Of a DNA stretch of 64,000 nucleotides, positions 1 through 64,000 are shown piece by piece. Within the stretch, counting starts at the first letter, position 1, and each line of letters starts with the position of its first letter. The translations under genes and the position numbers were made by a program. The stretch covers positions 1,790,011 to 1,854,010 of the forward strand of contig NC_019977.1 in NCBI RefSeq assembly GCF_000328665.1, read 5' to 3'. Origin of the DNA: Methanomethylovorans hollandica DSM 15978 (GTDB taxonomy: Archaea; Halobacteriota; Methanosarcinia; Methanosarcinales; Methanosarcinaceae). A model generated the notes under the pieces. That model did no database searches, was not told the origin of the DNA, and saw only the letters and a list, made by a program, of their open reading frames with translations.

Positions 1-696
1 GCCCATGAGATTAAGTGCAGCACTTATATAAGACTTATAACCTGCTTTTGCTTCATGCCCCAATAAAGGGGAACAGCTCTTTTCAGCTTCAGTACCTTTA
101 CATGCATTCTGAAAAACAGTAAGTTCGCCACTTTGAAAAAGCTCGGGAAAACCACTGAGATAGGAAATTCTCCGCCCATTTCCTGTTATTACAATAGGTA
201 TATTGAAAGCCTTAAGAGGAAAATAACTTACTAATCCTATACCTCGCATGCAGGGAATACATACATGACCACAACTCATAATGAAATGTTTATAGAGTTC
301 AAGCATTGTTTTCGGATTTATGGCATAATATATATGATCTGCTTTTGTGGCATTTAGTGCATTTTTTATGTTCAGTCTTGCATAGTCTGATAAAAAACCA
401 TTGTCAAAAGTGATACACAGGCATTTAAGATTGTAGATCTTATCACAAACATAAAGTGCATATGTGCTGTCCTTACCTCCACTCAGGGGGACAAGGCAAT
501 CGTATTCAGAATTGAGTTTCTTTATCTTTTCAACAATTTGTTCGAATTGTTTTTTCTTAAATTCTTTTTTAATATCCCAATCACCAAATGATCGGTCAAA
601 ATTGTTACAGTAATTACATACACCCCTCTCATCAAGCTTTACGCTTGGCAAACTGGCCGGCAGGATGCATCGGGAACATCTTAAGATCTCTTCCAA
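1..696 (-). CDS. PP-loop ATPase, N-acetyl sugar amidotransferase-like (3' end outside window)
   Basis: The first 232 codons are present and the frame is still open at the window edge. The start is TTG at 696-694, preceded by GGAGGT with a 6-base spacer; the nearby ATG at 709 is in another frame and stops at once. Residues 72-77 are the PP-loop SGGKDS, which binds ATP in enzymes that adenylate a carbonyl or release pyrophosphate. Four cysteines at 7, 10, 27 and 30 and three more at 142, 146 and 149 (CxxxCxxC) suggest metal sites. The layout matches N-acetyl sugar amidotransferases (WbpG/PseA-like), which aminate surface sugars together with a glutaminase partner. The partner would lie outside the window. 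A tRNA-thiolation enzyme is less likely but not excluded. Confidence 0.72.
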   Translation of the reverse strand, partial: MEEILRCSRCILPASLPSVKLDERGVCNYCNNFDRSFGDWDIKKEFKKKQFEQIVEKIKKLNSEYDCLVPLSGGKDSTYALYVCDKIYNLKCLCITFDNGFLSDYARLNIKNALNATKADHIYYAINPKTMLELYKHFIMSCGHVCIPCMRGIGLVSYFPLKAFNIPIVITGNGRRISYLSGFPELFQSGELTVFQNACKGTEAEKSCSPLLGHEAKAGYKSYISAALNLMG

Positions 697-930
697 TCAG
701 ATACCTCCATGGAAAAAAATTAGTAGAAAAACTATGAACGACTAAGAGAGATATAATTTTCCATATACGATGTACTGGAACTACAATTTTACACAAACAT
801 TATATTCTGAATATTGACCAACCTTAGATATAATGACGGAATAATCCCGGCTCAGATATTACCTCCGAAGATTCAGATTTTTTTATTTTGAATACATAAC
901 CTCAATATCTGCTCCAGCCAACCTATGAGT

Positions 931-940
931 AAATTTAAAA
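931..940 (+). promoter_or_regulatory. TATA-like box before the CinA/nucleotidyltransferase fusion
   Basis: The box AAATTTAAAA lies about 32 bases before the ATG at 969, so the transcript would have a very short leader. The rest of the 697-968 spacer between the divergent genes holds no ORF or RNA gene that I can support. Confidence 0.4.
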
Positions 941-968
941 AGGACATGGAGTCTAAAAAAGTATAACT

Positions 969-2138
969 ATGGAAATAAAAGAACTGGTACATAAGATACA
1001 CTCCTGCGAATGTGAACTTGTGCTTGCTATTACAGGCGGAGGAACTGAGGCAATCGGAGAACTATTGAGATATGGAGGAGGGTCTGCCACTTTACTGGAA
1101 GCGATAGTGCCATACAGCCAGAGTGCACTTGATGCTTTCATTGGCAGGAAGCCAGAAAAATATGCTTCCGCAAGGACCGCGCGGGCAATGGCCATGACCG
1201 CCTTCCAGAAGGCAATAATGCTACAAAGTCCTGAACAAAAAAGATTTGAACATCTTCTGGGTATTGGGGCGACATGTACCCTGGCAAGAAACGGTGAACG
1301 GAAAGAAAGACAGCATGAACTGCATGTGGCAGTACAGTCACTTCAGAATACAACCTCCTATAGCATCTTGTTCTTAGAAAAAAGAGATCGTGAGCATGAA
1401 GAGGCCATAGTGTCCAGGTCGATCATTAACATGATAGCTATATCGTGCCACCAGGATGTCGTAATAACAGACGGGACAGGATTATCTTCTCAGGAAAGAC
1501 CACAAATAAAGCAGGTACAAGCTATTGAGGGGATATCAAACATGCTGTTGCATGAAGCTAACTCATATAATACGCTCCCAAGCTTTGTAAGAATAAGTGG
1601 GCAAGATAGGAATACACATCATTCACACAAAATCATGTTCTCCGGCTCCTTCGATCCTTGCCATAAGAACCATTTGAAAATGGCACGGATAGCGTCCAGA
1701 AAGTATGGTTTACCAGTACATTTTGAGATCTCACTCCTTAATGTAGACAAACCGCCAATAGACTATATCTCACTTGAGGATAGGATATCTTCAATAAAAG
1801 CCCGGTATGAACCTGATTTTATGGGGGACATATTTGTGACAAATGCACCTCTGTTTTCAGAAAAGGCGATCATTTTCCCGGATTCCACTTTTATTGTGGG
1901 CGCCGATACTATGAAGAGACTCTTTGACCCGAAGTATTATCGTCCTGGAGACAACCTCTATTCTCTTCTTGAACATTTCAGGACAAAAGGGATAGATTTT
2001 CTTGTTTTCAGCAGAAAAGGGATACATATTGAGATCCCAGCGGAAATTGAACATATAATAACTATAGTTTCCGAGGATGAATATAGCGACGATGGTATTT
2101 CATCTACACAAATAAGAAAGTTACAACAGAACAAGTAG
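969..2138 (+). CDS. CinA-like domain fused to a NadD-like nucleotidyltransferase
   Basis: This is a two-domain protein of 389 residues. Residues 1 to about 190 resemble the C-terminal CinA/PncC (NMN deamidase-like) fold, with TGGGTEAIGELL near residue 23, YGGGSATLLEAIVPYS and TARAMA. From about residue 222 a HIGH-superfamily nucleotidyltransferase begins with GSFDPCHKNHL. It continues with FIVGADTMKRL and ends with ISSTQIRKL, the usual ISSTxIR motif. The first signature reads HxxH (HKNH) instead of the common HxGH. Combining NMN deamidation with mononucleotide adenylyl transfer would suit NAD salvage, but that is inference. Similar fusions are known outside archaea. It converges with the small gene on the other strand, 16 bases away. 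Confidence 0.75.
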   Translation: MEIKELVHKIHSCECELVLAITGGGTEAIGELLRYGGGSATLLEAIVPYSQSALDAFIGRKPEKYASARTARAMAMTAFQKAIMLQSPEQKRFEHLLGIGATCTLARNGERKERQHELHVAVQSLQNTTSYSILFLEKRDREHEEAIVSRSIINMIAISCHQDVVITDGTGLSSQERPQIKQVQAIEGISNMLLHEANSYNTLPSFVRISGQDRNTHHSHKIMFSGSFDPCHKNHLKMARIASRKYGLPVHFEISLLNVDKPPIDYISLEDRISSIKARYEPDFMGDIFVTNAPLFSEKAIIFPDSTFIVGADTMKRLFDPKYYRPGDNLYSLLEHFRTKGIDFLVFSRKGIHIEIPAEIEHIITIVSEDEYSDDGISSTQIRKLQQNK

Positions 2139-2154
2139 TGCTGATGAAAAGACA

Positions 2155-2580
2155 CTATTTAGGCGGGTCTCTTTCTGTTTCAGCGTATAATTTGGGGTGT
2201 CCCTTTTCTTTATGCACCTTGATAATATCGTTGCTAAGCCCGATGGCAAGCTTTTGCAATATTATCTGAGCCTGAAGTATCTTTTCAGAGTTGAGTTGAT
2301 CCCATTGTTCTGATGATATACAGTCCATTACAGACTTAAAGTAATCAAGCTCCTCTTTTTGAACACAGGAATGCACGCTCATGCAGGAACAATACTTTTT
2401 TTGTAAACGATCAAACATTTCCTCAAGCTTACTGCCAGTTAACACATGGCAGAACTCGTGACATACAGGAGACACTTTTGAATCTATAAAATGCACTTCT
2501 GCCAGGAAAAGGAAAAGTTCACATTCGTACATCCAGTCACGTATCTCATATAGATGAAACATATTCAGATATAATTGCAA
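2155..2580 (-). CDS. Small hypothetical protein with an HExxH motif
   Basis: This is a 141-residue, cysteine-rich protein that I do not recognise. Near residue 41 it reads CHEFCHVL, which fits the zinc-binding HExxH signature of zincins, followed by a helical C-terminal half. No signal peptide is obvious; the first 35 residues are hydrophobic and aromatic but interrupted by charges. No clear Shine-Dalgarno sequence precedes ATG 2580, and ATGs at 2562 or 2532 are possible. The reading frame survives without rare features, which supports a real gene, but a chance HExxH match cannot be ruled out. It lies tail-to-tail with the CinA fusion gene. Confidence 0.5.
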   Translation of the reverse strand: MQLYLNMFHLYEIRDWMYECELFLFLAEVHFIDSKVSPVCHEFCHVLTGSKLEEMFDRLQKKYCSCMSVHSCVQKEELDYFKSVMDCISSEQWDQLNSEKILQAQIILQKLAIGLSNDIIKVHKEKGHPKLYAETERDPPK

Positions 2581-2722
2581 ACTGAAAAGTATAAAAATTT
2601 TATGGTTGCTTTAAAGATACTCTATGAATAATAGGAATAATATGAATCATTTGTATATCACTTTGTTTATTTCCCCTAACTAAACTGCAAATAAACAACA
2701 TGATGGAGCATAACATATTCTA

Positions 2723-2751
2723 GAAAAAAAGAGCTGAGTTATTCTCAGCTC
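2723..2751 (-). terminator. Terminator of the giant surface-protein gene
   Basis: Arms 2731-2738 and 2744-2751 (GAGCTGAG and CTCAGCTC) form a perfect 8-bp stem with a 5-base loop. On the minus strand it is followed by seven T residues (2724-2730), 13 bases past the stop codon. Confidence 0.75.
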
Positions 2752-2763
2752 AATACAGAGTAT

Positions 2764-5440
2764 TCAAACACGTGTCACAACTAATTTCGGTCTCTGATCA
2801 GTATTGGACCACTCAGAACTGTAGAAAGCAATGTAATTACCGCTCTCGGTTCTTGCCTTGAGGAAGAAACCAGTGTTCTCATAAGTACCCCGTATGTATT
2901 CCTGCACAAGTTGTGTGACATCAAAGTCATAGTACTTGTTGTCAGGCACAGTACTTGCCCGGAAAGTTACCGAAGCATATGGAACATTACCCTGTGCATT
3001 ACCATTCTTATCGAACCAGTCTCCTCCAGCTGTAGTCCAAGGAACACCGGACATACTAGTATTCCATGTCACATACTTTGGATCCCACTTTACTGGCCTG
3101 TAAACTTCAACCACAGTATCAGAAGTGCGGGTAGCACCGGCTGGATAGTACCAGTACAGCGACAAGGTTGCCTGAGATATCGTATCCTTTGGATCATAAC
3201 CGCTTAGATCGAACAATATAACATCTCTGTAACTGCTTGTGCTTAGCTTTCCAATATCGAGATAGATGCTAGTGGAATAGACTCTATCCGGAGATATCTG
3301 ACGCAATCTGTTATCATAAGCAGCTGTGTATGAAACAGAACTTCCTGTTGTGGTTGTAGGTTCATTCACAACAACTTCCAGTGTGTCTGAATCGGTCTGT
3401 CCGATGGTATCTGTGACTATAAGAGTCACAGTGTAAGTTCCTGCTGTTGCATATGTATGAGCCGGTGAGACACCGCTGAATTCAGCTGTGCCATCACCAA
3501 AGTCCCATGAATATGAGACTATACCGATGTCATCAGTGGAACCACTGCCACCGAAAGTTACAGCTACACCCGTTGTAGCAGTCTTGTCAGCTCCTGCATC
3601 TGCAACTGGTGGATTATCTACAGGACCAACAGGTTCACTCACAACAACTTCCAGTGTGTCTGAATCGGTCTGTCCGATGGTATCTGTAACTGTAAGGGTC
3701 ACAGTGTAAGTTCCTGCTGTTACATATGTATGAATTGGTGAGACACCGCCAGATTCAGCTGTGCCATCACCAAAGCTCCAAGTGTAGGAAACTATACCGA
3801 TGTCATCAGTAGAATTACTACCATCAAAAGTTACAGCTACATCCTTAGTAGCAGTCAGATCAGCACCGGCATCTGCAACCGGTAGGTTATCTACTACAGG
3901 CGGTGTGATCGGAGCTGAAAGCGGTGGTGCGATCGGAGCTGAAACTGGTGGTGCGATTGGAACTGAAGCACCAATGAGACACACTTTCAATTGTGGTCTC
4001 TGATCAGCATTGGACCACTCAGAGCTGTAGAAGGCAATGTAATTACCGCTCTCGGTTCTTGCCTTGAGGAAGAAACCAGTATTCTCATACATACCACTTA
4101 CATATTCCTGCACGAGCTGTGTGACATCAAAGTCATAGTACTTATTGTCAGGCACAGTACTTGCCCGGAAAGTTACCGAAGCATACGGAACATTACCCTG
4201 TGCATTACCATTCTTATCGAACCAGTCTCCTCCTGCTGTAGTCCAAGGAACACCGGACATACGAGTATTCCATGTCACATACTTTGGATCCCACTTTACT
4301 GGCCTGTAAACTTCAACTACAGTATCAGAAGTGCGGGTAGCGCCTGCTGGATAGTACCAGTACAGCGACAGCGTTGCCTGGGATATCGTATCAGTGGGCT
4401 TATAACCACTCAGATCGAACAATATCGCATCTCTGTAACTGCTTGTGCTTCTTCCAATATCGATATAGTTATTTGTGGAATAAACTATATCCGGAGATCT
4501 CTGAAGCAATCTATTGTCATAGACTGGAGCGTGTGAAACACAATCTGTTGTGGTTGTAGTGGCTGTTGAGTCACTCACAACAACTTCCAGTGTATCTGAA
4601 CCTGTCTGCCCGATGGTATCTGTAACTGTAAGGGTCACAGTGTAAGTTCCTGCTGTTGTATATGTATGAACTGGTGAGACACCGCTAGCTACAGTTGTAG
4701 TATCACCAAAGTCCCACGAATATGAGACTATACTGTTGTCATCAGTGGAACCACTGCCATCAAAAGTTACAGCTACATCCTTAGTAGCATCCTTATCAGC
4801 ACCAGCATCTGCAACTGGTAGATTATCTACTACAGGCGGTGCCAACGGAGCTGAAAGCGGTGGTGCGATCGGAGCTGAACCAGCATTGAGATCTACAGTC
4901 AACTTAGGCCTCTGATCAGCATTGGACCACTCAGAACTGTAGAAGGCAATGTAATTACCACTCTCAGTTCTTGCCTTGAGGAAGAAACCAGTGTTCTCAT
5001 ACGTACCTCTTATGTATTCCTGCACAAGCTGTGTGACATCAAAGTCATGGTATTGATTATCAGGCACAGTGCTCGCCGGGAAAGTTACTGAAGCATATGG
5101 TGTGCTGCCTTGTGATACACCATTTTTATCGAACCACGCCCCACCTACCGGGTTCCACGCAGTACGATACAGACGATAGTACCAAGTCACATGCTTTGGA
5201 TCCCATCTCTGTGGCCTGTATATCTCCACTACCGTATCAGAAGTACGTGTCTGACCTGCTGGATAATACCAGAAGAGAGATAGTGTTGCCTTCGATATTG
5301 TATCATCTTTATTGTACATACTAAGATCAAACAACATCACATCCCTGCTACGAGCCTTGCTCTTCCCTACAGCAAGGTAGGATGTATCAGAAAAAACAAC
5401 ACAAGATGATGACTCACTCAATATATTGTCATATTGAGCG
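2764..5440 (-). repeat. Three dispersed copies of the disaggregatase-related repeat
   Basis: Copies lie at about 2764-3330, 3976-4545 and 4885-5440. The first two are nearly identical in DNA over hundreds of bases; the third is more diverged. The PKD-coding DNA between them is also duplicated (about 3370-3620 and 3640-3890). Long identity inside one gene makes it prone to deletion and duplication. Confidence 0.8.
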
Positions 5441-8400
5441 CCTTGAGAGATTGGGCCATAGTAGTGTGCATCATCACTATCAGTGTACTTTGTATCGCCG
5501 TAGTAGCCTTCAACATCAGCAGTGTTTACCTGCTGACCGGAAACCCAGGCAAGATCATACTTAGCTTCGGTAGAAGCTCCAACACCAAGAGTGGTTGTGG
5601 GCAGAGTTACCGGACCATACTTAGTATCGGTTACAACAATGTTAGTAAGTTCAACGTTACCCATGTTAGTAACTATGATCTTAAACTGAACGGGACCCGA
5701 CGATAGAGAAGGACCTGTTATGGTATCAGCATCCTCCCAGCCAGTACCGTTCCATACGTACTTTTCAATATCAATAGCACCGCTGGCACCATAGTAATGG
5801 GCATCATCAGTGTCATTGTACTTTGTATCGCCGTAGTAACCTTCAACATCAGCAGTGTTGTTCTGCTGACCGGAAACCCAGGCAAGATCATATTCAGCTT
5901 CGGTAGAAGCTCCAACACCAAGAGAGGTAGTTGTCAGAGTGACTGGACCGTACTTGGTATCGGTTACAACAATGTTAGTAAGTTCAACGTTACCCATGTT
6001 AGTAACTATGATCTTGAACTGAACGGGATCAAATGTGGAAGCAAGATAAGGACCAGTTACTGTGTCAGCATCTTCCCAACCAGTACCGTTCCATACGTAC
6101 TTCTCGATGTCAATTTCACCACTGGAACCGAAGTAGTGACTCGGATCTTCATCGGTTACCGGAGCTTCATTGTAATAGCCTGTAACATTACCGATGTTAG
6201 CATACTGACCTTCAGTTGCAGTACCGGTAGCAGTATACGTCCAGACCTCTCCAGGTTGCAGGATACCATCATTATTGGTATCACCATCAACAAGGTTGCT
6301 TATAATGCCCAGAATATCGTCCATTACAACAATGTCTGTCAAGTTCACATTACCTGGGTTAGTTACATTGTAAGTCCAGGTAACTTCGGAACCAATGGGG
6401 ATGTAAGGTCCGGTTGGACTGTCAGCGTCTTCACCATTGGTGTACTTTTCAATATCAACTGAAGAGTTAGCACCATAGTAATGGCTTGGATCTTCATCGG
6501 TTACCGGAGCTTCATTGTAATAGCCTGTAACATTACCGATGTTAGCATACTGACCTTCAGTTGCAGTACCGGTAGCAGTATACGTCCAGACCTCTCCAGG
6601 TTGCAGGATACCATCATTATTGGTATCACCATCAACAAGGTTGCTTATAATGCCCAGAATATCGTCCATTACAACAATGTCTGTCAGGTTCACATTACCT
6701 GGGTTAGTTACATTGTAAGTCCAGGTAACTTCGGAACCAATGGGGATGTAAGGTCCGGTTGGACTGTCAGCGTCTTCACCATTGGTGTACTTTTCAATAT
6801 CAACTGAAGAGTTAGCACCATAGTAATGGCTTGGATCTTCATCGGTTACCGGAGCTTCATTGTAATAGCCTGTAACATTACCGATGTTAGCATACTGACC
6901 TTCAGTTGCAGTACCGGTAGCAGTATACGTCCAGACCTCTCCAGGTTGCAGGATACCATCATTATTGGTATCACCATCAACAAGGTTGGTTATAATGCCC
7001 AGAATATCGTCCATTACAACAATGTCTGTCAGGTCCACATTACCTGGGTTAGTTACATTGTAAGCCCAGGTAACTTCGGAACCAATGGGGATGAAAGGTC
7101 CGGTTGGACTGTCAGCGTCTTCACCATTGGTGTACTTTTCAATATCAACTGAAGAGTTAGCACCATAGTAATGACTTGGATCTTCATCTGTGACTGGGGT
7201 ACCGCTGTAATCTGCACTAACATTACCGATATTAGCATACTGACCTTCAGTTGCAGTACCGGTAGCAGTATAAGTCCAGACCTCTCCAGGTTGCAGGATA
7301 CCATCATTATTGGTATCACCATCAACAAGGTTGGTTATAATACCCAGAATATCGTCCATTACAACAATGTCTGTCAGGTTCACATTACCTGGGTTAGTTA
7401 CATTGTAAGTCCAGGTAACTTCGGAACCAATGGGGATGAAAGGTCCGGTTGGACTGTCAGCGTCTTCACCATTGGTGTACTTTTCAATATCAACTGAAGA
7501 GTTAGCACCATAGTAATGACTTGGATCTTCATCTGTGACTGGGGTACCGCTGTAATCTGCACTAACATTACCGATATTAGCATACTGACCTTCAGTTGCA
7601 GTACCGGTAGCAGTATAAGTCCAGACCTCTCCAGGTTGCAGGATACCATCATTATTGGTATCACCATCAACAAGGTTGGTTATAATGCCCAGAATATCGT
7701 CCATTACAACAATGTCTGTCAGGTTCACATTACCTGGGTTAGTTACATTGTAAGTCCAGGTAACTTCGGAACCAATGGGGATGAAAGGTCCGGTTGGACT
7801 GTCAGCGTCTTCACCATTGGTGTACTTTTCAATATCAACTGAAGAGTTAGCACCATAGTAATGACTTGGATCTTCATCGGTTACCGGAGCTTCATTGTAA
7901 TAGCCTGTAACATTACCGATGTTAGCATACTGACCTTCAGTTGCAGTACCGGTAGCAGTATACGTCCAGACCTCTCCAGGTTGCAGGATACCATCATTAT
8001 TGGTATCACCATCAACAAGGTTGCTTATAATGCCCAGAATATCGTCCATTACAACAATGTCTGTCAGGTTCACATTACCTGAGTTAGTTACATTGTAAGT
8101 CCAGGTAACTTCGGAACCAATGGGGATGAAAGGTCCGGTTGGACTGTCAGCGTCTTCACCATTGGTGTACTTTTCAATATCAACTGAAGAGTTAGCACCA
8201 TAGTAATGACTTGGATCTTCATCTGTGACTGGGGTACCGCTGTAATCTGCACTAACATTACCGATGTTAGCATACTGACCTTCAGTTGCAGTACCGGTAG
8301 CAGTATAAGTCCAGACCTCTCCAGGTTCAAGGATGTTGTTACCATTATCACCACTGATACGAACTGGAATTACACCCATGTTATCAGCTACAACAACATT

Positions 8401-10947
8401 CGTCAGATTCACAGTACCATTGTTGGTAACGTTATAAGTCCACGTTACAGTGGATCCTACAGGAATGAACGGGCCAGTTGCGTTATCAGCATCTTCTCCA
8501 TTAGTATATTTCTCAATATCTACTTCTGGAATAAGCTGGAAGAGACCAGCGTCCAGCATGCTGTTGTTCTCACCTGCAGCTAGCGTTATCGAGCTAGTTC
8601 TACCTGTGAGCAGGTCAGCATCGCTGTCCACCGCGTCATCTTGGCCCTTATCCTTAAGCGTGAAGTCATAGCCTGTCGGTTTTATGAACTCCACAATGTA
8701 ACTACCAGGAAGCAGGCCGAGGAACTGGTAGAAGCCTGTAGCATTTGTTTTGATGGTTACGGGATTGCTGAAAACATCGAGCATTGGATTACCACTGCCA
8801 TCCAGCAGATTTACTGTTACATTTGCAACACCCAGCTCACCTACGTCCTGAATACCATTGCCGTTAACATCCAACCACACATAGTCACCGAGGCGACCGT
8901 AAATTGGTGTCCTGGCCTCAAAAGGTATGGTGATACCGACAGCAGTTGCGCTTCCAGTATTCACGATCTCTGTAATACCGGGAGTCAGGTCTACAAAATC
9001 CTTGATGATAGCCTTGAAGGTGACTGTATATGAGCCACCAACTGGAAGTGCAACATTATCATCGAGGATAACGCCCCCTTCGTCCAGCGGGAAAGCAGTT
9101 GTACCACTGTCAGGAATTGGACTTGTTGTTGTTGGGATGGTGGGAGCTTCTTTAGTCAAGTTGGTGCTATCCTCAACATAGATAGCATCTACAGGGAATG
9201 CGTCCTGCAACAACACATCCGGTACAGGAGCACGAGCAATGTTATTAATGACAATTGTATAGAGTAACACATCCCCGGGGCTGACATAGCCGTCATTGTC
9301 CCTGTCTTCATATAAGCTGGCAGTTTTACCATCATCAAACAAGGGTAGAGGTGGTATTCCCGTACCCATATCTACTCCTGGCGCTGCGGCACTGGCAGTC
9401 AATGGATCCTCACCCCAGGCTCCCACCAGTTTGGTACCATCCAAAGTGTACAGCAGCATCCCTGTCTGGTCGCGGTCAATAGTATCATAGACCTTTGCCC
9501 TGTCGAGTTCCGTTAGATCATAATGAACGTTATATTTATTTCCGTTTGGATCAGTTAAGCTTCCCGTTGTTGGATTGGCATCAAAATCAACGTAAACCCT
9601 AACAGGATTATTTCCATTTCCGATAGGTGAAACCCAGACAGGATTTCCATTTTCAGTAGGGTTGGTAGAAGAAGTAGGATCACGTCCGATACCAAGACCT
9701 ATGAGCAACTGAGGTGTCAGGGAACTCTCAGGGACTAGAGCAAAACCCCAATCCCAAATGGAATTGTAGTAATTAGTGCTTGTTCCAGAGTTGCCAGAGT
9801 TAGTAGTGGACAAAGCGTAGAACTTTTGACCACCGGTCGTGTAGAAATGTGCGCCATAATTCACGTTTGTTAGAACTTGCTTGAGATAGCTGTTTGCAGG
9901 AACTGTTAGAGCAACGTTGCTTATAGTACTGGAGGAAGTTCTGGCACGATACTGAACCGTGATAGCAGTGGAAGATGGATTATAAAGCCAGACAGTTGTC
10001 TCTACACCATTGTAAGTCTGAGCACTGGTAGGAGTTGAGACGGGAGTATAGTAACTGGCGGCCCACAGATTAGTAGGCAACAAACGGAAGAAACGACTTT
10101 CGTATCCCACTGAAGTGGCTATATTACCAGTTATAAGGTCTACCTGAACCGGGTTGTTGGAAATTACACGAGCTCCCACGGAAAGACCATTGTTCACCAG
10201 ATAGCTCTGTCCTTCTGTAAGAGGAACAGTTGTTTCAAATACAGTATCTGCATTAGCATCAATTTGGACTGTTGCGCCACCTTTGCCGGCCATGATCGCC
10301 ATACCAGTGTACTGGAACATCTGAAAATCTGTGCCATCGGGAATGTTCGTACCTACCGGAACACGGAATTCCGTACCCCAGTTATCAGTATCGTACACTT
10401 CATTGGCATCGGCCATGAGAGTATTTGGCCCTGTAGCCCAGCCTGCACGGACCACAGAGATAGTCTTGGTGGCTGCTATCTTATCCCTGCCGCCAAATTT
10501 GATGACCGTTAGAGGATCGGTGGTAGTAACAGGATTATTTAAGACGATTACCGTTCCCCCATTGATTATATCACTGGGCACCCCCGGAGGGACTCCATTT
10601 GAAGTGTCACCATCTCCCCATATCTGCGTACCGTCAAGATTAGAACTTGAATATACATCAAGAGGGTTGCCAATATCGGGTTCATATCCATTCTCATACT
10701 GATCATAATAAATTATAGTATTATTGGCAATCGCAGAAATAGAAATGTAACTTTGCATTGGATTGCGAGGAGTTTCACCGAAGCCACCTGCCTGAATTAC
10801 CTGTAGAGCTTGTAGCCACTGGTTTTCAGGAACCGGTACATAGAAGAACTGCACAGGCGGCGGATTAATGGCTGCACTTATCATAGGCATACAGGCCAAA
10901 ATGGCCACAGTTAGAAATACAGTTAGAACCCTTCTGTCTCTTCTCAT
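2764..10947 (-). CDS. Giant modular surface protein with DUF11-like, PKD and disaggregatase-related repeats
   Basis: The chosen start is ATG 10947, with GGGGTG six bases upstream; a GTG at 10956 is in frame but lies in that ribosome site. The product is about 2,727 residues. In order it has a signal peptide (1-28); an IgGFc-binding-like N-terminal region to about 640; an SdrD B-like segment (about 680-800, GDYVWLDVNGNGIQD); and seven DUF11-type repeats starting VDIEKYTNGEDAD (about 805-1605). Two shorter repeats starting IDIEKYVWNGTGWEDAD follow, then three disaggregatase-related repeats (FDVTQLVQEY, FYSSEWSN) interleaved with three PKD domains (SYSWDFGD) and proline-rich linkers. There is no C-terminal membrane helix or sorting signal, so it is probably secreted or held by S-layer or sugar contacts. 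Disaggregatase-related repeats are known from Methanosarcina proteins linked to cell aggregation. Adhesion or matrix building is inferred. Confidence 0.88.
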   Translation of the reverse strand: MRRDRRVLTVFLTVAILACMPMISAAINPPPVQFFYVPVPENQWLQALQVIQAGGFGETPRNPMQSYISISAIANNTIIYYDQYENGYEPDIGNPLDVYSSSNLDGTQIWGDGDTSNGVPPGVPSDIINGGTVIVLNNPVTTTDPLTVIKFGGRDKIAATKTISVVRAGWATGPNTLMADANEVYDTDNWGTEFRVPVGTNIPDGTDFQMFQYTGMAIMAGKGGATVQIDANADTVFETTVPLTEGQSYLVNNGLSVGARVISNNPVQVDLITGNIATSVGYESRFFRLLPTNLWAASYYTPVSTPTSAQTYNGVETTVWLYNPSSTAITVQYRARTSSSTISNVALTVPANSYLKQVLTNVNYGAHFYTTGGQKFYALSTTNSGNSGTSTNYYNSIWDWGFALVPESSLTPQLLIGLGIGRDPTSSTNPTENGNPVWVSPIGNGNNPVRVYVDFDANPTTGSLTDPNGNKYNVHYDLTELDRAKVYDTIDRDQTGMLLYTLDGTKLVGAWGEDPLTASAAAPGVDMGTGIPPLPLFDDGKTASLYEDRDNDGYVSPGDVLLYTIVINNIARAPVPDVLLQDAFPVDAIYVEDSTNLTKEAPTIPTTTSPIPDSGTTAFPLDEGGVILDDNVALPVGGSYTVTFKAIIKDFVDLTPGITEIVNTGSATAVGITIPFEARTPIYGRLGDYVWLDVNGNGIQDVGELGVANVTVNLLDGSGNPMLDVFSNPVTIKTNATGFYQFLGLLPGSYIVEFIKPTGYDFTLKDKGQDDAVDSDADLLTGRTSSITLAAGENNSMLDAGLFQLIPEVDIEKYTNGEDADNATGPFIPVGSTVTWTYNVTNNGTVNLTNVVVADNMGVIPVRISGDNGNNILEPGEVWTYTATGTATEGQYANIGNVSADYSGTPVTDEDPSHYYGANSSVDIEKYTNGEDADSPTGPFIPIGSEVTWTYNVTNSGNVNLTDIVVMDDILGIISNLVDGDTNNDGILQPGEVWTYTATGTATEGQYANIGNVTGYYNEAPVTDEDPSHYYGANSSVDIEKYTNGEDADSPTGPFIPIGSEVTWTYNVTNPGNVNLTDIVVMDDILGIITNLVDGDTNNDGILQPGEVWTYTATGTATEGQYANIGNVSADYSGTPVTDEDPSHYYGANSSVDIEKYTNGEDADSPTGPFIPIGSEVTWTYNVTNPGNVNLTDIVVMDDILGIITNLVDGDTNNDGILQPGEVWTYTATGTATEGQYANIGNVSADYSGTPVTDEDPSHYYGANSSVDIEKYTNGEDADSPTGPFIPIGSEVTWAYNVTNPGNVDLTDIVVMDDILGIITNLVDGDTNNDGILQPGEVWTYTATGTATEGQYANIGNVTGYYNEAPVTDEDPSHYYGANSSVDIEKYTNGEDADSPTGPYIPIGSEVTWTYNVTNPGNVNLTDIVVMDDILGIISNLVDGDTNNDGILQPGEVWTYTATGTATEGQYANIGNVTGYYNEAPVTDEDPSHYYGANSSVDIEKYTNGEDADSPTGPYIPIGSEVTWTYNVTNPGNVNLTDIVVMDDILGIISNLVDGDTNNDGILQPGEVWTYTATGTATEGQYANIGNVTGYYNEAPVTDEDPSHYFGSSGEIDIEKYVWNGTGWEDADTVTGPYLASTFDPVQFKIIVTNMGNVELTNIVVTDTKYGPVTLTTTSLGVGASTEAEYDLAWVSGQQNNTADVEGYYGDTKYNDTDDAHYYGASGAIDIEKYVWNGTGWEDADTITGPSLSSGPVQFKIIVTNMGNVELTNIVVTDTKYGPVTLPTTTLGVGASTEAKYDLAWVSGQQVNTADVEGYYGDTKYTDSDDAHYYGPISQGAQYDNILSESSSCVVFSDTSYLAVGKSKARSRDVMLFDLSMYNKDDTISKATLSLFWYYPAGQTRTSDTVVEIYRPQRWDPKHVTWYYRLYRTAWNPVGGAWFDKNGVSQGSTPYASVTFPASTVPDNQYHDFDVTQLVQEYIRGTYENTGFFLKARTESGNYIAFYSSEWSNADQRPKLTVDLNAGSAPIAPPLSAPLAPPVVDNLPVADAGADKDATKDVAVTFDGSGSTDDNSIVSYSWDFGDTTTVASGVSPVHTYTTAGTYTVTLTVTDTIGQTGSDTLEVVVSDSTATTTTTDCVSHAPVYDNRLLQRSPDIVYSTNNYIDIGRSTSSYRDAILFDLSGYKPTDTISQATLSLYWYYPAGATRTSDTVVEVYRPVKWDPKYVTWNTRMSGVPWTTAGGDWFDKNGNAQGNVPYASVTFRASTVPDNKYYDFDVTQLVQEYVSGMYENTGFFLKARTESGNYIAFYSSEWSNADQRPQLKVCLIGASVPIAPPVSAPIAPPLSAPITPPVVDNLPVADAGADLTATKDVAVTFDGSNSTDDIGIVSYTWSFGDGTAESGGVSPIHTYVTAGTYTVTLTVTDTIGQTDSDTLEVVVSEPVGPVDNPPVADAGADKTATTGVAVTFGGSGSTDDIGIVSYSWDFGDGTAEFSGVSPAHTYATAGTYTVTLIVTDTIGQTDSDTLEVVVNEPTTTTGSSVSYTAAYDNRLRQISPDRVYSTSIYLDIGKLSTSSYRDVILFDLSGYDPKDTISQATLSLYWYYPAGATRTSDTVVEVYRPVKWDPKYVTWNTSMSGVPWTTAGGDWFDKNGNAQGNVPYASVTFRASTVPDNKYYDFDVTQLVQEYIRGTYENTGFFLKARTESGNYIAFYSSEWSNTDQRPKLVVTRV
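5455..6130 (-). repeat. Two tandem coding repeats of about 330 bp (IDIEKYVWNGTGW type)
   Basis: Two adjacent units encode domains starting IDIEKYVWNGTGWEDAD and ending in YYGDTKY...HYYG. They differ mainly by a short indel (LASTFDP against LSSGP). A third, more diverged relative lies in the surface protein encoded at 21767-23848. Confidence 0.8.
6136..8205 (-). repeat. Six tandem near-identical 345-bp coding repeats
   Basis: Blocks of exactly 345 bp (115 codons) start at 6136, 6481, 6826, 7171, 7516 and 7861. A seventh, diverged unit of similar size lies at 8206-8540. Each encodes one DUF11-like domain from VDIEKY to HYYGANSS. Variant stretches (ADYSGTPV or GYYNEAPV; ISN or ITN; PFIP or PYIP) occur in different combinations between copies, as expected from unequal crossing-over or gene conversion. 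Confidence 0.92.
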
Positions 10948-10985
10948 TTTCAACACCCCTCTGCTAAATCCACGGATGCCCAGAA

Positions 10986-11105
10986 AACCACAAAATTGTG
11001 GTTAAACTCCAACTATAATGAAAGGAATATCCACCCCTGGACCTAGAAGTAGATCTACTATCCTAATTAGGTATGGGTTCTTATTAAATATAAATATAAC
11101 CAAAT
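10986..11105 (-). promoter_or_regulatory. Promoter and palindrome-rich leader of the giant gene
   Basis: An A+T-rich TATA region lies at about 11080-11105. Between it and the start codon are three palindromes: an 18-base one at 10986-11003 (AACCACAAAATTGTGGTT), a 12-base one at 11048-11059 (AGTAGATCTACT) and a 10-base one at 11062-11071 (CCTAATTAGG). They could be operators or mRNA hairpins in a leader of about 110-130 bases. Confidence 0.45.
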
Positions 11106-11521
11106 TAGATTTGATGACAATTATATTAACATTCGTGTGACTTTAAACATTATTAAATTATTTATGGCGATTATACTTATTAAATCCCTGTAAATCTTTT
11201 TCCCTTAATACCAAAGTTGACAGCTACATCCATTTAAGGTGCAACTAAAAAAAGTAGACTTGTATTAAATAATTTTTTCAAGATCAATGGCCTCTACCAA
11301 TGATGAATCATCGGATAGATGTTAGCTTCCGGTACATTTGCTAAATTTAATGGATCTCCACAACATTGAGTGGGTAAATTCGGAAGGTATTCGGAGTAAA
11401 AGAGTATTCTGACTTACTGAACCGATTTTGGTAGTCATGACAACTAAGTCACATGATATGGATTCTTAATTTCAGCGGATATTTAGTATACAGTGAATTG
11501 TTATTTTATGGGGGATTAGTG

Positions 11522-11668
11522 ATGTACTGGTGCTGCAATTACCCACACGATGTTGAAGAGAGCCAATTTAATGAAAACATTAAAGGCTTCAGTGTTAAAT
11601 ATTCAAGATCAAGAGTGGGCTTCATGCCTAAAAAGAATCCTATATGTGTTGAATATACCCATTTGTGA
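11522..11668 (+). CDS. Possible 48-residue protein
   Basis: ATG 11522 is preceded by GGGGGA with a 6-base spacer, which is the main reason to list it. The peptide starts MYWCCNYPHDVEES, is not recognised and has no clear domain. It is the only candidate gene in the 10,960-12,000 interval, which is otherwise A+T-rich and appears non-coding. It may be a chance ORF or a relic. Confidence 0.25.
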   Translation: MYWCCNYPHDVEESQFNENIKGFSVKYSRSRVGFMPKKNPICVEYTHL

Positions 11669-12001
11669 CCTTCGTTTAGTGGTATAAGGAGAAGTTGCAT
11701 AATTAATCCGACCTTCCGCAGATGTCAAGAAAAAACAGGTATTTTCTCTTTTCAGCAATTTGTACGAAGAAAGTCCAATATTTATCACAATGTATGTTAT
11801 TATTATGTTAAATAGTATTATTAAAGTTTGACAAATAACTGCAATTCAGATAATTGGCAAAATTCTAGGACATCTGCGGAATATAAGATTAATCGCCAGA
11901 GGAGGATAATCCGTTCTATTCAATAAGTATCATACCTACCTTTGATGTTCTAAAAAAGAGAATTATTGCTTTAATAGGCAGACAAGATTAAAGTACCCTG
12001 A

Positions 12002-13057
12002 TTATGTATCGATGAATCTGTTCAAAGGCACAGATCGTTTGATGTTCCTGTGATCTTTTATGAAGACCACGTAACCAGAATCCTCTTTATCGAAGATGAA
12101 AGTATATTCAACATTGAAATATGCCCAGTACTTCACATAAACTGACCTGGCATCCGAAACAGTAACAATAGCATCTGTAGAGTTTTCTGTGATATTGTAC
12201 ACAGGATAATCTATCTCCCGTGGGAAGCTGGAATCATACAATGCTGCGGCTCTTGAGATGTATCCGTAATCATCTGCAGTTATATTGTCATAAGAGTTCA
12301 CTGGAATAAGACTCGATCTGTGTATGCCTTTCCAGTAACTTGTTTCAAATATCTTATAATGCGTTTCATTAAAGCTGTATGCACCCAGGAACTTCCCGAA
12401 TGACATAGGTGCCATATTCTGATACGAAATGTCAGAGTCTTCCGTATCTGAGATATGTTGTACCAGCATGAGCTTAGTAAAAGGTGCCAAAGCACACCAG
12501 ATTAGAAAAATACATGATATAGAAACTATTATTGTTCTTTTATTGTGTTGCAGGTATCTGTATACCGGGTCCATTTTTGGCCACTTCCCTTTATTTCTCT
12601 GATACTGTAACAACAGTATGAACAGAGGTATCAGGGAAATTGCAGTTACAATAGGATCAAAGAAATCAAAGGCCCCCAGGGTGGAGCTCTCTTTTATAAA
12701 AGGGAAGAAAGGACGCATTTTCCAGCTTGTTGCATAATCCAGGTATACGTGACTAAGAATTGCCAGGAAGCATGCGATCGTAAGATGGAGGTTCTTCTCC
12801 ATTATGTGAAGGAACAGCACAACTAATATAATGAACAATATGGAGTGCATGAATTCCCGATGTCCCATAAAATAGAACAAACTGTTTCGCATCTCCGGGC
12901 TCAGATACTTTTCCAGCAGGATAAATATGACGTATGGAATAAAATCAAGGTCAGGAAGTATCGAGAACAAAACCACCAGTTTACTTTCCCTTCCGCGCAA
13001 TCCTAAAAGTAAAACAATGAGCAGACCGATTCCTGCGTGGGATAAAGAACTTACCAT
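12002..13057 (-). CDS. YdjM-like (DUF457) membrane protein, putative metal-dependent hydrolase
   Basis: This 351-residue protein has several membrane segments in its first 190 residues, then a C-terminal soluble domain of about 150 residues. Family signatures are SSLSHAGIG at the N terminus, SILPDLDFIPY, GHREFMHS near residue 65 and LSHVYLDYATSW near residue 100; the conserved His and Asp residues are those proposed to bind metal in the YdjM/LexA-regulated membrane hydrolase family. The enzymatic role of the family is not established. It stands alone: the fwd-type operon ends 250 bp upstream and 1 kb of non-coding DNA follows it. Confidence 0.75.
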   Translation of the reverse strand: MVSSLSHAGIGLLIVLLLGLRGRESKLVVLFSILPDLDFIPYVIFILLEKYLSPEMRNSLFYFMGHREFMHSILFIILVVLFLHIMEKNLHLTIACFLAILSHVYLDYATSWKMRPFFPFIKESSTLGAFDFFDPIVTAISLIPLFILLLQYQRNKGKWPKMDPVYRYLQHNKRTIIVSISCIFLIWCALAPFTKLMLVQHISDTEDSDISYQNMAPMSFGKFLGAYSFNETHYKIFETSYWKGIHRSSLIPVNSYDNITADDYGYISRAAALYDSSFPREIDYPVYNITENSTDAIVTVSDARSVYVKYWAYFNVEYTFIFDKEDSGYVVFIKDHRNIKRSVPLNRFIDT

Positions 13058-13305
13058 AATTCACCATTTACATTCAATGCCAGAATATTGTACCCCGATC
13101 ATCTGATTTAAATTTACTTCAATGATCATCTCTGTGAATATGAACCGATGCCTGAAGGGAAGTTATAACATCTATCAACTATCAGCTGAACAAGTATGTC
13201 CATTAGCAATGCTTCCTGAAGGAAGTTAAGAAATAAACCAAGTTAAATCGAATGAGAGATCTCAGATTTATAGAACCTTCGGTGCAGCCAGATCAACCCG
13301 GAATA

Positions 13306-13731
13306 TCAGTATTTTCCAAAAGAGCGCGCAATCAGCCTGTGCATCCCATGGATACTTAATCCGCTACCAAGGTACAACATCGGACATTTGCCGGTCATTA
13401 TATTACCTGCTGTGCCTGAAGCCATTTCACGTACTTTTTCTGTATCCGTCCTCCAGTGGACCCAGATATCTTCACAACCTCTGCCAAGAAGATATTGTAT
13501 GATATCAGCAGGTTCCATAGCTGTAATACCTATCACAACTTTTTCCACCGGCAGGGACAAAGCTTCAAGAGCAGCCTGGACCTGAGATGCACCCAGATCC
13601 TTGATGTCCAGAGCCTGCACGGATAAGCCTCTATTTTTGAGCTCATCGATGGTCAATTTGATAGCCGGTTTTGATCTATCGGTCACTATAAGATAACTGT
13701 TACCTTCCCAAAAGCTTTCTGCATCATTCAT
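13306..13731 (-). CDS. CoA-binding-like Rossmann protein, last gene of the fwd-type operon
   Basis: This 141-residue protein has the alternating beta-alpha pattern of small CoA-binding (YccU-like) proteins. It has an N-terminal strand SYLIVTDRSKPA, a middle VEKVVIGITAMEPADII and a C-terminal GKCPMLYLG resembling the family's conserved Cys-Met segment. It starts 26 bases after fwdD on the same strand, so it is probably cotranscribed. Ligand and role are unknown. A palindrome at about 13210-13226 lies downstream but lacks a T run. Confidence 0.55.
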   Translation of the reverse strand: MNDAESFWEGNSYLIVTDRSKPAIKLTIDELKNRGLSVQALDIKDLGASQVQAALEALSLPVEKVVIGITAMEPADIIQYLLGRGCEDIWVHWRTDTEKVREMASGTAGNIMTGKCPMLYLGSGLSIHGMHRLIARSFGKY

Positions 13732-13757
13732 ACTATGCCCTCCCTATCCATGCCATA

Positions 13758-14165
13758 CTAGATCAGTTCAGCAAGCGAGGTAACCTTGCCTTCTTTTGAT
13801 CTCGATATCATCACTTCTATTTTCTTAAAGGCAGGTACACCCGTGCCTGCGGTATCAGCTGCCACAAGAACATTAGCCCAGGGCCCATTGATCATGAATG
13901 CTGTTCCCGGATGAGGCTGTTCAAGAACTGAAATCCCTACTTTCAGTACTACTCTTCCGGAAGTGTTTTTCGCAAGTATCATATCCCCTGATTTAAGTCC
14001 CATCTTCTTCATATCATCCTTATCCAGTCTGATGATGGAAGAAAGCTCGGCATATTGCTCACTGAACCTGGAATTTTCCTGGGCGGTGTTCTGGAATATA
14101 TCCCTGTGGGTAACGATGATGAACTTGAACTCAGGTTCTGCGAGGAATTGTCCGAATCCCATCAT
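13758..14165 (-). CDS. fwdD: Formylmethanofuran dehydrogenase subunit D
   Basis: This is a 135-residue molybdopterin-dinucleotide-binding domain of the FwdD/FmdD type. It forms one catalytic unit with subunit B in the enzyme that reduces CO2 to formylmethanofuran, or oxidises it in methylotrophic methanogenesis. Visible features are the double-psi barrel pattern YAELSSIIRLDKDDMKKMGLKSGD with the later PHPGTAFMINGPWANVL. The ATG overlaps the end of the B-subunit gene by 4 bases. Whether the cofactor is molybdenum or tungsten cannot be read from this sequence. Confidence 0.85.
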   Translation of the reverse strand: MMGFGQFLAEPEFKFIIVTHRDIFQNTAQENSRFSEQYAELSSIIRLDKDDMKKMGLKSGDMILAKNTSGRVVLKVGISVLEQPHPGTAFMINGPWANVLVAADTAGTGVPAFKKIEVMISRSKEGKVTSLAELI

Positions 14166-15415
14166 ATCTCCTCCATGATACGTGTGATGATCTGCTCATC
14201 TGCCAGTTTCTTTGTGTCAATGATCTGTTTAAGTACCACTTCCACACCATCCATGCGTATTGCAGTGCCTCCGCATTCAACACCGCTAAGTGCTGAGGGA
14301 ATGGTCACTTTGGACACCCTGGAGGTCAGGTTCTCGCAGGGATCAATGGTAATTAACGGGACCTTACTGAGTTTTTTTGCAATTGCCCCGGGGAGGCTTG
14401 CAAGAGGATCAGAGCCAATGATCATGGCTGCATCTATAACGTCATTGCTGATGAGTTCCACCACAGATTGCTGTGGCCCATGTTCTACTTTTTCTCCTCC
14501 GAAATACACCCTGTTGATATGGCCAGTTTCCCTGAAAAGAGTATGATCAAAACCACGCATATTGTATTGTCCCACCATGGGTATCAGATGGAATTTTGAA
14601 GTTTCGTTGAGCTTGTTCATTAAGCTGAAGAGGGGGTCCAGAGAATTCAGAGAATACGTCATGCCAAGACCTGCAAACACTACTCCGAACTCTGCCTTTT
14701 TCAGTATATTTGCTAATTCCAATATCCTTTTGGGATCCATGTTGAAAGATGTCTTTGGAACCTTACTGGATAGAGCACTAAGAAGAGCACCCATGAATTC
14801 CGGATCCGCTCCAACCGGGATCTCGTAGAGCTTATCGCTGCAGACTGCAGCAGTATCCGACCTCCTCACATCTATGATCACAGCGGTCCGGTCCTCTTCC
14901 CAGCCTCTCTGGCGTTGTTTTCCCCGGGGGAAGTAAGAATACATGGAAAGATGCCGTGGATGAGAATGTGAAGGATCCGCTCCCCAGAATACGATCACAT
15001 CAGCCATGTGTCGCACTTCATCCAGAGTACAGGTCGGTAGTTTTCCATTGAGGATAGCCTCAACCAGGGGTCCCTGACAGAAAGAAGATGTATCATCAAT
15101 ATGTGCACCAAGTTTTCTTGCAAGCTCTATGGACTTTGTCTGGGCTTCCAGTGTGGAATTCCCGTGCCCGAAGATAAGAGGATGCTTTGCTTCTTTCAGT
15201 ATCCTGGCAGCTTCCTTTATTGCAGTGTTTTCATCAACTGTTTTTCCATCCACTGTGCATGGCATGGGTGAAGCGCAGCCTTTCATGCGGGAAACACCTT
15301 TCAGGCATGCTGTATTAACTCCAGTGACCCTGCTGTCCTGCAGCTCCACTGTAATGTCATCACATAATAAGGCACAACCTGTGCAAACAAATGGTCCGTT
15401 GTCCAATGATATCAC
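14162..15415 (-). CDS. fwdB: Formylmethanofuran dehydrogenase subunit B
   Basis: This 417-residue catalytic subunit is close to usual length. Cysteines 11, 14, 18 and 37 (CTGCALLC...CLKG) form the N-terminal [4Fe-4S] site. Cys113 in SSFCQGP is the expected metal ligand of the molybdopterin cofactor, so this is the cysteine, not selenocysteine, form. VFWGADPSHSHPRH near residue 143 and IIGSDPLASLPG are cofactor-binding stretches. It lies 12 bases after the polyferredoxin gene and overlaps fwdD. No A (amidohydrolase) or C subunit gene is in the window, so B and D would have to pair with A and C made elsewhere. Confidence 0.88.
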   Translation of the reverse strand: MISLDNGPFVCTGCALLCDDITVELQDSRVTGVNTACLKGVSRMKGCASPMPCTVDGKTVDENTAIKEAARILKEAKHPLIFGHGNSTLEAQTKSIELARKLGAHIDDTSSFCQGPLVEAILNGKLPTCTLDEVRHMADVIVFWGADPSHSHPRHLSMYSYFPRGKQRQRGWEEDRTAVIIDVRRSDTAAVCSDKLYEIPVGADPEFMGALLSALSSKVPKTSFNMDPKRILELANILKKAEFGVVFAGLGMTYSLNSLDPLFSLMNKLNETSKFHLIPMVGQYNMRGFDHTLFRETGHINRVYFGGEKVEHGPQQSVVELISNDVIDAAMIIGSDPLASLPGAIAKKLSKVPLITIDPCENLTSRVSKVTIPSALSGVECGGTAIRMDGVEVVLKQIIDTKKLADEQIITRIMEEI

Positions 15416-15427
15416 TCCTGAAGGGGA

Positions 15428-15892
15428 TCATACAAATTCTATTGCTTTTGTGGGGCATGTGTCTATACATGCATAACACAGCGTCTTGTTGGAGCCAAAA
15501 CGACGGCATTCCTGGATATTCACCGGCCGTACTATGCCATCCTTTATGTATAGGATTACTTTGTCATTGGTCGGAGCCTTGCCACTACCTGTTCCTTCCG
15601 GGTCTGCCACCACATTTACCGGGCAGGCAACAACACAATTGCCACAACCAATGCATTTGTCCTTGTGTACAAGAAAACCAGTTTCAGTGACATCACCCAC
15701 CGGAGTTATCAGTTCATTCAGTTTTTCATAGCCGGTAAGATATTTTTCTTCCTTAAGAGGCGGGCAATCATCTATGCTGATCTTACGTGCCAGCAGATCC
15801 ACTGCAAAGGCCATACAGGTCGCCTTACCGCATTTTTTGCAGTTTGTTTTTGGCAGCAGCTGGTAGATCTCCATCAGAGTTGGCATTATCAA
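15428..15892 (-). CDS. Iron-sulfur protein: Fe-S domain plus two [4Fe-4S] ferredoxin clusters
   Basis: This 154-residue protein has residues 5-45 matching the CxxC(x4)CxxFA...CPP Fe-S domain seen in corrinoid and acetogenic redox proteins (CKKCGKATCMAFA). It is followed by CIGCGNCVVACP and CYACIDTCP ferredoxin motifs. It should carry three clusters and feed or drain electrons for the adjacent FwdB-D unit, much as FwdG/FwdF do, but its domain order differs from classical FwdG. It sits between the FTR-like gene (19 bases) and fwdB (12 bases). Confidence 0.8.
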   Translation of the reverse strand: MIMPTLMEIYQLLPKTNCKKCGKATCMAFAVDLLARKISIDDCPPLKEEKYLTGYEKLNELITPVGDVTETGFLVHKDKCIGCGNCVVACPVNVVADPEGTGSGKAPTNDKVILYIKDGIVRPVNIQECRRFGSNKTLCYACIDTCPTKAIEFV

Positions 15893-15911
15893 TGTTCTCC
15901 TTCAGGACCAC

Positions 15912-16205
15912 TTACTGGCCATTGCCATTGTTCTTAAAGAACAGTCCACAATGACAACTTCCATTGGTCTTGATCTCTTCTTCATGATACACGCATGGAC
16001 AGATTATATTCTTATCCTCGTCCTTGTCCCCGGTAACTATCCTGCAAGGACAGTACTGGTGCCCGAGCTCATTTCTGTTCCGTGTCAGACCATCGATAAC
16101 TATATGCAGCATTTCTTCATCGGGGTTAAGAATATATCCTTTTTTATCTGCATATCTTATGAGCCATCCTCTTGTCTTTTCAACTATGTGTTCATGTTTG
16201 ATCAT
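15912..16205 (-). CDS. Ferredoxin:thioredoxin reductase catalytic-subunit-like protein
   Basis: This 97-residue protein carries the complete FTR beta signature CPC, CPC and CHC (CPCR, IICPCVYH, SCHCGLF), which holds the [4Fe-4S] cluster and the redox-active disulfide. Such proteins reduce disulfides with electrons from ferredoxin; archaeal versions occur without a variable subunit. It is first in the operon with the polyferredoxin, fwdB and fwdD. That suggests either redox control of the dehydrogenase or a shared ferredoxin pool. Start ATG 16205 has GGTGAG upstream. Confidence 0.85.
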   Translation of the reverse strand: MIKHEHIVEKTRGWLIRYADKKGYILNPDEEMLHIVIDGLTRNRNELGHQYCPCRIVTGDKDEDKNIICPCVYHEEEIKTNGSCHCGLFFKNNGNGQ

Positions 16206-16235
16206 TCATCTCACCAGAATTTACGATTGATCTCT

Positions 16236-16350
16236 GTGGGTCCATTTACCTTTTTCAGACCCACGGGTCCATTGAAAATACGATTATTACGGGAATTGTG
16301 GATTTCCAGACATGTTTCAGGAATAAATATATGATCCAAAGGGTCCACTC
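16236..16350 (-). promoter_or_regulatory. Promoter and repeat-bearing leader of the FTR-fwd operon
   Basis: A TATA-like stretch lies at about 16322-16334. An inverted repeat GTGGGTC/GACCCAC (16236-16242 and 16258-16264) sits 31 bases upstream of the first ATG. The motif GGGTCCA occurs three times, at 16238, 16265 and 16341. This may be an operator for metal- or substrate-dependent control, but the factor is unknown. Confidence 0.4.
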
Positions 16351-16549
16351 CCATATATTATGGAAGGGATGTATTAAATGTGTAACGCTTAGTGGTTGCC
16401 TGTCTTTCTGTTCTTATATCTTTGTAACGGAAGATATTAAAATAATTTTCATTCCGGCAGAAAAGGAGCGTTTATAGGGTGCCCATGTACGGCAGGAACC
16501 CTACGCATGATAGCAATAGCACTGGGTATTATATCAACTTCAAAATTTG

Positions 16550-17398
16550 TTATTTATCGATCACTTTCTTTCTTTTTCTGGATTCCTGAAGTATCTTTAC
16601 AGGTATTCCCGCACCTGGAACAATGAAACCTGCGATCTCCCCACCAATCTCGAACAAAGCTTCCTCAGTGAAGATCTCTGTCATCTTTTCCCGAAGAACT
16701 TTCCCTGAATAGAACTCGCCTGTGATACCGTCGAACTCCAGCACGTTCTGTTTGTTCTTCGGGACCCAGGTATACTCGAAAGCATAAACTGGTCTGAAAT
16801 AGAGATCCAGGGTATCTATGCTCACAGTCTCATCCAGTACTTCATCAGCATCTATCGGTTTCAGCATTTCGGTCAGCAGTTTCCTGACAATGTATGCAGC
16901 CTTTACTTTTACAGGAAGTACTATAGTGTTTCCTTCGTTCAGCTCTGCGGTCTGTGCAAGTTCCCTTGTGGACATGGCGACATACTTGGAAAAATCTTCT
17001 TCTTTTTCAGTATAGGCATCGACAAATATATCTTTTGAATTAGCTTCCAGACAGTGTTCTACCCGTGAAAGTGTGATGTTCCTTTGCGGATCCATGGTCT
17101 TTTCTTCACCAAATATTGTTACTTTTTGAACTATTGGATCGCTGATCTTGACAATGAATTCACAATTACGTTTATATTCAAAGTGCGTGGAACAGACAGC
17201 ATGCCAGAACGGTTTATATTGTTTTTCTGAATGAGTTATATTGATATCTTCAGGTTTTGGCCTTGACAGGAGGTTCTTAAGACCTCCGAAAGCTGCAGTC
17301 TTTTTGTTCCAGGCCAGTTCTTTCATTTCCTCAAATGTCTTTTCACCCGTCACTATCAGCATTCTTGGCTCATGGGTTACCAGATTAAAACTATCCAT
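16550..17398 (-). CDS. Conserved hypothetical protein
   Basis: This is a protein of about 282 residues (ATG 17398; a longer form from 17413 exists) that I do not recognise. It is mostly soluble with mixed alpha/beta composition and many charged residues. A hydrophobic glycine-rich stretch near the C terminus (EIAGFIVPGAGIPVKIL) is followed by a basic tail RKRKK. No metal or nucleotide motif is visible. It stands alone between the fwd-type operon and the ABC transporter operon, more than 300 bp from each. Confidence 0.6.
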   Translation of the reverse strand: MDSFNLVTHEPRMLIVTGEKTFEEMKELAWNKKTAAFGGLKNLLSRPKPEDINITHSEKQYKPFWHAVCSTHFEYKRNCEFIVKISDPIVQKVTIFGEEKTMDPQRNITLSRVEHCLEANSKDIFVDAYTEKEEDFSKYVAMSTRELAQTAELNEGNTIVLPVKVKAAYIVRKLLTEMLKPIDADEVLDETVSIDTLDLYFRPVYAFEYTWVPKNKQNVLEFDGITGEFYSGKVLREKMTEIFTEEALFEIGGEIAGFIVPGAGIPVKILQESRKRKKVIDK

Positions 17399-17413
17399 GA
17401 TAATGAATAGCAA

Positions 17414-17739
17414 TATACTTAGAAATAATGTTTTTGCGTGATTCTGGTATGTTCTTTGAATAAATGGAATTTATCAGCATATTTCCCTTCAAGGCCGATA
17501 TTTTATTTCAGTACCATGGGTTCTGAAATCCGATATACAAAAATATAGAAACTAACCAGAATTAAATTTTTAAGAGGCTTGCTGAATGATCTTATTTATG
17601 CATATAACAAAATATAACCTAGTCTCCACAGCCACGTGAATATAGATCTCACAGCTATTCCACAAAGAGGACAGAGCCCTGAAATAAATCCTTTACCTTA
17701 CTACCTAACCATGATGCACATGTAGTCGTACACTTAAGC
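17414..17739. other. Intergenic region without recognised feature
   Basis: This A+T-rich spacer lies downstream of the ABC transporter operon and upstream of the hypothetical gene. I see no ORF, tRNA or clear terminator in it. Confidence 0.5.
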
Positions 17740-18435
17740 TTATGTTTTTATCTCATCGCTGATCATTATACCATCTTCGAGTGTTATCACCCTGTTAACA
17801 TATTCTACATGCCACGGTTCATGTGTGACCATAATAATTGTCTGTCCATATTTTTCATTCAGCTCTTTGAATACATCCAGCACTTGTTTTGAGTTGTTGG
17901 TGTCCAGGTTTGCACATGGCTCATCAGCAAACATGATATCAGGTTTTTTTGCAATTGCTCTTGCAATGGCAACTCGTTGCTTTTCACCACCCGATAATTC
18001 ATCAGGGACTCGATCATGTTTCCCATTCAGGCCAACCTTAGCTAATGCTTCAAGAGCAGTTCTGTAAGATTCCTTCTTTGACTTTCCTTCCATCATAGAA
18101 AGCACATATACATTCTCTGCAGCACTCATCTCATTGATGAGTGCATAATCCTGAAAGACATAACCAACCTGAGTCAGTCTGTAATAACTTCTTTCTGCCT
18201 CCGGCAGGCTTGAAACCTCTAGCCCCCGGATAGTGTATATCCCATCTGTTGCATCGTCCAACAAAGCCAGTATCCTCAAAAGAGTCGTTTTTCCACTACC
18301 GGATGCACCCATTATGGCTACAAATTCCCCTTTTTTAATTTCAAAAGAAACACCATTAAGAGCCTTGACCGCAGTTTTTCCGGTCCCATAATATCTTTTC
18401 AGATCTTTTACTATGATTATTTTTACCGTCCCCAT
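17740..18435 (-). CDS. ABC transporter ATP-binding protein (LolD/MacB type)
   Basis: This 231-residue ATPase has Walker A GASGSGKTT near residue 43, Q-loop QDYAL, signature LSGGEKQR near residue 144, Walker B DIMFADEP and the H-loop VTHEPWHVEY. It belongs to the group that drives FtsX-like permeases in macrolide or lipoprotein exporters rather than solute importers. Its start overlaps the end of the permease gene by 13 bases, so the two are translationally coupled. It is the last gene of the three-gene operon. Confidence 0.9.
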   Translation of the reverse strand: MGTVKIIIVKDLKRYYGTGKTAVKALNGVSFEIKKGEFVAIMGASGSGKTTLLRILALLDDATDGIYTIRGLEVSSLPEAERSYYRLTQVGYVFQDYALINEMSAAENVYVLSMMEGKSKKESYRTALEALAKVGLNGKHDRVPDELSGGEKQRVAIARAIAKKPDIMFADEPCANLDTNNSKQVLDVFKELNEKYGQTIIMVTHEPWHVEYVNRVITLEDGIMISDEIKT

Positions 18436-19631
18436 ATGGCTTTGAGTATGCTCTCTCTGGATACACTCCAGGCAGGCAGGATCCCGGCTATCACTGACAG
18501 CGTAAGCATGGTAACTATACTTTGAATAAGTAGCACAGGATCAATGACCGGACTTATTTCTATGGTTTCATAGAAAATTACTGGATTTGCCTGGAAATAA
18601 AGCATAAGTGTAAAGTAGAGTATCAATCCTGCAAAAATTCCCAGTGAAACGTAGAAAGTGCTAAGAAATGCATAGGACAACACAATAGATCTTGGGGTAA
18701 TACCTACCGCTTTGAGAATTCCGATCTCTTTTTTCCTGTTAAGCACATTGATATAGATAATAATAAGGACCAGCGCTGCACCTACGATCAAACTCACGAT
18801 CTTGGACATCACATCTATAGCACCCATGCTTTGCATGGCCTGCCTTATGAGAGATTCCGACTTATCAGCCCATGTAAATACCTGTTCATTCACTCCAACT
18901 TCTCTGATCTTGTCCTGGATCTGTGCTTCTGTCCCTTGATCAGTGACCCTTACAACTACACTGGTAGCTTCTTTGCCTTCAAGGCCATACACATCCTCGA
19001 TCTCCTTGTAATGGACCAGAGCATTCAGATCGACAACCTCAAATGTGCCTTCCATAATGCCTTTGACCTTATAGGTCCTTTTTACTCCATTGCTGTATGT
19101 TACGTCAACAAAGGATCCTGGCCTTACTTCACCCAGGTTGTCATATATCTCTGATCCGAACCCCGTCCCTGCTATCATAGCCCCGATGATTATCTCGTTC
19201 CGGGAGAGATCACTTAAAAATTCTCCTTCACTGATAATGTACGGATAGCGAGAAATATCATACTCTTCTGTGGGAAGCATGCCGGTTATCGTTACACCTA
19301 CGACTTTCTGCTTATGGTTAATAGATGCTCCCACATCAATCCTTTTTGTTGCAGCTCTCACCCCTTCTACAGCCCGTACTTTCTTCAATACATTATCTGC
19401 ATTGTTAATGTAGGTATTATCACCAGTTGGTTCAATGACAATATCTCCGTACGGATAATCCTGCATGAACCCGGTGAACATGCCTAAAAGTCCTCCTATC
19501 ATTGACGGAAGAAACACTAAGTTCAAAAAAATGAGGGAGAGGACAAAAACAATGAACGTCAGTGTTTTCTTGTTGCCTCTCTTGATACTGCAGTAGGCAA
19601 TAAGAGCTCCTACCCGTATATCATTGATCAT
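18423..19631 (-). CDS. FtsX-like ABC transporter permease (MacB/LolC type)
   Basis: This 402-residue protein has one N-terminal membrane helix (about residues 23-45), a large extracytoplasmic domain of about 220 residues and three C-terminal helices (about 277-297, 325-347 and 370-392). This is the standard FtsX/MacB_PCD layout. The segment NRKKEIGILKAVGITPRSI is the coupling helix typical of the family. It lies 9 bases after the COG1361-type gene. The substrate is unknown; surface or lipid-linked material is plausible given the neighbours. Confidence 0.88.
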   Translation of the reverse strand: MINDIRVGALIAYCSIKRGNKKTLTFIVFVLSLIFLNLVFLPSMIGGLLGMFTGFMQDYPYGDIVIEPTGDNTYINNADNVLKKVRAVEGVRAATKRIDVGASINHKQKVVGVTITGMLPTEEYDISRYPYIISEGEFLSDLSRNEIIIGAMIAGTGFGSEIYDNLGEVRPGSFVDVTYSNGVKRTYKVKGIMEGTFEVVDLNALVHYKEIEDVYGLEGKEATSVVVRVTDQGTEAQIQDKIREVGVNEQVFTWADKSESLIRQAMQSMGAIDVMSKIVSLIVGAALVLIIIYINVLNRKKEIGILKAVGITPRSIVLSYAFLSTFYVSLGIFAGLILYFTLMLYFQANPVIFYETIEISPVIDPVLLIQSIVTMLTLSVIAGILPAWSVSRESILKAIWGR

Positions 19632-19640
19632 ATTGTAGCC

Positions 19641-20867
19641 TCATTTATTCTTGTTGTCAGCAGAATTATCTCCGCCTTCCATCAACTGCTTGATCACGGC
19701 ATCTTTTAATTTTATTGTCCTGTAATTATAATAGATAAGGCCGCCAATGATTACCAGAATGATCAATATAAGCAGAGCTGTGCCTACTCCACTATCCTTT
19801 TTCATGACGATCAGATTGACCTTCGTTTCAATTTGTTCTTCCCCAAAATCATCAATATATGTTATTGTTACCGGGATCTGGTATTCTCCTGCTCTGTCGG
19901 CCACAAATGTAATTACTGCAGGCCCGTCTTCGTTAGTATCAAGAGTACCTATAAAAGACTCTTTTAGTCCTTTGAACGGATGATCAGCGTAGACCCTTAT
20001 TGAATTAATTGTCCTCTCACCAGAGTTTTCGACCCTCATGGTCAGTTCTACAGTATCACCCTTGCGGGGAAGAACAGGGTCAACCTTCACAGATGCAAGA
20101 TTTAAACTTCCTTTTTTGTCAAGTATGGTGAGTTTAATGTTATACTCATCCTTATGAATGCCATAATCATCTTCATAGTTTATGATAACCGGGATCTCAA
20201 AAGTTCCTGATCTGTTTGCCTTGAATTTGAATAATGCCGTTTGACTGCCATTTGAACTAAGAGTTCCGATCGTAGAGTTCTTTATTCCCTGGAAATCATA
20301 GCCTAAATCGACTGCCAGGGATTTTGCTATTCCTTTGCCAAAGTTCTCTATCCCTAAATTAAGATCAACTGTATCTCCCTCATAGATATATTCTGGGTTG
20401 GTCCTGACAGACGAGATCCTTGGTTCGGCATGCTCACCTATCACTATTACTTCAACCTCATAATATGCTGTTCTTGTTACATCCTTATTTCCATACGTCA
20501 GTTTCATTTTTATGATATGAGGACCGGGTTTGGCATCCGGGGTTGTTCTCATATGGTATCTCAACTGCCTTTCACTGTTACTGTAAACAAATCTGGGAAA
20601 GTGAGCAACGAGACTTTCCGTAACCATGATATCCGGGGGGATGCTGATTATTTCAAAAGTGATATTTTCAGGAATCTGGGTACCGCAGTTCTCAAGACTT
20701 ATCCCCACAGTGAACTCTTTATTGATCCCGACTGAACTGGGGCTGATGTCCTCTACGACAGCTATTAAACATTCGTCACCAGAACCTGCTTCAGCTGTAA
20801 TACTTCCCAGAAGGATAAACAAAAAAAGTGATACCATAAAAAATGTTGATCTTGCATTAGAATTCAT
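19641..20867 (-). CDS. Exported COG1361-type (S-layer-like/CARDB) protein of the ABC exporter operon
   Basis: This 408-residue protein has a signal peptide (1-27), three to four Ig-like CARDB/NPCBM-type domains rich in NxGxxx-SI patterns (for example VENSGERTINSIRVYADHPF), one membrane helix near 366-388 (TALLILIILVIIGGLIYY) and a short charged cytoplasmic tail. COG1361 proteins next to MacB-like exporters are common in methanogens and may act as an accessory extracytoplasmic partner. It is the first gene of the operon. Confidence 0.8.
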   Translation of the reverse strand: MNSNARSTFFMVSLFLFILLGSITAEAGSGDECLIAVVEDISPSSVGINKEFTVGISLENCGTQIPENITFEIISIPPDIMVTESLVAHFPRFVYSNSERQLRYHMRTTPDAKPGPHIIKMKLTYGNKDVTRTAYYEVEVIVIGEHAEPRISSVRTNPEYIYEGDTVDLNLGIENFGKGIAKSLAVDLGYDFQGIKNSTIGTLSSNGSQTALFKFKANRSGTFEIPVIINYEDDYGIHKDEYNIKLTILDKKGSLNLASVKVDPVLPRKGDTVELTMRVENSGERTINSIRVYADHPFKGLKESFIGTLDTNEDGPAVITFVADRAGEYQIPVTITYIDDFGEEQIETKVNLIVMKKDSGVGTALLILIILVIIGGLIYYNYRTIKLKDAVIKQLMEGGDNSADNKNK

Positions 20868-21119
20868 TCTTTATTCATCCCTTCAAAATCATTTATGTGC
20901 ATGCCTTTTGATAATGATCTGTGGTCACTTGAAGCATTTCTTAAGCGTCCCCATTTTTGCTTATGATCGGATTATAAGTAAAATTCAGATTACATTTTTT
21001 ATGTTTTTATCTTATTTTTAAGTTGTTATGTTAATATCACATACACCATCTGAGTCTAGTCATACTCTTACTGGAGAATGTATCTCTTCAGAATAATAGC
21101 AGTTATCTCTATCTTTTTG

Positions 21120-21314
21120 CTATCTGAGTAGATTTTTACTATATGAGTAGAAGAATTTTAACCCAATTCCTAACTTCAACTTGTCCATCAGTTCCGCAAG
21201 CGCAACAATAATTATGTAGTCCCGATTAAGATATTCTTTTAGCAAAATCAGAGTTAATAACTTGTGCTGTACATATCTTCTTTTGGAAGATTTGCAATTA
21301 CATAGGGAGATCAT
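21120..21314 (-). pseudogene. Transposase N-terminal remnant (IS4/IS5 type)
   Basis: The 64-residue frame contains YVQHKLLTLILLKEYLNRDY followed by LAELMDKLKLGIGL, which matches the N-terminal helical part of IS4/IS5-group transposases of methanogens. The expected PHxTT segment follows only after a frameshift (NSSTHIVK in the next frame). The DDE catalytic part is missing, so this is an inactive relic in an 860-bp non-coding stretch. Confidence 0.5.
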
Positions 21315-21392
21315 TGCCTTTATCTTTCAGCGGAAAACAATGATCATGAGAAGCATTCTGTATTAATAATCAGATCAAAATAAAATTAAAAG

Positions 21393-21425
21393 TGGCTTTT
21401 ATACAAAGCCAAAGTTTATATACTA
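21393..21425 (+). promoter_or_regulatory. Hairpin and strong TATA box about 340 bases upstream of the second surface-protein gene
   Basis: TGGCTTT/AAAGCCA (21393-21399 and 21405-21411) is an inverted repeat. It is followed by TTTATATACTA (21415-21425). No ORF starts within 300 bases downstream, so it implies either a long leader for the gene at 21767 or a separate small RNA. Confidence 0.35.
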
Positions 21426-21766
21426 GTTACTTTACTTGTATTCTGATAAGTGGATAATTAAGATTTACTTTAGGTATTATGGGAAGTACATAAATTCGTG
21501 GTAGGAAAGATACAAAAGAAGCATGCGAAGATGTGCAAAAATGTGGAATCCTATCATTTTTTAGACATTTTATATGTCTTCTTAGGCTGAATTATCCCAA
21601 GATTAATGTTTAAAAAAATAAGTGAATATTTCCAGCAGTGTGGTGGTTAGGTCGTGATAACTTTTTAAAAGCAATTATTATGACACAAAGTAGCCACGGT
21701 TTAGTTCATTAGAATAAATAAACATTAAGATTGTCAAAATATGAATTATTTATGGTGGAGTATATT

Positions 21767-23848
21767 ATGGAATACCAAGAAAAAAAGGATCGATCACAAA
21801 AAAATATTTTTAAACTTTCAGGAGTCTTGTTCCTTTTAATAATCTTAAGTGTCGGCATTGTAGCTGCAGACAGAATTGAAGATGTAAAATCTGACAAATC
21901 TGCCCCTATCTATAACTCTTTTACTATCTATAGCACAGGAATTGCAACTTCTGATCTGAATGCCAGTCTGACCCCGACAGACTTGGTGAACAGTTTACTT
22001 GGAGGAGGAGTTTCTGTTTCAAATGTTACATTTACTGGAAATAATAGAGCATCAGGACTATTCAGTGGTGGTAATGGTATCATAGGTTTTGATAGTGGTG
22101 TTATCCTGGGTACCGGGGATATAAATAACGTTATAGGTCCTAACAAATATAATAGTACAGGAACTAATTATAGTTTGCCTGGTGATGATGTGCTGGATGG
22201 CCTGATTCCCAGCTATAACACTTATGATGCAGCAATACTGGAATTTGACTTTGTACCAAATACCAGCCAAATGACCTTCAACTATGTTTTTGGTTCAGAA
22301 GAATACAATGAATATGCAAATACGGAATACAATGATGTCTTTGGTTTCTTTGTCAATGGGAATACCACAGATTTTAACATCGCACTACTTCCAGGCATAA
22401 CTCCACCAACACCGGTTTCCATTAACAGTGTAAATGGTGGATATCCATTGGGAACCGATCCCAAGAACCCTGAATTCTATATTAATAATGTTCTTCCAAA
22501 CGCTACAATTAACACCGAACTTGATGGCTTGACGGTTGTTCTTACTGCTATAGCTAATGTAAAGCCCGGAGAACTAAATCACATCAAATTAGCAATTGGA
22601 GACGCTGGTGATCCATATCTCGACTCTTACGTTTTCATTCAGGCAGGAAGTGTAATGTCCCTTAAACTCAGTCTGACACCTTTAAATACTACAAATGAGG
22701 TGGGTACAAGTCATACTTTGACATCCAGACTGGTAAATACTAATAACGAGCCGATATCTGGAAAGACAATTACTTTTACGGTATCTGGTCCAAATGCCCA
22801 GAATGGAACGGCAGTAACGGATAGCAATGGTAATGCTACATGGAGCTACATTGGATCAAACGCAGGTACAGATACTATCGTTGCTATCAATGACGAGGAA
22901 ACTTCAAATCCGATCTCAACGGCTTGGGTACAAGTTGATCATGAAGTATCCATAGACATCGAGAAGTATGTATGGAATGGCACTGACTGGGAAGATACTG
23001 ACTCAGCACCAGGTCCGTCTTTGTCCTTTGATCCGGTAAAGTTCAAAATAGTGGTTAACAACAATGGAAATGTTACGTTGACAGGAGTCAATGTTACAGA
23101 TGACAAGTATGGTCCGGTACTTCTCAACAACACTACTCTGGATCCAAATGCTTCCACTGCAGCTGAATATAATGTGTCCATATCTCCTGGTCAGCAGATA
23201 AATAACGCTACTGCTTCCGGATATTATAACGGTACGGAATATACAGATCAGGATAGTGCATACTACGTTGGCACTAATGCGAATGTTCACACTGCTATTA
23301 ATGACAATAACCTGCGCGAGTCATCCTCGTGTTCTGTGCTTGGCACTACAACCTATCTGGATGTTGGAAATAACGAATCCCGTGCCAGGGATGTGATGTT
23401 GTTTGACCTTAGCATGTATGATAAAAATGATACAATATCCAGGGCGACACTTTCACTCTTCTGGTATTACCCTGAATCCAAGACACGCACTTCTGATACT
23501 GTAGTTGAAGTGTACAGACCAGCGCAGTGGAACCCGGAGCATGTGACCTGGTATTATTATGACTATCACAGAGCGTGGCAACCGGTAGGTGGAGCATGGT
23601 TCGATGTTAATAACATTGCACAGGGCAACGTTCCGTATGCTTCAGTAACTTTCCCGGCAAGCACTGTGCCTGATAATCAATACCATGACTTTGATGTCAC
23701 ACAGCTTGTGCAGGAATACATAAGCGGTACTTATGAAAACACTGGTTTCTTCCTGAAAGCTAGTACAGAGAGTGGCAATTACATTGCATTCTATAGCTCT
23801 GAGTGGTCTAATCCGGATCAAAGACCTAAACTGACTGTGGAACTTTAA
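21767..23848 (+). CDS. Modular surface protein with choice-of-anchor-L, Big-1-like, DUF11-like and disaggregatase-related domains
   Basis: ATG 21767 is chosen because GGTGGAG precedes it by 6 bases; an in-frame TTG at 21731 would place that site inside the gene. The product is 693 residues. A signal segment (about 14-35) is followed by a choice-of-anchor L-like region to about residue 300 (VFGSEEYNEY, IGDAGDPYLDSYVFI). Next come a Big-1-like Ig domain (TLTSRLVNTNNEPISGKT) and an IDIEKYVWNGTDWEDTD repeat. A C-terminal disaggregatase-related repeat (FDVTQLVQEYISGTYENTG) closes it. The last two modules are close relatives of those in the giant protein at 2764-10947. No C-terminal anchor is seen. 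Confidence 0.85.
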   Translation: MEYQEKKDRSQKNIFKLSGVLFLLIILSVGIVAADRIEDVKSDKSAPIYNSFTIYSTGIATSDLNASLTPTDLVNSLLGGGVSVSNVTFTGNNRASGLFSGGNGIIGFDSGVILGTGDINNVIGPNKYNSTGTNYSLPGDDVLDGLIPSYNTYDAAILEFDFVPNTSQMTFNYVFGSEEYNEYANTEYNDVFGFFVNGNTTDFNIALLPGITPPTPVSINSVNGGYPLGTDPKNPEFYINNVLPNATINTELDGLTVVLTAIANVKPGELNHIKLAIGDAGDPYLDSYVFIQAGSVMSLKLSLTPLNTTNEVGTSHTLTSRLVNTNNEPISGKTITFTVSGPNAQNGTAVTDSNGNATWSYIGSNAGTDTIVAINDEETSNPISTAWVQVDHEVSIDIEKYVWNGTDWEDTDSAPGPSLSFDPVKFKIVVNNNGNVTLTGVNVTDDKYGPVLLNNTTLDPNASTAAEYNVSISPGQQINNATASGYYNGTEYTDQDSAYYVGTNANVHTAINDNNLRESSSCSVLGTTTYLDVGNNESRARDVMLFDLSMYDKNDTISRATLSLFWYYPESKTRTSDTVVEVYRPAQWNPEHVTWYYYDYHRAWQPVGGAWFDVNNIAQGNVPYASVTFPASTVPDNQYHDFDVTQLVQEYISGTYENTGFFLKASTESGNYIAFYSSEWSNPDQRPKLTVEL

Positions 23849-23868
23849 ATAAGGCCAGTTACAATCGT

Positions 23869-23903
23869 TTGAGCGGAAATAATTTCGCTCAATTTCTTTT
23901 TTA
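23869..23903 (+). terminator. Terminator after the second surface-protein gene
   Basis: TTGAGCG/CGCTCAA forms a 7-bp stem with a 10-base loop, followed by a T-rich run (23894-23902), 20 bases past the stop codon. Confidence 0.75.
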
Positions 23904-23921
23904 TCTCATCGATCGTGTGCT

Positions 23922-23981
23922 TTAATGGTACACATAGATATGAAGCATGTTAGGACCCTGCACCCATCCCAGATGTTACTT
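23922..23981 (-). pseudogene. Tyrosine-integrase C-terminal fragment, left island border
   Basis: On the minus strand one frame reads HLGWVQGPNMLHIYVYH then stop. This resembles the conserved LGWVQGS-x-YVHLSG region of archaeal XerC/D-like integrases. It shares LGWVQ and the surrounding DNA with the integrase fragment at 30501-30702. It is far too short to function. Confidence 0.4.
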
Positions 23982-23989
23982 ATCCTGGA

Positions 23990-24463
23990 CTTTGTGCGGG
24001 ACTACATCAGACTATATTCCAGGGCATCCCCATCTACAGCAACTACGACCTTAAATTTCCTCATACCCGCACCCGTACAGTGCAGGATATGGATAACATG
24101 CAGCAGGGAACTTTCGTCATGGACGAGGCCTGGTATACCTTCGATTCCCGTGCTTTCTCCTCCAAGACTAACATGCTCGGCTCCTACATCCTCTCCAAAC
24201 TTGCAAAACGCAACATGAACGCATACCTTAACATGCAGTCCATGGACCTCCTTGACTCCCGCTTCAGGTATAGGATGCAGGCTATCCTAATTCCTGAAAC
24301 CTACAGGCAGGACCAATCAGGCAAACCTCTTATCCTCGAAGTCCAGGCCATCACCAAGGATAAATGGGGCTTCTATAATTTCCTGCCCCAATCCTACTTC
24401 TTTGATGTCTCGCAGGTTCTTCACCTCTATGACACCACCGAAGAACTCGACCCTTTAACTTAA
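23990..24463 (+). pseudogene. Zot/FtsK-like viral P-loop ATPase, 5'-truncated
   Basis: The open frame runs from just after a TAG at 23951-23953 to TAA at 24463 and reads GLHQTIFQGIPIYSNYDLKF, then FVMDEAWYTFDSR (Walker B hhhhDE), then AYLNMQSMDLLDSRFRYRM. This matches the second half of zonular-occludens-toxin-like or packaging ATPases of archaeal viruses and plasmids. The Walker A region is missing; its place is taken by the opposite-strand integrase fragment, so a deletion has fused two relics. An ATG at 24080 could still give a 127-residue product. Confidence 0.55.
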
Positions 24464-24647
24464 TTTACCACTTCGCCCGCCCCACAATCATGGCAAGCGA
24501 CCCAGGCCGCCCGCCTGATGGCGGCGGTAGGTAAGTATACTGAACTGAAGAAATAAATTAGGAGAAACATTCATACTTGGTTTTTCTAAAGACAAAATAA
24601 GGTTGGCTACTAATAGTGTATTGGGAGTCTATTTAAATTAAACGGGA

Positions 24648-25304
24648 TTAGTCGAAATGCTCTATTACTCTCTTATCTTCAATATATGAAAAATATTTTG
24701 CTAAGGCTGCTAACGTAATTCCACATACTATTTTTCCATTTCTAATCATGTTTTTTGTATCTTCAATTGAATAGAAAGATACACCATTTATGTCTTCTGC
24801 TTTCTGCAATTCTGTTAGTTTCTTAGTCTCACTAATATTAATTTTTACTAACCTAACTCCAATAGGAGTAATAAAGAATGTAGTATTCTGGTATAAATCG
24901 CCGAGATCTATTGATTCAATCAGTTGATATTCTCCTATCTCTTCTTCAATCTCCCTTAATGAACATTTAACCCTATTTTCTTCATCAGAATCTGCAAAAC
25001 CACGAGGACAACTTATAAAGTACCTTTCTGGCATAAATCGATATTCTTTTAGTAAACCAATATTACCATCTTGATTAACTACAACGGAAACACAATTATG
25101 AGCTCTTTCTTCAATGCCAAAAGTGTCATACTCAAATGAATTATGTTCATTTAAAACGGCAAAATAATAAAGGGTAACACCTAAATTAGAATTTTGAAAA
25201 ACAATTCCATTACTAATATCCGATTTCCAACCAAAATGGATTGATTTTTTTTGATACAAAAAATCTTTTTTTGCAACAACATTTAGAAGAATCTTCTTTT
25301 TCAT
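24648..25304 (-). CDS. Nudix hydrolase-like protein, third gene of the CHAT operon
   Basis: This 218-residue protein has an N-terminal extension of about 70 residues and then a Nudix fold. ISCPRGFADSDEE leads into SLREIEEEIGEY, the REUxEExG core of the Nudix box, with one residue more than the canonical Gx5Ex7REUxEExGU spacing. The PRGFADS lead-in recalls ADP-ribose pyrophosphatases, so a nucleotide-diphosphate substrate such as ADP-ribose or NAD is a reasonable guess. It lies 20 bases after the small membrane-segment gene, on the same strand and with the same A+T-rich codon use. It is the last gene of the operon. Confidence 0.75.
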   Translation of the reverse strand: MKKKILLNVVAKKDFLYQKKSIHFGWKSDISNGIVFQNSNLGVTLYYFAVLNEHNSFEYDTFGIEERAHNCVSVVVNQDGNIGLLKEYRFMPERYFISCPRGFADSDEENRVKCSLREIEEEIGEYQLIESIDLGDLYQNTTFFITPIGVRLVKINISETKKLTELQKAEDINGVSFYSIEDTKNMIRNGKIVCGITLAALAKYFSYIEDKRVIEHFD

Positions 25305-25324
25305 GTTTTCACGTAGCTATTTTA

Positions 25325-25771
25325 TCACTTATCAAGTAATTTCTGGTACTTTTTTACAACATCTGTTAAAAGATTGATCAGAACACCTATAAGTACAGTT
25401 CCTGAATGTTGAATAATTAGATCAACTGCTTGTTCTACTGGATGAATTGATAGCTGTAGAATATGTGAGTTACTACTTGTAATAAACATAAAGCATATCA
25501 TAAAGATAATAAATTTCTCATCTACCTCATTTCCAGAACCAAGCATGGATTTATTATATGTATTTAAGACATCATCCACTATATCAATAAATTCTTCATG
25601 AGATTTTTGTTCCTTCAACTTATTATATATATGTTCATCTGTAAGAAGTACAAATTTTCCAGCTTTTTTTAAATATGATATTTCTTCATGGTTCAACTTT
25701 TTTGAGTTGTACTTTCCAATTAAGTCAACAATGTTTTTTTCAATACTTCCTAAATTTTCATTTGAATTCAT
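25325..25771 (-). CDS. Small protein with C-terminal hydrophobic segments, second gene of the CHAT operon
   Basis: This 148-residue protein is not recognised. The first 75 residues are charged and helical (SIEKNIVDLIGKY, HEEISYLKKAGKF). The C-terminal half has two hydrophobic stretches: KFIIFMICFMFITSS near residue 86 and GTVLIGVLINLLTDVV near residue 125. It begins 10 bases after the stop of the CHAT gene, so the two are almost certainly made together. In known TPR-CHAT or caspase-like systems a neighbouring protein is the protease substrate or the membrane-damaging effector; that role here is inference only. Confidence 0.7.
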   Translation of the reverse strand: MNSNENLGSIEKNIVDLIGKYNSKKLNHEEISYLKKAGKFVLLTDEHIYNKLKEQKSHEEFIDIVDDVLNTYNKSMLGSGNEVDEKFIIFMICFMFITSSNSHILQLSIHPVEQAVDLIIQHSGTVLIGVLINLLTDVVKKYQKLLDK

Positions 25772-25781
25772 ATTTTTTCCT

Positions 25782-28391
25782 CTATTCTACTGCTTGTAAG
25801 TTAGTATATTGAACAAAAGGAATAAGAAATGGTTTATAAAAAACACGTGAATTTTGTACAAGATAAGATAAATCCCAAAGATATGTATTCTCCGCAGACC
25901 AATTTTCTTTAAGAACACCTATAAAATTATCATGCACTTTTGGATGTATTTTCCAGAGAGGAGCAATTATTGACTGCACATTTCTTGATAACAAGGATGT
26001 AACAAGACCTACAACTTCATTTTCATCTGTATATTTACATGATCCTCCACTGCAGGCACCTATAAATACATTTTTAACACTTTCAAAGTTAGAAGGAGAC
26101 ATCAGAAAATCGTAGGGTGTAATGAATGAATTATAAAGCATAATATTAGAAGCATAAGATGTAACTATATTATTGTTAAAATAACAATGCGTTGAAAAAC
26201 AAATATAATTATATCTATTGCTATTTAAAGATTCCATGTATCTTTCGATTGTTGCGTTTTTACATGTTAGCAAAGTATCTGTAGAACTTAACGAAGGTAT
26301 TTCTAGTTCTTCTTTTTCATTACATAAATTATTGTACTCATTATATGGTGATGAAATCCATAGATATTTAATAGGAACCTCATCTTTTAAAATAAGATTG
26401 TTTTCTTTTAAAATATAACGTATTGAAGGCGAATAAAACACATTAAAGTTCTCTCTTAAATCTTCGCCATCTTTATTTATTAAATGAAGAGGAAATTGAA
26501 ATAGTTCACCGTCGGGAATTATAAATATATTTTTTATGTGTTCTGTATCAACAGTATCACGCAACTTAATCGCATCATTCAATTTGGCCATGACTTTATA
26601 TAAATCAGAATTTCCTGCACCCATACTTTCTTTTAATTCGGTGTCTTGAATTGTAGCTTTAATCTGATTTATAAGATCGATATGTGATTCTTTTTCCAAT
26701 TTTACTACTTTTTTTATTTTATCTCTTGTTATAAAGAAAATCCATATTGTGTTATCTTTTGATTTTTCATTATCTACAACCATGAATTTAATTACTAAAG
26801 TTTCTTTATTTTTTGGTATTTTGCCTAATCGCATTATTAACTCGCTTACCAAATTAGATTCAATTTGCACACAACTATTAATATTTTCGATTGGAGATTT
26901 GAGCATGTCTTCATAAGCTAACAACAGATCTAAATAGTCAACATTGATATCATTTGATAACATAATTGAAGTTGAGAGACTTTTTTGAGTATCGATTTCT
27001 GATTTCTGTTTATTATTGCGACCTTCTTCTTCAATCTTTTTACAAACGTTCAACTTACGTAACTCAACATTTTCTTTTTGTTTGTCAGTGGGATGAAACT
27101 CGCCAGACTGTATTAATTCTGCTAACTCCAAAGTACTACGGCAATTGTATTTCTCAGTGAATTCAATAGCTTCATCGTATTTTCCATTATCCAATAAATT
27201 TCGAGTCTTGCAAGCAATATCATCTCTTATGATTCGTATTACTTGCCTTTTATATAACAACGCTGAAAAAACATTTTGAAGTTTTTCTGCAATACAGAGC
27301 TTTGCATCTGCAATCGTTAAAAAAGTTAAAGGATTATCTGTGCTATCTCTTAATTCAACATTTGGATTATTTCTTAGAAACACCTTTATTGAATCATAAT
27401 TATATAACAAGCCCATTTTGTCTTCGGAATTTATATCTAAATTTAAATTATTCTTGATTATTGTTGTTACTTCCTCTTGGTTAGTGGCCCTCTTTATCTT
27501 TTCTTGATAAATTATAGACTTCCCACGTTTCCATTTACCATTCAGGACTTCTCTTTCATATCTATTTATAAGCTCTTCGTCAACAGTTTCACGATATTTG
27601 CTTTTAAGTATTTCAAAAACCACTAATAAAGCTCTTTTTGATTGTAATTGTCTGTAAATGTCGTTATATTCTTCTCCATACTCCAAAGATTTTTCATTAG
27701 CTTTTTTTGCATCATTAATTCCATCTGGATAACATTCTGGTAATAACTCTCCCTTTTTAAAAATAGAAATATATGTTTCAGCTAAATTATGATACAAACT
27801 TGCCATCCCATGACCATAAAATATTTTTTTCTTGTTGAAAATTGCATTCTCTGCCTTACAGTAATCAATTGCGTCTTTATATGTTTTTATAAATGAATTT
27901 ATTTTAATTTTACATTCGTCTTTACGCTCCTCAGGTATTTTATCTGGGAGCACTTGATAATAAAGCTCAAATTCAGTTCTTATAATATTACTTTTAGTAT
28001 CCGGTAAGAAAACTTTTATGTCGTTGAATTTTTCAGCCAGATCATGAGCTTTTTTGAAAAGAACTAAAGCAGAAGGGTAATTACCACATCTGTAATTAAT
28101 CAATCCACAAGAATTAATATATCTAATTGATTCATATGGATTATCTGTAATTACAAGACTTTTAAAAGTATCATCTGCAATTGAAATTAAATTAAGACCT
28201 GTTTCAAGATCCATTTCACGGTCACAAATTATAATTCTTCTACAAGAACACGCAATCAAATCCCAATCTGAACTACATCTAATAAATTCATCAAATTTTG
28301 TTTTCAAATGATCGTCAAATTCAAGGTTTGGTTCATTGTATAAGTCAAACCTATCTATTAACTTTTGAACATCATCTGAAATTTGGAGCAT
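25782..28391 (-). CDS. TPR-CHAT caspase-like protease
   Basis: This 869-residue protein has an N-terminal two-thirds that is alpha-helical with TPR-like units (for example YPSALVLFKKAHDLAEKFND near residue 107). A C-terminal CHAT domain from about residue 520 carries a catalytic dyad recognisable as His735 in ICFSTHCYF and Cys780 in VFIGACSGG. The strand lead-in IIPDGELFQFPLHLI is typical of the family. CHAT proteases are caspase relatives that cleave partner proteins; TPR-CHAT proteins occur in type III-E CRISPR complexes and in other bacterial conflict systems. No CRISPR array or cas gene is in the window. The gene is markedly A+T-rich, first of a three-gene operon, and probably leaderless. 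Confidence 0.88.
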   Translation of the reverse strand: MLQISDDVQKLIDRFDLYNEPNLEFDDHLKTKFDEFIRCSSDWDLIACSCRRIIICDREMDLETGLNLISIADDTFKSLVITDNPYESIRYINSCGLINYRCGNYPSALVLFKKAHDLAEKFNDIKVFLPDTKSNIIRTEFELYYQVLPDKIPEERKDECKIKINSFIKTYKDAIDYCKAENAIFNKKKIFYGHGMASLYHNLAETYISIFKKGELLPECYPDGINDAKKANEKSLEYGEEYNDIYRQLQSKRALLVVFEILKSKYRETVDEELINRYEREVLNGKWKRGKSIIYQEKIKRATNQEEVTTIIKNNLNLDINSEDKMGLLYNYDSIKVFLRNNPNVELRDSTDNPLTFLTIADAKLCIAEKLQNVFSALLYKRQVIRIIRDDIACKTRNLLDNGKYDEAIEFTEKYNCRSTLELAELIQSGEFHPTDKQKENVELRKLNVCKKIEEEGRNNKQKSEIDTQKSLSTSIMLSNDINVDYLDLLLAYEDMLKSPIENINSCVQIESNLVSELIMRLGKIPKNKETLVIKFMVVDNEKSKDNTIWIFFITRDKIKKVVKLEKESHIDLINQIKATIQDTELKESMGAGNSDLYKVMAKLNDAIKLRDTVDTEHIKNIFIIPDGELFQFPLHLINKDGEDLRENFNVFYSPSIRYILKENNLILKDEVPIKYLWISSPYNEYNNLCNEKEELEIPSLSSTDTLLTCKNATIERYMESLNSNRYNYICFSTHCYFNNNIVTSYASNIMLYNSFITPYDFLMSPSNFESVKNVFIGACSGGSCKYTDENEVVGLVTSLLSRNVQSIIAPLWKIHPKVHDNFIGVLKENWSAENTYLWDLSYLVQNSRVFYKPFLIPFVQYTNLQAVE

Positions 28392-28413
28392 AAATAGTTA
28401 TAGAGATAGATAC

Positions 28414-28422
28414 TATTTAAAT
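28414..28422 (-). promoter_or_regulatory. TATA box of the CHAT operon
   Basis: The minus strand reads ATTTAAATA, centred 27 bases before ATG 28391. This predicts a leaderless mRNA starting at or next to the ATG and fits the lack of a Shine-Dalgarno sequence. Confidence 0.55.
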
Positions 28423-28627
28423 TAGGTCAGAGATAAAAACAATATTTTAATAAGTTTTGTATATAATATCAATGTTTATTCCACAAATTGGAACAATGAA
28501 ATAATCCGTATTTAAACGAGGACGTCAGCGCATCTAAAATTCTTTAAATGCAAAATTAAAGGGAATTCACATCAAAACATGGACAGTGCCAAGATAGCAT
28601 CAATCAAAAAGTGGAGTTAAAGATATT

Positions 28628-29998
28628 ATGAAAAATTTACAAAAACCGAAATATTTCAATAAGATGTCTGTATTGTTCCTTTTGTTATTTTTATTAGTTA
28701 ATCTTGTATCTGCAGAAGTGCTTGAAATGCCAGTAAAAGGCATGAAAATGGAATACACCAGTTGCCCAATTACAGAACAGTACAAATATTCCACAGTATG
28801 GACTGGGAATTATGACAGCGGATGTGAAGGAACCGGCACACATGTAGGAGTTGACATTCCCTTACCAGAAGGTACAGATATTTATGCTATTGCAAATGGA
28901 GTTGTATGGAAGATAGGGCGTTATGGTGTAAAAGGTACTAAGGATTTTGGGGCTCATGTTGTACTTAAACATGATATTGAGGGTATTGGAGTATTCTATT
29001 CAGTTTATGGACATTTAAAAAATGATACCATTCCAAAAGAAATAGTTGAAAATAAAACTGTGTTAAAAGGAACTATAATTGGGAAATCAGGAAACACAGG
29101 TTATGTATTAGGTCCCACTGGTTTGCATTTACATTTTCAAATTGAAAAAGATATAGCTGGACAACATCCTTATCTAGTCTTACCAGATATCAAAACAGTT
29201 AAAGAAAAAACATATAACCCAATTGTTTTTATCAACACATACAAAAATTATGATGAAAAAATAAAACCAGGTACCGTACTTGAAGGGACTTTCAATCAAT
29301 ACAGACATGGTTCGTACCCGATGATAATGGAGGTTACAGATGTAAACGGAAATGAATTCAGTGGACTACTTCATTGGCCAACACTTAAAGATAGTAAAAC
29401 AAAGTTTAGGGGAACGATTGATTTTGAGCAAAATAAAGTTTGGTTCACAGAATACGAATTAATACAAGGATCAAATATAGTTCTTGATGGTAATTATTAT
29501 GCAGAACTAACTGGTAGCACTCTCAGTGGATATTGGATTTGGCCAAGCGGTAAAGAAGATGGCAGTAATTTTTTGATAAAAAAAGTCAATGATGTAAACA
29601 AACTTCTCACACTTGCTGCAATTGGTGATAAAATCGTCAATGAGAATTCGCTACTCACATTCGTTATTTCAGCAACTAATCAAGATGGTGACACTGAAAC
29701 TTACTCTGCCATAGGTATGCCACTTGGAGCTACTCTGGATACAACTACAGGCGAATTTAGCTGGACGCCAGGTACCGATACTGTAGGAACATATGATGTA
29801 ACATTCTCCGTAACTACCAATGGTTTAACTGACTCCGAAACTATTACTATTACAGTGAAAGAGGAATATTACGATGACGAATCTCCTAAAGAATCTACAG
29901 AATCTACCTTTAAAGAGCCTTCGAAGGCTCCGGGATTCGTCTTATCCCTAGCTGTTGGAATGTTTTTATTAGCACAAAAATATAGAGGAAGGATGTGA
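28628..29998 (+). CDS. Secreted M23-family metallopeptidase with PGF-CTERM-like anchor
   Basis: This 456-residue protein has a signal peptide (1-29). The M23/LytM domain (about 40-200) shows the zinc ligands His72 and Asp76 in THVGVDIP and the HxH pair His167/His169 in GLHLHFQ, with YGHL at 127-130. An all-beta region of unknown type follows (about 215-325), then a He_PIG-like Ig domain (about 335-410, GATLDTTTGEFSWTPG). A Ser/Glu/Pro-rich linker leads to APGFVLSLAVGMFLLAQKY with a basic end, the pattern of PGF-CTERM signals processed by archaeosortase ArtA. M23 enzymes normally cut peptidoglycan, which this archaeon should lack, so the target may be other microbes or S-layer/pilus proteins. 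It is divergent from the CHAT operon and also A+T-rich. Confidence 0.85.
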   Translation: MKNLQKPKYFNKMSVLFLLLFLLVNLVSAEVLEMPVKGMKMEYTSCPITEQYKYSTVWTGNYDSGCEGTGTHVGVDIPLPEGTDIYAIANGVVWKIGRYGVKGTKDFGAHVVLKHDIEGIGVFYSVYGHLKNDTIPKEIVENKTVLKGTIIGKSGNTGYVLGPTGLHLHFQIEKDIAGQHPYLVLPDIKTVKEKTYNPIVFINTYKNYDEKIKPGTVLEGTFNQYRHGSYPMIMEVTDVNGNEFSGLLHWPTLKDSKTKFRGTIDFEQNKVWFTEYELIQGSNIVLDGNYYAELTGSTLSGYWIWPSGKEDGSNFLIKKVNDVNKLLTLAAIGDKIVNENSLLTFVISATNQDGDTETYSAIGMPLGATLDTTTGEFSWTPGTDTVGTYDVTFSVTTNGLTDSETITITVKEEYYDDESPKESTESTFKEPSKAPGFVLSLAVGMFLLAQKYRGRM

Positions 29999-30044
29999 TC
30001 CTCTTCCTTTTCCATCAAATGAAGGGGAAAACTATGTCTGTGGT

Positions 30045-30440
30045 ATGGTTGCCTTCGTGGGACGCCAGGTCAGGCTTGAAGTGGAAGGTGATGAGTTCTT
30101 CATGGATCTGCTTTTCTACCATACCCGCCTGAAATGCTACATTGTGGTCGAGCTCAAGGCCGGAGCCTTCAAACCCGAACACATAGGACAGCTCAACTTC
30201 TACCTTTCTGCAGTGGATGCACAGATCAAAACACCTGAAGACCGACCCACCATCGGACTTCTGCTCTGTAAGACAAAGAAACGTCTCATCGCAGAATATG
30301 CTCTCTCCGGTATGGATAAACCCATGGGAGTGGCAGAATACCAGCTTGTCCACGCCCTCCCCGAGCCTCTGGACACCTGCCTCCCCACTATCGAGGAGCT
30401 GGAAGCCAGTTTACCCGAAGAACTGGAAAATGAGGAATAA
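30045..30440 (+). pseudogene. YhcG/DUF1016-type PDDEXK nuclease, C-terminal fragment
   Basis: The 131 residues match the C-terminal nuclease half of YhcG: FVGRQVRLEVEGDEFFMDLLFYH, then CYIVVELKAGAFKPEHIGQLNFY (the E-x-K catalytic core), then PTIGLLLCKTKKR. The N-terminal half of about 200 residues is missing. The open frame continues a few codons upstream into the end of the M23 gene without a start. It is a relic of a gene family common on genomic islands. Confidence 0.7.
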
Positions 30441-30463
30441 TGATCGAGAACAGAAATATTAAA

Positions 30464-30490
30464 AAATAACTAGTGAGGGGGGGCCCTCAC
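30464..30490 (-). terminator. Hairpin terminator facing the integrase remnant
   Basis: GTGAGGG/CCCTCAC with a four-G loop (30473-30490) is followed on the minus strand by TAGTTATTTTTT, directly after the integrase fragment's stop codon. Confidence 0.6.
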
Positions 30491-30500
30491 ACACTCTCCC

Positions 30501-30702
30501 TCAATATCTTCGCGATCCTGGCTCCTTCTCTACAAGCTCCATCAAGGCCATGGCAATATCAGACCGCTTCTTTTCCAGATCCACAGCAACATCAACCCTC
30601 AAGGCCATACCACAGCGGGAACAAAAAGTCGAGTTCGGCCCGTTCAGCTGCCTGCACCCATCCCAGATATTCCTTTATCTTGGGCGAGCAGGAAATTCTC
30701 AT
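30501..30702 (-). pseudogene. Archaeal tyrosine-integrase C-terminal remnant next to tRNA-Thr
   Basis: Two frames are needed. The first reads SPKIKEYLGWVQAAER, the catalytic-domain end of XerC/D-like integrases. After a frame change and deletion the second reads FCSRCGMAL followed by VDLEKKRSDIAMALMELVEK and stop, matching the zinc-ribbon and helical tail found at the end of many archaeal integrases. It lies 77 bases from the 3' end of tRNA-Thr, the usual place for an integrase of an element inserted at a tRNA. Confidence 0.6.
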
Positions 30703-30778
30703 ATCTTTCTAGTGATCTCTAGTGGTTATAGGGTGAAAGTAAAATCTGTAATTAGGGAGTTGGAATGAAAAATCAAGA

Positions 30779-30850
30779 AGCCTCGGACGGGATTTGAACC
30801 CGCGGCCTCGTCCTTACCAAGGACGCGCTATACCCCTAAGCCACCGAGGC
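30779..30850 (-). tRNA. tRNA-Thr (anticodon GGT)
   Basis: The acceptor stem GCCTCGG/CCGAGGC is perfect and the discriminator base is T, as usual for archaeal tRNA-Thr. The anticodon arm is CGTCC-TTGGTAA-GGACG with anticodon GGT. The T-arm is GCGGG-TTCAAAT-CCCGT. CCA is not encoded and no intron is present. It forms the right border of the decayed island. Confidence 0.95.
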
Positions 30851-30920
30851 ACACAGAATCAGTGGGGCAACCCTGTAATATACAGAATCTATTAATAAGG
30901 TTTCGGTTGAATACAACCGA

Positions 30921-31433
30921 TTATAAGAGCCAGCGGTCATCGATGGGGAACCGTTCGTTGATCCACATGAGCACGCCATTATGGTGCACTATTTTGTAGG
31001 AACGGGAGAGCACGGATCGTGCGCCGAAAAGAGATTCCTCTTTATGGAGCTCGATATCCTCGAAGTCCCGGCGAGTCTCGATGTTATGATCACGCAGTAT
31101 CCTGCCAATAGGGATATCAGCCTTCATCATATCGCACTTAACACCCGGCGGCATTTTCTCAATGGCAGAAAGAGAACGTGCGTACACGTAAGACACCTCC
31201 CCGGCAGTGAGAGTGACCACACGATCATTGATGTCCGCACCCACTTCCACTTTGAACATCTGTGCCATCCACTCATCCGCAGGGGTGATGTGCTGATACT
31301 CAGTCACCACTGTCGTTGGATGGCCGGTCATTATCTCCAGCAGGAAAGTCACAGATCCGTCAGTACCGGCGCATACCCGCAGACAGGTGGGGATGCGGAA
31401 ACCCTTCAGTTTTGCAAGAAATTCGCTGTCCAT
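30921..31433 (-). CDS. Chorismate lyase-like (DUF98) protein
   Basis: This 170-residue protein of the UbiC/chorismate pyruvate-lyase fold shows VTFLLEIMTGHPTTVVTEYQ near the start, RVVTLTAGEVSYVYARS in the middle (the tips that close over the product) and SRSYKIVHHNGVLMWINERFP at the C terminus. The family converts chorismate to 4-hydroxybenzoate and pyruvate. In methanogens the product's use is not fixed; a benzoate-derived cofactor is possible. It lies 30 bp downstream of a DUF5611-like gene on the same strand. Confidence 0.75.
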   Translation of the reverse strand: MDSEFLAKLKGFRIPTCLRVCAGTDGSVTFLLEIMTGHPTTVVTEYQHITPADEWMAQMFKVEVGADINDRVVTLTAGEVSYVYARSLSAIEKMPPGVKCDMMKADIPIGRILRDHNIETRRDFEDIELHKEESLFGARSVLSRSYKIVHHNGVLMWINERFPIDDRWLL

Positions 31434-31463
31434 AGGAATTGATTTTTTAATACCTTCACAAAT

Positions 31464-31775
31464 TTACGTGGATACGCTCTGTTTCGCCTTCTTCAGGCGC
31501 TCCTTGGCAGTGTATCCGGTAGCCTGATACAGGAAATCCCTGTATCTCTTATTCGTTTCCAGAATAATTTTATCATCTTTGACCGTAGTATCGGATTCAG
31601 TATCTACTGCCATTTTCTTGTTCTGTATCCATACTGTAAGCGTCTTGAAGACGCCATAGGATATTACAAGCTTCTCCCCGTTATTCGTTATCTCGGCTGG
31701 AAAACTCTCAGCCAGGCAATCATGGATCCTTTCAAGATCAAGCTTATATCCACGTTTCAAAGTGTATTCCTGCAT
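31464..31775 (-). CDS. DUF5611-like conserved methanogen protein
   Basis: From ATG 31775 the product is 103 residues, starting MQEYTLKRGYKLDLERI. An upstream in-frame ATG at 31847 would add 24 residues, overlap the photolyase gene by 4 bases and look unlike the family. The sequence GEKLVISYGVFKTLTVWIQNK and the later NKRYRDFLYQATGYTAKERLKKAK are typical of this small family. Function is unknown. It follows the photolyase gene directly. Confidence 0.65.
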   Translation of the reverse strand: MQEYTLKRGYKLDLERIHDCLAESFPAEITNNGEKLVISYGVFKTLTVWIQNKKMAVDTESDTTVKDDKIILETNKRYRDFLYQATGYTAKERLKKAKQSVST

Positions 31776-31843
31776 TGCTATCATCTTCTTAATTGCTGGT
31801 AAAAAGCATAAACATTCCGGTATTTTCAGCATTGACCCAATAT

Positions 31844-33241
31844 TCATTGTTTTTGGGAAATAGTACTAAGAAAGCCTTCCCCAGCCTGTATAAGCTCATC
31901 TTTCCTTTGCTCAGGCATCCTGTCATAAGCAGCTATCATCATCCCCATCCTGAAGTTATTGCGCAGCACATCCCTGTGCCGGTCAATGAACCTCCAGTAC
32001 AATCCATCCCATATCTCACACCACCGACCTTTTTTGTAATCACTCATTTTCAGGATGTAGGCTGAACCGGAGATATAGGGCTTTGTAGCCAGGCTCCCGC
32101 CGTCAGCGAACTGGCTCATACCGTAGACGTTAGGAACCATTACCCAGTCCGCAGCGTCCACGAATAGCTCCATGAACCACCTGTACACCTCATCCGGATG
32201 AATGCCGCATAGAAGCATGAAATTCCCCAGGATCATCAGACGCTCTATATGATGGCAATAACCCTTATGCATAACCTTTTTTATCGTGATATCCACAGGC
32301 TCGATACCAAGTGTACCGTGATACCATCGCTCGTCAAGCAACCCATTATTTTCAAAGAAATTACCTCGCAGTTTTGAGGAATGGTACATGCCCCGTACAA
32401 ACTCCCGCCAGCCAATGATCTGTCTCACAAATCCCTCCAGGCCGGACATCGGCACATCCCCGTTATCCTTCGAATATGCAATCGCCCGCTGCACCACTTC
32501 ATCAGGGGTCAGCAGTCCCAGATTGATCAATGGTGAAAGCAACGAATGGAACAGGAAATGTTCATTTGCGGCAATGGCATCTTCATAGGGTCCGAAAAAC
32601 CTGAACCTTTCAGCCAGAAAATCTTCCATCCAGTCCAGAGAAGCCTCCCGCGTGGTCGGCAGATAAAAATTAGAAACATCTCCAGGATTCTCCGGGAATA
32701 ACTGCTCTACAAGCTCTGTCACTTCCTTAGTATGAGCTGTCCAGTCTGCGAACCTTATTGGAGGTATCTGTATCCCCTTTGGTATTTTTTTCCTGTTCTC
32801 ATAATCCAGGCTCCATACTCCTCCTGCTGGGGTCATTCCTTCATCCACAAGTATATGTAGCCTTTTGCGCTGCCAGATATAAAAATTATTCATGAGAAGC
32901 TTCGTTCTCCCATCCCTGTACTCTTTGAACTCCCGGATATTTGTCAGAAAACCAGGATTGTCCACAAATTCCAGTCTGACCCCATGTTGCTCGCAAAACT
33001 GCCTGATCCCCGAAGCAAAAAGATCGTCATCGAGCTCATAGGTAACAACATGCTTGATCCCATGTTCTTCCAATATATCAAGCAGTTTCTCTTCGTACGG
33101 CCTGCCATCAGTAATATCAAAATATGTCACTGCATGTTCATGCAGAAGCATATCCCTGTACGAGCGCATAGAGGACAATATTAGCACAAGCTTATGCTTA
33201 TGATACCTATATCTGGAGCATAGACCAAAGTCTTCGGCCAT
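31844..33241 (-). CDS. Photolyase/cryptochrome of the iron-sulfur (FeS-BCP/PhrB-like) class
   Basis: This 465-residue protein has an N-terminal Rossmann-like antenna domain (KLVLILSSMRSYRDML). The FAD-binding helical domain is recognisable by EGFVRQIIGWREFVRGMYH near residue 271 and by HIERLMILGNFMLLCGIHPDEVYRWFMELFVDAADWVMVPNVYGMSQFADGG. Cysteines in GYCHH, LLCGIHP and GRWCEIWDG fit the [4Fe-4S] ligands of the class. PhrB-like enzymes repair (6-4) photoproducts. The sequence appears complete. Confidence 0.88.
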   Translation of the reverse strand: MAEDFGLCSRYRYHKHKLVLILSSMRSYRDMLLHEHAVTYFDITDGRPYEEKLLDILEEHGIKHVVTYELDDDLFASGIRQFCEQHGVRLEFVDNPGFLTNIREFKEYRDGRTKLLMNNFYIWQRKRLHILVDEGMTPAGGVWSLDYENRKKIPKGIQIPPIRFADWTAHTKEVTELVEQLFPENPGDVSNFYLPTTREASLDWMEDFLAERFRFFGPYEDAIAANEHFLFHSLLSPLINLGLLTPDEVVQRAIAYSKDNGDVPMSGLEGFVRQIIGWREFVRGMYHSSKLRGNFFENNGLLDERWYHGTLGIEPVDITIKKVMHKGYCHHIERLMILGNFMLLCGIHPDEVYRWFMELFVDAADWVMVPNVYGMSQFADGGSLATKPYISGSAYILKMSDYKKGRWCEIWDGLYWRFIDRHRDVLRNNFRMGMMIAAYDRMPEQRKDELIQAGEGFLSTISQKQ

Positions 33242-33394
33242 GAAAAAAAGGGTATGCCTGTCCGGTTTCAGCTGTTCTGTAGAGGAATACAGGCAATTGC
33301 CAGGTATAAATACAAGTTTTGTGTATTTTTGATCCGTATGCTCACCTTGAAGAAGATATAAAAGCTCTTTAGACCGGTTTTTTCAACAGTTGTT

Positions 33395-33426
33395 ATTTGT
33401 ACCCCATTCTATTTGTACCCCATTCT
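33395..33426. repeat. Perfect 16-bp tandem duplication
   Basis: ATTTGTACCCCATTCT occurs twice head to tail, 14 bases downstream of the radical-SAM gene's stop codon. It looks like a recent slippage event. Confidence 0.9.
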
Positions 33427-33440
33427 TTCAGGAAGAGTGT

Positions 33441-34136
33441 TTATTTTTCAAGCACCTTTCTGCCTTTTTCACCCAGCAGTATCACATTCTGGACCTTTTC
33501 AAGGGCTATTTTTCCAAGCTCCTCAAGTTCTTCCCAGGAAGGCGTGGGCTCCTCATGTCCCAGAAACGGCCTGTCAAAATCCGTCTTGCTCATGAACTGG
33601 TACAGCATCATCTCATCCGCCCCCTCCACAGTCTGCAGTATACGGCGAATGGTTTCTTTATTTACGTACTCCGGGATCACCCGCACCCAGACACGCAGCC
33701 ACTTCTGCTTTGCAATATCAAGGGATTTTTCAAGCAGGTCTATGTATTTCACAGTGCGCTCCCCGGACATGCCTGTAAGCTCCATTATCCCCTCCACATC
33801 GTCAAGCGGCGCTTTGATCTCCAGCACAAGACCATGTATGAAAGGCAGAGCCTGCTCAATAACATCCGGCTTCATGCCATTGGATTTGAGCAGCACCTGC
33901 TTTCCGGCTGCATGCAATCCCTCAAGCAGGGGCAGCAGTTCCTTCTGCAAAGTCGGCTCCGCGCCTCCCAGATAAACGGTCTTCATAGAGGAAGAACTCG
34001 CGAACTCCAGAGCTGTTTCCAGTGAAACTTCAGTGAAGGGCTGATGAATATGTACACAATAGGGGCATTTCATGTTGCAGCCTGCAAATTCCATCCTTAC
34101 CTGCCCTTCGGCCTCAGACAACTTGATCACACGCAT
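33441..34136 (-). CDS. Radical SAM protein, activating-enzyme-like
   Basis: This 231-residue protein has the radical-SAM cluster motif CNMKCPYC at residues 20-27 and the glycine-rich YLGGAEPTLQKELLPLL, resembling anaerobic ribonucleotide reductase or pyruvate formate-lyase activating enzymes. EIKAPLDDVEGI and VWVRVIPEYVNKETI follow in the usual order. No glycyl-radical partner lies nearby, so the substrate cannot be named. It stands alone between the photolyase region and a divergent FMN-protein gene. Confidence 0.8.
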   Translation of the reverse strand: MRVIKLSEAEGQVRMEFAGCNMKCPYCVHIHQPFTEVSLETALEFASSSSMKTVYLGGAEPTLQKELLPLLEGLHAAGKQVLLKSNGMKPDVIEQALPFIHGLVLEIKAPLDDVEGIMELTGMSGERTVKYIDLLEKSLDIAKQKWLRVWVRVIPEYVNKETIRRILQTVEGADEMMLYQFMSKTDFDRPFLGHEEPTPSWEELEELGKIALEKVQNVILLGEKGRKVLEK

Positions 34137-34297
34137 TTAATGACTCACTCCACATAAGAATAGGTATAGGTATAGAAATTAGAAAATACCCCGTATAAAG
34201 ACTTCTGCTAACTGCTACCACAATTAAGATATGTATGTAAATATAACTTGTTCCAAAGAAAAACGTGATATTGAAAATCACACAGGAGTGGTAAATA

Positions 34298-34702
34298 ATG
34301 GTAAAGATGACTCAAGAAATTATGGACACCATATCAAAGCAGAACCCGGTACCTGTAGCTACATCAAGTGCGGATGGCACCCCAAACGTTGCATTGGTGG
34401 GTTTTCTCAAAGTAATGGACCCCGAAACCATTATGATATCGGATAATTTCTTCCTTAAGACGGAAGAAAACCTCAAACACAACCCAAAGGTTGCCTTTGT
34501 GGTATATGATGGCTATACCAGAAAATGTTTCCAGATAAAGGGCAGTGTGAAAATGATCACTGATGGTAAGTTATTCGATGAAATGAAACAATGGGTGGAC
34601 TCAGCCAAGCCTAACATGCCTAAGAAGGCAGCTGTTGTGGTACACGTGGAAGAGGTCTATGATTCTATGCCAGGTCCTCATGCCGGGGAGAAAATTTTCT
34701 GA
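34298..34702 (+). CDS. FMN-binding split-barrel (pyridoxamine phosphate oxidase-like) protein
   Basis: This 134-residue protein has GGAGTGG six bases before the ATG. It begins with a helix and PVPVATSSADGTPNVALVGFLKV, followed by MISDNFFLKTEENLKHNPKVAFVVYD, CFQIKGSVKM and a C-terminal VVHVEEVYDSMPGP. This is the common flavin-reductase-like split barrel found in methanogens and sulfate reducers. It may bind FMN or F420. It is monocistronic, with a terminator 17 bases downstream. Confidence 0.82.
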   Translation: MVKMTQEIMDTISKQNPVPVATSSADGTPNVALVGFLKVMDPETIMISDNFFLKTEENLKHNPKVAFVVYDGYTRKCFQIKGSVKMITDGKLFDEMKQWVDSAKPNMPKKAAVVVHVEEVYDSMPGPHAGEKIF

Positions 34703-34718
34703 AATTACGGAAAACTGT

Positions 34719-34746
34719 GGTACCCCATGTACCATGGTACTTTTTC
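34719..34746 (+). terminator. Terminator after the FMN-binding protein
   Basis: GGTACC/GGTACT (one G-T pair) forms a 6-bp stem with an 11-base loop, followed by TTTTTCT. Confidence 0.5.
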
Positions 34747-34808
34747 TAGTTGTCCGTTTACTTTTTATGCTGAAGCTTAATATCAGGTCTCTGCAATAGG
34801 TGAGGCGC

Positions 34809-35096
34809 ATGGCAAAAAAACTAACGATTGAAGATCTGAAACCCAAAAAAGAAACTGAAGAAGAGCAGCTTGAAGACCTCTACGATCTCGTAATCCCTCC
34901 GGGAACTCCTTCTTACATCATATATGATATAGTTGAAGAATTCGAACTCGAACCCGTGGAAAGAAAGATATCAGTGAACATAATAGAATGTGATCAGAGG
35001 GACCTGCTGGCACTGCGCGGTAAACTTGAAGTTGTGCAGGCTGCCGAAAAGGTCCTGTATGATGAACTGAATGCATGGGTCAACAGCAAAGAGTGA
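34809..35096 (+). CDS. Small conserved hypothetical protein
   Basis: ATG 34809 has GGTGAGG three bases upstream and is preferred to an in-frame codon at 34800. The 95-residue acidic protein begins MAKKLTIEDLKPKKETEEEQ and has a mixed alpha/beta body (SYIIYDIVEEFELEPVERKISVNIIECDQRDLLALRGKLEVVQAAEKVL). It is not assigned to a known enzyme. It converges with the methanogenesis marker 2 gene. Confidence 0.65.
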   Translation: MAKKLTIEDLKPKKETEEEQLEDLYDLVIPPGTPSYIIYDIVEEFELEPVERKISVNIIECDQRDLLALRGKLEVVQAAEKVLYDELNAWVNSKE

Positions 35097-35147
35097 TACA
35101 CACCCTTACTTTTTTAATGTCAGCCACTGAATTGACCATTCATTTAT

Positions 35148-36125
35148 TCATTCACCAATTCCCGTAATGACATCTTTCGTGAGATCAAAAACAATAGCTT
35201 TTTCGTTCTGATCTTGGATCTCTACCAGTTTACTGTCGGTAATCTCACCTACAGCAGCAGCAGTGAGACCTACCTGAGAGAAAGTTTGCAGGCATTCCTG
35301 TACATTCTCCGGTTTGACCGTGACAACATAACCTGTAGCAGGATATATTTTGAGCCACTGCTCAAGGTCCATATTTTCAGGTCGGGGTATTTTGGCAAGA
35401 TCTACGCAAGCACCTACCTTACTGGTCTCACATAACATACCCAGAGTACCTATAGAGCCAGGGTTACTGATGTCCTTCCCGGCAGTTACAAGCTTCCTTT
35501 CAGCTATTGTTACCATCACCAGGTAACATTCCCTGACAAATTGCGGATCTTTAAAAGAAGTAGTATCCCAGCTATAGGGAGAGTTCTTACCTACCCTGCC
35601 ATCCATATCGTATGCGAAGACAACGATATCCCCGGGAATTGCAGTATCGCTTCTTATAAGACAGTCCTTTTTAGCTGTACCAATGATGGCCACTGCAAGG
35701 GAATTATACGGTGTGTCAGGATGAGTGTGTCCTCCCACCATGGGAACACCGAATTTATTGACACCATCCCTTATGCCTTCCATAATGCCTTTAATGGACT
35801 CCGGGTCGCTGGAGGACATAATGTTCACCATGGCAAGAGGTTTACCCCCCATGGCCGAGATATCGTTAACATTGACAACTACGGATGTGTAACCAGTCCA
35901 CCATGGACTTTTTTCCACGATCCTGCCCCAGATACCATCGGCAGCAAAAAGGATCACATCATCTCCGCCCGTATCTATAACAGCAGCATCATCGCCAAAA
36001 TCTGCGATGACATTACCATATTCATGACGCACGCTCTCGAATATCTTAAATATCTCGGCAATGGGTTTCTTGCGTGAAACCCCTTCAAACTCCCGCAGAT
36101 GACGGGCAAGCATTTCCAGGCCCAT
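35148..36125 (-). CDS. Methanogenesis marker protein 2 (AIR-synthase-related)
   Basis: This protein of about 325 residues (ATG 36125 preferred; 36137 possible) has the PurM/SelD fold. Features are DFGDDAAVID with DVILFAADGIWG, NVNDISAMGGKPLAMVNIM and GIMEGIRDGVNKFGVPMVGGHTHPD, the ATP-phosphate-binding loops. The C-terminal half has NPGSIGTLGMLCETSKVGACVDL. Its family is nearly confined to methanogens and is used as a marker of them; the reaction is not established. It lies 30 bases after nifB on the same strand, so joint transcription is likely. Confidence 0.88.
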   Translation of the reverse strand: MGLEMLARHLREFEGVSRKKPIAEIFKIFESVRHEYGNVIADFGDDAAVIDTGGDDVILFAADGIWGRIVEKSPWWTGYTSVVVNVNDISAMGGKPLAMVNIMSSSDPESIKGIMEGIRDGVNKFGVPMVGGHTHPDTPYNSLAVAIIGTAKKDCLIRSDTAIPGDIVVFAYDMDGRVGKNSPYSWDTTSFKDPQFVRECYLVMVTIAERKLVTAGKDISNPGSIGTLGMLCETSKVGACVDLAKIPRPENMDLEQWLKIYPATGYVVTVKPENVQECLQTFSQVGLTAAAVGEITDSKLVEIQDQNEKAIVFDLTKDVITGIGE

Positions 36126-36155
36126 GAAGACCACCACGGATCAATAGTATCTACG

Positions 36156-37088
36156 TTATATTTCTTCGGCCTTCTTTACCATTTCCATCTTAATGGTATT
36201 GCGGCGCTCTTCGCTCATCTGGGAAAGGTCCTTTCCGATAAGACCAAAAGCATCTGACCTGCACTGGCGACAATGCCTCATCTGCTGCACATAAGGTTCA
36301 CACGCATTCTGCAGCTTCTGCCTTTCTTCGGGGGTTGGTGGTTCCATATCTGCGAACTTAGCCTGACAGATGAGCGGCATGATATTCATTATATAGACAC
36401 CCATCTCATGGATCTTCTTCGCCACTTCAATTATGTGCTTGTCATTGATGCCTGGCACCATCACGGTATTGATCTTGATGACAAGACCTGCATCCACAGC
36501 CATCTTAATGCCTGCAAGCTGATTCCTGATAAGGATCTCAGCAGCCTCCACCCCTTTGTACATCTTACCCTTGTAGACCACATGGCTGATAAGTTGTGCC
36601 TCGATTGCCGGGTCTATGGCATTCAACGTTACGGTCAGTGTGTCTACGCCTGTCTCGATGATCTCGGGCATCTTATCAGGAAGTGCAAGCCCATTGGTAC
36701 TCAGACAGAGAGTGACCTCCGGGAACTCGGCCTTGATAAGCTTGAAGGTCTCGAAGGTCGCATCATTGGCCAAAGGGTCACCCGGGCCTGCTACTCCAAC
36801 TACCTTAATGAACGGGAATTCCTTGAGCACCTGTCTGGTCCTTTCCAGAGCTTCATGTGGGGTCAGTACTTCACTTGTTACACCGGGACGGCTTTCGTTA
36901 ACGCAATCAAATTTCCGGTCACAGTAGTTACATTGGATATTGCATGCAGGCGCAACGGGCAGGTGTATTCTGCCAAACTTGTGCTGTGCCTCTTTTGAGT
37001 AACAGGGATGTTGTGCAATGATCCTTTTCATTTCTTCCTCCTTACCGGAGACCGTTATATCGCATATATTCTTTGTTTCATCTGACAT
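36156..37088 (-). CDS. nifB: NifB-type radical SAM protein (short archaeal form)
   Basis: ATG 37088 is preceded by GGCGTGA with 5 bases spacing; the GTG at 37103 is a less likely start. The 310-residue protein has HPCYSKEAQHKFGRIHLPVAPACNIQCNYC with the CxxxCxxC radical-SAM motif, further cysteines at CDRKFDC, VVGVAGPGDPLAN and the C-terminal CRQCRSDAFGLIGKD typical of NifB. NifB makes the NifB-co precursor of FeMo cofactor. No other nif gene is in the window, so nitrogenase genes must be elsewhere or NifB has another role. It has no NifX-like C-terminal domain, as usual in methanogens. Confidence 0.88.
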   Translation of the reverse strand: MSDETKNICDITVSGKEEEMKRIIAQHPCYSKEAQHKFGRIHLPVAPACNIQCNYCDRKFDCVNESRPGVTSEVLTPHEALERTRQVLKEFPFIKVVGVAGPGDPLANDATFETFKLIKAEFPEVTLCLSTNGLALPDKMPEIIETGVDTLTVTLNAIDPAIEAQLISHVVYKGKMYKGVEAAEILIRNQLAGIKMAVDAGLVIKINTVMVPGINDKHIIEVAKKIHEMGVYIMNIMPLICQAKFADMEPPTPEERQKLQNACEPYVQQMRHCRQCRSDAFGLIGKDLSQMSEERRNTIKMEMVKKAEEI

Positions 37089-37168
37089 ACCTGTCACGCC
37101 CACAGCACTATAAATAGAATTGCCTCAATTATACCTCTACACATTATATATGTTTTGGGATTTCTGCA

Positions 37169-37510
37169 TCATCCACAGACTTCGCACCACTTTCCTTCGC
37201 CTTCCCATACCTTTACAGACAGTGAAAAACTCAGTTTTGAACTAAGGTTGCGGTGCATGTGTTCACACAGGTTCTCCACACTTGGGAACTCAAGTATATC
37301 ATTAAGTAACCTGTGATCATATTCATTAAGCACTCCCTTGACAACCCTTTTTATGTCATAGAAGTCCATAACCATGCCATTCTCATTCTTTTCACCTTCT
37401 ATAACTATCTCAACCTTGTATGTGTGACCGTGCACGATACCACATGTCTTATGCTCAGGTAAGTAATGAGCACTGTCAATATGATCTATTATTCCAAGTT
37501 TCATTTTCAT
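37169..37510 (-). CDS. queD: 6-carboxy-tetrahydropterin synthase (QueD)
   Basis: ATG 37510 has GGGGGTG six bases upstream and overlaps the queE stop codon (TAATG). The 113-residue protein has the zinc histidines in DHIDSAHYLPEH and HGHTYKVEI, the catalytic Cys of CGIVHGH and DHRLLND with the PSVENLCEHMH segment. It converts dihydroneopterin triphosphate to 6-carboxytetrahydropterin, step one after GTP cyclohydrolase in preQ0 synthesis for archaeosine in tRNA. It is last in the operon. Confidence 0.9.
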   Translation of the reverse strand: MKMKLGIIDHIDSAHYLPEHKTCGIVHGHTYKVEIVIEGEKNENGMVMDFYDIKRVVKGVLNEYDHRLLNDILEFPSVENLCEHMHRNLSSKLSFSLSVKVWEGEGKWCEVCG

Positions 37511-38226
37511 TATAAGCACCCCCACATTCTGTGGGTTTGTGGGATTATCAAAGTATCTATCTCGCCAAGTAGTTCATTTTGCAATTCAAGTAAGGTCCTT
37601 ACATCCGGCCTTAATTCATATTGTGTTACAGGCTGCAGGATAATACATGAGATATAGTTGCTGATGGATCCTGCCACATCCAGCACATCAGTCGCAGAGG
37701 TATTTTTTGTCATCACGACCTTGCAGAAACAATCCCTGTTCTCGTTCTTTCTGAGGATTCTGAAAGTTTCAATGGTCCTCTCTATATGAGGCTGTACCTC
37801 TTCACCCTGAAACTCTTCAGTAAGCTTCACATCACCTGAAACAAAAGCAACATGATCTTTTACCTTTCTGGCCTGATCCGGCAATGTCATATTGGATTCC
37901 AGATATAATGGGAAAACTACATCTAGTTCCGTGATGAAGTCTGCATACAGTAGCGGTTCACCACCTGTGAGAGACATTGAATGTATGTTCATGAAAGGGT
38001 CCACAAGATCTCCGACCTGCTCAGGAGTCAAAAGATTTTGTACGTACTTAAAAATATCTGAGCCTGGAGTTTCCTCATACTTGCAAGCTTCAGAAGTTTT
38101 TACATTTGTATCGCAATACGGGCAATTAAGATTACAGCCGGCAAATCTAAGGAACACCTGCCGGTTACCAACATATGGTCCCTCCCCCTGTACAGAACAG
38201 AAGATCTCTGTAATAGGTGCTTTCAT
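37510..38226 (-). CDS. queE: 7-carboxy-7-deazaguanine synthase (QueE)
   Basis: This 238-residue radical-SAM enzyme has CNLNCPYCDT (residues 31-40), EIFCSVQGEGPYVGNRQVFLRF at the start, the GGEPLLY glycine-rich loop and a C-terminal QPVTQYEL. It makes 7-carboxy-7-deazaguanine from the QueD product. Start and stop codons overlap those of both neighbours (TAATG on each side), so DUF366, queE and queD are translationally coupled. Confidence 0.92.
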   Translation of the reverse strand: MKAPITEIFCSVQGEGPYVGNRQVFLRFAGCNLNCPYCDTNVKTSEACKYEETPGSDIFKYVQNLLTPEQVGDLVDPFMNIHSMSLTGGEPLLYADFITELDVVFPLYLESNMTLPDQARKVKDHVAFVSGDVKLTEEFQGEEVQPHIERTIETFRILRKNENRDCFCKVVMTKNTSATDVLDVAGSISNYISCIILQPVTQYELRPDVRTLLELQNELLGEIDTLIIPQTHRMWGCL

Positions 38227-38783
38227 TACATCACACCTAAAGGCCTGGATTTACGCAGGTCTTTCTCGATATCATGGATCTCGTCCACATACCTGCTGGC
38301 TATTTTTTCCATTACCGTAAACAGATCTTTCTCATCGAATCCCTGATCTTTCAGGCAACCATATATCCCATGTTCCACATTCATGCCAAAATGTATCTTC
38401 TGAGATACGGAAGAAGTACTGGCAATGGAAATGCTTAGCTTTTTCCCCTGTACAAAAAGATCATCTCCAGCCCTTGAAGTACTTATTCCTCTCTGCAGCA
38501 GGACCTCAGCCACCATGGCCGTGAACAAACGTTGTCTGGCATATATGAGCTTGAGATCTGTGGAGTCAAAGTGCTCAATTATGAAATGCAGCATATCGGT
38601 GGAATAGATGGGATCTCCTTCCTTCCTATCCTCAAGATCAATCATGTGCCGAAGCTGTACATCGCATGACCCACGGAAAGCAATTATGGAATCCTCCTGC
38701 AGATCAGCTTCCATGTATCCCCATAGTGATGATATCTGGCTGCCATCGTAATCAAGGGGCTTTTTAAGCACTATCCACTTCAT
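38226..38783 (-). CDS. DUF366-family protein inside the preQ0 operon
   Basis: This 185-residue protein has the family's LDYDGSQISSLWGYMEADLQEDSIIAFRGSCDV start, a middle HFIIEHFDSTDLKLIYARQRLFTAMV and GDDLFVQGKKLSISIASTSSVSQKIHFGMNVE. The reaction is unknown. It sits between queC (20 bases) and queE (TAATG overlap), so a role linked to preQ0 or archaeosine is a fair guess from position only. Confidence 0.78.
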   Translation of the reverse strand: MKWIVLKKPLDYDGSQISSLWGYMEADLQEDSIIAFRGSCDVQLRHMIDLEDRKEGDPIYSTDMLHFIIEHFDSTDLKLIYARQRLFTAMVAEVLLQRGISTSRAGDDLFVQGKKLSISIASTSSVSQKIHFGMNVEHGIYGCLKDQGFDEKDLFTVMEKIASRYVDEIHDIEKDLRKSRPLGVM

Positions 38784-38803
38784 TTTGTTGTCTCTCCTTT
38801 AAT

Positions 38804-39505
38804 TTAATGATCAATACCAAGTCTTTCCATAAGGGGATCCCTTATGCCTGCCTGCATGAAGGCACGCTTTCTGCGGGTACAGCTTTCACAGATACCGCAC
38901 GGAACGTGATCTCCGTGATAACAGCTCCAGCTCCATTCAAGGGGAGCCTTTAGCTCCAAAGCCTTACGGATGATGCCTTGTTTGTCAAGAGCTGCCACCG
39001 GAGCCATCATTTTTACGCCATTGAGAGTGGAATGAGAAAGGCATTTGTCAAGACTGTCAAGGTAAGCAGTGGAATTATCCGGAAAGGTCACGGCCTCCTC
39101 ACTGTTAAAACCAACAAGTACATACTGGCATTCCAGACTCTCTGCAAAACTTGCAGCAATGTTGATCATTACACCGTTGCGGTTCGGTACCCACACTTTT
39201 TTTGCAGAATCCCTTGTTATTACCGGATCGGAATCCTCTGCAATGTCCTGCATAGATACTCGGGGAACATTCATATCCTTGCTCACCAGGCTGGTGGTAG
39301 TGATGGCCTTAAGCCATGGAAGAGATATGACCGTGCACTCGATACCGTATTTTTCAGCAACTTTGAGGGAATATTCTATTTCCTTTGCAGCTGCTCTTTG
39401 ACCATAGTCGAATATCAAGGCCAGTTTTATGTCTGTCTCCCTCTGTGCTATCGCCAGGGATGTGACAGAATCTAATCCACTACTTAACAAAGCAATTGCG
39501 CTTAT
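38804..39505 (-). CDS. queC: 7-cyano-7-deazaguanine synthase (QueC), apparent ATA start
   Basis: This is a PP-loop enzyme of about 233 residues making preQ0 from 7-carboxy-7-deazaguanine. It has [15 protein letters not shown] (PP-loop), [15 protein letters not shown] and the zinc site [22 protein letters not shown]. The only standard in-frame start after the last stop codon is TTG at 39490, but that would cut away the first beta strand (ISAIAL) just before the PP-loop. Homologues start M-x-A-I-x-L-L-S-S-G, which aligns with ATA at 39505, preceded by GAGGG with a 7-base spacer. I place the start there. A real non-AUG start or a base error are both possible. Confidence 0.85.
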
Positions 39506-39525
39506 GGTATATCCCTCATGTTCTG

Positions 39526-39549
39526 CAGGTATTCTCCGAGTAATACCTG
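39526..39549 (-). promoter_or_regulatory. Perfect inverted repeat in the queC leader
   Basis: Arms CAGGTATT and AATACCTG are separated by 8 bases, themselves partly palindromic (CTCCGAG). It lies about 21 bases upstream of the proposed queC start and just downstream of a TATA box (ATTATAAATAATA, about 39553-39565). It could be an operator at the transcription start or an mRNA hairpin controlling the preQ0 operon. Confidence 0.5.
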
Positions 39550-39657
39550 GATATTATTTATAATTAGTGGACTGGATAATGCTCAGTGAAGAGGAAAAGA
39601 CCACATATGCATATACACTTAATACGTGAAACAATATAATTTTTGACCATTTTGACA

Positions 39658-39698
39658 TACTTATAAATATGGCTTCCCCTCCTCACTTAAGAGGAGGG
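39658..39698 (+). promoter_or_regulatory. TATA box and Shine-Dalgarno hairpin of the TudS-DUF1722 gene
   Basis: TTATAAATAT (39661-39670) overlaps the only upstream ATG (39669), so transcription should begin near 39690, after that ATG. CCCTCCTC (39676-39683) and GAGGAGGG (39691-39698) form a perfect 8-bp inverted repeat whose right arm is an ideal ribosome-binding site. Confidence 0.5.
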
Positions 39699-40649
39699 AT
39701 AGACATCCGCACATTTCCGTATCCCGTAGTAGTCATAAGTAAATGTCTGGGATTCGAACACTGCAGATATGATGGACAGATGGTTTATTGTGATATCATC
39801 GATAAGATACTGCCTTTAACAGAAGTTATAACAGTATGCCCGGAATGCGAAATAGAATTAGGCATACCAAGAGACCCCATCCGGCTGGTCGATGGAAGAA
39901 CAATGAAACTGATACAGCCATCTACAGGTAGAGACATCACTGAGAAAATGCAGTTCTTTGTCAAGGATTTTCTGGACCATCTTCCGGAAGTGGATGGATT
40001 CATTCTCAAATCGAAGTCACCTTCATGTGGATCCAGAACTGCGAAAGTTTTTGCATCTCCTGATACACAGGAACCGTTACACAGGCATGGATCCGGGTTT
40101 CTCGCAAAAGAAGCAACGGATCGGTTTCCAAACCTGCCATCTATAGATGAAACAGCCCTCATGGACCCTGAGACAAGGGAGCAGTTCCTTACAAGGCTCT
40201 TCATGCAGGCTGATCTGAGAATGCACCACAGTTCAATACAGGAACTGATGGACTTCCAGGCCCGTAATAAATTGTTGCTTATGGCGTATGACCAGTGTAA
40301 AGTAAAAACATTGGGAAGGATCCTGGCTGACCACAAAAACCGGACTTTTGATGAAAATATGGCAGTCTATGTGAACACATTACAGGAAATGATAAAAGAA
40401 AAACCTTCAAGAGCTAATACCACCAATGCTTTTATGCATGCTTTTGGGTATTTTTCCAAAGACTTAGGATCAGACAAAAAGCAGTACCTGCTCAACTGTA
40501 TGGAAGCATACCGTAAAGGTGATCTAAACATACAGGAACTAAGAAAGGCCATCAGACCCTGGATCTTAGAGTTTCGCGTGGATTACCTTGCAGATCAAAC
40601 ACTTTTTTACCCTTACCCTGAAAATCTCGATCATCTTGATCCAGAATAG
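39669..40649 (+). CDS. TudS (DUF523)-DUF1722 fusion protein, thiouracil/thiouridine desulfidase-like
   Basis: This is a 326-residue frame from ATG 39669. The N-terminal DUF523/TudS domain shows SKCLGFEHCRYDG, CPECEIELGIPRDPIRLV and LKSKSPSCG, whose cysteines hold the [4Fe-4S] cluster used for desulfuration of thiouracil. The C-terminal DUF1722/YbgA domain runs from about residue 190 (HHSSIQELMDFQARNKLLLMAY). Such fusions occur in bacteria and archaea. The ATG lies in the TATA box, so the true start may be ATC at 39705, six bases after GAGGAGGG, where IRTFPYPVVVISKC aligns with the usual family start. A role in removing sulfur from tRNA or bases is inferred from the family. It is divergent from queC. 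Confidence 0.8.
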   Translation: MASPPHLRGGIDIRTFPYPVVVISKCLGFEHCRYDGQMVYCDIIDKILPLTEVITVCPECEIELGIPRDPIRLVDGRTMKLIQPSTGRDITEKMQFFVKDFLDHLPEVDGFILKSKSPSCGSRTAKVFASPDTQEPLHRHGSGFLAKEATDRFPNLPSIDETALMDPETREQFLTRLFMQADLRMHHSSIQELMDFQARNKLLLMAYDQCKVKTLGRILADHKNRTFDENMAVYVNTLQEMIKEKPSRANTTNAFMHAFGYFSKDLGSDKKQYLLNCMEAYRKGDLNIQELRKAIRPWILEFRVDYLADQTLFYPYPENLDHLDPE

Positions 40650-40733
40650 AGGAAATATAAATAATATAGGAAGCTAACCGTTTTTAACATGTGTGAGTGT
40701 CATATGTAAAGGAAATGAGAAGGCTGGGATAAA

Positions 40734-40970
40734 ATGGATGAAGAAGAAGCAGAAATGGAAGAGTTCATGGAAGATATGAGGTCTGAAGAACTTATTCAAG
40801 TATGTCCAGTATGCGGAAACCCTGAACTATATTATGAGGTAGGCGGAGTGGAAGGCTTGTACCACTGCAAGAATTGCGGCTATATAGGCGCCTTTGTGAT
40901 CGATGCCAATAAAGAGATGATGGAGCTTATTCAGAAAGAATACAATGCTACTGCACGGGACGCAGAATAA
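40734..40970 (+). CDS. Small zinc-ribbon protein
   Basis: This 78-residue protein has an acidic helical N terminus (DEEEAEMEEFMEDM) and a rubredoxin-like zinc ribbon: CPVCGNPELYYEVGGVEGLYHCKNCGYIG (CxxC-17-CxxC). It is conserved among methanogens as a single-domain protein. Function is unknown; such ribbons often serve transcription or RNA contacts. It converges with the eS1 gene. Confidence 0.75.
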   Translation: MDEEEAEMEEFMEDMRSEELIQVCPVCGNPELYYEVGGVEGLYHCKNCGYIGAFVIDANKEMMELIQKEYNATARDAE

Positions 40971-41016
40971 AAAAACAAGTTTCTATAATAGCAAATGAAA
41001 AAGTGTTGAAACAGGG

Positions 41017-41604
41017 TCATGCGGCTGGTATGCCTTCGACCTCTGTTTTCCTTATCTCTACTCTTCTAAGAGGATAGATGTTCTTTGCGTTCCTGTAAAT
41101 AGTAGCAGAGAGTTTGCCCATAATAGCTTCTTCCACAAACTGCTCGAAGTTAAGCTCGCTTGCTCTTTCCTTCACAGTACCGTCCATTACCTCACGGATA
41201 CCTTCGATCTGGCTGGTCCTTGCCCTTTTTACAGTGAAACAAATAGGTTTCACTCTGACGGTATAACCATCCTTGGTAGTGACCTTAAGGTTTGTATCTA
41301 TTCTGGAGGTCTGCCTCTTGACAATGGAACGCAGATAATCAGTAGTGATCTCGTGTCCGATGAAAAGGGTTTGTGCAACGTCCCCATTGATGTCGTTGAT
41401 CCTGAACTTGAGTTTAGTATTGTGCTTTGAGAAATCGTTAGTGAGGTCGCCAACAGTGGCTTCCACAATACGCCCAATGAGCTGTTCAGGTTCCTCTGCC
41501 ATAGTGGTGCCGATATTGTTCCTGCCTATAAACTCAGGTGTTTCAATGTTATACCAGGATTTAGACTTCCATTTGTCTAATTTTTTCTGTACTTTTCTTG
41601 CCAA
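41017..41604 (-). CDS. rps3ae: 30S ribosomal protein eS1 (S3Ae)
   Basis: This 195-residue protein starts at TTG 41604 with GGAGG six bases upstream, giving [48 protein letters not shown] and [12 protein letters not shown] confirm the family. In many euryarchaea this gene lies next to the uS15, RecJ-like and Pcc1 genes. Here those are 6-14 kb away, so the classic cluster has been split. Confidence 0.95.
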
Positions 41605-41740
41605 GTAATTCCTCCGATCAACGCGAATTCTTATGATAGATGATATGAATAATGTATCTGTTCACTGTGCATTCGTTCCTTAGAACGACAACATAGAATA
41701 GATCCTGATTAATGGCTCTGTATACTAGACATGTCTCTAT

Positions 41741-41768
41741 ATAAAGAAATCGGTCAGCAGACTGACCG
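41741..41768 (-). terminator. Terminator of the SerRS gene
   Basis: CGGTCAG/CTGACCG is a perfect 7-bp stem with a 4-base loop, followed on the minus strand by ATTTCTTTATA, 12 bases past the serS stop codon. Confidence 0.6.
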
Positions 41769-41779
41769 ACAGGTCCGAT

Positions 41780-43288
41780 TTACAGGAAGCGTATGCCCTT
41801 TGACACTTTGCCGGCGCGCTTTGCAAATCCTTCAGGCCAGTTCACAGGATCCAGACCTTTCTGAGCAAAGAAAGCAGAAGACCATCTTTCCAGACCTACG
41901 CCTGAACATCCTGACCAGAGTTCCTCACCTGACTGACACTTGACGTTGAAACCAGCCGGGTACTTGGCCCCATTAACGCTTACATTCTGGAACTCCAGCC
42001 ATTCTCCGTTCTCGCCCCTGTATGGCAGAACCGCTTCGTAATCAGTGGTACCGGCCTCGCTCTGTGCGGCCACACCTGTAAGTCCTTCCTGTGCCATGAA
42101 CCAGGGAGTAACCCAGGCCTTTCTCCATTCCAGCTCCAGGATCTCATTGAATATGTGCATGTACTTCTCATGCAGTTCCTTTGCACACTCCAATACCTGC
42201 TCTTTGGCTCCGAGCCATACGATCTCTATCCTGTGGAACTCATCCACGCGTTCCATACCATGGATACCACCGCTCTCATACCTGTGAGAAGTTCCGGATC
42301 TGTCAAATACCTTTATCGGGAACTCATCTGTGGGTATTGTCTCTCCCTGTAGGAACATCCAGAAGGGAGGACACTGGGCATAACACATGCCACCGATTGG
42401 TTCACCGATCTTCTCTTTTATAAGGGCAGTGGGAACCTCATGTGTAACTTTGTAATAATCACTGACCTCTTCCCAGTAATCCGGATCCCTGGTCTTGGGA
42501 GGACATACATAATAGATCTCAGGATAGACTCCTTTAGCATGACCTGACTTCTGCCAGACCTCCCAGGGCACCAGCTTGGGGAAGATCATCTCCCTGTAAC
42601 CAAGCGGACCCAGAAGTTCCTCAAGCACAATTCTCTCAAAGGTCCGGAACATCTGCGTGGACTGTGGTCCATGTATCCACTGACCCCGGCTTGCACCCCT
42701 CTTGAGCCAGCCCTCTTTTAGCATTGCCTGAGTGGGATCCCCGGAGAACTGATGCTCTTTCTTTTCACTCTGCCACAGTATTTGCCAGTGCTCAGCCTTG
42801 CCACCATAGGATTGCTGCTGGATCTTGTCTTCCATCAAAGTGAGTATCCTGTCAGGCACCCGGTTCTCGATCTCAGACTCACCCACATCCAGGGACAGTT
42901 TTATTGCACCATTCTCATAATCAATGGACTTCACATAAGGTATCTTCAATTGCTTTAAGGGCTTTTCTGCCGGCATGGTTATAATAAATGACTCCACTTC
43001 AATGGCCCTTAGACCAATACGAAAGTCCTTACCTAATTTTGCTGCCAGAGGCTTGCGTATGCGCATGAGTGCATCGTGGGCGCGTACATAGCGACCGGAT
43101 TCTATCAACATGTCTATTTTATTGCCGTCAATACCCCATTCTACTACCTGTGCTCCATAGCCATCTGAAGCACCCTTGACTAGAATGGTCCTGTTTGCCT
43201 CTTCTAAATACTCCCCTATCATCTCATGAGCAGGAGTGACATCCGAACTCGCCCGGATAGCAACTTTCAATGTGAAATGCAATTCCAT
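41780..43288 (-). CDS. serS: Seryl-tRNA synthetase, rare methanogen type
   Basis: This 502-residue class II synthetase is of the atypical form found only in methanogens. A distinctive N-terminal tRNA-binding domain of about 165 residues ([20 protein letters not shown]) precedes the catalytic core. Motif 2 appears as [14 protein letters not shown] and [33 protein letters not shown] and [13 protein letters not shown] supply the Cys, Glu and Cys residues of the active-site zinc. GAGGA lies seven bases before the ATG. Confidence 0.95.
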
Positions 43289-43386
43289 TTATTTATTCCT
43301 CGTAATAGTGAATGAAGAGCCAGCATAGTAGGTAAGCTTTTCAGTAGGCAAAAAGGCGTACATCCTTTATTATGTTGTCGAAAAAG

Positions 43387-43556
43387 GGCTCTGTAGAAAA
43401 CCTACTTTAAATTCTATTTTTACCTGGCTCTGTAGAAATCCTCTAAATTCAAACAATAATGTAAGTCAATAAAACTTCTATATGTTGGCCTGAATAATAG
43501 TTATTTTCGCATAATTTTGGCTATGAGTAGCTATTTAAAAAGGTTTTCTACGAGCC
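43387..43556. mobile_element. MITE-like element with degenerate terminal inverted repeats
   Basis: GGCTCTGTAGAAAACCT at 43387 and GGCTCTGTAGAAATCCT at 43426 are two left-type ends. AGGTTTTCTACGAGCC at 43541-43556 is the inverted right end. No transposase is inside and no clear target duplication is seen. The ends resemble those of IS5-like elements. The rest of the 43,289-43,730 gap is A+T-rich and empty apart from a TATA region near 43,720. Confidence 0.5.
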
Positions 43557-43768
43557 GAATTTATAGCAAACGTAATTATTGTCGTTTTTGCTTTTTTCTC
43601 ATTCAACAGATCTTTGTTAGGTTCAATATTTTGAGAATAGTTTTCATGTACCACATTATTCAAGCATATTTTTAAGTTTATGGTATTTAACAAATAGAAG
43701 CTGAATTTTAAATAACATAAAATTTATATATAATGTATAATATATTTATTTGTGAGATAGATGATATA

Positions 43769-44068
43769 ATGGGCACAGATAGAGTATTTCAAGACCAAAA
43801 GGAAAAACAGAACTTAAATCCTTTAGCTGGCAATGATAGACCAGGTGGACCATGCAAATTTGACATTCCTGTGGCATCACCTCCAAACAACTACTCACAA
43901 CCGGATAGCAAATATTCTCATACAGCAACGACTCTTGATAATTCAGTAGAAGTAATAAGAAGTCAAAAATACAACCTATCTTCAGATTTACAAACTAACT
44001 TACTTAAACCGCATCCCAAGAAAAAACCATCGTTGCTTACCAAAATAAAGAAATTTTTCAAAAATTAA
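43769..44068 (+). CDS. Small Lys/Pro-rich hypothetical protein
   Basis: From ATG 43769 the product is 99 residues; an in-frame ATG at 43733 would sit inside the likely promoter. It is low in complexity: Asn/Gln/Ser/Pro-rich for 75 residues, ending in KPHPKKKPSLLTKIKKFFKN, a strongly basic amphipathic tail. It has no known domain. It lies 85 bp upstream of the membrane transglutaminase gene in an A+T-rich patch and may form an operon with it. Confidence 0.5.
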   Translation: MGTDRVFQDQKEKQNLNPLAGNDRPGGPCKFDIPVASPPNNYSQPDSKYSHTATTLDNSVEVIRSQKYNLSSDLQTNLLKPHPKKKPSLLTKIKKFFKN

Positions 44069-44153
44069 TTCAACATATATGTGAGGAAGTGGATACCTTT
44101 GGTATTACTTTAAAAAATGATTAAAATGTCTTAAAATCATCAGAGGTTGACTT

Positions 44154-45365
44154 ATGCGTTGGGACTGGAATAAAACCTTCATTGGAATGTTCAGATTAGG
44201 ATTAATGGTTTTATCTTTTTCATTTGTCATTCAGAATGAGGTGATACTTAATGATGAATTCTTACCCCAGATACCTGTTGGATTCATTTTGGTATTTGTT
44301 ATAGGATTTTTTATATTACGCCATATACTCAGGACATTTAAGTGGTATTCTTCATGCTGTAAAAAAAAAAGATATCAAACGAATGTGATTGTTCATTTTT
44401 GTTTATATTTAATACTTTTCTCAATTGTATTATCCATTCCGGTGACTTTAGATGCGACATCAACATTGCAAAAAGATACGTTACAAAATAGTGAACATAT
44501 TGATTTATTACGCAATATTGCTGAAACAATTACAACTACTGAGTCAGTTACACCGGATGCATCACGTTTTAAAACCGATCCAAAAACTGTAGATTATAAC
44601 TATATTTTACGTGGAGTTCATGGACATATAACATATACTGTGTATGGTGGCTTAAATGATTATTTAAAGGAATTACCGAGATCAATTAGTTATTACACTA
44701 CGCCACCAACTGATATAGATTTTATTAACAGAAATTTGAATGATGAAAATCAAAAACTTTTTTTAGACCCATTCGTTGAACAGATTAAGGGTATTACACC
44801 AAATAAAGACGACCAAGCTAGAATTGCAATAAGTCTTGTACAAAACATAAACTACGATACTGCTGCCTTTATGTCAGACAATGTTAAAGGAAAATATCCA
44901 TATGAAGTTTTGTATACAGGTTCAGGCTTGTGTTCAGGAAAATCAGAGTTGATTGCTTACTTATTGCGAGGTCTTGGTTATGAAGTAGTTATATTCAGTT
45001 TTAATACTGAAAACCATGATGCCATTGGAATAAAATGTCCACAAAAATACAGTTATAGAGACACAGGTTATTGTTTTGTTGAATCAACTTCACCAAGCAT
45101 TATAACGGATGCTTCTGGAGATTATGTAGGAACAGGAAAACTAACTACGATGCCAAATATACTAAAGATATGTGATGGCAATTCATTTGACAGCGTTTCT
45201 GAAGAATACGATGACAATATTAATTATTACAAATTATGCAACGACATGAACTCTTACCCCAGTGCGACACTGAGTCAATCAGACTATAATGAATTGAAAT
45301 CTTATCATGATGAATGGCAGAAATTGGTGGATAAATATGGAATTGAAGTAGCCTTACTTAATTAA
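44154..45365 (+). CDS. Membrane protein with extracellular transglutaminase-like domain
   Basis: This 403-residue protein starts with GAGGT six bases before the ATG. Three membrane helices lie at about 10-27, 41-60 and 79-98, followed by a soluble domain of 300 residues. The transglutaminase-like triad is visible as Cys near residue 260 (GSGLCSGKSELIAYLLRGLGYEV), His near 288 (ENHDAIGIKC) and the following acidic-aromatic strand GYCFVESTSP. The fold could be a peptidase or a cross-linking enzyme acting outside the cell. Base composition is A+T-rich compared with the flanking genes. Confidence 0.75.
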   Translation: MRWDWNKTFIGMFRLGLMVLSFSFVIQNEVILNDEFLPQIPVGFILVFVIGFFILRHILRTFKWYSSCCKKKRYQTNVIVHFCLYLILFSIVLSIPVTLDATSTLQKDTLQNSEHIDLLRNIAETITTTESVTPDASRFKTDPKTVDYNYILRGVHGHITYTVYGGLNDYLKELPRSISYYTTPPTDIDFINRNLNDENQKLFLDPFVEQIKGITPNKDDQARIAISLVQNINYDTAAFMSDNVKGKYPYEVLYTGSGLCSGKSELIAYLLRGLGYEVVIFSFNTENHDAIGIKCPQKYSYRDTGYCFVESTSPSIITDASGDYVGTGKLTTMPNILKICDGNSFDSVSEEYDDNINYYKLCNDMNSYPSATLSQSDYNELKSYHDEWQKLVDKYGIEVALLN

Positions 45366-45495
45366 AATGACATCTATACCGCCTGTTCTTTGCGTAAGGA
45401 AGAGGAATGAGCAAAAAAGTTAATTCATATATATCCTTACTGCATACCCTGTCGTTTCTATCTAACAGTATTATACCTTGAAGTGTGATGATATA

Positions 45496-46422
45496 ATGAA
45501 TATATTGATATTAGGTGCGGGTGCCGTAGGCCTGTCTATTGCAGCCCGTCTTTCCAGGGTCTCTGATGTGTATGCCGTATGCAGACACAAACATGCTGAA
45601 ATTATAAAGACAGATGGTTTTAGAATGACAGGCATCTGGGGGGAAGAGACCAGTTTTTTCAGCTGCGGTGAAGATATACCAAAGAACAGGGACTTTGATT
45701 ACATATTCATAAGTTCCAAGTCCACTGCCACCAGATCCATTTGTGAACAGTTCGCTGATATTATAAAAGGCAGAGAAGTAATAAGCCTCCAGAATGGAAT
45801 AGGCAACGAAGAAATAATAGCAGAGTACACTGACACTGTGATAGGAGGTACTATAATCACGGGTTTCGAATGGACCGGGGATGCAAGTGTTCATGTATCT
45901 GTGGAAAGTGGCCCCATGCAGCTTGGCAGATTCCCTTCAGGAATGGATGGTGGTGTGCAAAAGCTTGCAGAAATACTACTCAAAGCTGACGTTCCTGTGT
46001 CTGCAACAGATAATATAAAAGGAGCAATATGGTCTAAGGTCCTTTACAATTGTGCATTGAACCCTCTTGGAGCTATAATGGGTGTGCCCTATGGCAAGCT
46101 GGAAAATCCACATGCATGGAGCATAATAGAAGGTATGATGGATGAAGCTTTCAGGGTAACAGCTGCTGAAAAAGTGCAATTGTCCTGGGATACTGCCAAA
46201 GAGTACATTAAATATCTGAAAGAACACCAGTTACCTAATACACGGGCACATCATTCTTCTATGCTGCAGGACCTTGCAGCCGGCAAAAGAACAGAGATCG
46301 AATTTCTGAACGGTGCAATCGCACAGCGTGCAAAAGAATATGCAATGGACACTCCATACAATGCGTTCATAACCGAACAGATATATTTCATGGAAGAACT
46401 GAGAGCAAATGATAATCAATAG
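45496..46422 (+). CDS. panE: 2-dehydropantoate 2-reductase (ketopantoate reductase)
   Basis: ATG 45496 gives a 308-residue protein starting MNILILGAGAVGLSIAARLS, the NADP-binding Rossmann signature. Other family marks are YIFISSKSTATRSICEQF, ISLQNGIGNEE, the catalytic lysine in KGAIWSKVLYNCALNPLGAIMG and the C-terminal helix with HHSSMLQDLAAGKRTEIEFLNGAI. It reduces ketopantoate to pantoate for coenzyme A. It lies immediately upstream of the uracil-DNA glycosylase gene, 17 bases apart. Confidence 0.92.
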   Translation: MNILILGAGAVGLSIAARLSRVSDVYAVCRHKHAEIIKTDGFRMTGIWGEETSFFSCGEDIPKNRDFDYIFISSKSTATRSICEQFADIIKGREVISLQNGIGNEEIIAEYTDTVIGGTIITGFEWTGDASVHVSVESGPMQLGRFPSGMDGGVQKLAEILLKADVPVSATDNIKGAIWSKVLYNCALNPLGAIMGVPYGKLENPHAWSIIEGMMDEAFRVTAAEKVQLSWDTAKEYIKYLKEHQLPNTRAHHSSMLQDLAAGKRTEIEFLNGAIAQRAKEYAMDTPYNAFITEQIYFMEELRANDNQ

Positions 46423-46463
46423 TAGAAACTGCAACACACATGAATAGAAACTGCAATACACCT
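46421..46463 (+). repeat. Imperfect tandem repeat at the uracil-DNA glycosylase start
   Basis: ATAGTAGAAACTGCAACACA and ATGAATAGAAACTGCAATAC are near-identical neighbouring units. The second carries the first possible ATG of the next gene, which clouds its start. Confidence 0.6.
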
Positions 46464-47030
46464 GCTATGAACTCGGGTGAACTGGTAAAACTGGGACTTA
46501 AGGGCATAACTGCCAGGGTACTGGAATGTAAGAAGTGCCCTCTACACGAAAATGCAACCAATAAGGTAATAATTAGAGGTTCCGAAAGACCAAAGGTGCT
46601 GTTCATTGGAGAAGCTCCCGGGAAAAACGAAGATGAGTCCGGCATTCCTTTCTGCGGAAGGGCAGGAAAAGTACTGGATGAACTTATAGATTACATGGCC
46701 CTTGAAGAGAACGAATATGCCATAATCAATACTGTCAAATGCCGTCCTCCGAACAACAGAAAGCCAACGCACAGCGAGCTTAAGACATGCAGACCTTTTC
46801 TGCTTGCTCAGATAGAGCTGCTTGATCCTGAAGTGATCATACTGCTGGGCAATACGGCAGAACAGGCATTTTGTGTTTCACCGCTGAAATGGGGTGAAGC
46901 TGTGAACATGCAGGAGGGTAAATACCTGGTTAAGTTGTACCATCCTGCAGCCCTGCTTTACAGGCGCTCCCTTATGGAACAACAGAAAGAAATGATCGAT
47001 CTGAACAAAAAGCTCTGGCAGAAAATATGA
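46440..47030 (+). CDS. Uracil-DNA glycosylase, family 4 (iron-sulfur)
   Basis: This 196-residue protein (an alternative start at ATG 46467 gives 187) has a [4Fe-4S] pair CKKCPL near residue 31. Motif 1 is FIGEAPGKNEDESGIPFCGRAG, followed by NTVKCRPPNNRKPT with two more cluster ligands (C and the later C of TCRPF) and KLYHPAALL as the C-terminal active-site motif. It removes uracil from deaminated DNA. It follows panE closely. Confidence 0.92.
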   Translation: MNRNCNTPAMNSGELVKLGLKGITARVLECKKCPLHENATNKVIIRGSERPKVLFIGEAPGKNEDESGIPFCGRAGKVLDELIDYMALEENEYAIINTVKCRPPNNRKPTHSELKTCRPFLLAQIELLDPEVIILLGNTAEQAFCVSPLKWGEAVNMQEGKYLVKLYHPAALLYRRSLMEQQKEMIDLNKKLWQKI

Positions 47031-47162
47031 TGCTTGCTTAAAGGAATAGAATCAGAAATAGAATCTGTAAAAAAGAAGGCTCCGATGGCAAAAGTAGTTG
47101 AGATGGAGACTCTGAGGACCAGAATTAAAAATTGATCGTGAATAAAAATGCTCACGAAACGA

Positions 47163-47399
47163 CTACTTTTGGGACCTTTTATCTACATTCTCCAGAATTT
47201 CCTCAGCTATTCGGGCATTCATGAGCAGATCATCCATAGTGGCGATCAGGGTTGTGATCTTTTCAGTACTGAAACTGATAGTTGCCAGTCCTTCAGCAAC
47301 TTCTGTACTCATACCGGAAAGATTATCCGCAGCCAGAGATAAAGCTACTTTTTCTGCCATCTGTGGACTTTTCATGGTAATGGTAGTACGAATTCTCAT
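47163..47399 (-). CDS. pcc1: KEOPS complex subunit Pcc1
   Basis: This 78-residue protein starts with RIRTTITMKSPQMAEKVALSL and has the typical STEKITTLIATMDDLLMNARIAEEIL end. Pcc1 dimerises the KEOPS complex that makes t6A in tRNA. Its ATG overlaps the RecJ-like gene by four bases. It is the last gene of the glm-recJ operon. Confidence 0.88.
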   Translation of the reverse strand: MRIRTTITMKSPQMAEKVALSLAADNLSGMSTEVAEGLATISFSTEKITTLIATMDDLLMNARIAEEILENVDKRSQK

Positions 47400-48757
47400 T
47401 TTTTATCGCCTGACTCTTCACCTGATTGCTGCCCTACGATATCATCCACGATATCAATGAACTCCTGCACCTTTCCAGGGGGAATAGAGGCGCCGGATGC
47501 TATATTATGGCCACCCCCCTGACCACCCACAGCCAAAGCACCTTCCCTTAAGGCATAAGCAAGGTCAAGACCCTTATCTATCAAAGCCCGTGTACCCCGG
47601 CCTGAAATTTTGACGATCCCTTCTACTTCATTGGTTACAATACAGGGTTTCTCAGGGTGCATGTATCTGACCATGGTACTGCTGATCATCCCTGTGTTGT
47701 CCATATCCTTTGCTATGATGTAGCAGATATTCTTCCCTTGCTGCAGCATGCCTTCTGCCTGCTTTATATTAGCTACTATAGACCTTTGATATTCAATTGT
47801 CAACTGGCGTATTTCCTCTACAACGGACGCATCCTGCATACACATGGACAGAGCCATACCAGCCTTTTCCAGCTTACCACATGTATTGAGCATGGCGACA
47901 AAGTCATATACATTCTTTACAAGCTCTTTTTCAAGATAATAAACATCTCCTATGGCAGCGTCCACAGCTTCAGGGCTTGCATGCTTTGCAAGCTTAAGTG
48001 CAATTGAAGATGTAAGCTTCTTGAGATCTCCATGAGACAGCTCACTTAATCTCCCTTTCACCCCAAGGATATCAAGGAAATCATGTATCTTCTTTATGTC
48101 ACCGGTGATATCCAGATAAGGTTCAGGTGTATATTCCAGCACATCGGCTATATCACCATCCCCTACCTTGAGACCCTTTTTGACAGAAACCACGCCTGCC
48201 TGTGTGGCCTCCTCCAGAATATGCAGATTTGCACTTCCAAAGAGCTGTTTGTCTCCGACAGCACCTGCAATTGCAAGTCCTGCAAGATCAACATTATCCG
48301 GATCCATTTCCTTTGCCACCAGATAGGTAGTACCTGAAGCAGATAGATATATAGCTCCATCAATGCCCGTATAATGAGGATTTACAGCTACCTTTGCAGG
48401 GGATTCACCCACAGGCATATGATGATCGATAACTATCACATCATTCTCAATCTGCCTGATAAGTTCTATCTGTCCACTGCCCATATCACAGAATATGACC
48501 AGGTCTTCCGCAGATACACTGCTCTTTATTGTATCAATGGTATCCTGAGCCAGCCTGCTTGTAATAGTGGTCTGGAAAGTCATGCCTTTTCGCATGAGGG
48601 CCCTGCACATTATACCCGCCGAAGTAAGACCGTCAGCATCATTGTGAGATATAAGACGTACATGCCTGTGTGCAGATATCACATCGGCAGCTTTTGCTGC
48701 AAGCTCTTTGAGCCTGCTCAGAGCTATGCTTTCAGATGTCAAATGCGTCACCATCAC
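47396..48757 (-). CDS. RecJ-like DHH-family nuclease (archaeal GAN/RecJ type)
   Basis: This 453-residue protein has DHH motifs SHNDADGLTSAGIM (near 57), VIFCDMGSGQ and VIVIDHHMPVGES, a linker, and the DHHA1 C-terminal domain ending GGQGGGHNIASGASIP. Archaeal members are single-strand exonucleases bound to the CMG helicase or RNA-degrading relatives; which applies cannot be told from sequence. Its start overlaps the GlmU-like 1 gene by 4 bases. Confidence 0.88.
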   Translation of the reverse strand: MMVTHLTSESIALSRLKELAAKAADVISAHRHVRLISHNDADGLTSAGIMCRALMRKGMTFQTTITSRLAQDTIDTIKSSVSAEDLVIFCDMGSGQIELIRQIENDVIVIDHHMPVGESPAKVAVNPHYTGIDGAIYLSASGTTYLVAKEMDPDNVDLAGLAIAGAVGDKQLFGSANLHILEEATQAGVVSVKKGLKVGDGDIADVLEYTPEPYLDITGDIKKIHDFLDILGVKGRLSELSHGDLKKLTSSIALKLAKHASPEAVDAAIGDVYYLEKELVKNVYDFVAMLNTCGKLEKAGMALSMCMQDASVVEEIRQLTIEYQRSIVANIKQAEGMLQQGKNICYIIAKDMDNTGMISSTMVRYMHPEKPCIVTNEVEGIVKISGRGTRALIDKGLDLAYALREGALAVGGQGGGHNIASGASIPPGKVQEFIDIVDDIVGQQSGEESGDKK

Positions 48758-49950
48758 TGCATAAGAACTTCACCGGGTCTGGTGCCGCTGCCATTCTCAA
48801 TCACAACACCCACATTGATGCTGGTGTTGATGCCCGTATGAACATCATCCCCCATTATCACACCCAGCTTTCTGCGGCCTGTATCTACCCTCTTGCCTTT
48901 GATGATGGACTTGATGCTCTTGCCATCATGACGAAGATTTGCAACCTTTGTACCAGCACCGAAATTACAACCGTACCCTACAACGCTGTCACCAATGTAT
49001 GTAAGGTGTCCAATTTTAGTGTAATCCATGATGACACAGTTCTTCACCTCAACGCCATTGCCTATATGCACATTGTTGCCTATGGAAGTGGAGGGCCGGA
49101 TAAAACAATTGGGACCTATATCGCAATTCTTACCGATGACCACAGGACCTATGATGTACGCACCATTGCGCACGATTGTACCCTCACCTATAATCACATC
49201 TCCATGTAAGGTAGCCATTGGTTCCACAGTACCTTCACATTTAGGCTTGATCTTTTCAAGCAGAGCCTTGTTGGCATCCAGCATATCCCAAGGTCTACCC
49301 ACATCCAGCCAGACATGGGTAAGAGGTTCAAAACCCACATGTATGCCATCGTTTACCATCATCTGCATGGAATCGGTTATTTCATATTCATTGCGTGGAG
49401 ATAGCGCAGTCCTGTCAATGTATTCAAAGATAGTAGTATCGAACAGGTAAATGCCTGCATTAACGGTTTTAACAGGAGGGTCAAGAGGTTTTTCGATTAT
49501 ACGGACAACCTTATCCGCTTCCGTAACGATCACTCCGAATTCAGACGGATTCTCAACCGCCTTTACACTAATTACAGCAGGCTCATTGTGCTGTATAAGT
49601 TTTTCAAGATGTGTAGGGTCTACAAGCATGTCACCATTTAGCTGAACAAAGCGTCCATTCACATATTCTCTGGCACAACCTATTGCATTAGCAGTACCAA
49701 GCTGCTTTTCCTGGGTTACATGATCAATATGTATACCCCATCTTTTCCCGTCACCGAAATAATCCCTGATAGTCTCTTCCTTATAGCCCGTGACCACCAC
49801 AAAATCCTTTATGCCTACCTTGATACAGGCCTCTATCACATGTTCGAGCATGGGTCTGTTAGCAAGAGGCAACATGACCTTCGGCCGGGCAGCGGTCAGA
49901 GGCCGCATACGTGTGCCTTCGCCGGCTGCAAGTATCACTGCCTTCATCAA
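48754..49950 (-). CDS. Bifunctional sugar-1-phosphate nucleotidylyltransferase/acetyltransferase (GlmU-like 1)
   Basis: This 398-residue protein has a nucleotidyltransferase N half ([47 protein letters not shown]). The left-handed beta-helix C half carries hexapeptides and [19 protein letters not shown], the GlcN-1-P acetyltransferase region. This fits synthesis of UDP-N-acetylglucosamine from GlcN-1-P, acetyl-CoA and UTP. It overlaps glmM upstream and recJ downstream by 4 bases each. Confidence 0.88.
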
Positions 49951-51245
49951 AGGTTCTCCCTGACGGTCTTCTCAGCCATTGCATAAAGCTCTTCTACGTT
50001 TTCACGGGATTCGGCTGTGATCCTTATCTTGGGTTCTGTGCCCGATGGTCTGATAAGTACCCATCCGTCCTTCATTTCCACACGTACACCATCTATATCA
50101 GTAACCTTGCCCATTTGCTTCATCCTTACAGCAATGGTCTGCATTACCCTTTCCTTGTCCATATTATCGCAGGGAAGAGTACCTCTCTTAGTAGGATATC
50201 TGGGAAGTACAGCACGCATTTTACCAAGTGGGGTTTCCTGTACCATTTCTACAAGCAATGCGGCTGCGAGGATACCATCCGGACAATATGATACTCTGGG
50301 GAAGATCCAGCTTCCGGAAGGTTCTCCGCCGAAGGTTGCGCCTATTTTCTTGAGTTCTTCGGCCACGTAAACATCACCTACACGTGTATGGATCACTTCT
50401 GAAAGAGGTAAGGAATCATCCACCATCATCGAAGTATCTACAGGTACCACAAGCTTGCCGGAATCCTTACATTCACGCAAGGCGAAAATTGCAAGCAGCT
50501 CATCCCCTGATACGAATTCTCCGTTCTCATCGACCGCCATCATCCGATCAGCATCGCCGTCATGGGCAATACCGACCTGAGCACCGAACTCCTTTACAGC
50601 CTTTTTGAGCATCCACAGATTTTCCTCTGTTGGTTCCGGATTGCGTGCGGGGAAGTGTCCGTCGAGCTGCGCATTGAGAGTGATGACCTCACACCCCATT
50701 TTTCGTAACAGAAAAGGAGTGATGGTGCTGCCTGCGGCACAACCGCAATCAACAACCACCCGCATCCTGACTGGCTTCACATTGCTCAGGATAAGTTCAA
50801 CATGATCTTTTATGGCTGAACTGTCTGAAGTGATGTCACCTATTTCGTTCCATGGCACAGCCGCGAAATCTTTCTCCTCTATTATGCGTTCGATCTCTTC
50901 CTGCTGTACGGAATCAAATGCCATACCATCAGGGTTCCATAACTTGATGCCCACATACGGAGCAGGATTATGAGAAGCGGTGATCATTACCCCACAATCA
51001 TATTTCCGTGAAGCGTAGGCAAGTGTGGGAGTTGTGACAACTCCGATCCTGACAACATCACAACCTGCAGACACAAGTCCCGAGATCAGTGCATGCTCGA
51101 TCATTTCGCTGGATACTCTGGGATCCCTCCCGATAACTGCGGATCTGTTGGACTTGCCAAGTGCTAACCCAACTTCAAGGGCAAGATCAACTGTTATTTC
51201 TTTATTAGCAAGTCCCCTAATACCGGATGAACCAAATAACTTCAT
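49947..51245 (-). CDS. glmM: Phosphoglucosamine mutase
   Basis: This 432-residue protein has [14 protein letters not shown] at the start, the phosphoserine loop [19 protein letters not shown] near residue 88, the metal site [14 protein letters not shown] and the sugar-binding [10 protein letters not shown]. The C-terminal phosphate loop is [12 protein letters not shown]. It converts GlcN-6-P to GlcN-1-P between GlmS and GlmU. It lies 18 bases after glmS. Confidence 0.93.
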
Positions 51246-51263
51246 AATACAAACCTCTTAAGA

Positions 51264-53093
51264 TCATTCTACTGTAACGCTTTTCGCAAGGTTCCTAGGC
51301 TTATCAATGGAGCAACCCCTCGCATAGGCTGTATAATATGCCAGCAACTGCAATACTACAGATGAAAGCACCGGAGCTAATAGTTCATGACAATCTGGGA
51401 TCCTTAGTACTGTGTCAACATATTTATCGATCTCAGTATCACTCTGATTTGCCACAGCTATAACTTCAGCACTCCTTGCCTTAACCTCTTTTATATTGCT
51501 AAGCACTTTGTCATACGTGTGTCCTTTTGTTGCAATGGCCACTACGGGTGTTTCACTACTGAGAAGGGCCAGAGGCCCATGTTTAAGTTCACCCGCCGCA
51601 TATCCTTCGGCATGTATATAAGAGATTTCCTTAAGTTTCAGGGCACCCTCCAGTGAAACTGGATAATTAAGATGCCTGCCGATGAAAAAATAGTCCTGGA
51701 CATTTGCATAGTGTTCAGCACATGCCTTTATCGCATCCTTATTATTGAGGATCTTTTGTACCTGACCTGGTAATTGTTTGATACCCACTAATATCTCCCG
51801 CGCTGTTTCAGGAGACAAACGACCCCTCACAGTGCCCATATGGATTGCCATCAGATAGAGAACTATAAGCTGAGCTGTGAAGGTTTTTGTAGCAGCGACC
51901 CCGATCTCAGGGCCTGCACGTGTGAAGAGCACACTATCGGTTTCTCTGGTAATGGTACTTCCCACTACATTGGTTATAGCAGCTGCCTTGCATCCGTAGG
52001 ACCTGGAACTCCTTATAGCTGCAAGTGTATCAGCTGTTTCTCCGGATTGGGTTATGGCAAGAGTGAATACCTGTCCACAAAGCACCGGTTCCCCATATCT
52101 GAATTCAGATGCCGTTTCAATATCAGTGTGTATACCTGCGAGGCGTTCGAACAGATATTTGCCAACACAGCCCGCATTCCATGATGTGCCACAGGCAATT
52201 ATCGTCACCCTTTGCAAACTCCTGAGTTGGTCCTCATCCATCTTCAGTTCATCCAGTATGACCTTTCCTTCAAGTTCAAATATCTTGCCTGCATATGTAT
52301 CCTGGATGGATGTGGGCTGCTCATGTATTTCCTTGAGCATGAAATGTTCATAACCTGCTTTTTCAGCAGCTTCTTCATTCCACTCAATAGTGTCAATTTG
52401 CTTTTCTATCTGCTGACCATCGTTATTATAGAACTTCACTCCTGCAGGACTGATCAGCACAAGTTCCTTATCATTGACATATACAGCGTTTCTTGTGTAC
52501 CTGAGAAACGCAGTTACATCCGATGCTGCATAATAGCCGTGATCTCCAAGACCGATGACCAAAGGACTGTCCTTACGGGCAAGCACGATGTGTTCCGGCT
52601 CATCGGTACATAGAACTGCAACAGCATAAGATCCCTCCATTTCCGTCATAATATGCCTTACAGCATCCAGTAAACTGAGTTTAGCATCCTCCTTCATTGT
52701 TCTGTGCAGCAAATGCGCTATGACCTCAGTATCTGTTTCGGATAAGAACTCATAACCTTGCGTCAGCAGTTTTTCCTTCAGGTGCATATAGTTCTCAATG
52801 ATACCGTTATGCACCACTGCGATATTTGATGAAAGATGAGGATGAGCATTCTTGGTGTCGGGCTTCCCGTGAGTGGCCCAGCGGGTATGACCGATCCCAA
52901 TGTGTCCTGTAAAATCTACGGGAATTATTTTTTCCAGCTCAGAGATCTTACCCACGGTCTTGTATGTTTCCAGATCACTATTTAGGATGGTAACCCCTGC
53001 GGAGTCATAACCTCTGTATTCAAGTTTCTTGAGAGAATCAACAATAATTTCAACAGCATTCTCCGCACCCACATAACCTACTATACCACACAT
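51264..53093 (-). CDS. glmS: Glutamine-fructose-6-phosphate aminotransferase
   Basis: The start is ATG 53093, which puts the nucleophile at Cys2 (MCGIVGYVG), as the enzyme requires; a longer frame to 53147 is an artefact. The 609-residue protein has the glutaminase domain (HTRWATHGKPDTKNAHPH), two SIS domains (GTSWNAG, ITQSGETADTLAAIR, KELKHGPLALL-like AGELKHGPLALL) and the terminal AKSVTVE. It makes GlcN-6-P, the first step for the operon's UDP-sugar. It starts 10 bases after the GlmU-like 2 gene. Confidence 0.95.
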   Translation of the reverse strand: MCGIVGYVGAENAVEIIVDSLKKLEYRGYDSAGVTILNSDLETYKTVGKISELEKIIPVDFTGHIGIGHTRWATHGKPDTKNAHPHLSSNIAVVHNGIIENYMHLKEKLLTQGYEFLSETDTEVIAHLLHRTMKEDAKLSLLDAVRHIMTEMEGSYAVAVLCTDEPEHIVLARKDSPLVIGLGDHGYYAASDVTAFLRYTRNAVYVNDKELVLISPAGVKFYNNDGQQIEKQIDTIEWNEEAAEKAGYEHFMLKEIHEQPTSIQDTYAGKIFELEGKVILDELKMDEDQLRSLQRVTIIACGTSWNAGCVGKYLFERLAGIHTDIETASEFRYGEPVLCGQVFTLAITQSGETADTLAAIRSSRSYGCKAAAITNVVGSTITRETDSVLFTRAGPEIGVAATKTFTAQLIVLYLMAIHMGTVRGRLSPETAREILVGIKQLPGQVQKILNNKDAIKACAEHYANVQDYFFIGRHLNYPVSLEGALKLKEISYIHAEGYAAGELKHGPLALLSSETPVVAIATKGHTYDKVLSNIKEVKARSAEVIAVANQSDTEIDKYVDTVLRIPDCHELLAPVLSSVVLQLLAYYTAYARGCSIDKPRNLAKSVTVE

Positions 53094-53103
53094 CACCATC
53101 ACC

Positions 53104-54318
53104 TCAGAGCACCAGGGTACCCCGGTGCAACGCCTTATCCACCACATTACCTGATCCTATGTGACAGTTGATGGATATTATGACACCTGCTTTTACAAGG
53201 ACTCTGTGGCCTACATCAGTATCATCACCGATGATCGTACCCAATTTTTCAGCCCGTTGTAATTCTCCGTTCATTATTATACTCAGATTTGTATCTGTCT
53301 CTGTAATGAAATACGGACCTATATGACAATTACTGCCAATGACAGAATCGGAGACATAACCGTGAGAACCCATACGTACATCATTCATTATAATACTGTT
53401 CCGTATATTCGTGAAAGCACCCACTGATACATTATTGCCGATGGAGGTAGAGGGCAATATAACAGCATTCGGTCCGATATCACAATTCTCTCCTATCAGA
53501 ACAGGTCCTACTATATAACATCCTGACCTGACAATAGTATTCTTACCGATAGATACATTTCCTTTAATGTGGGCCCCATCTTCCATTGCACCGGATGGGA
53601 CATTTTTTTCTATCTTTCCAAGGGTAACAGAATTAAGCCTCAGAAGATCCCATGCATACACTGCATCCAGCCACCACGATCTTGTCGTAGCCATGGATAC
53701 TTCTGTTCCACTCTCAATCATCTTCTGGAGGGTATCGGTTATGGCATATTCACCTTTCAGAGAAAGAGGGGTGTCTCCAATGTAATCAAATACCTTGGAG
53801 CTGAAATAATAGATTCCGGTGTTTACAAGGTGAATGGCCTCAGCAACCGGGTTTTCCAGAATCTCCAATACCTTGTGATCTTCTGCCCTCAAAACCCCAT
53901 ACCCGCTCACGTGTTCTGTTTTAACGGCAAGTATGGTTGCATCTCCGCGTTTTGATCTTATCAGATCACTGATAACCTTCGGTTCTATGAAGTTATCACC
54001 ATTCAGAGCAAGGAATTCATGTTCACCGGCAAGTTCGTTTTTTGCCTGTTCTATAGCATGTGCTGTACCAAGTTGTGTCTTTTGCTCAACATATCGGATG
54101 TTGACCCCGAAATCCACACCATCTCTGAAATAGTCCATTATGCGCTCTTTCTCATAACCAACTATCAACAGGATGTCCTTAATGTCGTTTTGTTCAAGGG
54201 AGCTGATAACATGTTCAAGAATTGGCCTGTCAGCAACAGGCAACATTACTTTTGAACGAGTAAGAGTAAGGGGGCGGCATCGAAGGCCTTCTCCCGCTGC
54301 AAGAATGACCGCTTTCAT
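53104..54318 (-). CDS. Second GlmU-like nucleotidylyltransferase/acyltransferase
   Basis: This 404-residue protein has the nucleotidyltransferase half ([47 protein letters not shown]) and a left-handed beta-helix. Compared with the paralogue at 48754, the NLRHDGK acetyl-transfer segment is replaced by FITETDTNLSIIMNGELQ. Its second activity may therefore differ, or it may lack one and serve another sugar. It is the first gene of the glm operon, 10 bases before glmS. Confidence 0.82.
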   Translation of the reverse strand: MKAVILAAGEGLRCRPLTLTRSKVMLPVADRPILEHVISSLEQNDIKDILLIVGYEKERIMDYFRDGVDFGVNIRYVEQKTQLGTAHAIEQAKNELAGEHEFLALNGDNFIEPKVISDLIRSKRGDATILAVKTEHVSGYGVLRAEDHKVLEILENPVAEAIHLVNTGIYYFSSKVFDYIGDTPLSLKGEYAITDTLQKMIESGTEVSMATTRSWWLDAVYAWDLLRLNSVTLGKIEKNVPSGAMEDGAHIKGNVSIGKNTIVRSGCYIVGPVLIGENCDIGPNAVILPSTSIGNNVSVGAFTNIRNSIIMNDVRMGSHGYVSDSVIGSNCHIGPYFITETDTNLSIIMNGELQRAEKLGTIIGDDTDVGHRVLVKAGVIISINCHIGSGNVVDKALHRGTLVL

Positions 54319-54492
54319 GCACTATAGTGGGCACTATAACAATTTATATTTTACCTTCGACATTATATTAAAAATAAGATATTTTTTAAAATTAATTAAT
54401 TCTTTTGGACCTTTGACGACCTGAAATATAGCGGAATGAGAATGACATCAAAAATTTATTTTCTAAAGGATAGAAATGAAATAAAGACGGAA

Positions 54493-54528
54493 AATAAAAA
54501 AAATTACCGACAGGCTCCAGCCTATCGG
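54493..54528 (-). terminator. Terminator of the uS15 gene
   Basis: CCGACAGGCT/AGCCTATCGG pair with one G-T pair around a 2-base loop. On the minus strand the hairpin is followed by TAATTTTTTTT, 14 bases after the stop codon. Confidence 0.8.
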
Positions 54529-54542
54529 AATGAGTTTGGTAT

Positions 54543-55001
54543 TTATCTTGTGATAAGCATTTCTGCCGTTTCAGGCTTGTATTTCCAGTCATTTGGAAGT
54601 ACCTTAGTGGACTGGTAGTACTTAACAAGTCTACGAATCTTGGATTCGACATTATGCAGGGAACGGGTGTTATGATTGTCCGAATGATTGTGGACCACAT
54701 GTTTCCTCAGACCTATTGCTTTTACAACTAGATTGTACAGGTCTTCCGGAACTGGTGGTTCCTGATCATTTTCCCTGAGAATGGCAGTGATCTTTTTCCC
54801 AGTAGCAAGCTTGACATCTGGCATTCCATATTTGTCCCTAAGGACCATGCCAATGAGGCTTGTGCTCATACCCTGCTTCCACATTTCCAGCACAACTTTT
54901 GTAATCTCGTCTGTGCTCATAGTACACCATGCAGGTGCTTCAGAGCGCATTGGCCTTTTAGAACCGGATTGACCTTTTCTCCGGGTATGCATTTTTGCCA
55001 T
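54543..55001 (-). CDS. rps15: 30S ribosomal protein uS15
   Basis: The ATG at 55001 has AGGAGG six bases upstream and gives [20 protein letters not shown], the archaeal/eukaryotic N-terminal extension. The product is 152 residues. [43 protein letters not shown] is the conserved uS15 core. It is a single gene with its own terminator. Confidence 0.96.
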
Positions 55002-55164
55002 TGAATTCCTCCTAATAATTGCAAATGAGTATTTGATGTAAATTATGTAAATTTTGTTGATCTCAATAAAGGCTATTTGAACGTTATGGAGATATAGCCT
55101 ATAATTGTCCTTGGCGAGGCGAGGTAAATGAAGCAGCATAGCATATAAGATTTGTGATAGGGAT

Positions 55165-56379
55165 TTACCATATCACAAGGGTAACCTCAGCTGCCGGAGG
55201 TTGTACATGCATATAAATAGAATATAATTGCTTATCCCTAAGCTCAAGCAAAGTAATAAGATCGTCCGTTTGCATCATTACCTGTATAGTATCATTGATC
55301 TCCTCGGACATAGCGTCTGAAATATAAGAATATACATCATTTGTATGTTTTTCCTGAATCCGGCTTGCAGCCAAGTTCACATTTGCTTCCGTAAGCATTG
55401 TGATATTTGTTGAATTCAAACACATATTTCCGGTTAAATTTGCAGCGTTAATCAATATATCAGTAGCTATAGCCTTTCCAATAACTGTCCCACCAGAAGG
55501 CATTCCCATCAAAGAAGCACCCATTGATACAAAATTTATATGTCCTGTGCTTATTTTTTGCAGAGAATCTTCAGGAAAGTACATCTCTACAATCGAAGCA
55601 GAAGCATTTGACGCTGCGAAGTATATGCACTCCTCGAACATGGAACGCAACTCATACTCTTTATTAGAAGAATTGACTGCAAGTTCAAATTTAAGATCAT
55701 CTGCAGGAGATGATATATCTGCTAAGCTCACGGAATGACCATATGGCACAGATATTAGCGCACTCTGCCTGAAGGACCTTCCAGGAGGAACAGCACCCAC
55801 GGAAATCTGACCCGAAGGCCCGCACCCAGGAACCGGCTGCCAGTTAGCTTCCAGCTTGTAATTGTATCTGCCACCTATTCTTCTGTTCAGATGTTCTTCA
55901 AGTGCGTTTTCTATAGCTTGCGAGTATCCGGCACTGAACGAGTGTAGATAATAGTACTTCCCATTTGCCTCAGTACGCAGTGAGAACAACATACCTTCTG
56001 CGATCAGGTCGGCAAAGGTCCTAGAGGTATGTTCCTTTGCAAAGATATTATTGTACTTATAAAGATGCATTGTACTTTCAGCAGGTATGATAATAGTAGC
56101 CGTAAATGCAGATGGCATTATTGTGTACTCAAAACCTTCTACCCTGCTATCCAGAAGAGATTGCAGCAACTGTCCATCATATCTGTATGCTGCAACATCC
56201 TGTAAAGCCTCATTATGCCCCGAAGAAAGCATAACAGGCATCAGCACTACTGCTGAAAGGGATATCATCAAAAGGAAGACCATTACATCAATGGTTGATG
56301 AAATTGCACTTCTATCGGAAATCATTTGCCTGTGCACCGGGTTTTTACACTGCATTGATTTAGACTTCATATTAAACAT
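55165..56379 (-). CDS. Pilin-like exported protein, fourth of the cluster
   Basis: This 404-residue protein has a basic N terminus, then [30 protein letters not shown], one membrane helix preceded by the conserved Asp-Arg-Ala/Ser-like step seen in this cluster. A large predicted external domain of mixed composition follows, including [21 protein letters not shown], a CGPSG turn and [22 protein letters not shown]. Archaeal type IV pilin-like minor proteins in haloarchaeal and methanogen DUF72xx-type clusters look like this. I do not recognise the exact family. It overlaps the previous gene by 8 bases. Confidence 0.62.
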
Positions 56380-56872
56380 CCCACCGCTCTTTGAACAGTT
56401 TCACCGTCAGTGTACCAGGAACCTGCTGCATTGGGTTAAGTTCCAGTGTGACGGGCACGGAAGCAGCTATCTGCCGCATGGAGGAAGAAGCTGATAAAGT
56501 CCTGCGGATATGCCAGACGTATTCACCGTCCTCAGTTGAAATATCTGCCTGGAAATGAACATTTGGAGAAAAACTATCAAAGAACAGTCTCAAAGTCTGC
56601 GGGTCAGATCGCGGACCACTCAGCTCATCCAGTTTCTCAGCAGACATGAGGTCCTGTCTGCTGCCCTGAAGCATCTGGGAGCGAGCAATGCTCTGTGCGA
56701 TCAGAGAGGCCTGCCCATAGTTCTCCAGTGCGAAAGCACTGTCCTGTTGTGCAATGTATGTTTTCGATACCACACAAGCAAAAATCACAAAACCCAGTAC
56801 CAATAACGCCGTAGCGAAAATATCGTTCTGTGGTTCAAGTATAGCCCTGTCGTCATTGATAAACCAGTACAT
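56372..56872 (-). CDS. Pilin-like exported protein, third of the cluster
   Basis: This 166-residue protein starts MYWFINDDRAILEPQNDIFATALLVLGFVIFACVVSKTYIAQ, one N-terminal membrane helix of pilin character with the DDRA step before it. The external part includes QIAASVPVTLELNPMQQVPGTLTVKLF, a beta-rich end. Its start overlaps the preceding gene by 20 bases and its end overlaps the next by 8, so the cluster is one transcript. Confidence 0.6.
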   Translation of the reverse strand: MYWFINDDRAILEPQNDIFATALLVLGFVIFACVVSKTYIAQQDSAFALENYGQASLIAQSIARSQMLQGSRQDLMSAEKLDELSGPRSDPQTLRLFFDSFSPNVHFQADISTEDGEYVWHIRRTLSASSSMRQIAASVPVTLELNPMQQVPGTLTVKLFKERWDV

Positions 56873-57452
56873 ATCCTATCTTTTCCACATTTATATTGTT
56901 ATTAAAATATATAAATGTTTTTTGGATGTAGAACTGCTCACTGGCATTAAAAGTGACCTCATCGGCCCCCCTTGATGTTAAATATCTGACTATATCCATA
57001 TGTTCTGAACTAATGGGTTCCATTATACTACCATTAGCACCATATTCTGATCTAAGATCATTGTACAGGATGGAAGGCGAATAAGGATATACTCTGAAAG
57101 CAGGGGTTCTTGCTGATATCATTGATCGGCCATCAATAATAGTATCAATGACCACATATTCACCGGATATTGAAATTTCAAATTGTTGTTCCTGAAGATG
57201 GGAAAAATGCCCTGCATTGAACGTATAGGTGATATTCGTCTCATAGGGACTGCTTCCAACCTTATCTATATAGGATAAGAATTCTGAAGAATGCATATCC
57301 AGCTCCTTCTGACGATCCATTTGTTCCATGCTTACTGCAAAATGATATACAGCAGCAATAACCACCACACTTGCAAGTATAAGTGCTGTTTTTGAAAGAA
57401 CGAAATCCATCCATGCCCTATTATCATGGATAAAAACTGACAAAGCCTTCAT
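56853..57452 (-). CDS. Pilin-like exported protein, second of the cluster
   Basis: This 199-residue protein starts SVFIHDNRAWMDFVLSKTALILASVVVIAAVYHFAVS, again an Asn-Arg-Ala step followed by one membrane helix. The external domain is beta-rich and has few cysteines. It has no recognised enzyme motif. It lies 28 bases after the first pilin-like gene. Confidence 0.6.
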   Translation of the reverse strand: MKALSVFIHDNRAWMDFVLSKTALILASVVVIAAVYHFAVSMEQMDRQKELDMHSSEFLSYIDKVGSSPYETNITYTFNAGHFSHLQEQQFEISISGEYVVIDTIIDGRSMISARTPAFRVYPYSPSILYNDLRSEYGANGSIMEPISSEHMDIVRYLTSRGADEVTFNASEQFYIQKTFIYFNNNINVEKIGYVLVYQ

Positions 57453-57480
57453 TTTGATCCTTGACTAAAATTTTTGCCAC

Positions 57481-57969
57481 CTATTCAGATATCCTCACAA
57501 AAAGCATCCCATCTGCAGGATTTACAATGGTTTCCATGAACAAAAAATGTTCACCCGGGGGAAGAACGATCACACCATCCATTAGATCATTGCTGTAAGC
57601 TGCCTTGGACTCCCTTACTATGAATTTCCCATCATGTTCCAGAAAATAGTTCTTTGCATCAAGAGGCCATGATGACTCACATCCGGGCATGGACCCCATG
57701 ACCACCCGATATCCTGCCGGTACATTCACTTCCATTGTAACATTGCTACCCGGACCACCAAGGTACAAAATTGACGCAGTGGCATCCAGCTCGGATATCT
57801 CTGATCCCAGATCGCTTATTCTCATATGGGCCAGGAAACCTGAAGTTGCTGTAGCTAACAGTGCCATGACTACCATCATTATAATGGATGCTACCACAAA
57901 CCGCATGGGTAAGGAGACAGCAGCAGTTCTATCCGCTGCCAGAACATGCAAAGTCCTTGAGTGCCTCAA
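57481..57969 (-). CDS. Pilin-like exported protein, first of the cluster
   Basis: This 162-residue protein has the N-terminal helix [27 protein letters not shown] after a DRTAAVSLP step, followed by a small external domain with [21 protein letters not shown]. The ATG overlaps the hisS stop codon by 4 bases. The order short, short, short, long resembles minor-pilin sets, but no pilus ATPase or membrane platform gene is in the window. Confidence 0.62.
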
Positions 57970-59207
57970 TTGCTTTCACCGGTCAGCTTTAAAATGATCT
58001 CATCCAGAGTAAGGGATTCCTGAACCCCGCTTTCCATATCTTTCAAAGTCAAAACACCCTGGGACACTTCCCTGTCACCTAATATGAGTGCATAGCGGGC
58101 ACCTATATTGTTAGCATACGATAGCTGAGCCTTGAAATTCCTGTTCATGATATCCATATACACAGGCACATACTCCCTTAGCTTACATGCCACTGGGATA
58201 GCATTGATGCGTGTGCTTTGCGTGGTGATCATGACGACGGTCTTTTGCGATACAAGTTCAATGTTATATATTTCCATGATCCTGTCAAAACCCAGACCAA
58301 AACCGGTAGATGGAACATCGCCCCCTCCGAAAAGCTGGATCAGTTTATATGAACCGCCACCGCATACCTGCTTTTGTGCACCCAGGCCCTCGGCATATAT
58401 CTCAAAGACCATACCTGTATAGTAATCAAGACCTCTGGAAATGCCGAAATCAATAGTGTAATCGATATCATACGCATCTAAAAGAGTAAGTATCTGCTGG
58501 AAAGTATCTATTTCAGGAATTGGACCGAGCAGGTTGCTGGCCTTGGAAATAGCTTCACTGCCGGTAAGGGAAATGAGTCCAAAGAGTTTCATGCGCAGGT
58601 CTGTCGGCGCATTGATCTCCTCCAGATAATAGTCCAGCCCCATATCATCTTTCTTGTCTACCAGACGCATTATCTTACCTTGCTTCTCAACTTCCAGAGA
58701 ACTCAGTACATGACGTATGATCCCCAGATAGCCTACATGCAGATCACCCTTAATGCCAGCAACCTCAAGCATAGCAGTTGCCAGGGATATCACCTCTGCA
58801 TCCGCATCAGGGCCTTCGGAACCGATAAGTTCCACACCGAACTGCCAGAACTCTCTGAACCTGCCTTTCTGCGGCCTCTCATATCTGAAACAATTTTCAA
58901 AATAGAACAGTTTCAAGGGACGCGGTAAGGCCTGCATCTCATTTACGAACATTCTCATCACAGGTGCCGTGAGTTCAGGGCGCAAGGTCATCTCACGATC
59001 CCCTTTATCCTTGAAATTGTAAAGTTCGCCTACCACACCTTCACCTGACTTCAGTGTAAAAAGCTCCAGGTGCTCAAAAGTGGGTGTAACTACCTCTTGG
59101 TAACCCCATCTGCCAACTACCTCCCTTAGCCGGTTTTCCAGATATCTTCTGCGGACCATTTCTTGCGGAAGGAAATCTCTTGTTCCTCTTGGTTTTTGTA
59201 TCGTCAT
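57966..59207 (-). CDS. hisS: Histidyl-tRNA synthetase
   Basis: This 413-residue class II synthetase starts [17 protein letters not shown]. It has motif 2 [20 protein letters not shown] near residue 112, the histidine A motif [13 protein letters not shown] near residue 261 and [13 protein letters not shown]. The C-terminal anticodon-binding domain is complete. AGGTTGATC lies just before the ATG. The stop codon overlaps the first pilin-like gene. Confidence 0.96.
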
Positions 59208-59237
59208 CGGATCAACCTGATGTTTTTACTGTTTCGA

Positions 59238-59303
59238 TTAGTTATATATTTAAGGACATATTTGAGAACACTGGGAGTAAAACCAAAAATGATATATATA
59301 TAA
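59238..59303. promoter_or_regulatory. Divergent promoters of hisS and trpB2
   Basis: On the minus strand AAATATATAAC (about 59238-59252) is the likely hisS TATA box, 30-40 bases before its ATG. On the plus strand GATATATATATAATC (59289-59303) serves trpB2, whose ATG at 59356 is preceded by GAGG with a 6-base spacer. Confidence 0.55.
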
Positions 59304-59355
59304 TCATCGATATGCACATTATTGTACACACTAATACATTTTTCTGAGGATCACT

Positions 59356-60660
59356 ATGGAACATACGAAGATACTACTTGACGAAAACGAGATGCCGACT
59401 CATTGGTATAATATACTTGCAGATTTTCCTGAACCCCTTGCACCCCCGCTTAACCCTGCAACCAGGGAACCCATCAAACCATCGGAACTTGAACCGATAT
59501 TCGCAAAAGAGTTGATCAAACAGGAAATGAGCCCTGAAAGGTATATCGACATCCCGCAGGAAATACTTGAAATATACAAGCTCTGGAGACCATCACCCCT
59601 GCACAGGGCACACAGACTTGAAAAGGTGCTTGGTACACCTGCTAAGATATACTATAAGGATGAAAGTGTAAGCCCTGCGGGCAGCCACAAACCCAATACA
59701 GCCATTGCCCAGGCATACTACAATATGAAAGAAGGTACCGAAAAGATCACTACTGAGACCGGTGCCGGCCAGTGGGGTAGTGCATTATCCCTTTCGTGCA
59801 ACTATTTTGACATTGAGTGTAAAGTTTTTATGGTACGTTCCAGCTTCTATCAGAAACCATATAGGAAATCCCTGATAAACCTCTGGGGTGCTAGCGTTAT
59901 CCCTTCGCCAAGCCCTGAAACACAGTTCGGAAGAATGATCCTTGAAAAATATCCAGATACCAACGGAAGTCTGGGTATAGCCATAAGTGAAGCCATAGAA
60001 GTTGCAGCACTTAACGACAACACCAAATATGCCCTGGGAAGTGTCCTTAACCACACATGCCTTCACCAGACGATAGTAGGTCTTGAAACACAGAAGCAAT
60101 TCGAAAAGACGGAAGACTATCCAGACATCGTCATAGGGTGCTGCGGTGGAGGAAGTAACCTGGCAGGAGTAAGTCTGCCTTACATCAGAGACAACATCGC
60201 CGGTAAAACAGATACAAGGATCATAGCAGTAGAACCATCGGCATGCCCCAGCCTGACAGAAGGCAGGTTCGATTATGATTTCGGTGACATGGCACAGATG
60301 ACTCCACTGCTTAAGATGTACACTCTTGGCTCTGAGTTCATACCTCCTGCCATTCACGCTGGCGGTCTCAGATATCATGGCGCTTCACCAATTGTCAGCA
60401 AACTGGTCGCTGATGGCATGATGGAAGCAAGGTCCTATCATCAGGTAGAGATATTCGATGCAGCTGTAACCTTTGCACGCAGTGAAGGAATAGCTCCTGC
60501 TCCTGAATCAGCCCATGCGATAAAATGTGCAATAGATGAAGCCCTCAAATGTAAGGAAACCGGTGAAGAGAAAACCATACTGTTCAACCTGAGCGGTCAT
60601 GGACACTTTGACATGGCATCTTACGATATGTATTTCAGTGGTAAGCTGACAAATGAATAA
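59356..60660 (+). CDS. trpB2: Tryptophan synthase beta chain, type 2 (TrpB2)
   Basis: This 434-residue protein has [39 protein letters not shown], where the lysine of GSHKPN binds PLP near residue 110, and then [19 protein letters not shown] and [11 protein letters not shown], the phosphate cup. The length and the N-terminal extension with [11 protein letters not shown] mark TrpB2 rather than TrpB1. TrpB2 enzymes make tryptophan from indole and serine or phosphoserine; there is no trpA or other trp gene here, as usual for TrpB2. Confidence 0.95.
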
Positions 60661-60679
60661 ACATATAGCAGAAAAATGA

Positions 60680-60708
60680 CCTGCCAGAAAGGCAGGCCCT
60701 GCTTTTTT
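60680..60708 (+). terminator. Terminator between convergent trpB2 and mscS
   Basis: CCTGCC/GGCAGG is a 6-bp stem with a 5-base loop. A second partial arm and six T residues (60703-60708) follow, 20 bases past trpB2. Confidence 0.7.
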
Positions 60709-60741
60709 AAGATACCGTTTTTTCAGCTACCGTTTAATTGT

Positions 60742-61713
60742 CTAATTGTCCTGAGAGGCGTGAAAAGAAGGATTTGTAGGAGTTTCGCTCTTAAGCCTTG
60801 CATTTTCACCCATGTCTTTCTTGTACACAATAGTGCGATATGGGAATGGTATTTCCACACCTTCTGCATCGAATCGCTTCTTAATGGATTCCCTGATCTC
60901 ACACCCTGTAGTGTAGCACAATTTACGATCAGCACACCAGAATAGCAGACGCATGTTAACAGCATGCTCGCCTAGTTCGGTCACCAGCACCTGGATGGCT
61001 TCATTTTTCTGGATAGTTGGATCGTATTTCACAAGTTCGACATGCGTAAGTACATTGACATGCCTCCTTGCTTCCTCTGTAATGATCTTACGCGCAAGAT
61101 CGATATCAGAGTCATAACTTATACCTATATCAACAGGCCAGTTCACTGTGGGATCCTCTATGGACCAGTTGATTATAGCTTCATCCCCAATGACACTGTT
61201 AGGAATTATCACACGCCTATTGTCCCACGTCCTTAGAACAGTATGACGAAGAGTGATATCTGTGATCTTGCCGTACTCGTGCATTACATTCACTCTGTCT
61301 CCAACCCTGAATGGACGGAATACAGCAAGAGAAATACCTGCTATAATATTGCCAAGAGTGCTCTGGGCTGCAAGACCCACAACGATACCTGCAAAACCTG
61401 CTCCTGCCAGCAGAGCCAGTGAAACCTTCTCCAAGAAAGGAATACTGGATACCACAATGATTAAACCTATCAAATAGACAACAGCCACACTGATGTGTCT
61501 TAAAAGGTTATAGGATGTCTGGTCTACGTTCATCTTTTTGTTCATTGCACGCAATTCTGCATCCATGAGCTTATCTACCAGCTTTGCGGCAACGAATGTA
61601 AAGACAGCAACCGCTAAAATAAAAATTATCTCGGCGAGGTTTACAGGTATTAACCCATTAAAATCTGATAACAACATAGAAGATGCAGATGAGATATTGC
61701 CTAAAGCAGACAT
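60742..61713 (-). CDS. Mechanosensitive ion channel, MscS family
   Basis: This 323-residue protein has three membrane helices in the first 140 residues. The pore helix region is LALLAGAGFAGIVVGLAAQSTLGNIIAGI, followed by FRPFRVGDRVNVMHEYGKITDITLRHTVLRTWDNRRVIIPNS, the MscS beta domain. The C-terminal alpha/beta domain ends with FDAEGVEIPFPYRTIVYK and a polar tail. It should open under membrane tension to release solutes on osmotic downshock. Confidence 0.92.
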   Translation of the reverse strand: MSALGNISSASSMLLSDFNGLIPVNLAEIIFILAVAVFTFVAAKLVDKLMDAELRAMNKKMNVDQTSYNLLRHISVAVVYLIGLIIVVSSIPFLEKVSLALLAGAGFAGIVVGLAAQSTLGNIIAGISLAVFRPFRVGDRVNVMHEYGKITDITLRHTVLRTWDNRRVIIPNSVIGDEAIINWSIEDPTVNWPVDIGISYDSDIDLARKIITEEARRHVNVLTHVELVKYDPTIQKNEAIQVLVTELGEHAVNMRLLFWCADRKLCYTTGCEIRESIKKRFDAEGVEIPFPYRTIVYKKDMGENARLKSETPTNPSFHASQDN

Positions 61714-61851
61714 GTGTATCTGGTTTCCCGTTAAATGTGAACGTTTCTTATATACTGATAACTGATCAATATAAGCTGATCCCTTGATTGACTAAAAAGC
61801 TTAAAAAAGCAACTTTTATTAGACATCAGACCATCTTTCAAGTGGTTCCTC

Positions 61852-64000
61852 ATGCAGATCAAAGAAATAAGCCTGCCGGAAAAAGTCATCGGCTTTTACC
61901 TGGACTCCGGAATCGAACATTTGTATCCCCCTCAGGGAGAAGCTATTGATAAAGGCCTTCTTGAGGGAAAGAACATGGTAGCTGCAATACCCACAGCCTC
62001 CGGAAAAACCCTCATAGCTGAGCTTGCAATGCTGAGCTCCATCACAAAAGGGGGAAAAGCATTGTACATTGTGCCATTAAGGGCATTGGCATCCGAAAAG
62101 ATGGACCGTTTTTTGAAGTTCAGACAGATCGGCATCCAAACCGGCATATCCACCGGGGATTTTGAAGCAAGGGATGAGTGGCTTGGTGCCAATGACATAA
62201 TAATTGCAACCTCAGAGAAAGCAGATTCCCTGTTGCGCAACGAAACATCCTGGATGCAGGACATCACCGTAATAGTGGTGGATGAGGTACATCTGCTGGA
62301 TTCACCCAATAGAGGCCCCACTCTGGAAGTCACTATTGCTAAATTGAGAAAACTTAATCCTAAAGCTCAGATAATTGCATTATCTGCAACAGTAGGTAAT
62401 GCACAAGAGATAGCAGACTGGCTGAAAGGCGGGCTTGTATTGAGCGAATGGAGACCTACAGACCTGAGGGAAGGCGTGTACTATGCGGATACGATAAATT
62501 ATATCGGTGCTCAGAAAGCTGTTGCTATCACATCCTCCGACGACGGGGTAAACATTGTCATAGATACACTGGAAGAAGGAGGGCAATGCCTTGTATTCGA
62601 AAGCAGCCGCAAGAATTGCGTGGGTTTTGCAAAGAAGCTGGACAGACACGTTGATAAATTGCTCAGCAAACAGGAGCGCAGTGTCCTTGACAAGATCGTA
62701 GACGCAGTAATCGAAACGTCAGAAACAGAAGCTTCCAAAGTACTTGCACAATGTATCAGAAATGGTGTGGCATTTCACCATGCGGGATTGAACTCAGCCC
62801 ATCGCAGGCTTGTGGAGGACGGGTTCCGGGAAAACATGATCAAAGTTATATGCAGCACGCCTACCCTTGCAGCCGGGCTGAACCTGCCTGCACGCAGAGT
62901 TGTTATCCGCAGCTATAAGAGATATGATTCCAACTTTGGAATGCAGCCTATACCTGTCCTTGAATATAAACAAATGGCAGGCAGAGCGGGTAGACCTCAT
63001 CTTGACCCTTACGGAGAATCTGTGCTTATAGCCCGTTCATATGATGAAATGGAAGCACTTTTTGGGAACTATGTCAATGCCAAGGCAGAAGATGTCTGGT
63101 CAAAACTTGGTACAGAGAATGCATTGCGTACCCATGTTCTTTCCACAATTGTCAATGGTTTCGCTTCCAGTGAAGAGGGACTTATGGAGTTCATGAGCGC
63201 AACATTTTTTGCACATCAGCAGGAGGCACGTAATCTGCAGGAACTGGTAGAACAAAGCATAGCATTCCTGCTTGAGCATGGTATGCTGCAGCAAGAAGGT
63301 CGCCTTCGGGCCACACGGCTTGGAAAACTGGTGTCCATGCTGTACATTGATCCACTATCAGCTGCCACCATACTGCAAGGTTTAGAGAAAGCTGGGAAAC
63401 TCACAGACCTTACTTTGATGCATCTTGTATGTAGTACCCCCGACATGAAACAGCTTTACATGCGCAGCTCTGATTATACCATGATCAATGAATTTGCAAC
63501 TGTCCATAAGGATGAGTTTGCCAGAATGCCCAGCCCTTTTAAGTCCATAGAATATGAATGGTTCCTGGGAGAAGTTAAAACTGCCTTGTTCATGATCAAA
63601 TGGATAGATGAGATACCAATGGACGAGATCACAGCACAGTTCAACGTTGGTGAAGGAGATATACACGCTTTTGCCGATATAGCACAATGGCTCATGCATG
63701 CTACGGCCAAACTTGCGGAAACCATGGAATTTCCAGGAACAGAAAAAGCCTATGAATTGGAAAAACGTATCCAATATGGAGCTAATGCTCAATTACTCGA
63801 ACTGGTAAGCATTCGTGATGTGGGCAGGGTGCGTGCCCGAAAGTTGTATAACGCCGGACTTACGTCAGTAGAAGCGCTAAAGAATGCTGGTGTTGAAAGA
63901 ATAGGCCAACTGATAGGGCCAAAGACAGCAGAGAGGATAATGCACAATATCATGGGTTCATATCAGACGGGGAAAATAAAAGGGAATGGCTTTGCAGAAG
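61852..64000 (+). CDS. Hel308-type ATP-dependent DNA helicase (3' end outside window)
   Basis: About 716 codons are present from ATG 61852; the frame is still open at the edge, near the expected C terminus. Motifs are [16 protein letters not shown] (Walker A, near residue 45), [12 protein letters not shown] (DEVH), [23 protein letters not shown] and [13 protein letters not shown] winged-helix and ratchet region and the HhH segment [20 protein letters not shown] follow. Hel308 is a 3'-5' helicase acting at stalled forks. Confidence 0.93.

Follow-up and report, generated by a model that had tools for sequence, protein, structure and literature searches.

In bacteria, the GspH-I-J-K set and the priming complex of type IV pili (T4P) are small groups of pilin-like proteins of unequal size, the last of which is the largest and carries a helical insertion. 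Among the archaeal systems closest to the one considered here is subclade 4F, which the account of Makarova et al. (2016, PMC4858521) characterizes by ATPases that bear a Cys-rich N-terminal domain and are prominent in methanomicrobia, by a hybrid origin, by a stand-alone major pilin of the PilA family (arCOG02981), by an S-layer-like gene and, in halobacteria, by a coiled-coil protein. The same account describes the PilB3-C3 operon of Haloferax volcanii, which lacks pilin genes and acts on pilins encoded elsewhere, and the minor pilins EpdA-C of Methanococcus maripaludis, which are needed for piliation. Other haloarchaeal PilB loci are described as serving adhesion and filament formation (Legerme and Pohlschroder 2019, PMC6491452; Losensky et al. 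2015, PMC4292770). PMC4858521 was the only relevant paper on subclade 4F in the literature searched, and a term search of its main text gave neither hisS nor histidyl. Passages on pili in a paper on Methanosarcina cell surfaces (PMC12369344) mention archaella and not the gene set described below.

The window analysed here is a stretch of 64 000 nucleotides of the Methanomethylovorans hollandica DSM 15978 genome (the host genome). It carries four genes, A to D, behind the histidyl-tRNA synthetase gene hisS. We consider it likely that they are the minor-pilin part of a subclade 4F type IV pilus system, cut into three loci in this genome. What is new here is a dispersed version of a known archaeal pilus system.

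Organization of the hisS-A-B-C-D cluster

The positions of the genes are reported in table 1. The stop of hisS and the start of A share four bases (TTGA), B and C overlap by 20 bases and C and D by 8. The original prediction was of four overlapping genes; this is correct for these three junctions but not for A and B, which are separated by 28 bases, the sole junction of the cluster without an overlap. The spacing suggests that A–D are cotranscribed with hisS. As also predicted, no PilB or TadC gene adjoins the four genes in the window. The gene next downstream of D (window 54543–55139, minus strand) resembles by eye that of ribosomal protein S15, so that the partner gene E does not adjoin D in the window.

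Table 1. Positions of the hisS-A-B-C-D cluster and of the related genes in the host genome.
Feature	Location	Strand	Remarks
hisS (histidyl-tRNA synthetase)	window 57966..59207	−	ORF of 413 aa; upstream of A in 28/28 loci showing hisS
A, DUF7311-like, pilin-like, 162 aa	window 57481..57969	−	TTG start
B, pilin-like, 199 aa, positional counterpart of haloarchaeal DUF7283	window 56853..57452	−	
C, DUF7285-like, pilin-like, 166 aa	window 56372..56872	−	most conserved of A–D
D, DUF7284 protein, 404 aa	window 55165..56379	−	Pfam PF23955
E (DUF7286), 1338 aa	C2:1137740–1141756		followed by F, a 197-aa sarcinarray MAST-domain protein (L092:11767–12360)
811-aa PilB	C2:1978963–1981398		131 kb from A–D; locus with TadC C2:1978963–1983364
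MinD-PilB-TadC-TadC operon (641-aa PilB)	C2:1732445–1737093 = L043:6446–11094		108 kb from A–D

Conservation of the cluster in related genomes

When GTDB genomes were scanned with the C family, 29 loci were obtained, and their titles place all of them in the Methanosarcinaceae (Methanomethylovorans, Methanolobus, Methanococcoides and unnamed members). C is 39–88% identical to the window protein across these loci, the closest (88%) being from Methanomethylovorans. A, B and C are present in all 29; D is found in 27, the contig of the other two ending at or just past C, and hisS in 28, the remaining contig beginning too near A. The order hisS-A-B-C-D recurs in every one of the 28 loci holding hisS, which makes the cluster more than a chance arrangement. 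B and C overlap in 27/29 loci, and the hisS/A overlap is exactly four bases in 11/28. In two loci of genus g7 (L056 and L063), some 4 kb separate A from hisS; the link to hisS is therefore a habit of the host's family and no general rule. E and F stand divergently just upstream of hisS in 7/29 GTDB loci (L102, L107, L111, L113, L116, L118 and L119), and the gap between the E match and hisS is 320–404 bases in four genomes of a separate sample (those with G numbers).

Pilin features and protein families

All four window proteins have a short polar leader and a D/N-x-x-small step followed by a single N-terminal hydrophobic helix, in agreement with the prediction of one such helix after an acidic/R/small step. 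A single TM-like segment (Kyte–Doolittle) is found in most relatives (A, 28/29; B, 29/29; C, 25/29; D, 25/27). The positive residue ahead of the presumed cut is not kept in all of them (DENA, DDSA, DQSG). The host genome contains one match to A24 prepilin peptidases and three to PF07790 (stand-alone pilins). Three of its pilin genes, which either were found via PF07790 or neighbour a PF07790 match, share the step of A–D (EEAVSPVIGVIL, DERAVSMSVGFIL and SDDAVSEMVDFGI); host pilins sharing this leader step include EEAVSPVIG and DERAVSMSV.

D matches PF23955 (DUF7284) with E = 1.9e-13 and 51.4 bits, over the Pfam cut-off of 27, and C matches DUF7285 below the same cut-off (E = 0.076, 14.1 bits). 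In Pfam, A has no DUF7311 hit and B no DUF7283 hit; searches of both against Pfam and NCBIfam returned only sub-threshold matches to unrelated families. Profiles of the methanogen sets were also compared with those of 14 loci that we call haloarchaeal-type, a label inferred from strong Pfam matches and G+C-rich sequence. This paired A with DUF7311 (90.9%), C with DUF7285 (96.1%) and D with DUF7284 (98.3%), all off-diagonal pairs being at most 1%. The match of B to DUF7283 (0.3%) is not detectable, and none was found when the comparison was repeated with trimmed starts and with intermediates from f11 and f2. B lies just upstream of C, the place of DUF7283 in the haloarchaeal-type loci, so its likeness is one of gene order only. 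Their profiles identify A and C as distant relatives of DUF7311 and DUF7285, respectively, and D as a DUF7284 protein. The likeness to haloarchaeal minor-pilin sets noted in the original prediction is thus supported by profile for A, C and D, and by position for B. No paper mentioning DUF7283, DUF7284, DUF7285, DUF7286 or DUF7311 by name was found in the literature searched.

The AlphaFold2 model of A (29 sequences, mean pLDDT 84) consists of a long N-terminal helix at residues 7–71 and then a beta domain of seven strands. That of D (27 sequences) is of low confidence (mean pLDDT 65); in it, a helix at 23–77 precedes an alpha/beta part, after which come helices between 219 and 392 and a final strand, in short a predicted N-terminal helix and alpha/beta domain with a large helical insertion. 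Against the PDB, the A model reached at best E 0.19 with Foldseek and Z 4.7 with VIA-align (rmsd 2.8 over 44 residues), and the low-confidence D model E 0.49 and Z 6.8 (rmsd 5.3 over 89); no pilin was listed for either, and searches of the PDB with the sequence profiles of A and D gave no match. The models did not show the folds unlike pilins that would have told against the original prediction, and neither did they match a solved structure convincingly. The set resembles GspH-I-J-K in the unequal size of its members, with D, the last, being the largest and carrying the predicted insertion; it differs in that no sequence or fold match of D was found in the PDB.

Haloarchaeal-type and other loci

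The gene order at the haloarchaeal-type loci is A-PilB-TadC-B-C-D-E. C and E are present at all 14 of them, B and D at 13 each, PilB and TadC at 12 each and A at 11; E is about 1000 aa long. A link between such pilin sets and a secretion ATPase in related genomes, on which the original prediction depended, was looked for and is provided by the 12 loci with PilB. The two loci without it (L071 and L074) belong to genomes with the ATPase elsewhere (G200 and G264), and in L075 B is placed after E. A gene of coiled-coil appearance (by eye), homologous to L067:3779–4279, occurs at 11/14 loci. DUF7284 and DUF7286 occur in each of the two named control genomes, those of Haloferax volcanii and Methanosarcina acetivorans.

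The set forms one locus with its motor in most haloarchaeal-type genomes and one locus around hisS in Methanolobus; the f11 locus L078 has A-B-C-D-E-F unbroken, without a motor. In the host genome, the kit is found in three places: hisS-A-B-C-D, E with the sarcinarray gene (1.138 Mb), and the 811-aa PilB with TadC (1.979 Mb). F lies directly behind the giant E gene in L078 and seven GTDB loci as well, and is a candidate surface partner for the pilus. In the literature searched, the name sarcinarray appears in one paper, in a table row.

The motor locus of the f11 genome G009 (L139) carries PilB and TadC together with a pilin-like gene that matches the A profile at its N-terminus. On its other strand (L139:7956–10097), genes for a HerA-like ATPase, an A24 peptidase (4.8e-11) and a DUF7311-type protein form an overlapping run. 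The last of these falls just below the Pfam cut-off (1e-5, 26.6 of 27 bits) and matches the A profile with 1.2e-9 (two sequences searched). It overlaps the peptidase gene by four bases, which ties the A family to prepilin processing.

The 811-aa PilB and its TadC

The host genome contains seven matches to the T2SSE family, six of them above the cut-off. One is a PilB of 811 aa with a Cys-rich N-terminal region (Cys at 59, 76, 79, 90, 148, 156, 201, 204, 228 and more) and an intact Walker A motif (GGVGAGKT at 510). The gene overlapping it codes for 671 aa and has no Pfam hit; we call it TadC from its position and multi-helix look. The haloarchaeal-type TadC is found by Pfam T2SSF below the cut-off only. 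For each of the 12 haloarchaeal PilB proteins encoded beside DUF7284, the best match is the 811-aa ATPase (E 9e-66 to 3e-89) and the second best the 641-aa PilB (8e-18 to 3e-28). In a maximum-likelihood tree, the 811-aa ATPase and four methanogen orthologues group with the haloarchaeal PilBs (100/100); the 641-aa PilB and FlaI stand apart. The proposal that the motor of the filament is elsewhere was therefore well founded, as a matching ATPase is encoded in the same genome, and A–D are most probably the pilins of this PilB/TadC pair.

As in subclade 4F, the N-terminal domain of the ATPase is rich in Cys and the ATPase is paired with one long TadC; in haloarchaea the pilin set of the system lies beside it. 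The coiled-coil-looking gene is a further likeness and would correspond to arCOG07564, and the secreted MAST/sarcinarray gene beside E may be the 4F S-layer-like gene. Unlike in 4F, the host's motor, A–D and E/F are in three places, with A–D behind hisS. The match is a good fit, drawn from the published description; our own tree shows only the grouping with haloarchaeal PilBs. The separation of the motor operon from the pilins recalls PilB3-C3 and PilA1-6 of Haloferax volcanii, but PilB3 belongs to another ATPase clade in the published classification (PMC4858521), and PilA1-6 are major pilins from stand-alone genes whereas A–D are a fixed set of four. EpdA-C are likewise several minor pilins of a methanogen, likened here by description; their system, unlike that of A–D, is in ATPase clade 1.

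Co-occurrence and shared decay

We searched 294 genomes of the phylum; the counts given here ignore shared descent. D was found in 78 of them, the PilB N-terminal domain in 77 and E in 76, and all three occur together in 71 of the 82 genomes having any. D and PilB coincide in 74 genomes (D only, 4; PilB only, 3; neither, 213), D and E in 73 (D only, 5; E only, 3; neither, 213), and PilB and E in 73 (PilB only, 4; E only, 3; neither, 214). The PilB profile was built from PilBs beside DUF7284, a selection that favours co-occurrence in haloarchaea but not in methanogens.

Within the host family (41 genomes), 24 genomes have D, PilB and E in long frames, 11 have none and 6 are damaged. The losses fall in several genera, and g2, g6 and g7 each show both states. 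In G144, the cluster has been cleanly deleted except for its end: the final 29 codons of D stand within 12 bases of the hisS match, downstream of it (L126:6946–8277). Its PilB match begins only at residue 197, the first 196 aa being lost, and E is missing. G206 retains no more than fragments of A and D; its PilB is spread over two frames and its TadC over three, and E is absent. G120 retains remnants of B, C and D, with neither PilB nor E. In G256, D is interrupted by about 1.1 kb and the PilB match stops at residue 449, E being long. PilB or E is thus lost or damaged along with D in four of the six. The exceptions are G162, where D is whole, PilB is in two frames and E is reduced to pieces, and G270, where D alone is damaged (two frames) and PilB and E are long; because of these two genomes, the decay is not strictly joint. 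These comparisons show that A–D, E and the 811-aa PilB/TadC belong together.

Alternative explanations

The nearer MinD-PilB-TadC-TadC operon might be thought to drive A–D. It is complete and no pilin gene was seen adjoining it, so that its pilins must be elsewhere, and archaeal PilB/TadC pairs can act on pilins encoded in trans, as described in PMC4858521 and PMC6491452. This is nevertheless very improbable. The haloarchaeal PilBs beside DUF7284 match its PilB far less well than the 811-aa ATPase, and its distribution does not follow D: in a search of 60 genomes, orthologues of the 641-aa PilB (at least 59% identical) are kept in G073, G085, G090, G167 and G196, all without D, whereas the D-bearing G125, G139, G157, G162 and G226 have paralogues of 44–49% at best. 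On these two grounds we reject it as the motor. A role of A–D in the service of histidyl-tRNA synthetase or of translation could account for the constant adjacency of hisS and A, yet we give it almost no credence: the f11, f2 and haloarchaeal-type loci gave no hisS match next to the set, and hisS remains where the set decays (L126 and L061). A functional tie to hisS is rejected for these reasons.

Two other readings concern the structure that is built. A–D and E could make up a short pseudopilus for secretion, or a membrane complex fixed at the cell surface, with no long filament. The four proteins are reminiscent of GspH-I-J-K in size, as is D in its predicted helical insertion, and the gene maps of the loci show no major-pilin gene of PilA type. 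We consider this reading unlikely. Archaea of this type lack an outer membrane across which to secrete. Moreover, related archaeal PilB loci are described as producing adhesive pili (PMC4292770, PMC6491452). The same gap in the locus maps, and the duplication of A-type genes beside the motor in G009, would also suit one of A–D being the main shaft subunit rather than a minor pilin. We judge this quite unlikely, as A–D are single-copy and unequal in size in each locus, stand-alone PF07790 pilins exist in the host genome and the published 4F model includes a stand-alone PilA-family major pilin (PMC4858521).

Proposed mode of action

We therefore retain the reading of A–D as minor pilins of the dispersed 4F-type system. 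The A24 prepilin peptidase would cut their short leader at the D-R/E-A/S step, and the 811-aa PilB with TadC would pull A–D and the giant E from the membrane by their N-terminal helices. A–E would then make up a complex that initiates a thin adhesive filament and sits at its tip; the shaft would be a stand-alone PilA-type pilin encoded elsewhere. In this view hisS is a mere neighbour supplying transcription. The role of A–D as priming or tip minor pilins carries less weight than their link to the motor. A broader view, possible but rather doubtful, is that A–E are a conserved five-protein tip and priming complex common to haloarchaea and methanogens and located away from the motor in the latter; E would be the tip adhesin, and the whole would correspond in archaea to the bacterial complex of minor pilins with PilY1, or to GspHIJK.

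Genes whose annotation goes no further than DUF7283–7286 and DUF7311 can now be assigned to a single system, and where a genome has several PilB paralogues the motor that belongs to them can be identified. The pairing of pilins with motors in archaea may be solved in this way, from shared losses in relatives.

Other pilus genes

Three pilin-like genes in a row, with starts ...DERAVSMSVGFIL, ...SDDAVSEMVDFGI and ...GIAVSSVIDVAIL, are found at L125:1–1764 (C2, ~125 kb), a putative second pilin set of the host genome. At L045:8013–10247 (C2, ~1.050 Mb), a TadC gene lies beside a PilB gene broken into at least three frames, to all appearance a decayed further pilus motor of this genome. In two genera, an 811-aa-type PilB is encoded near a putative xseA (exonuclease VII large subunit, by eye; L091:630–1850 and L135:8134–9366).
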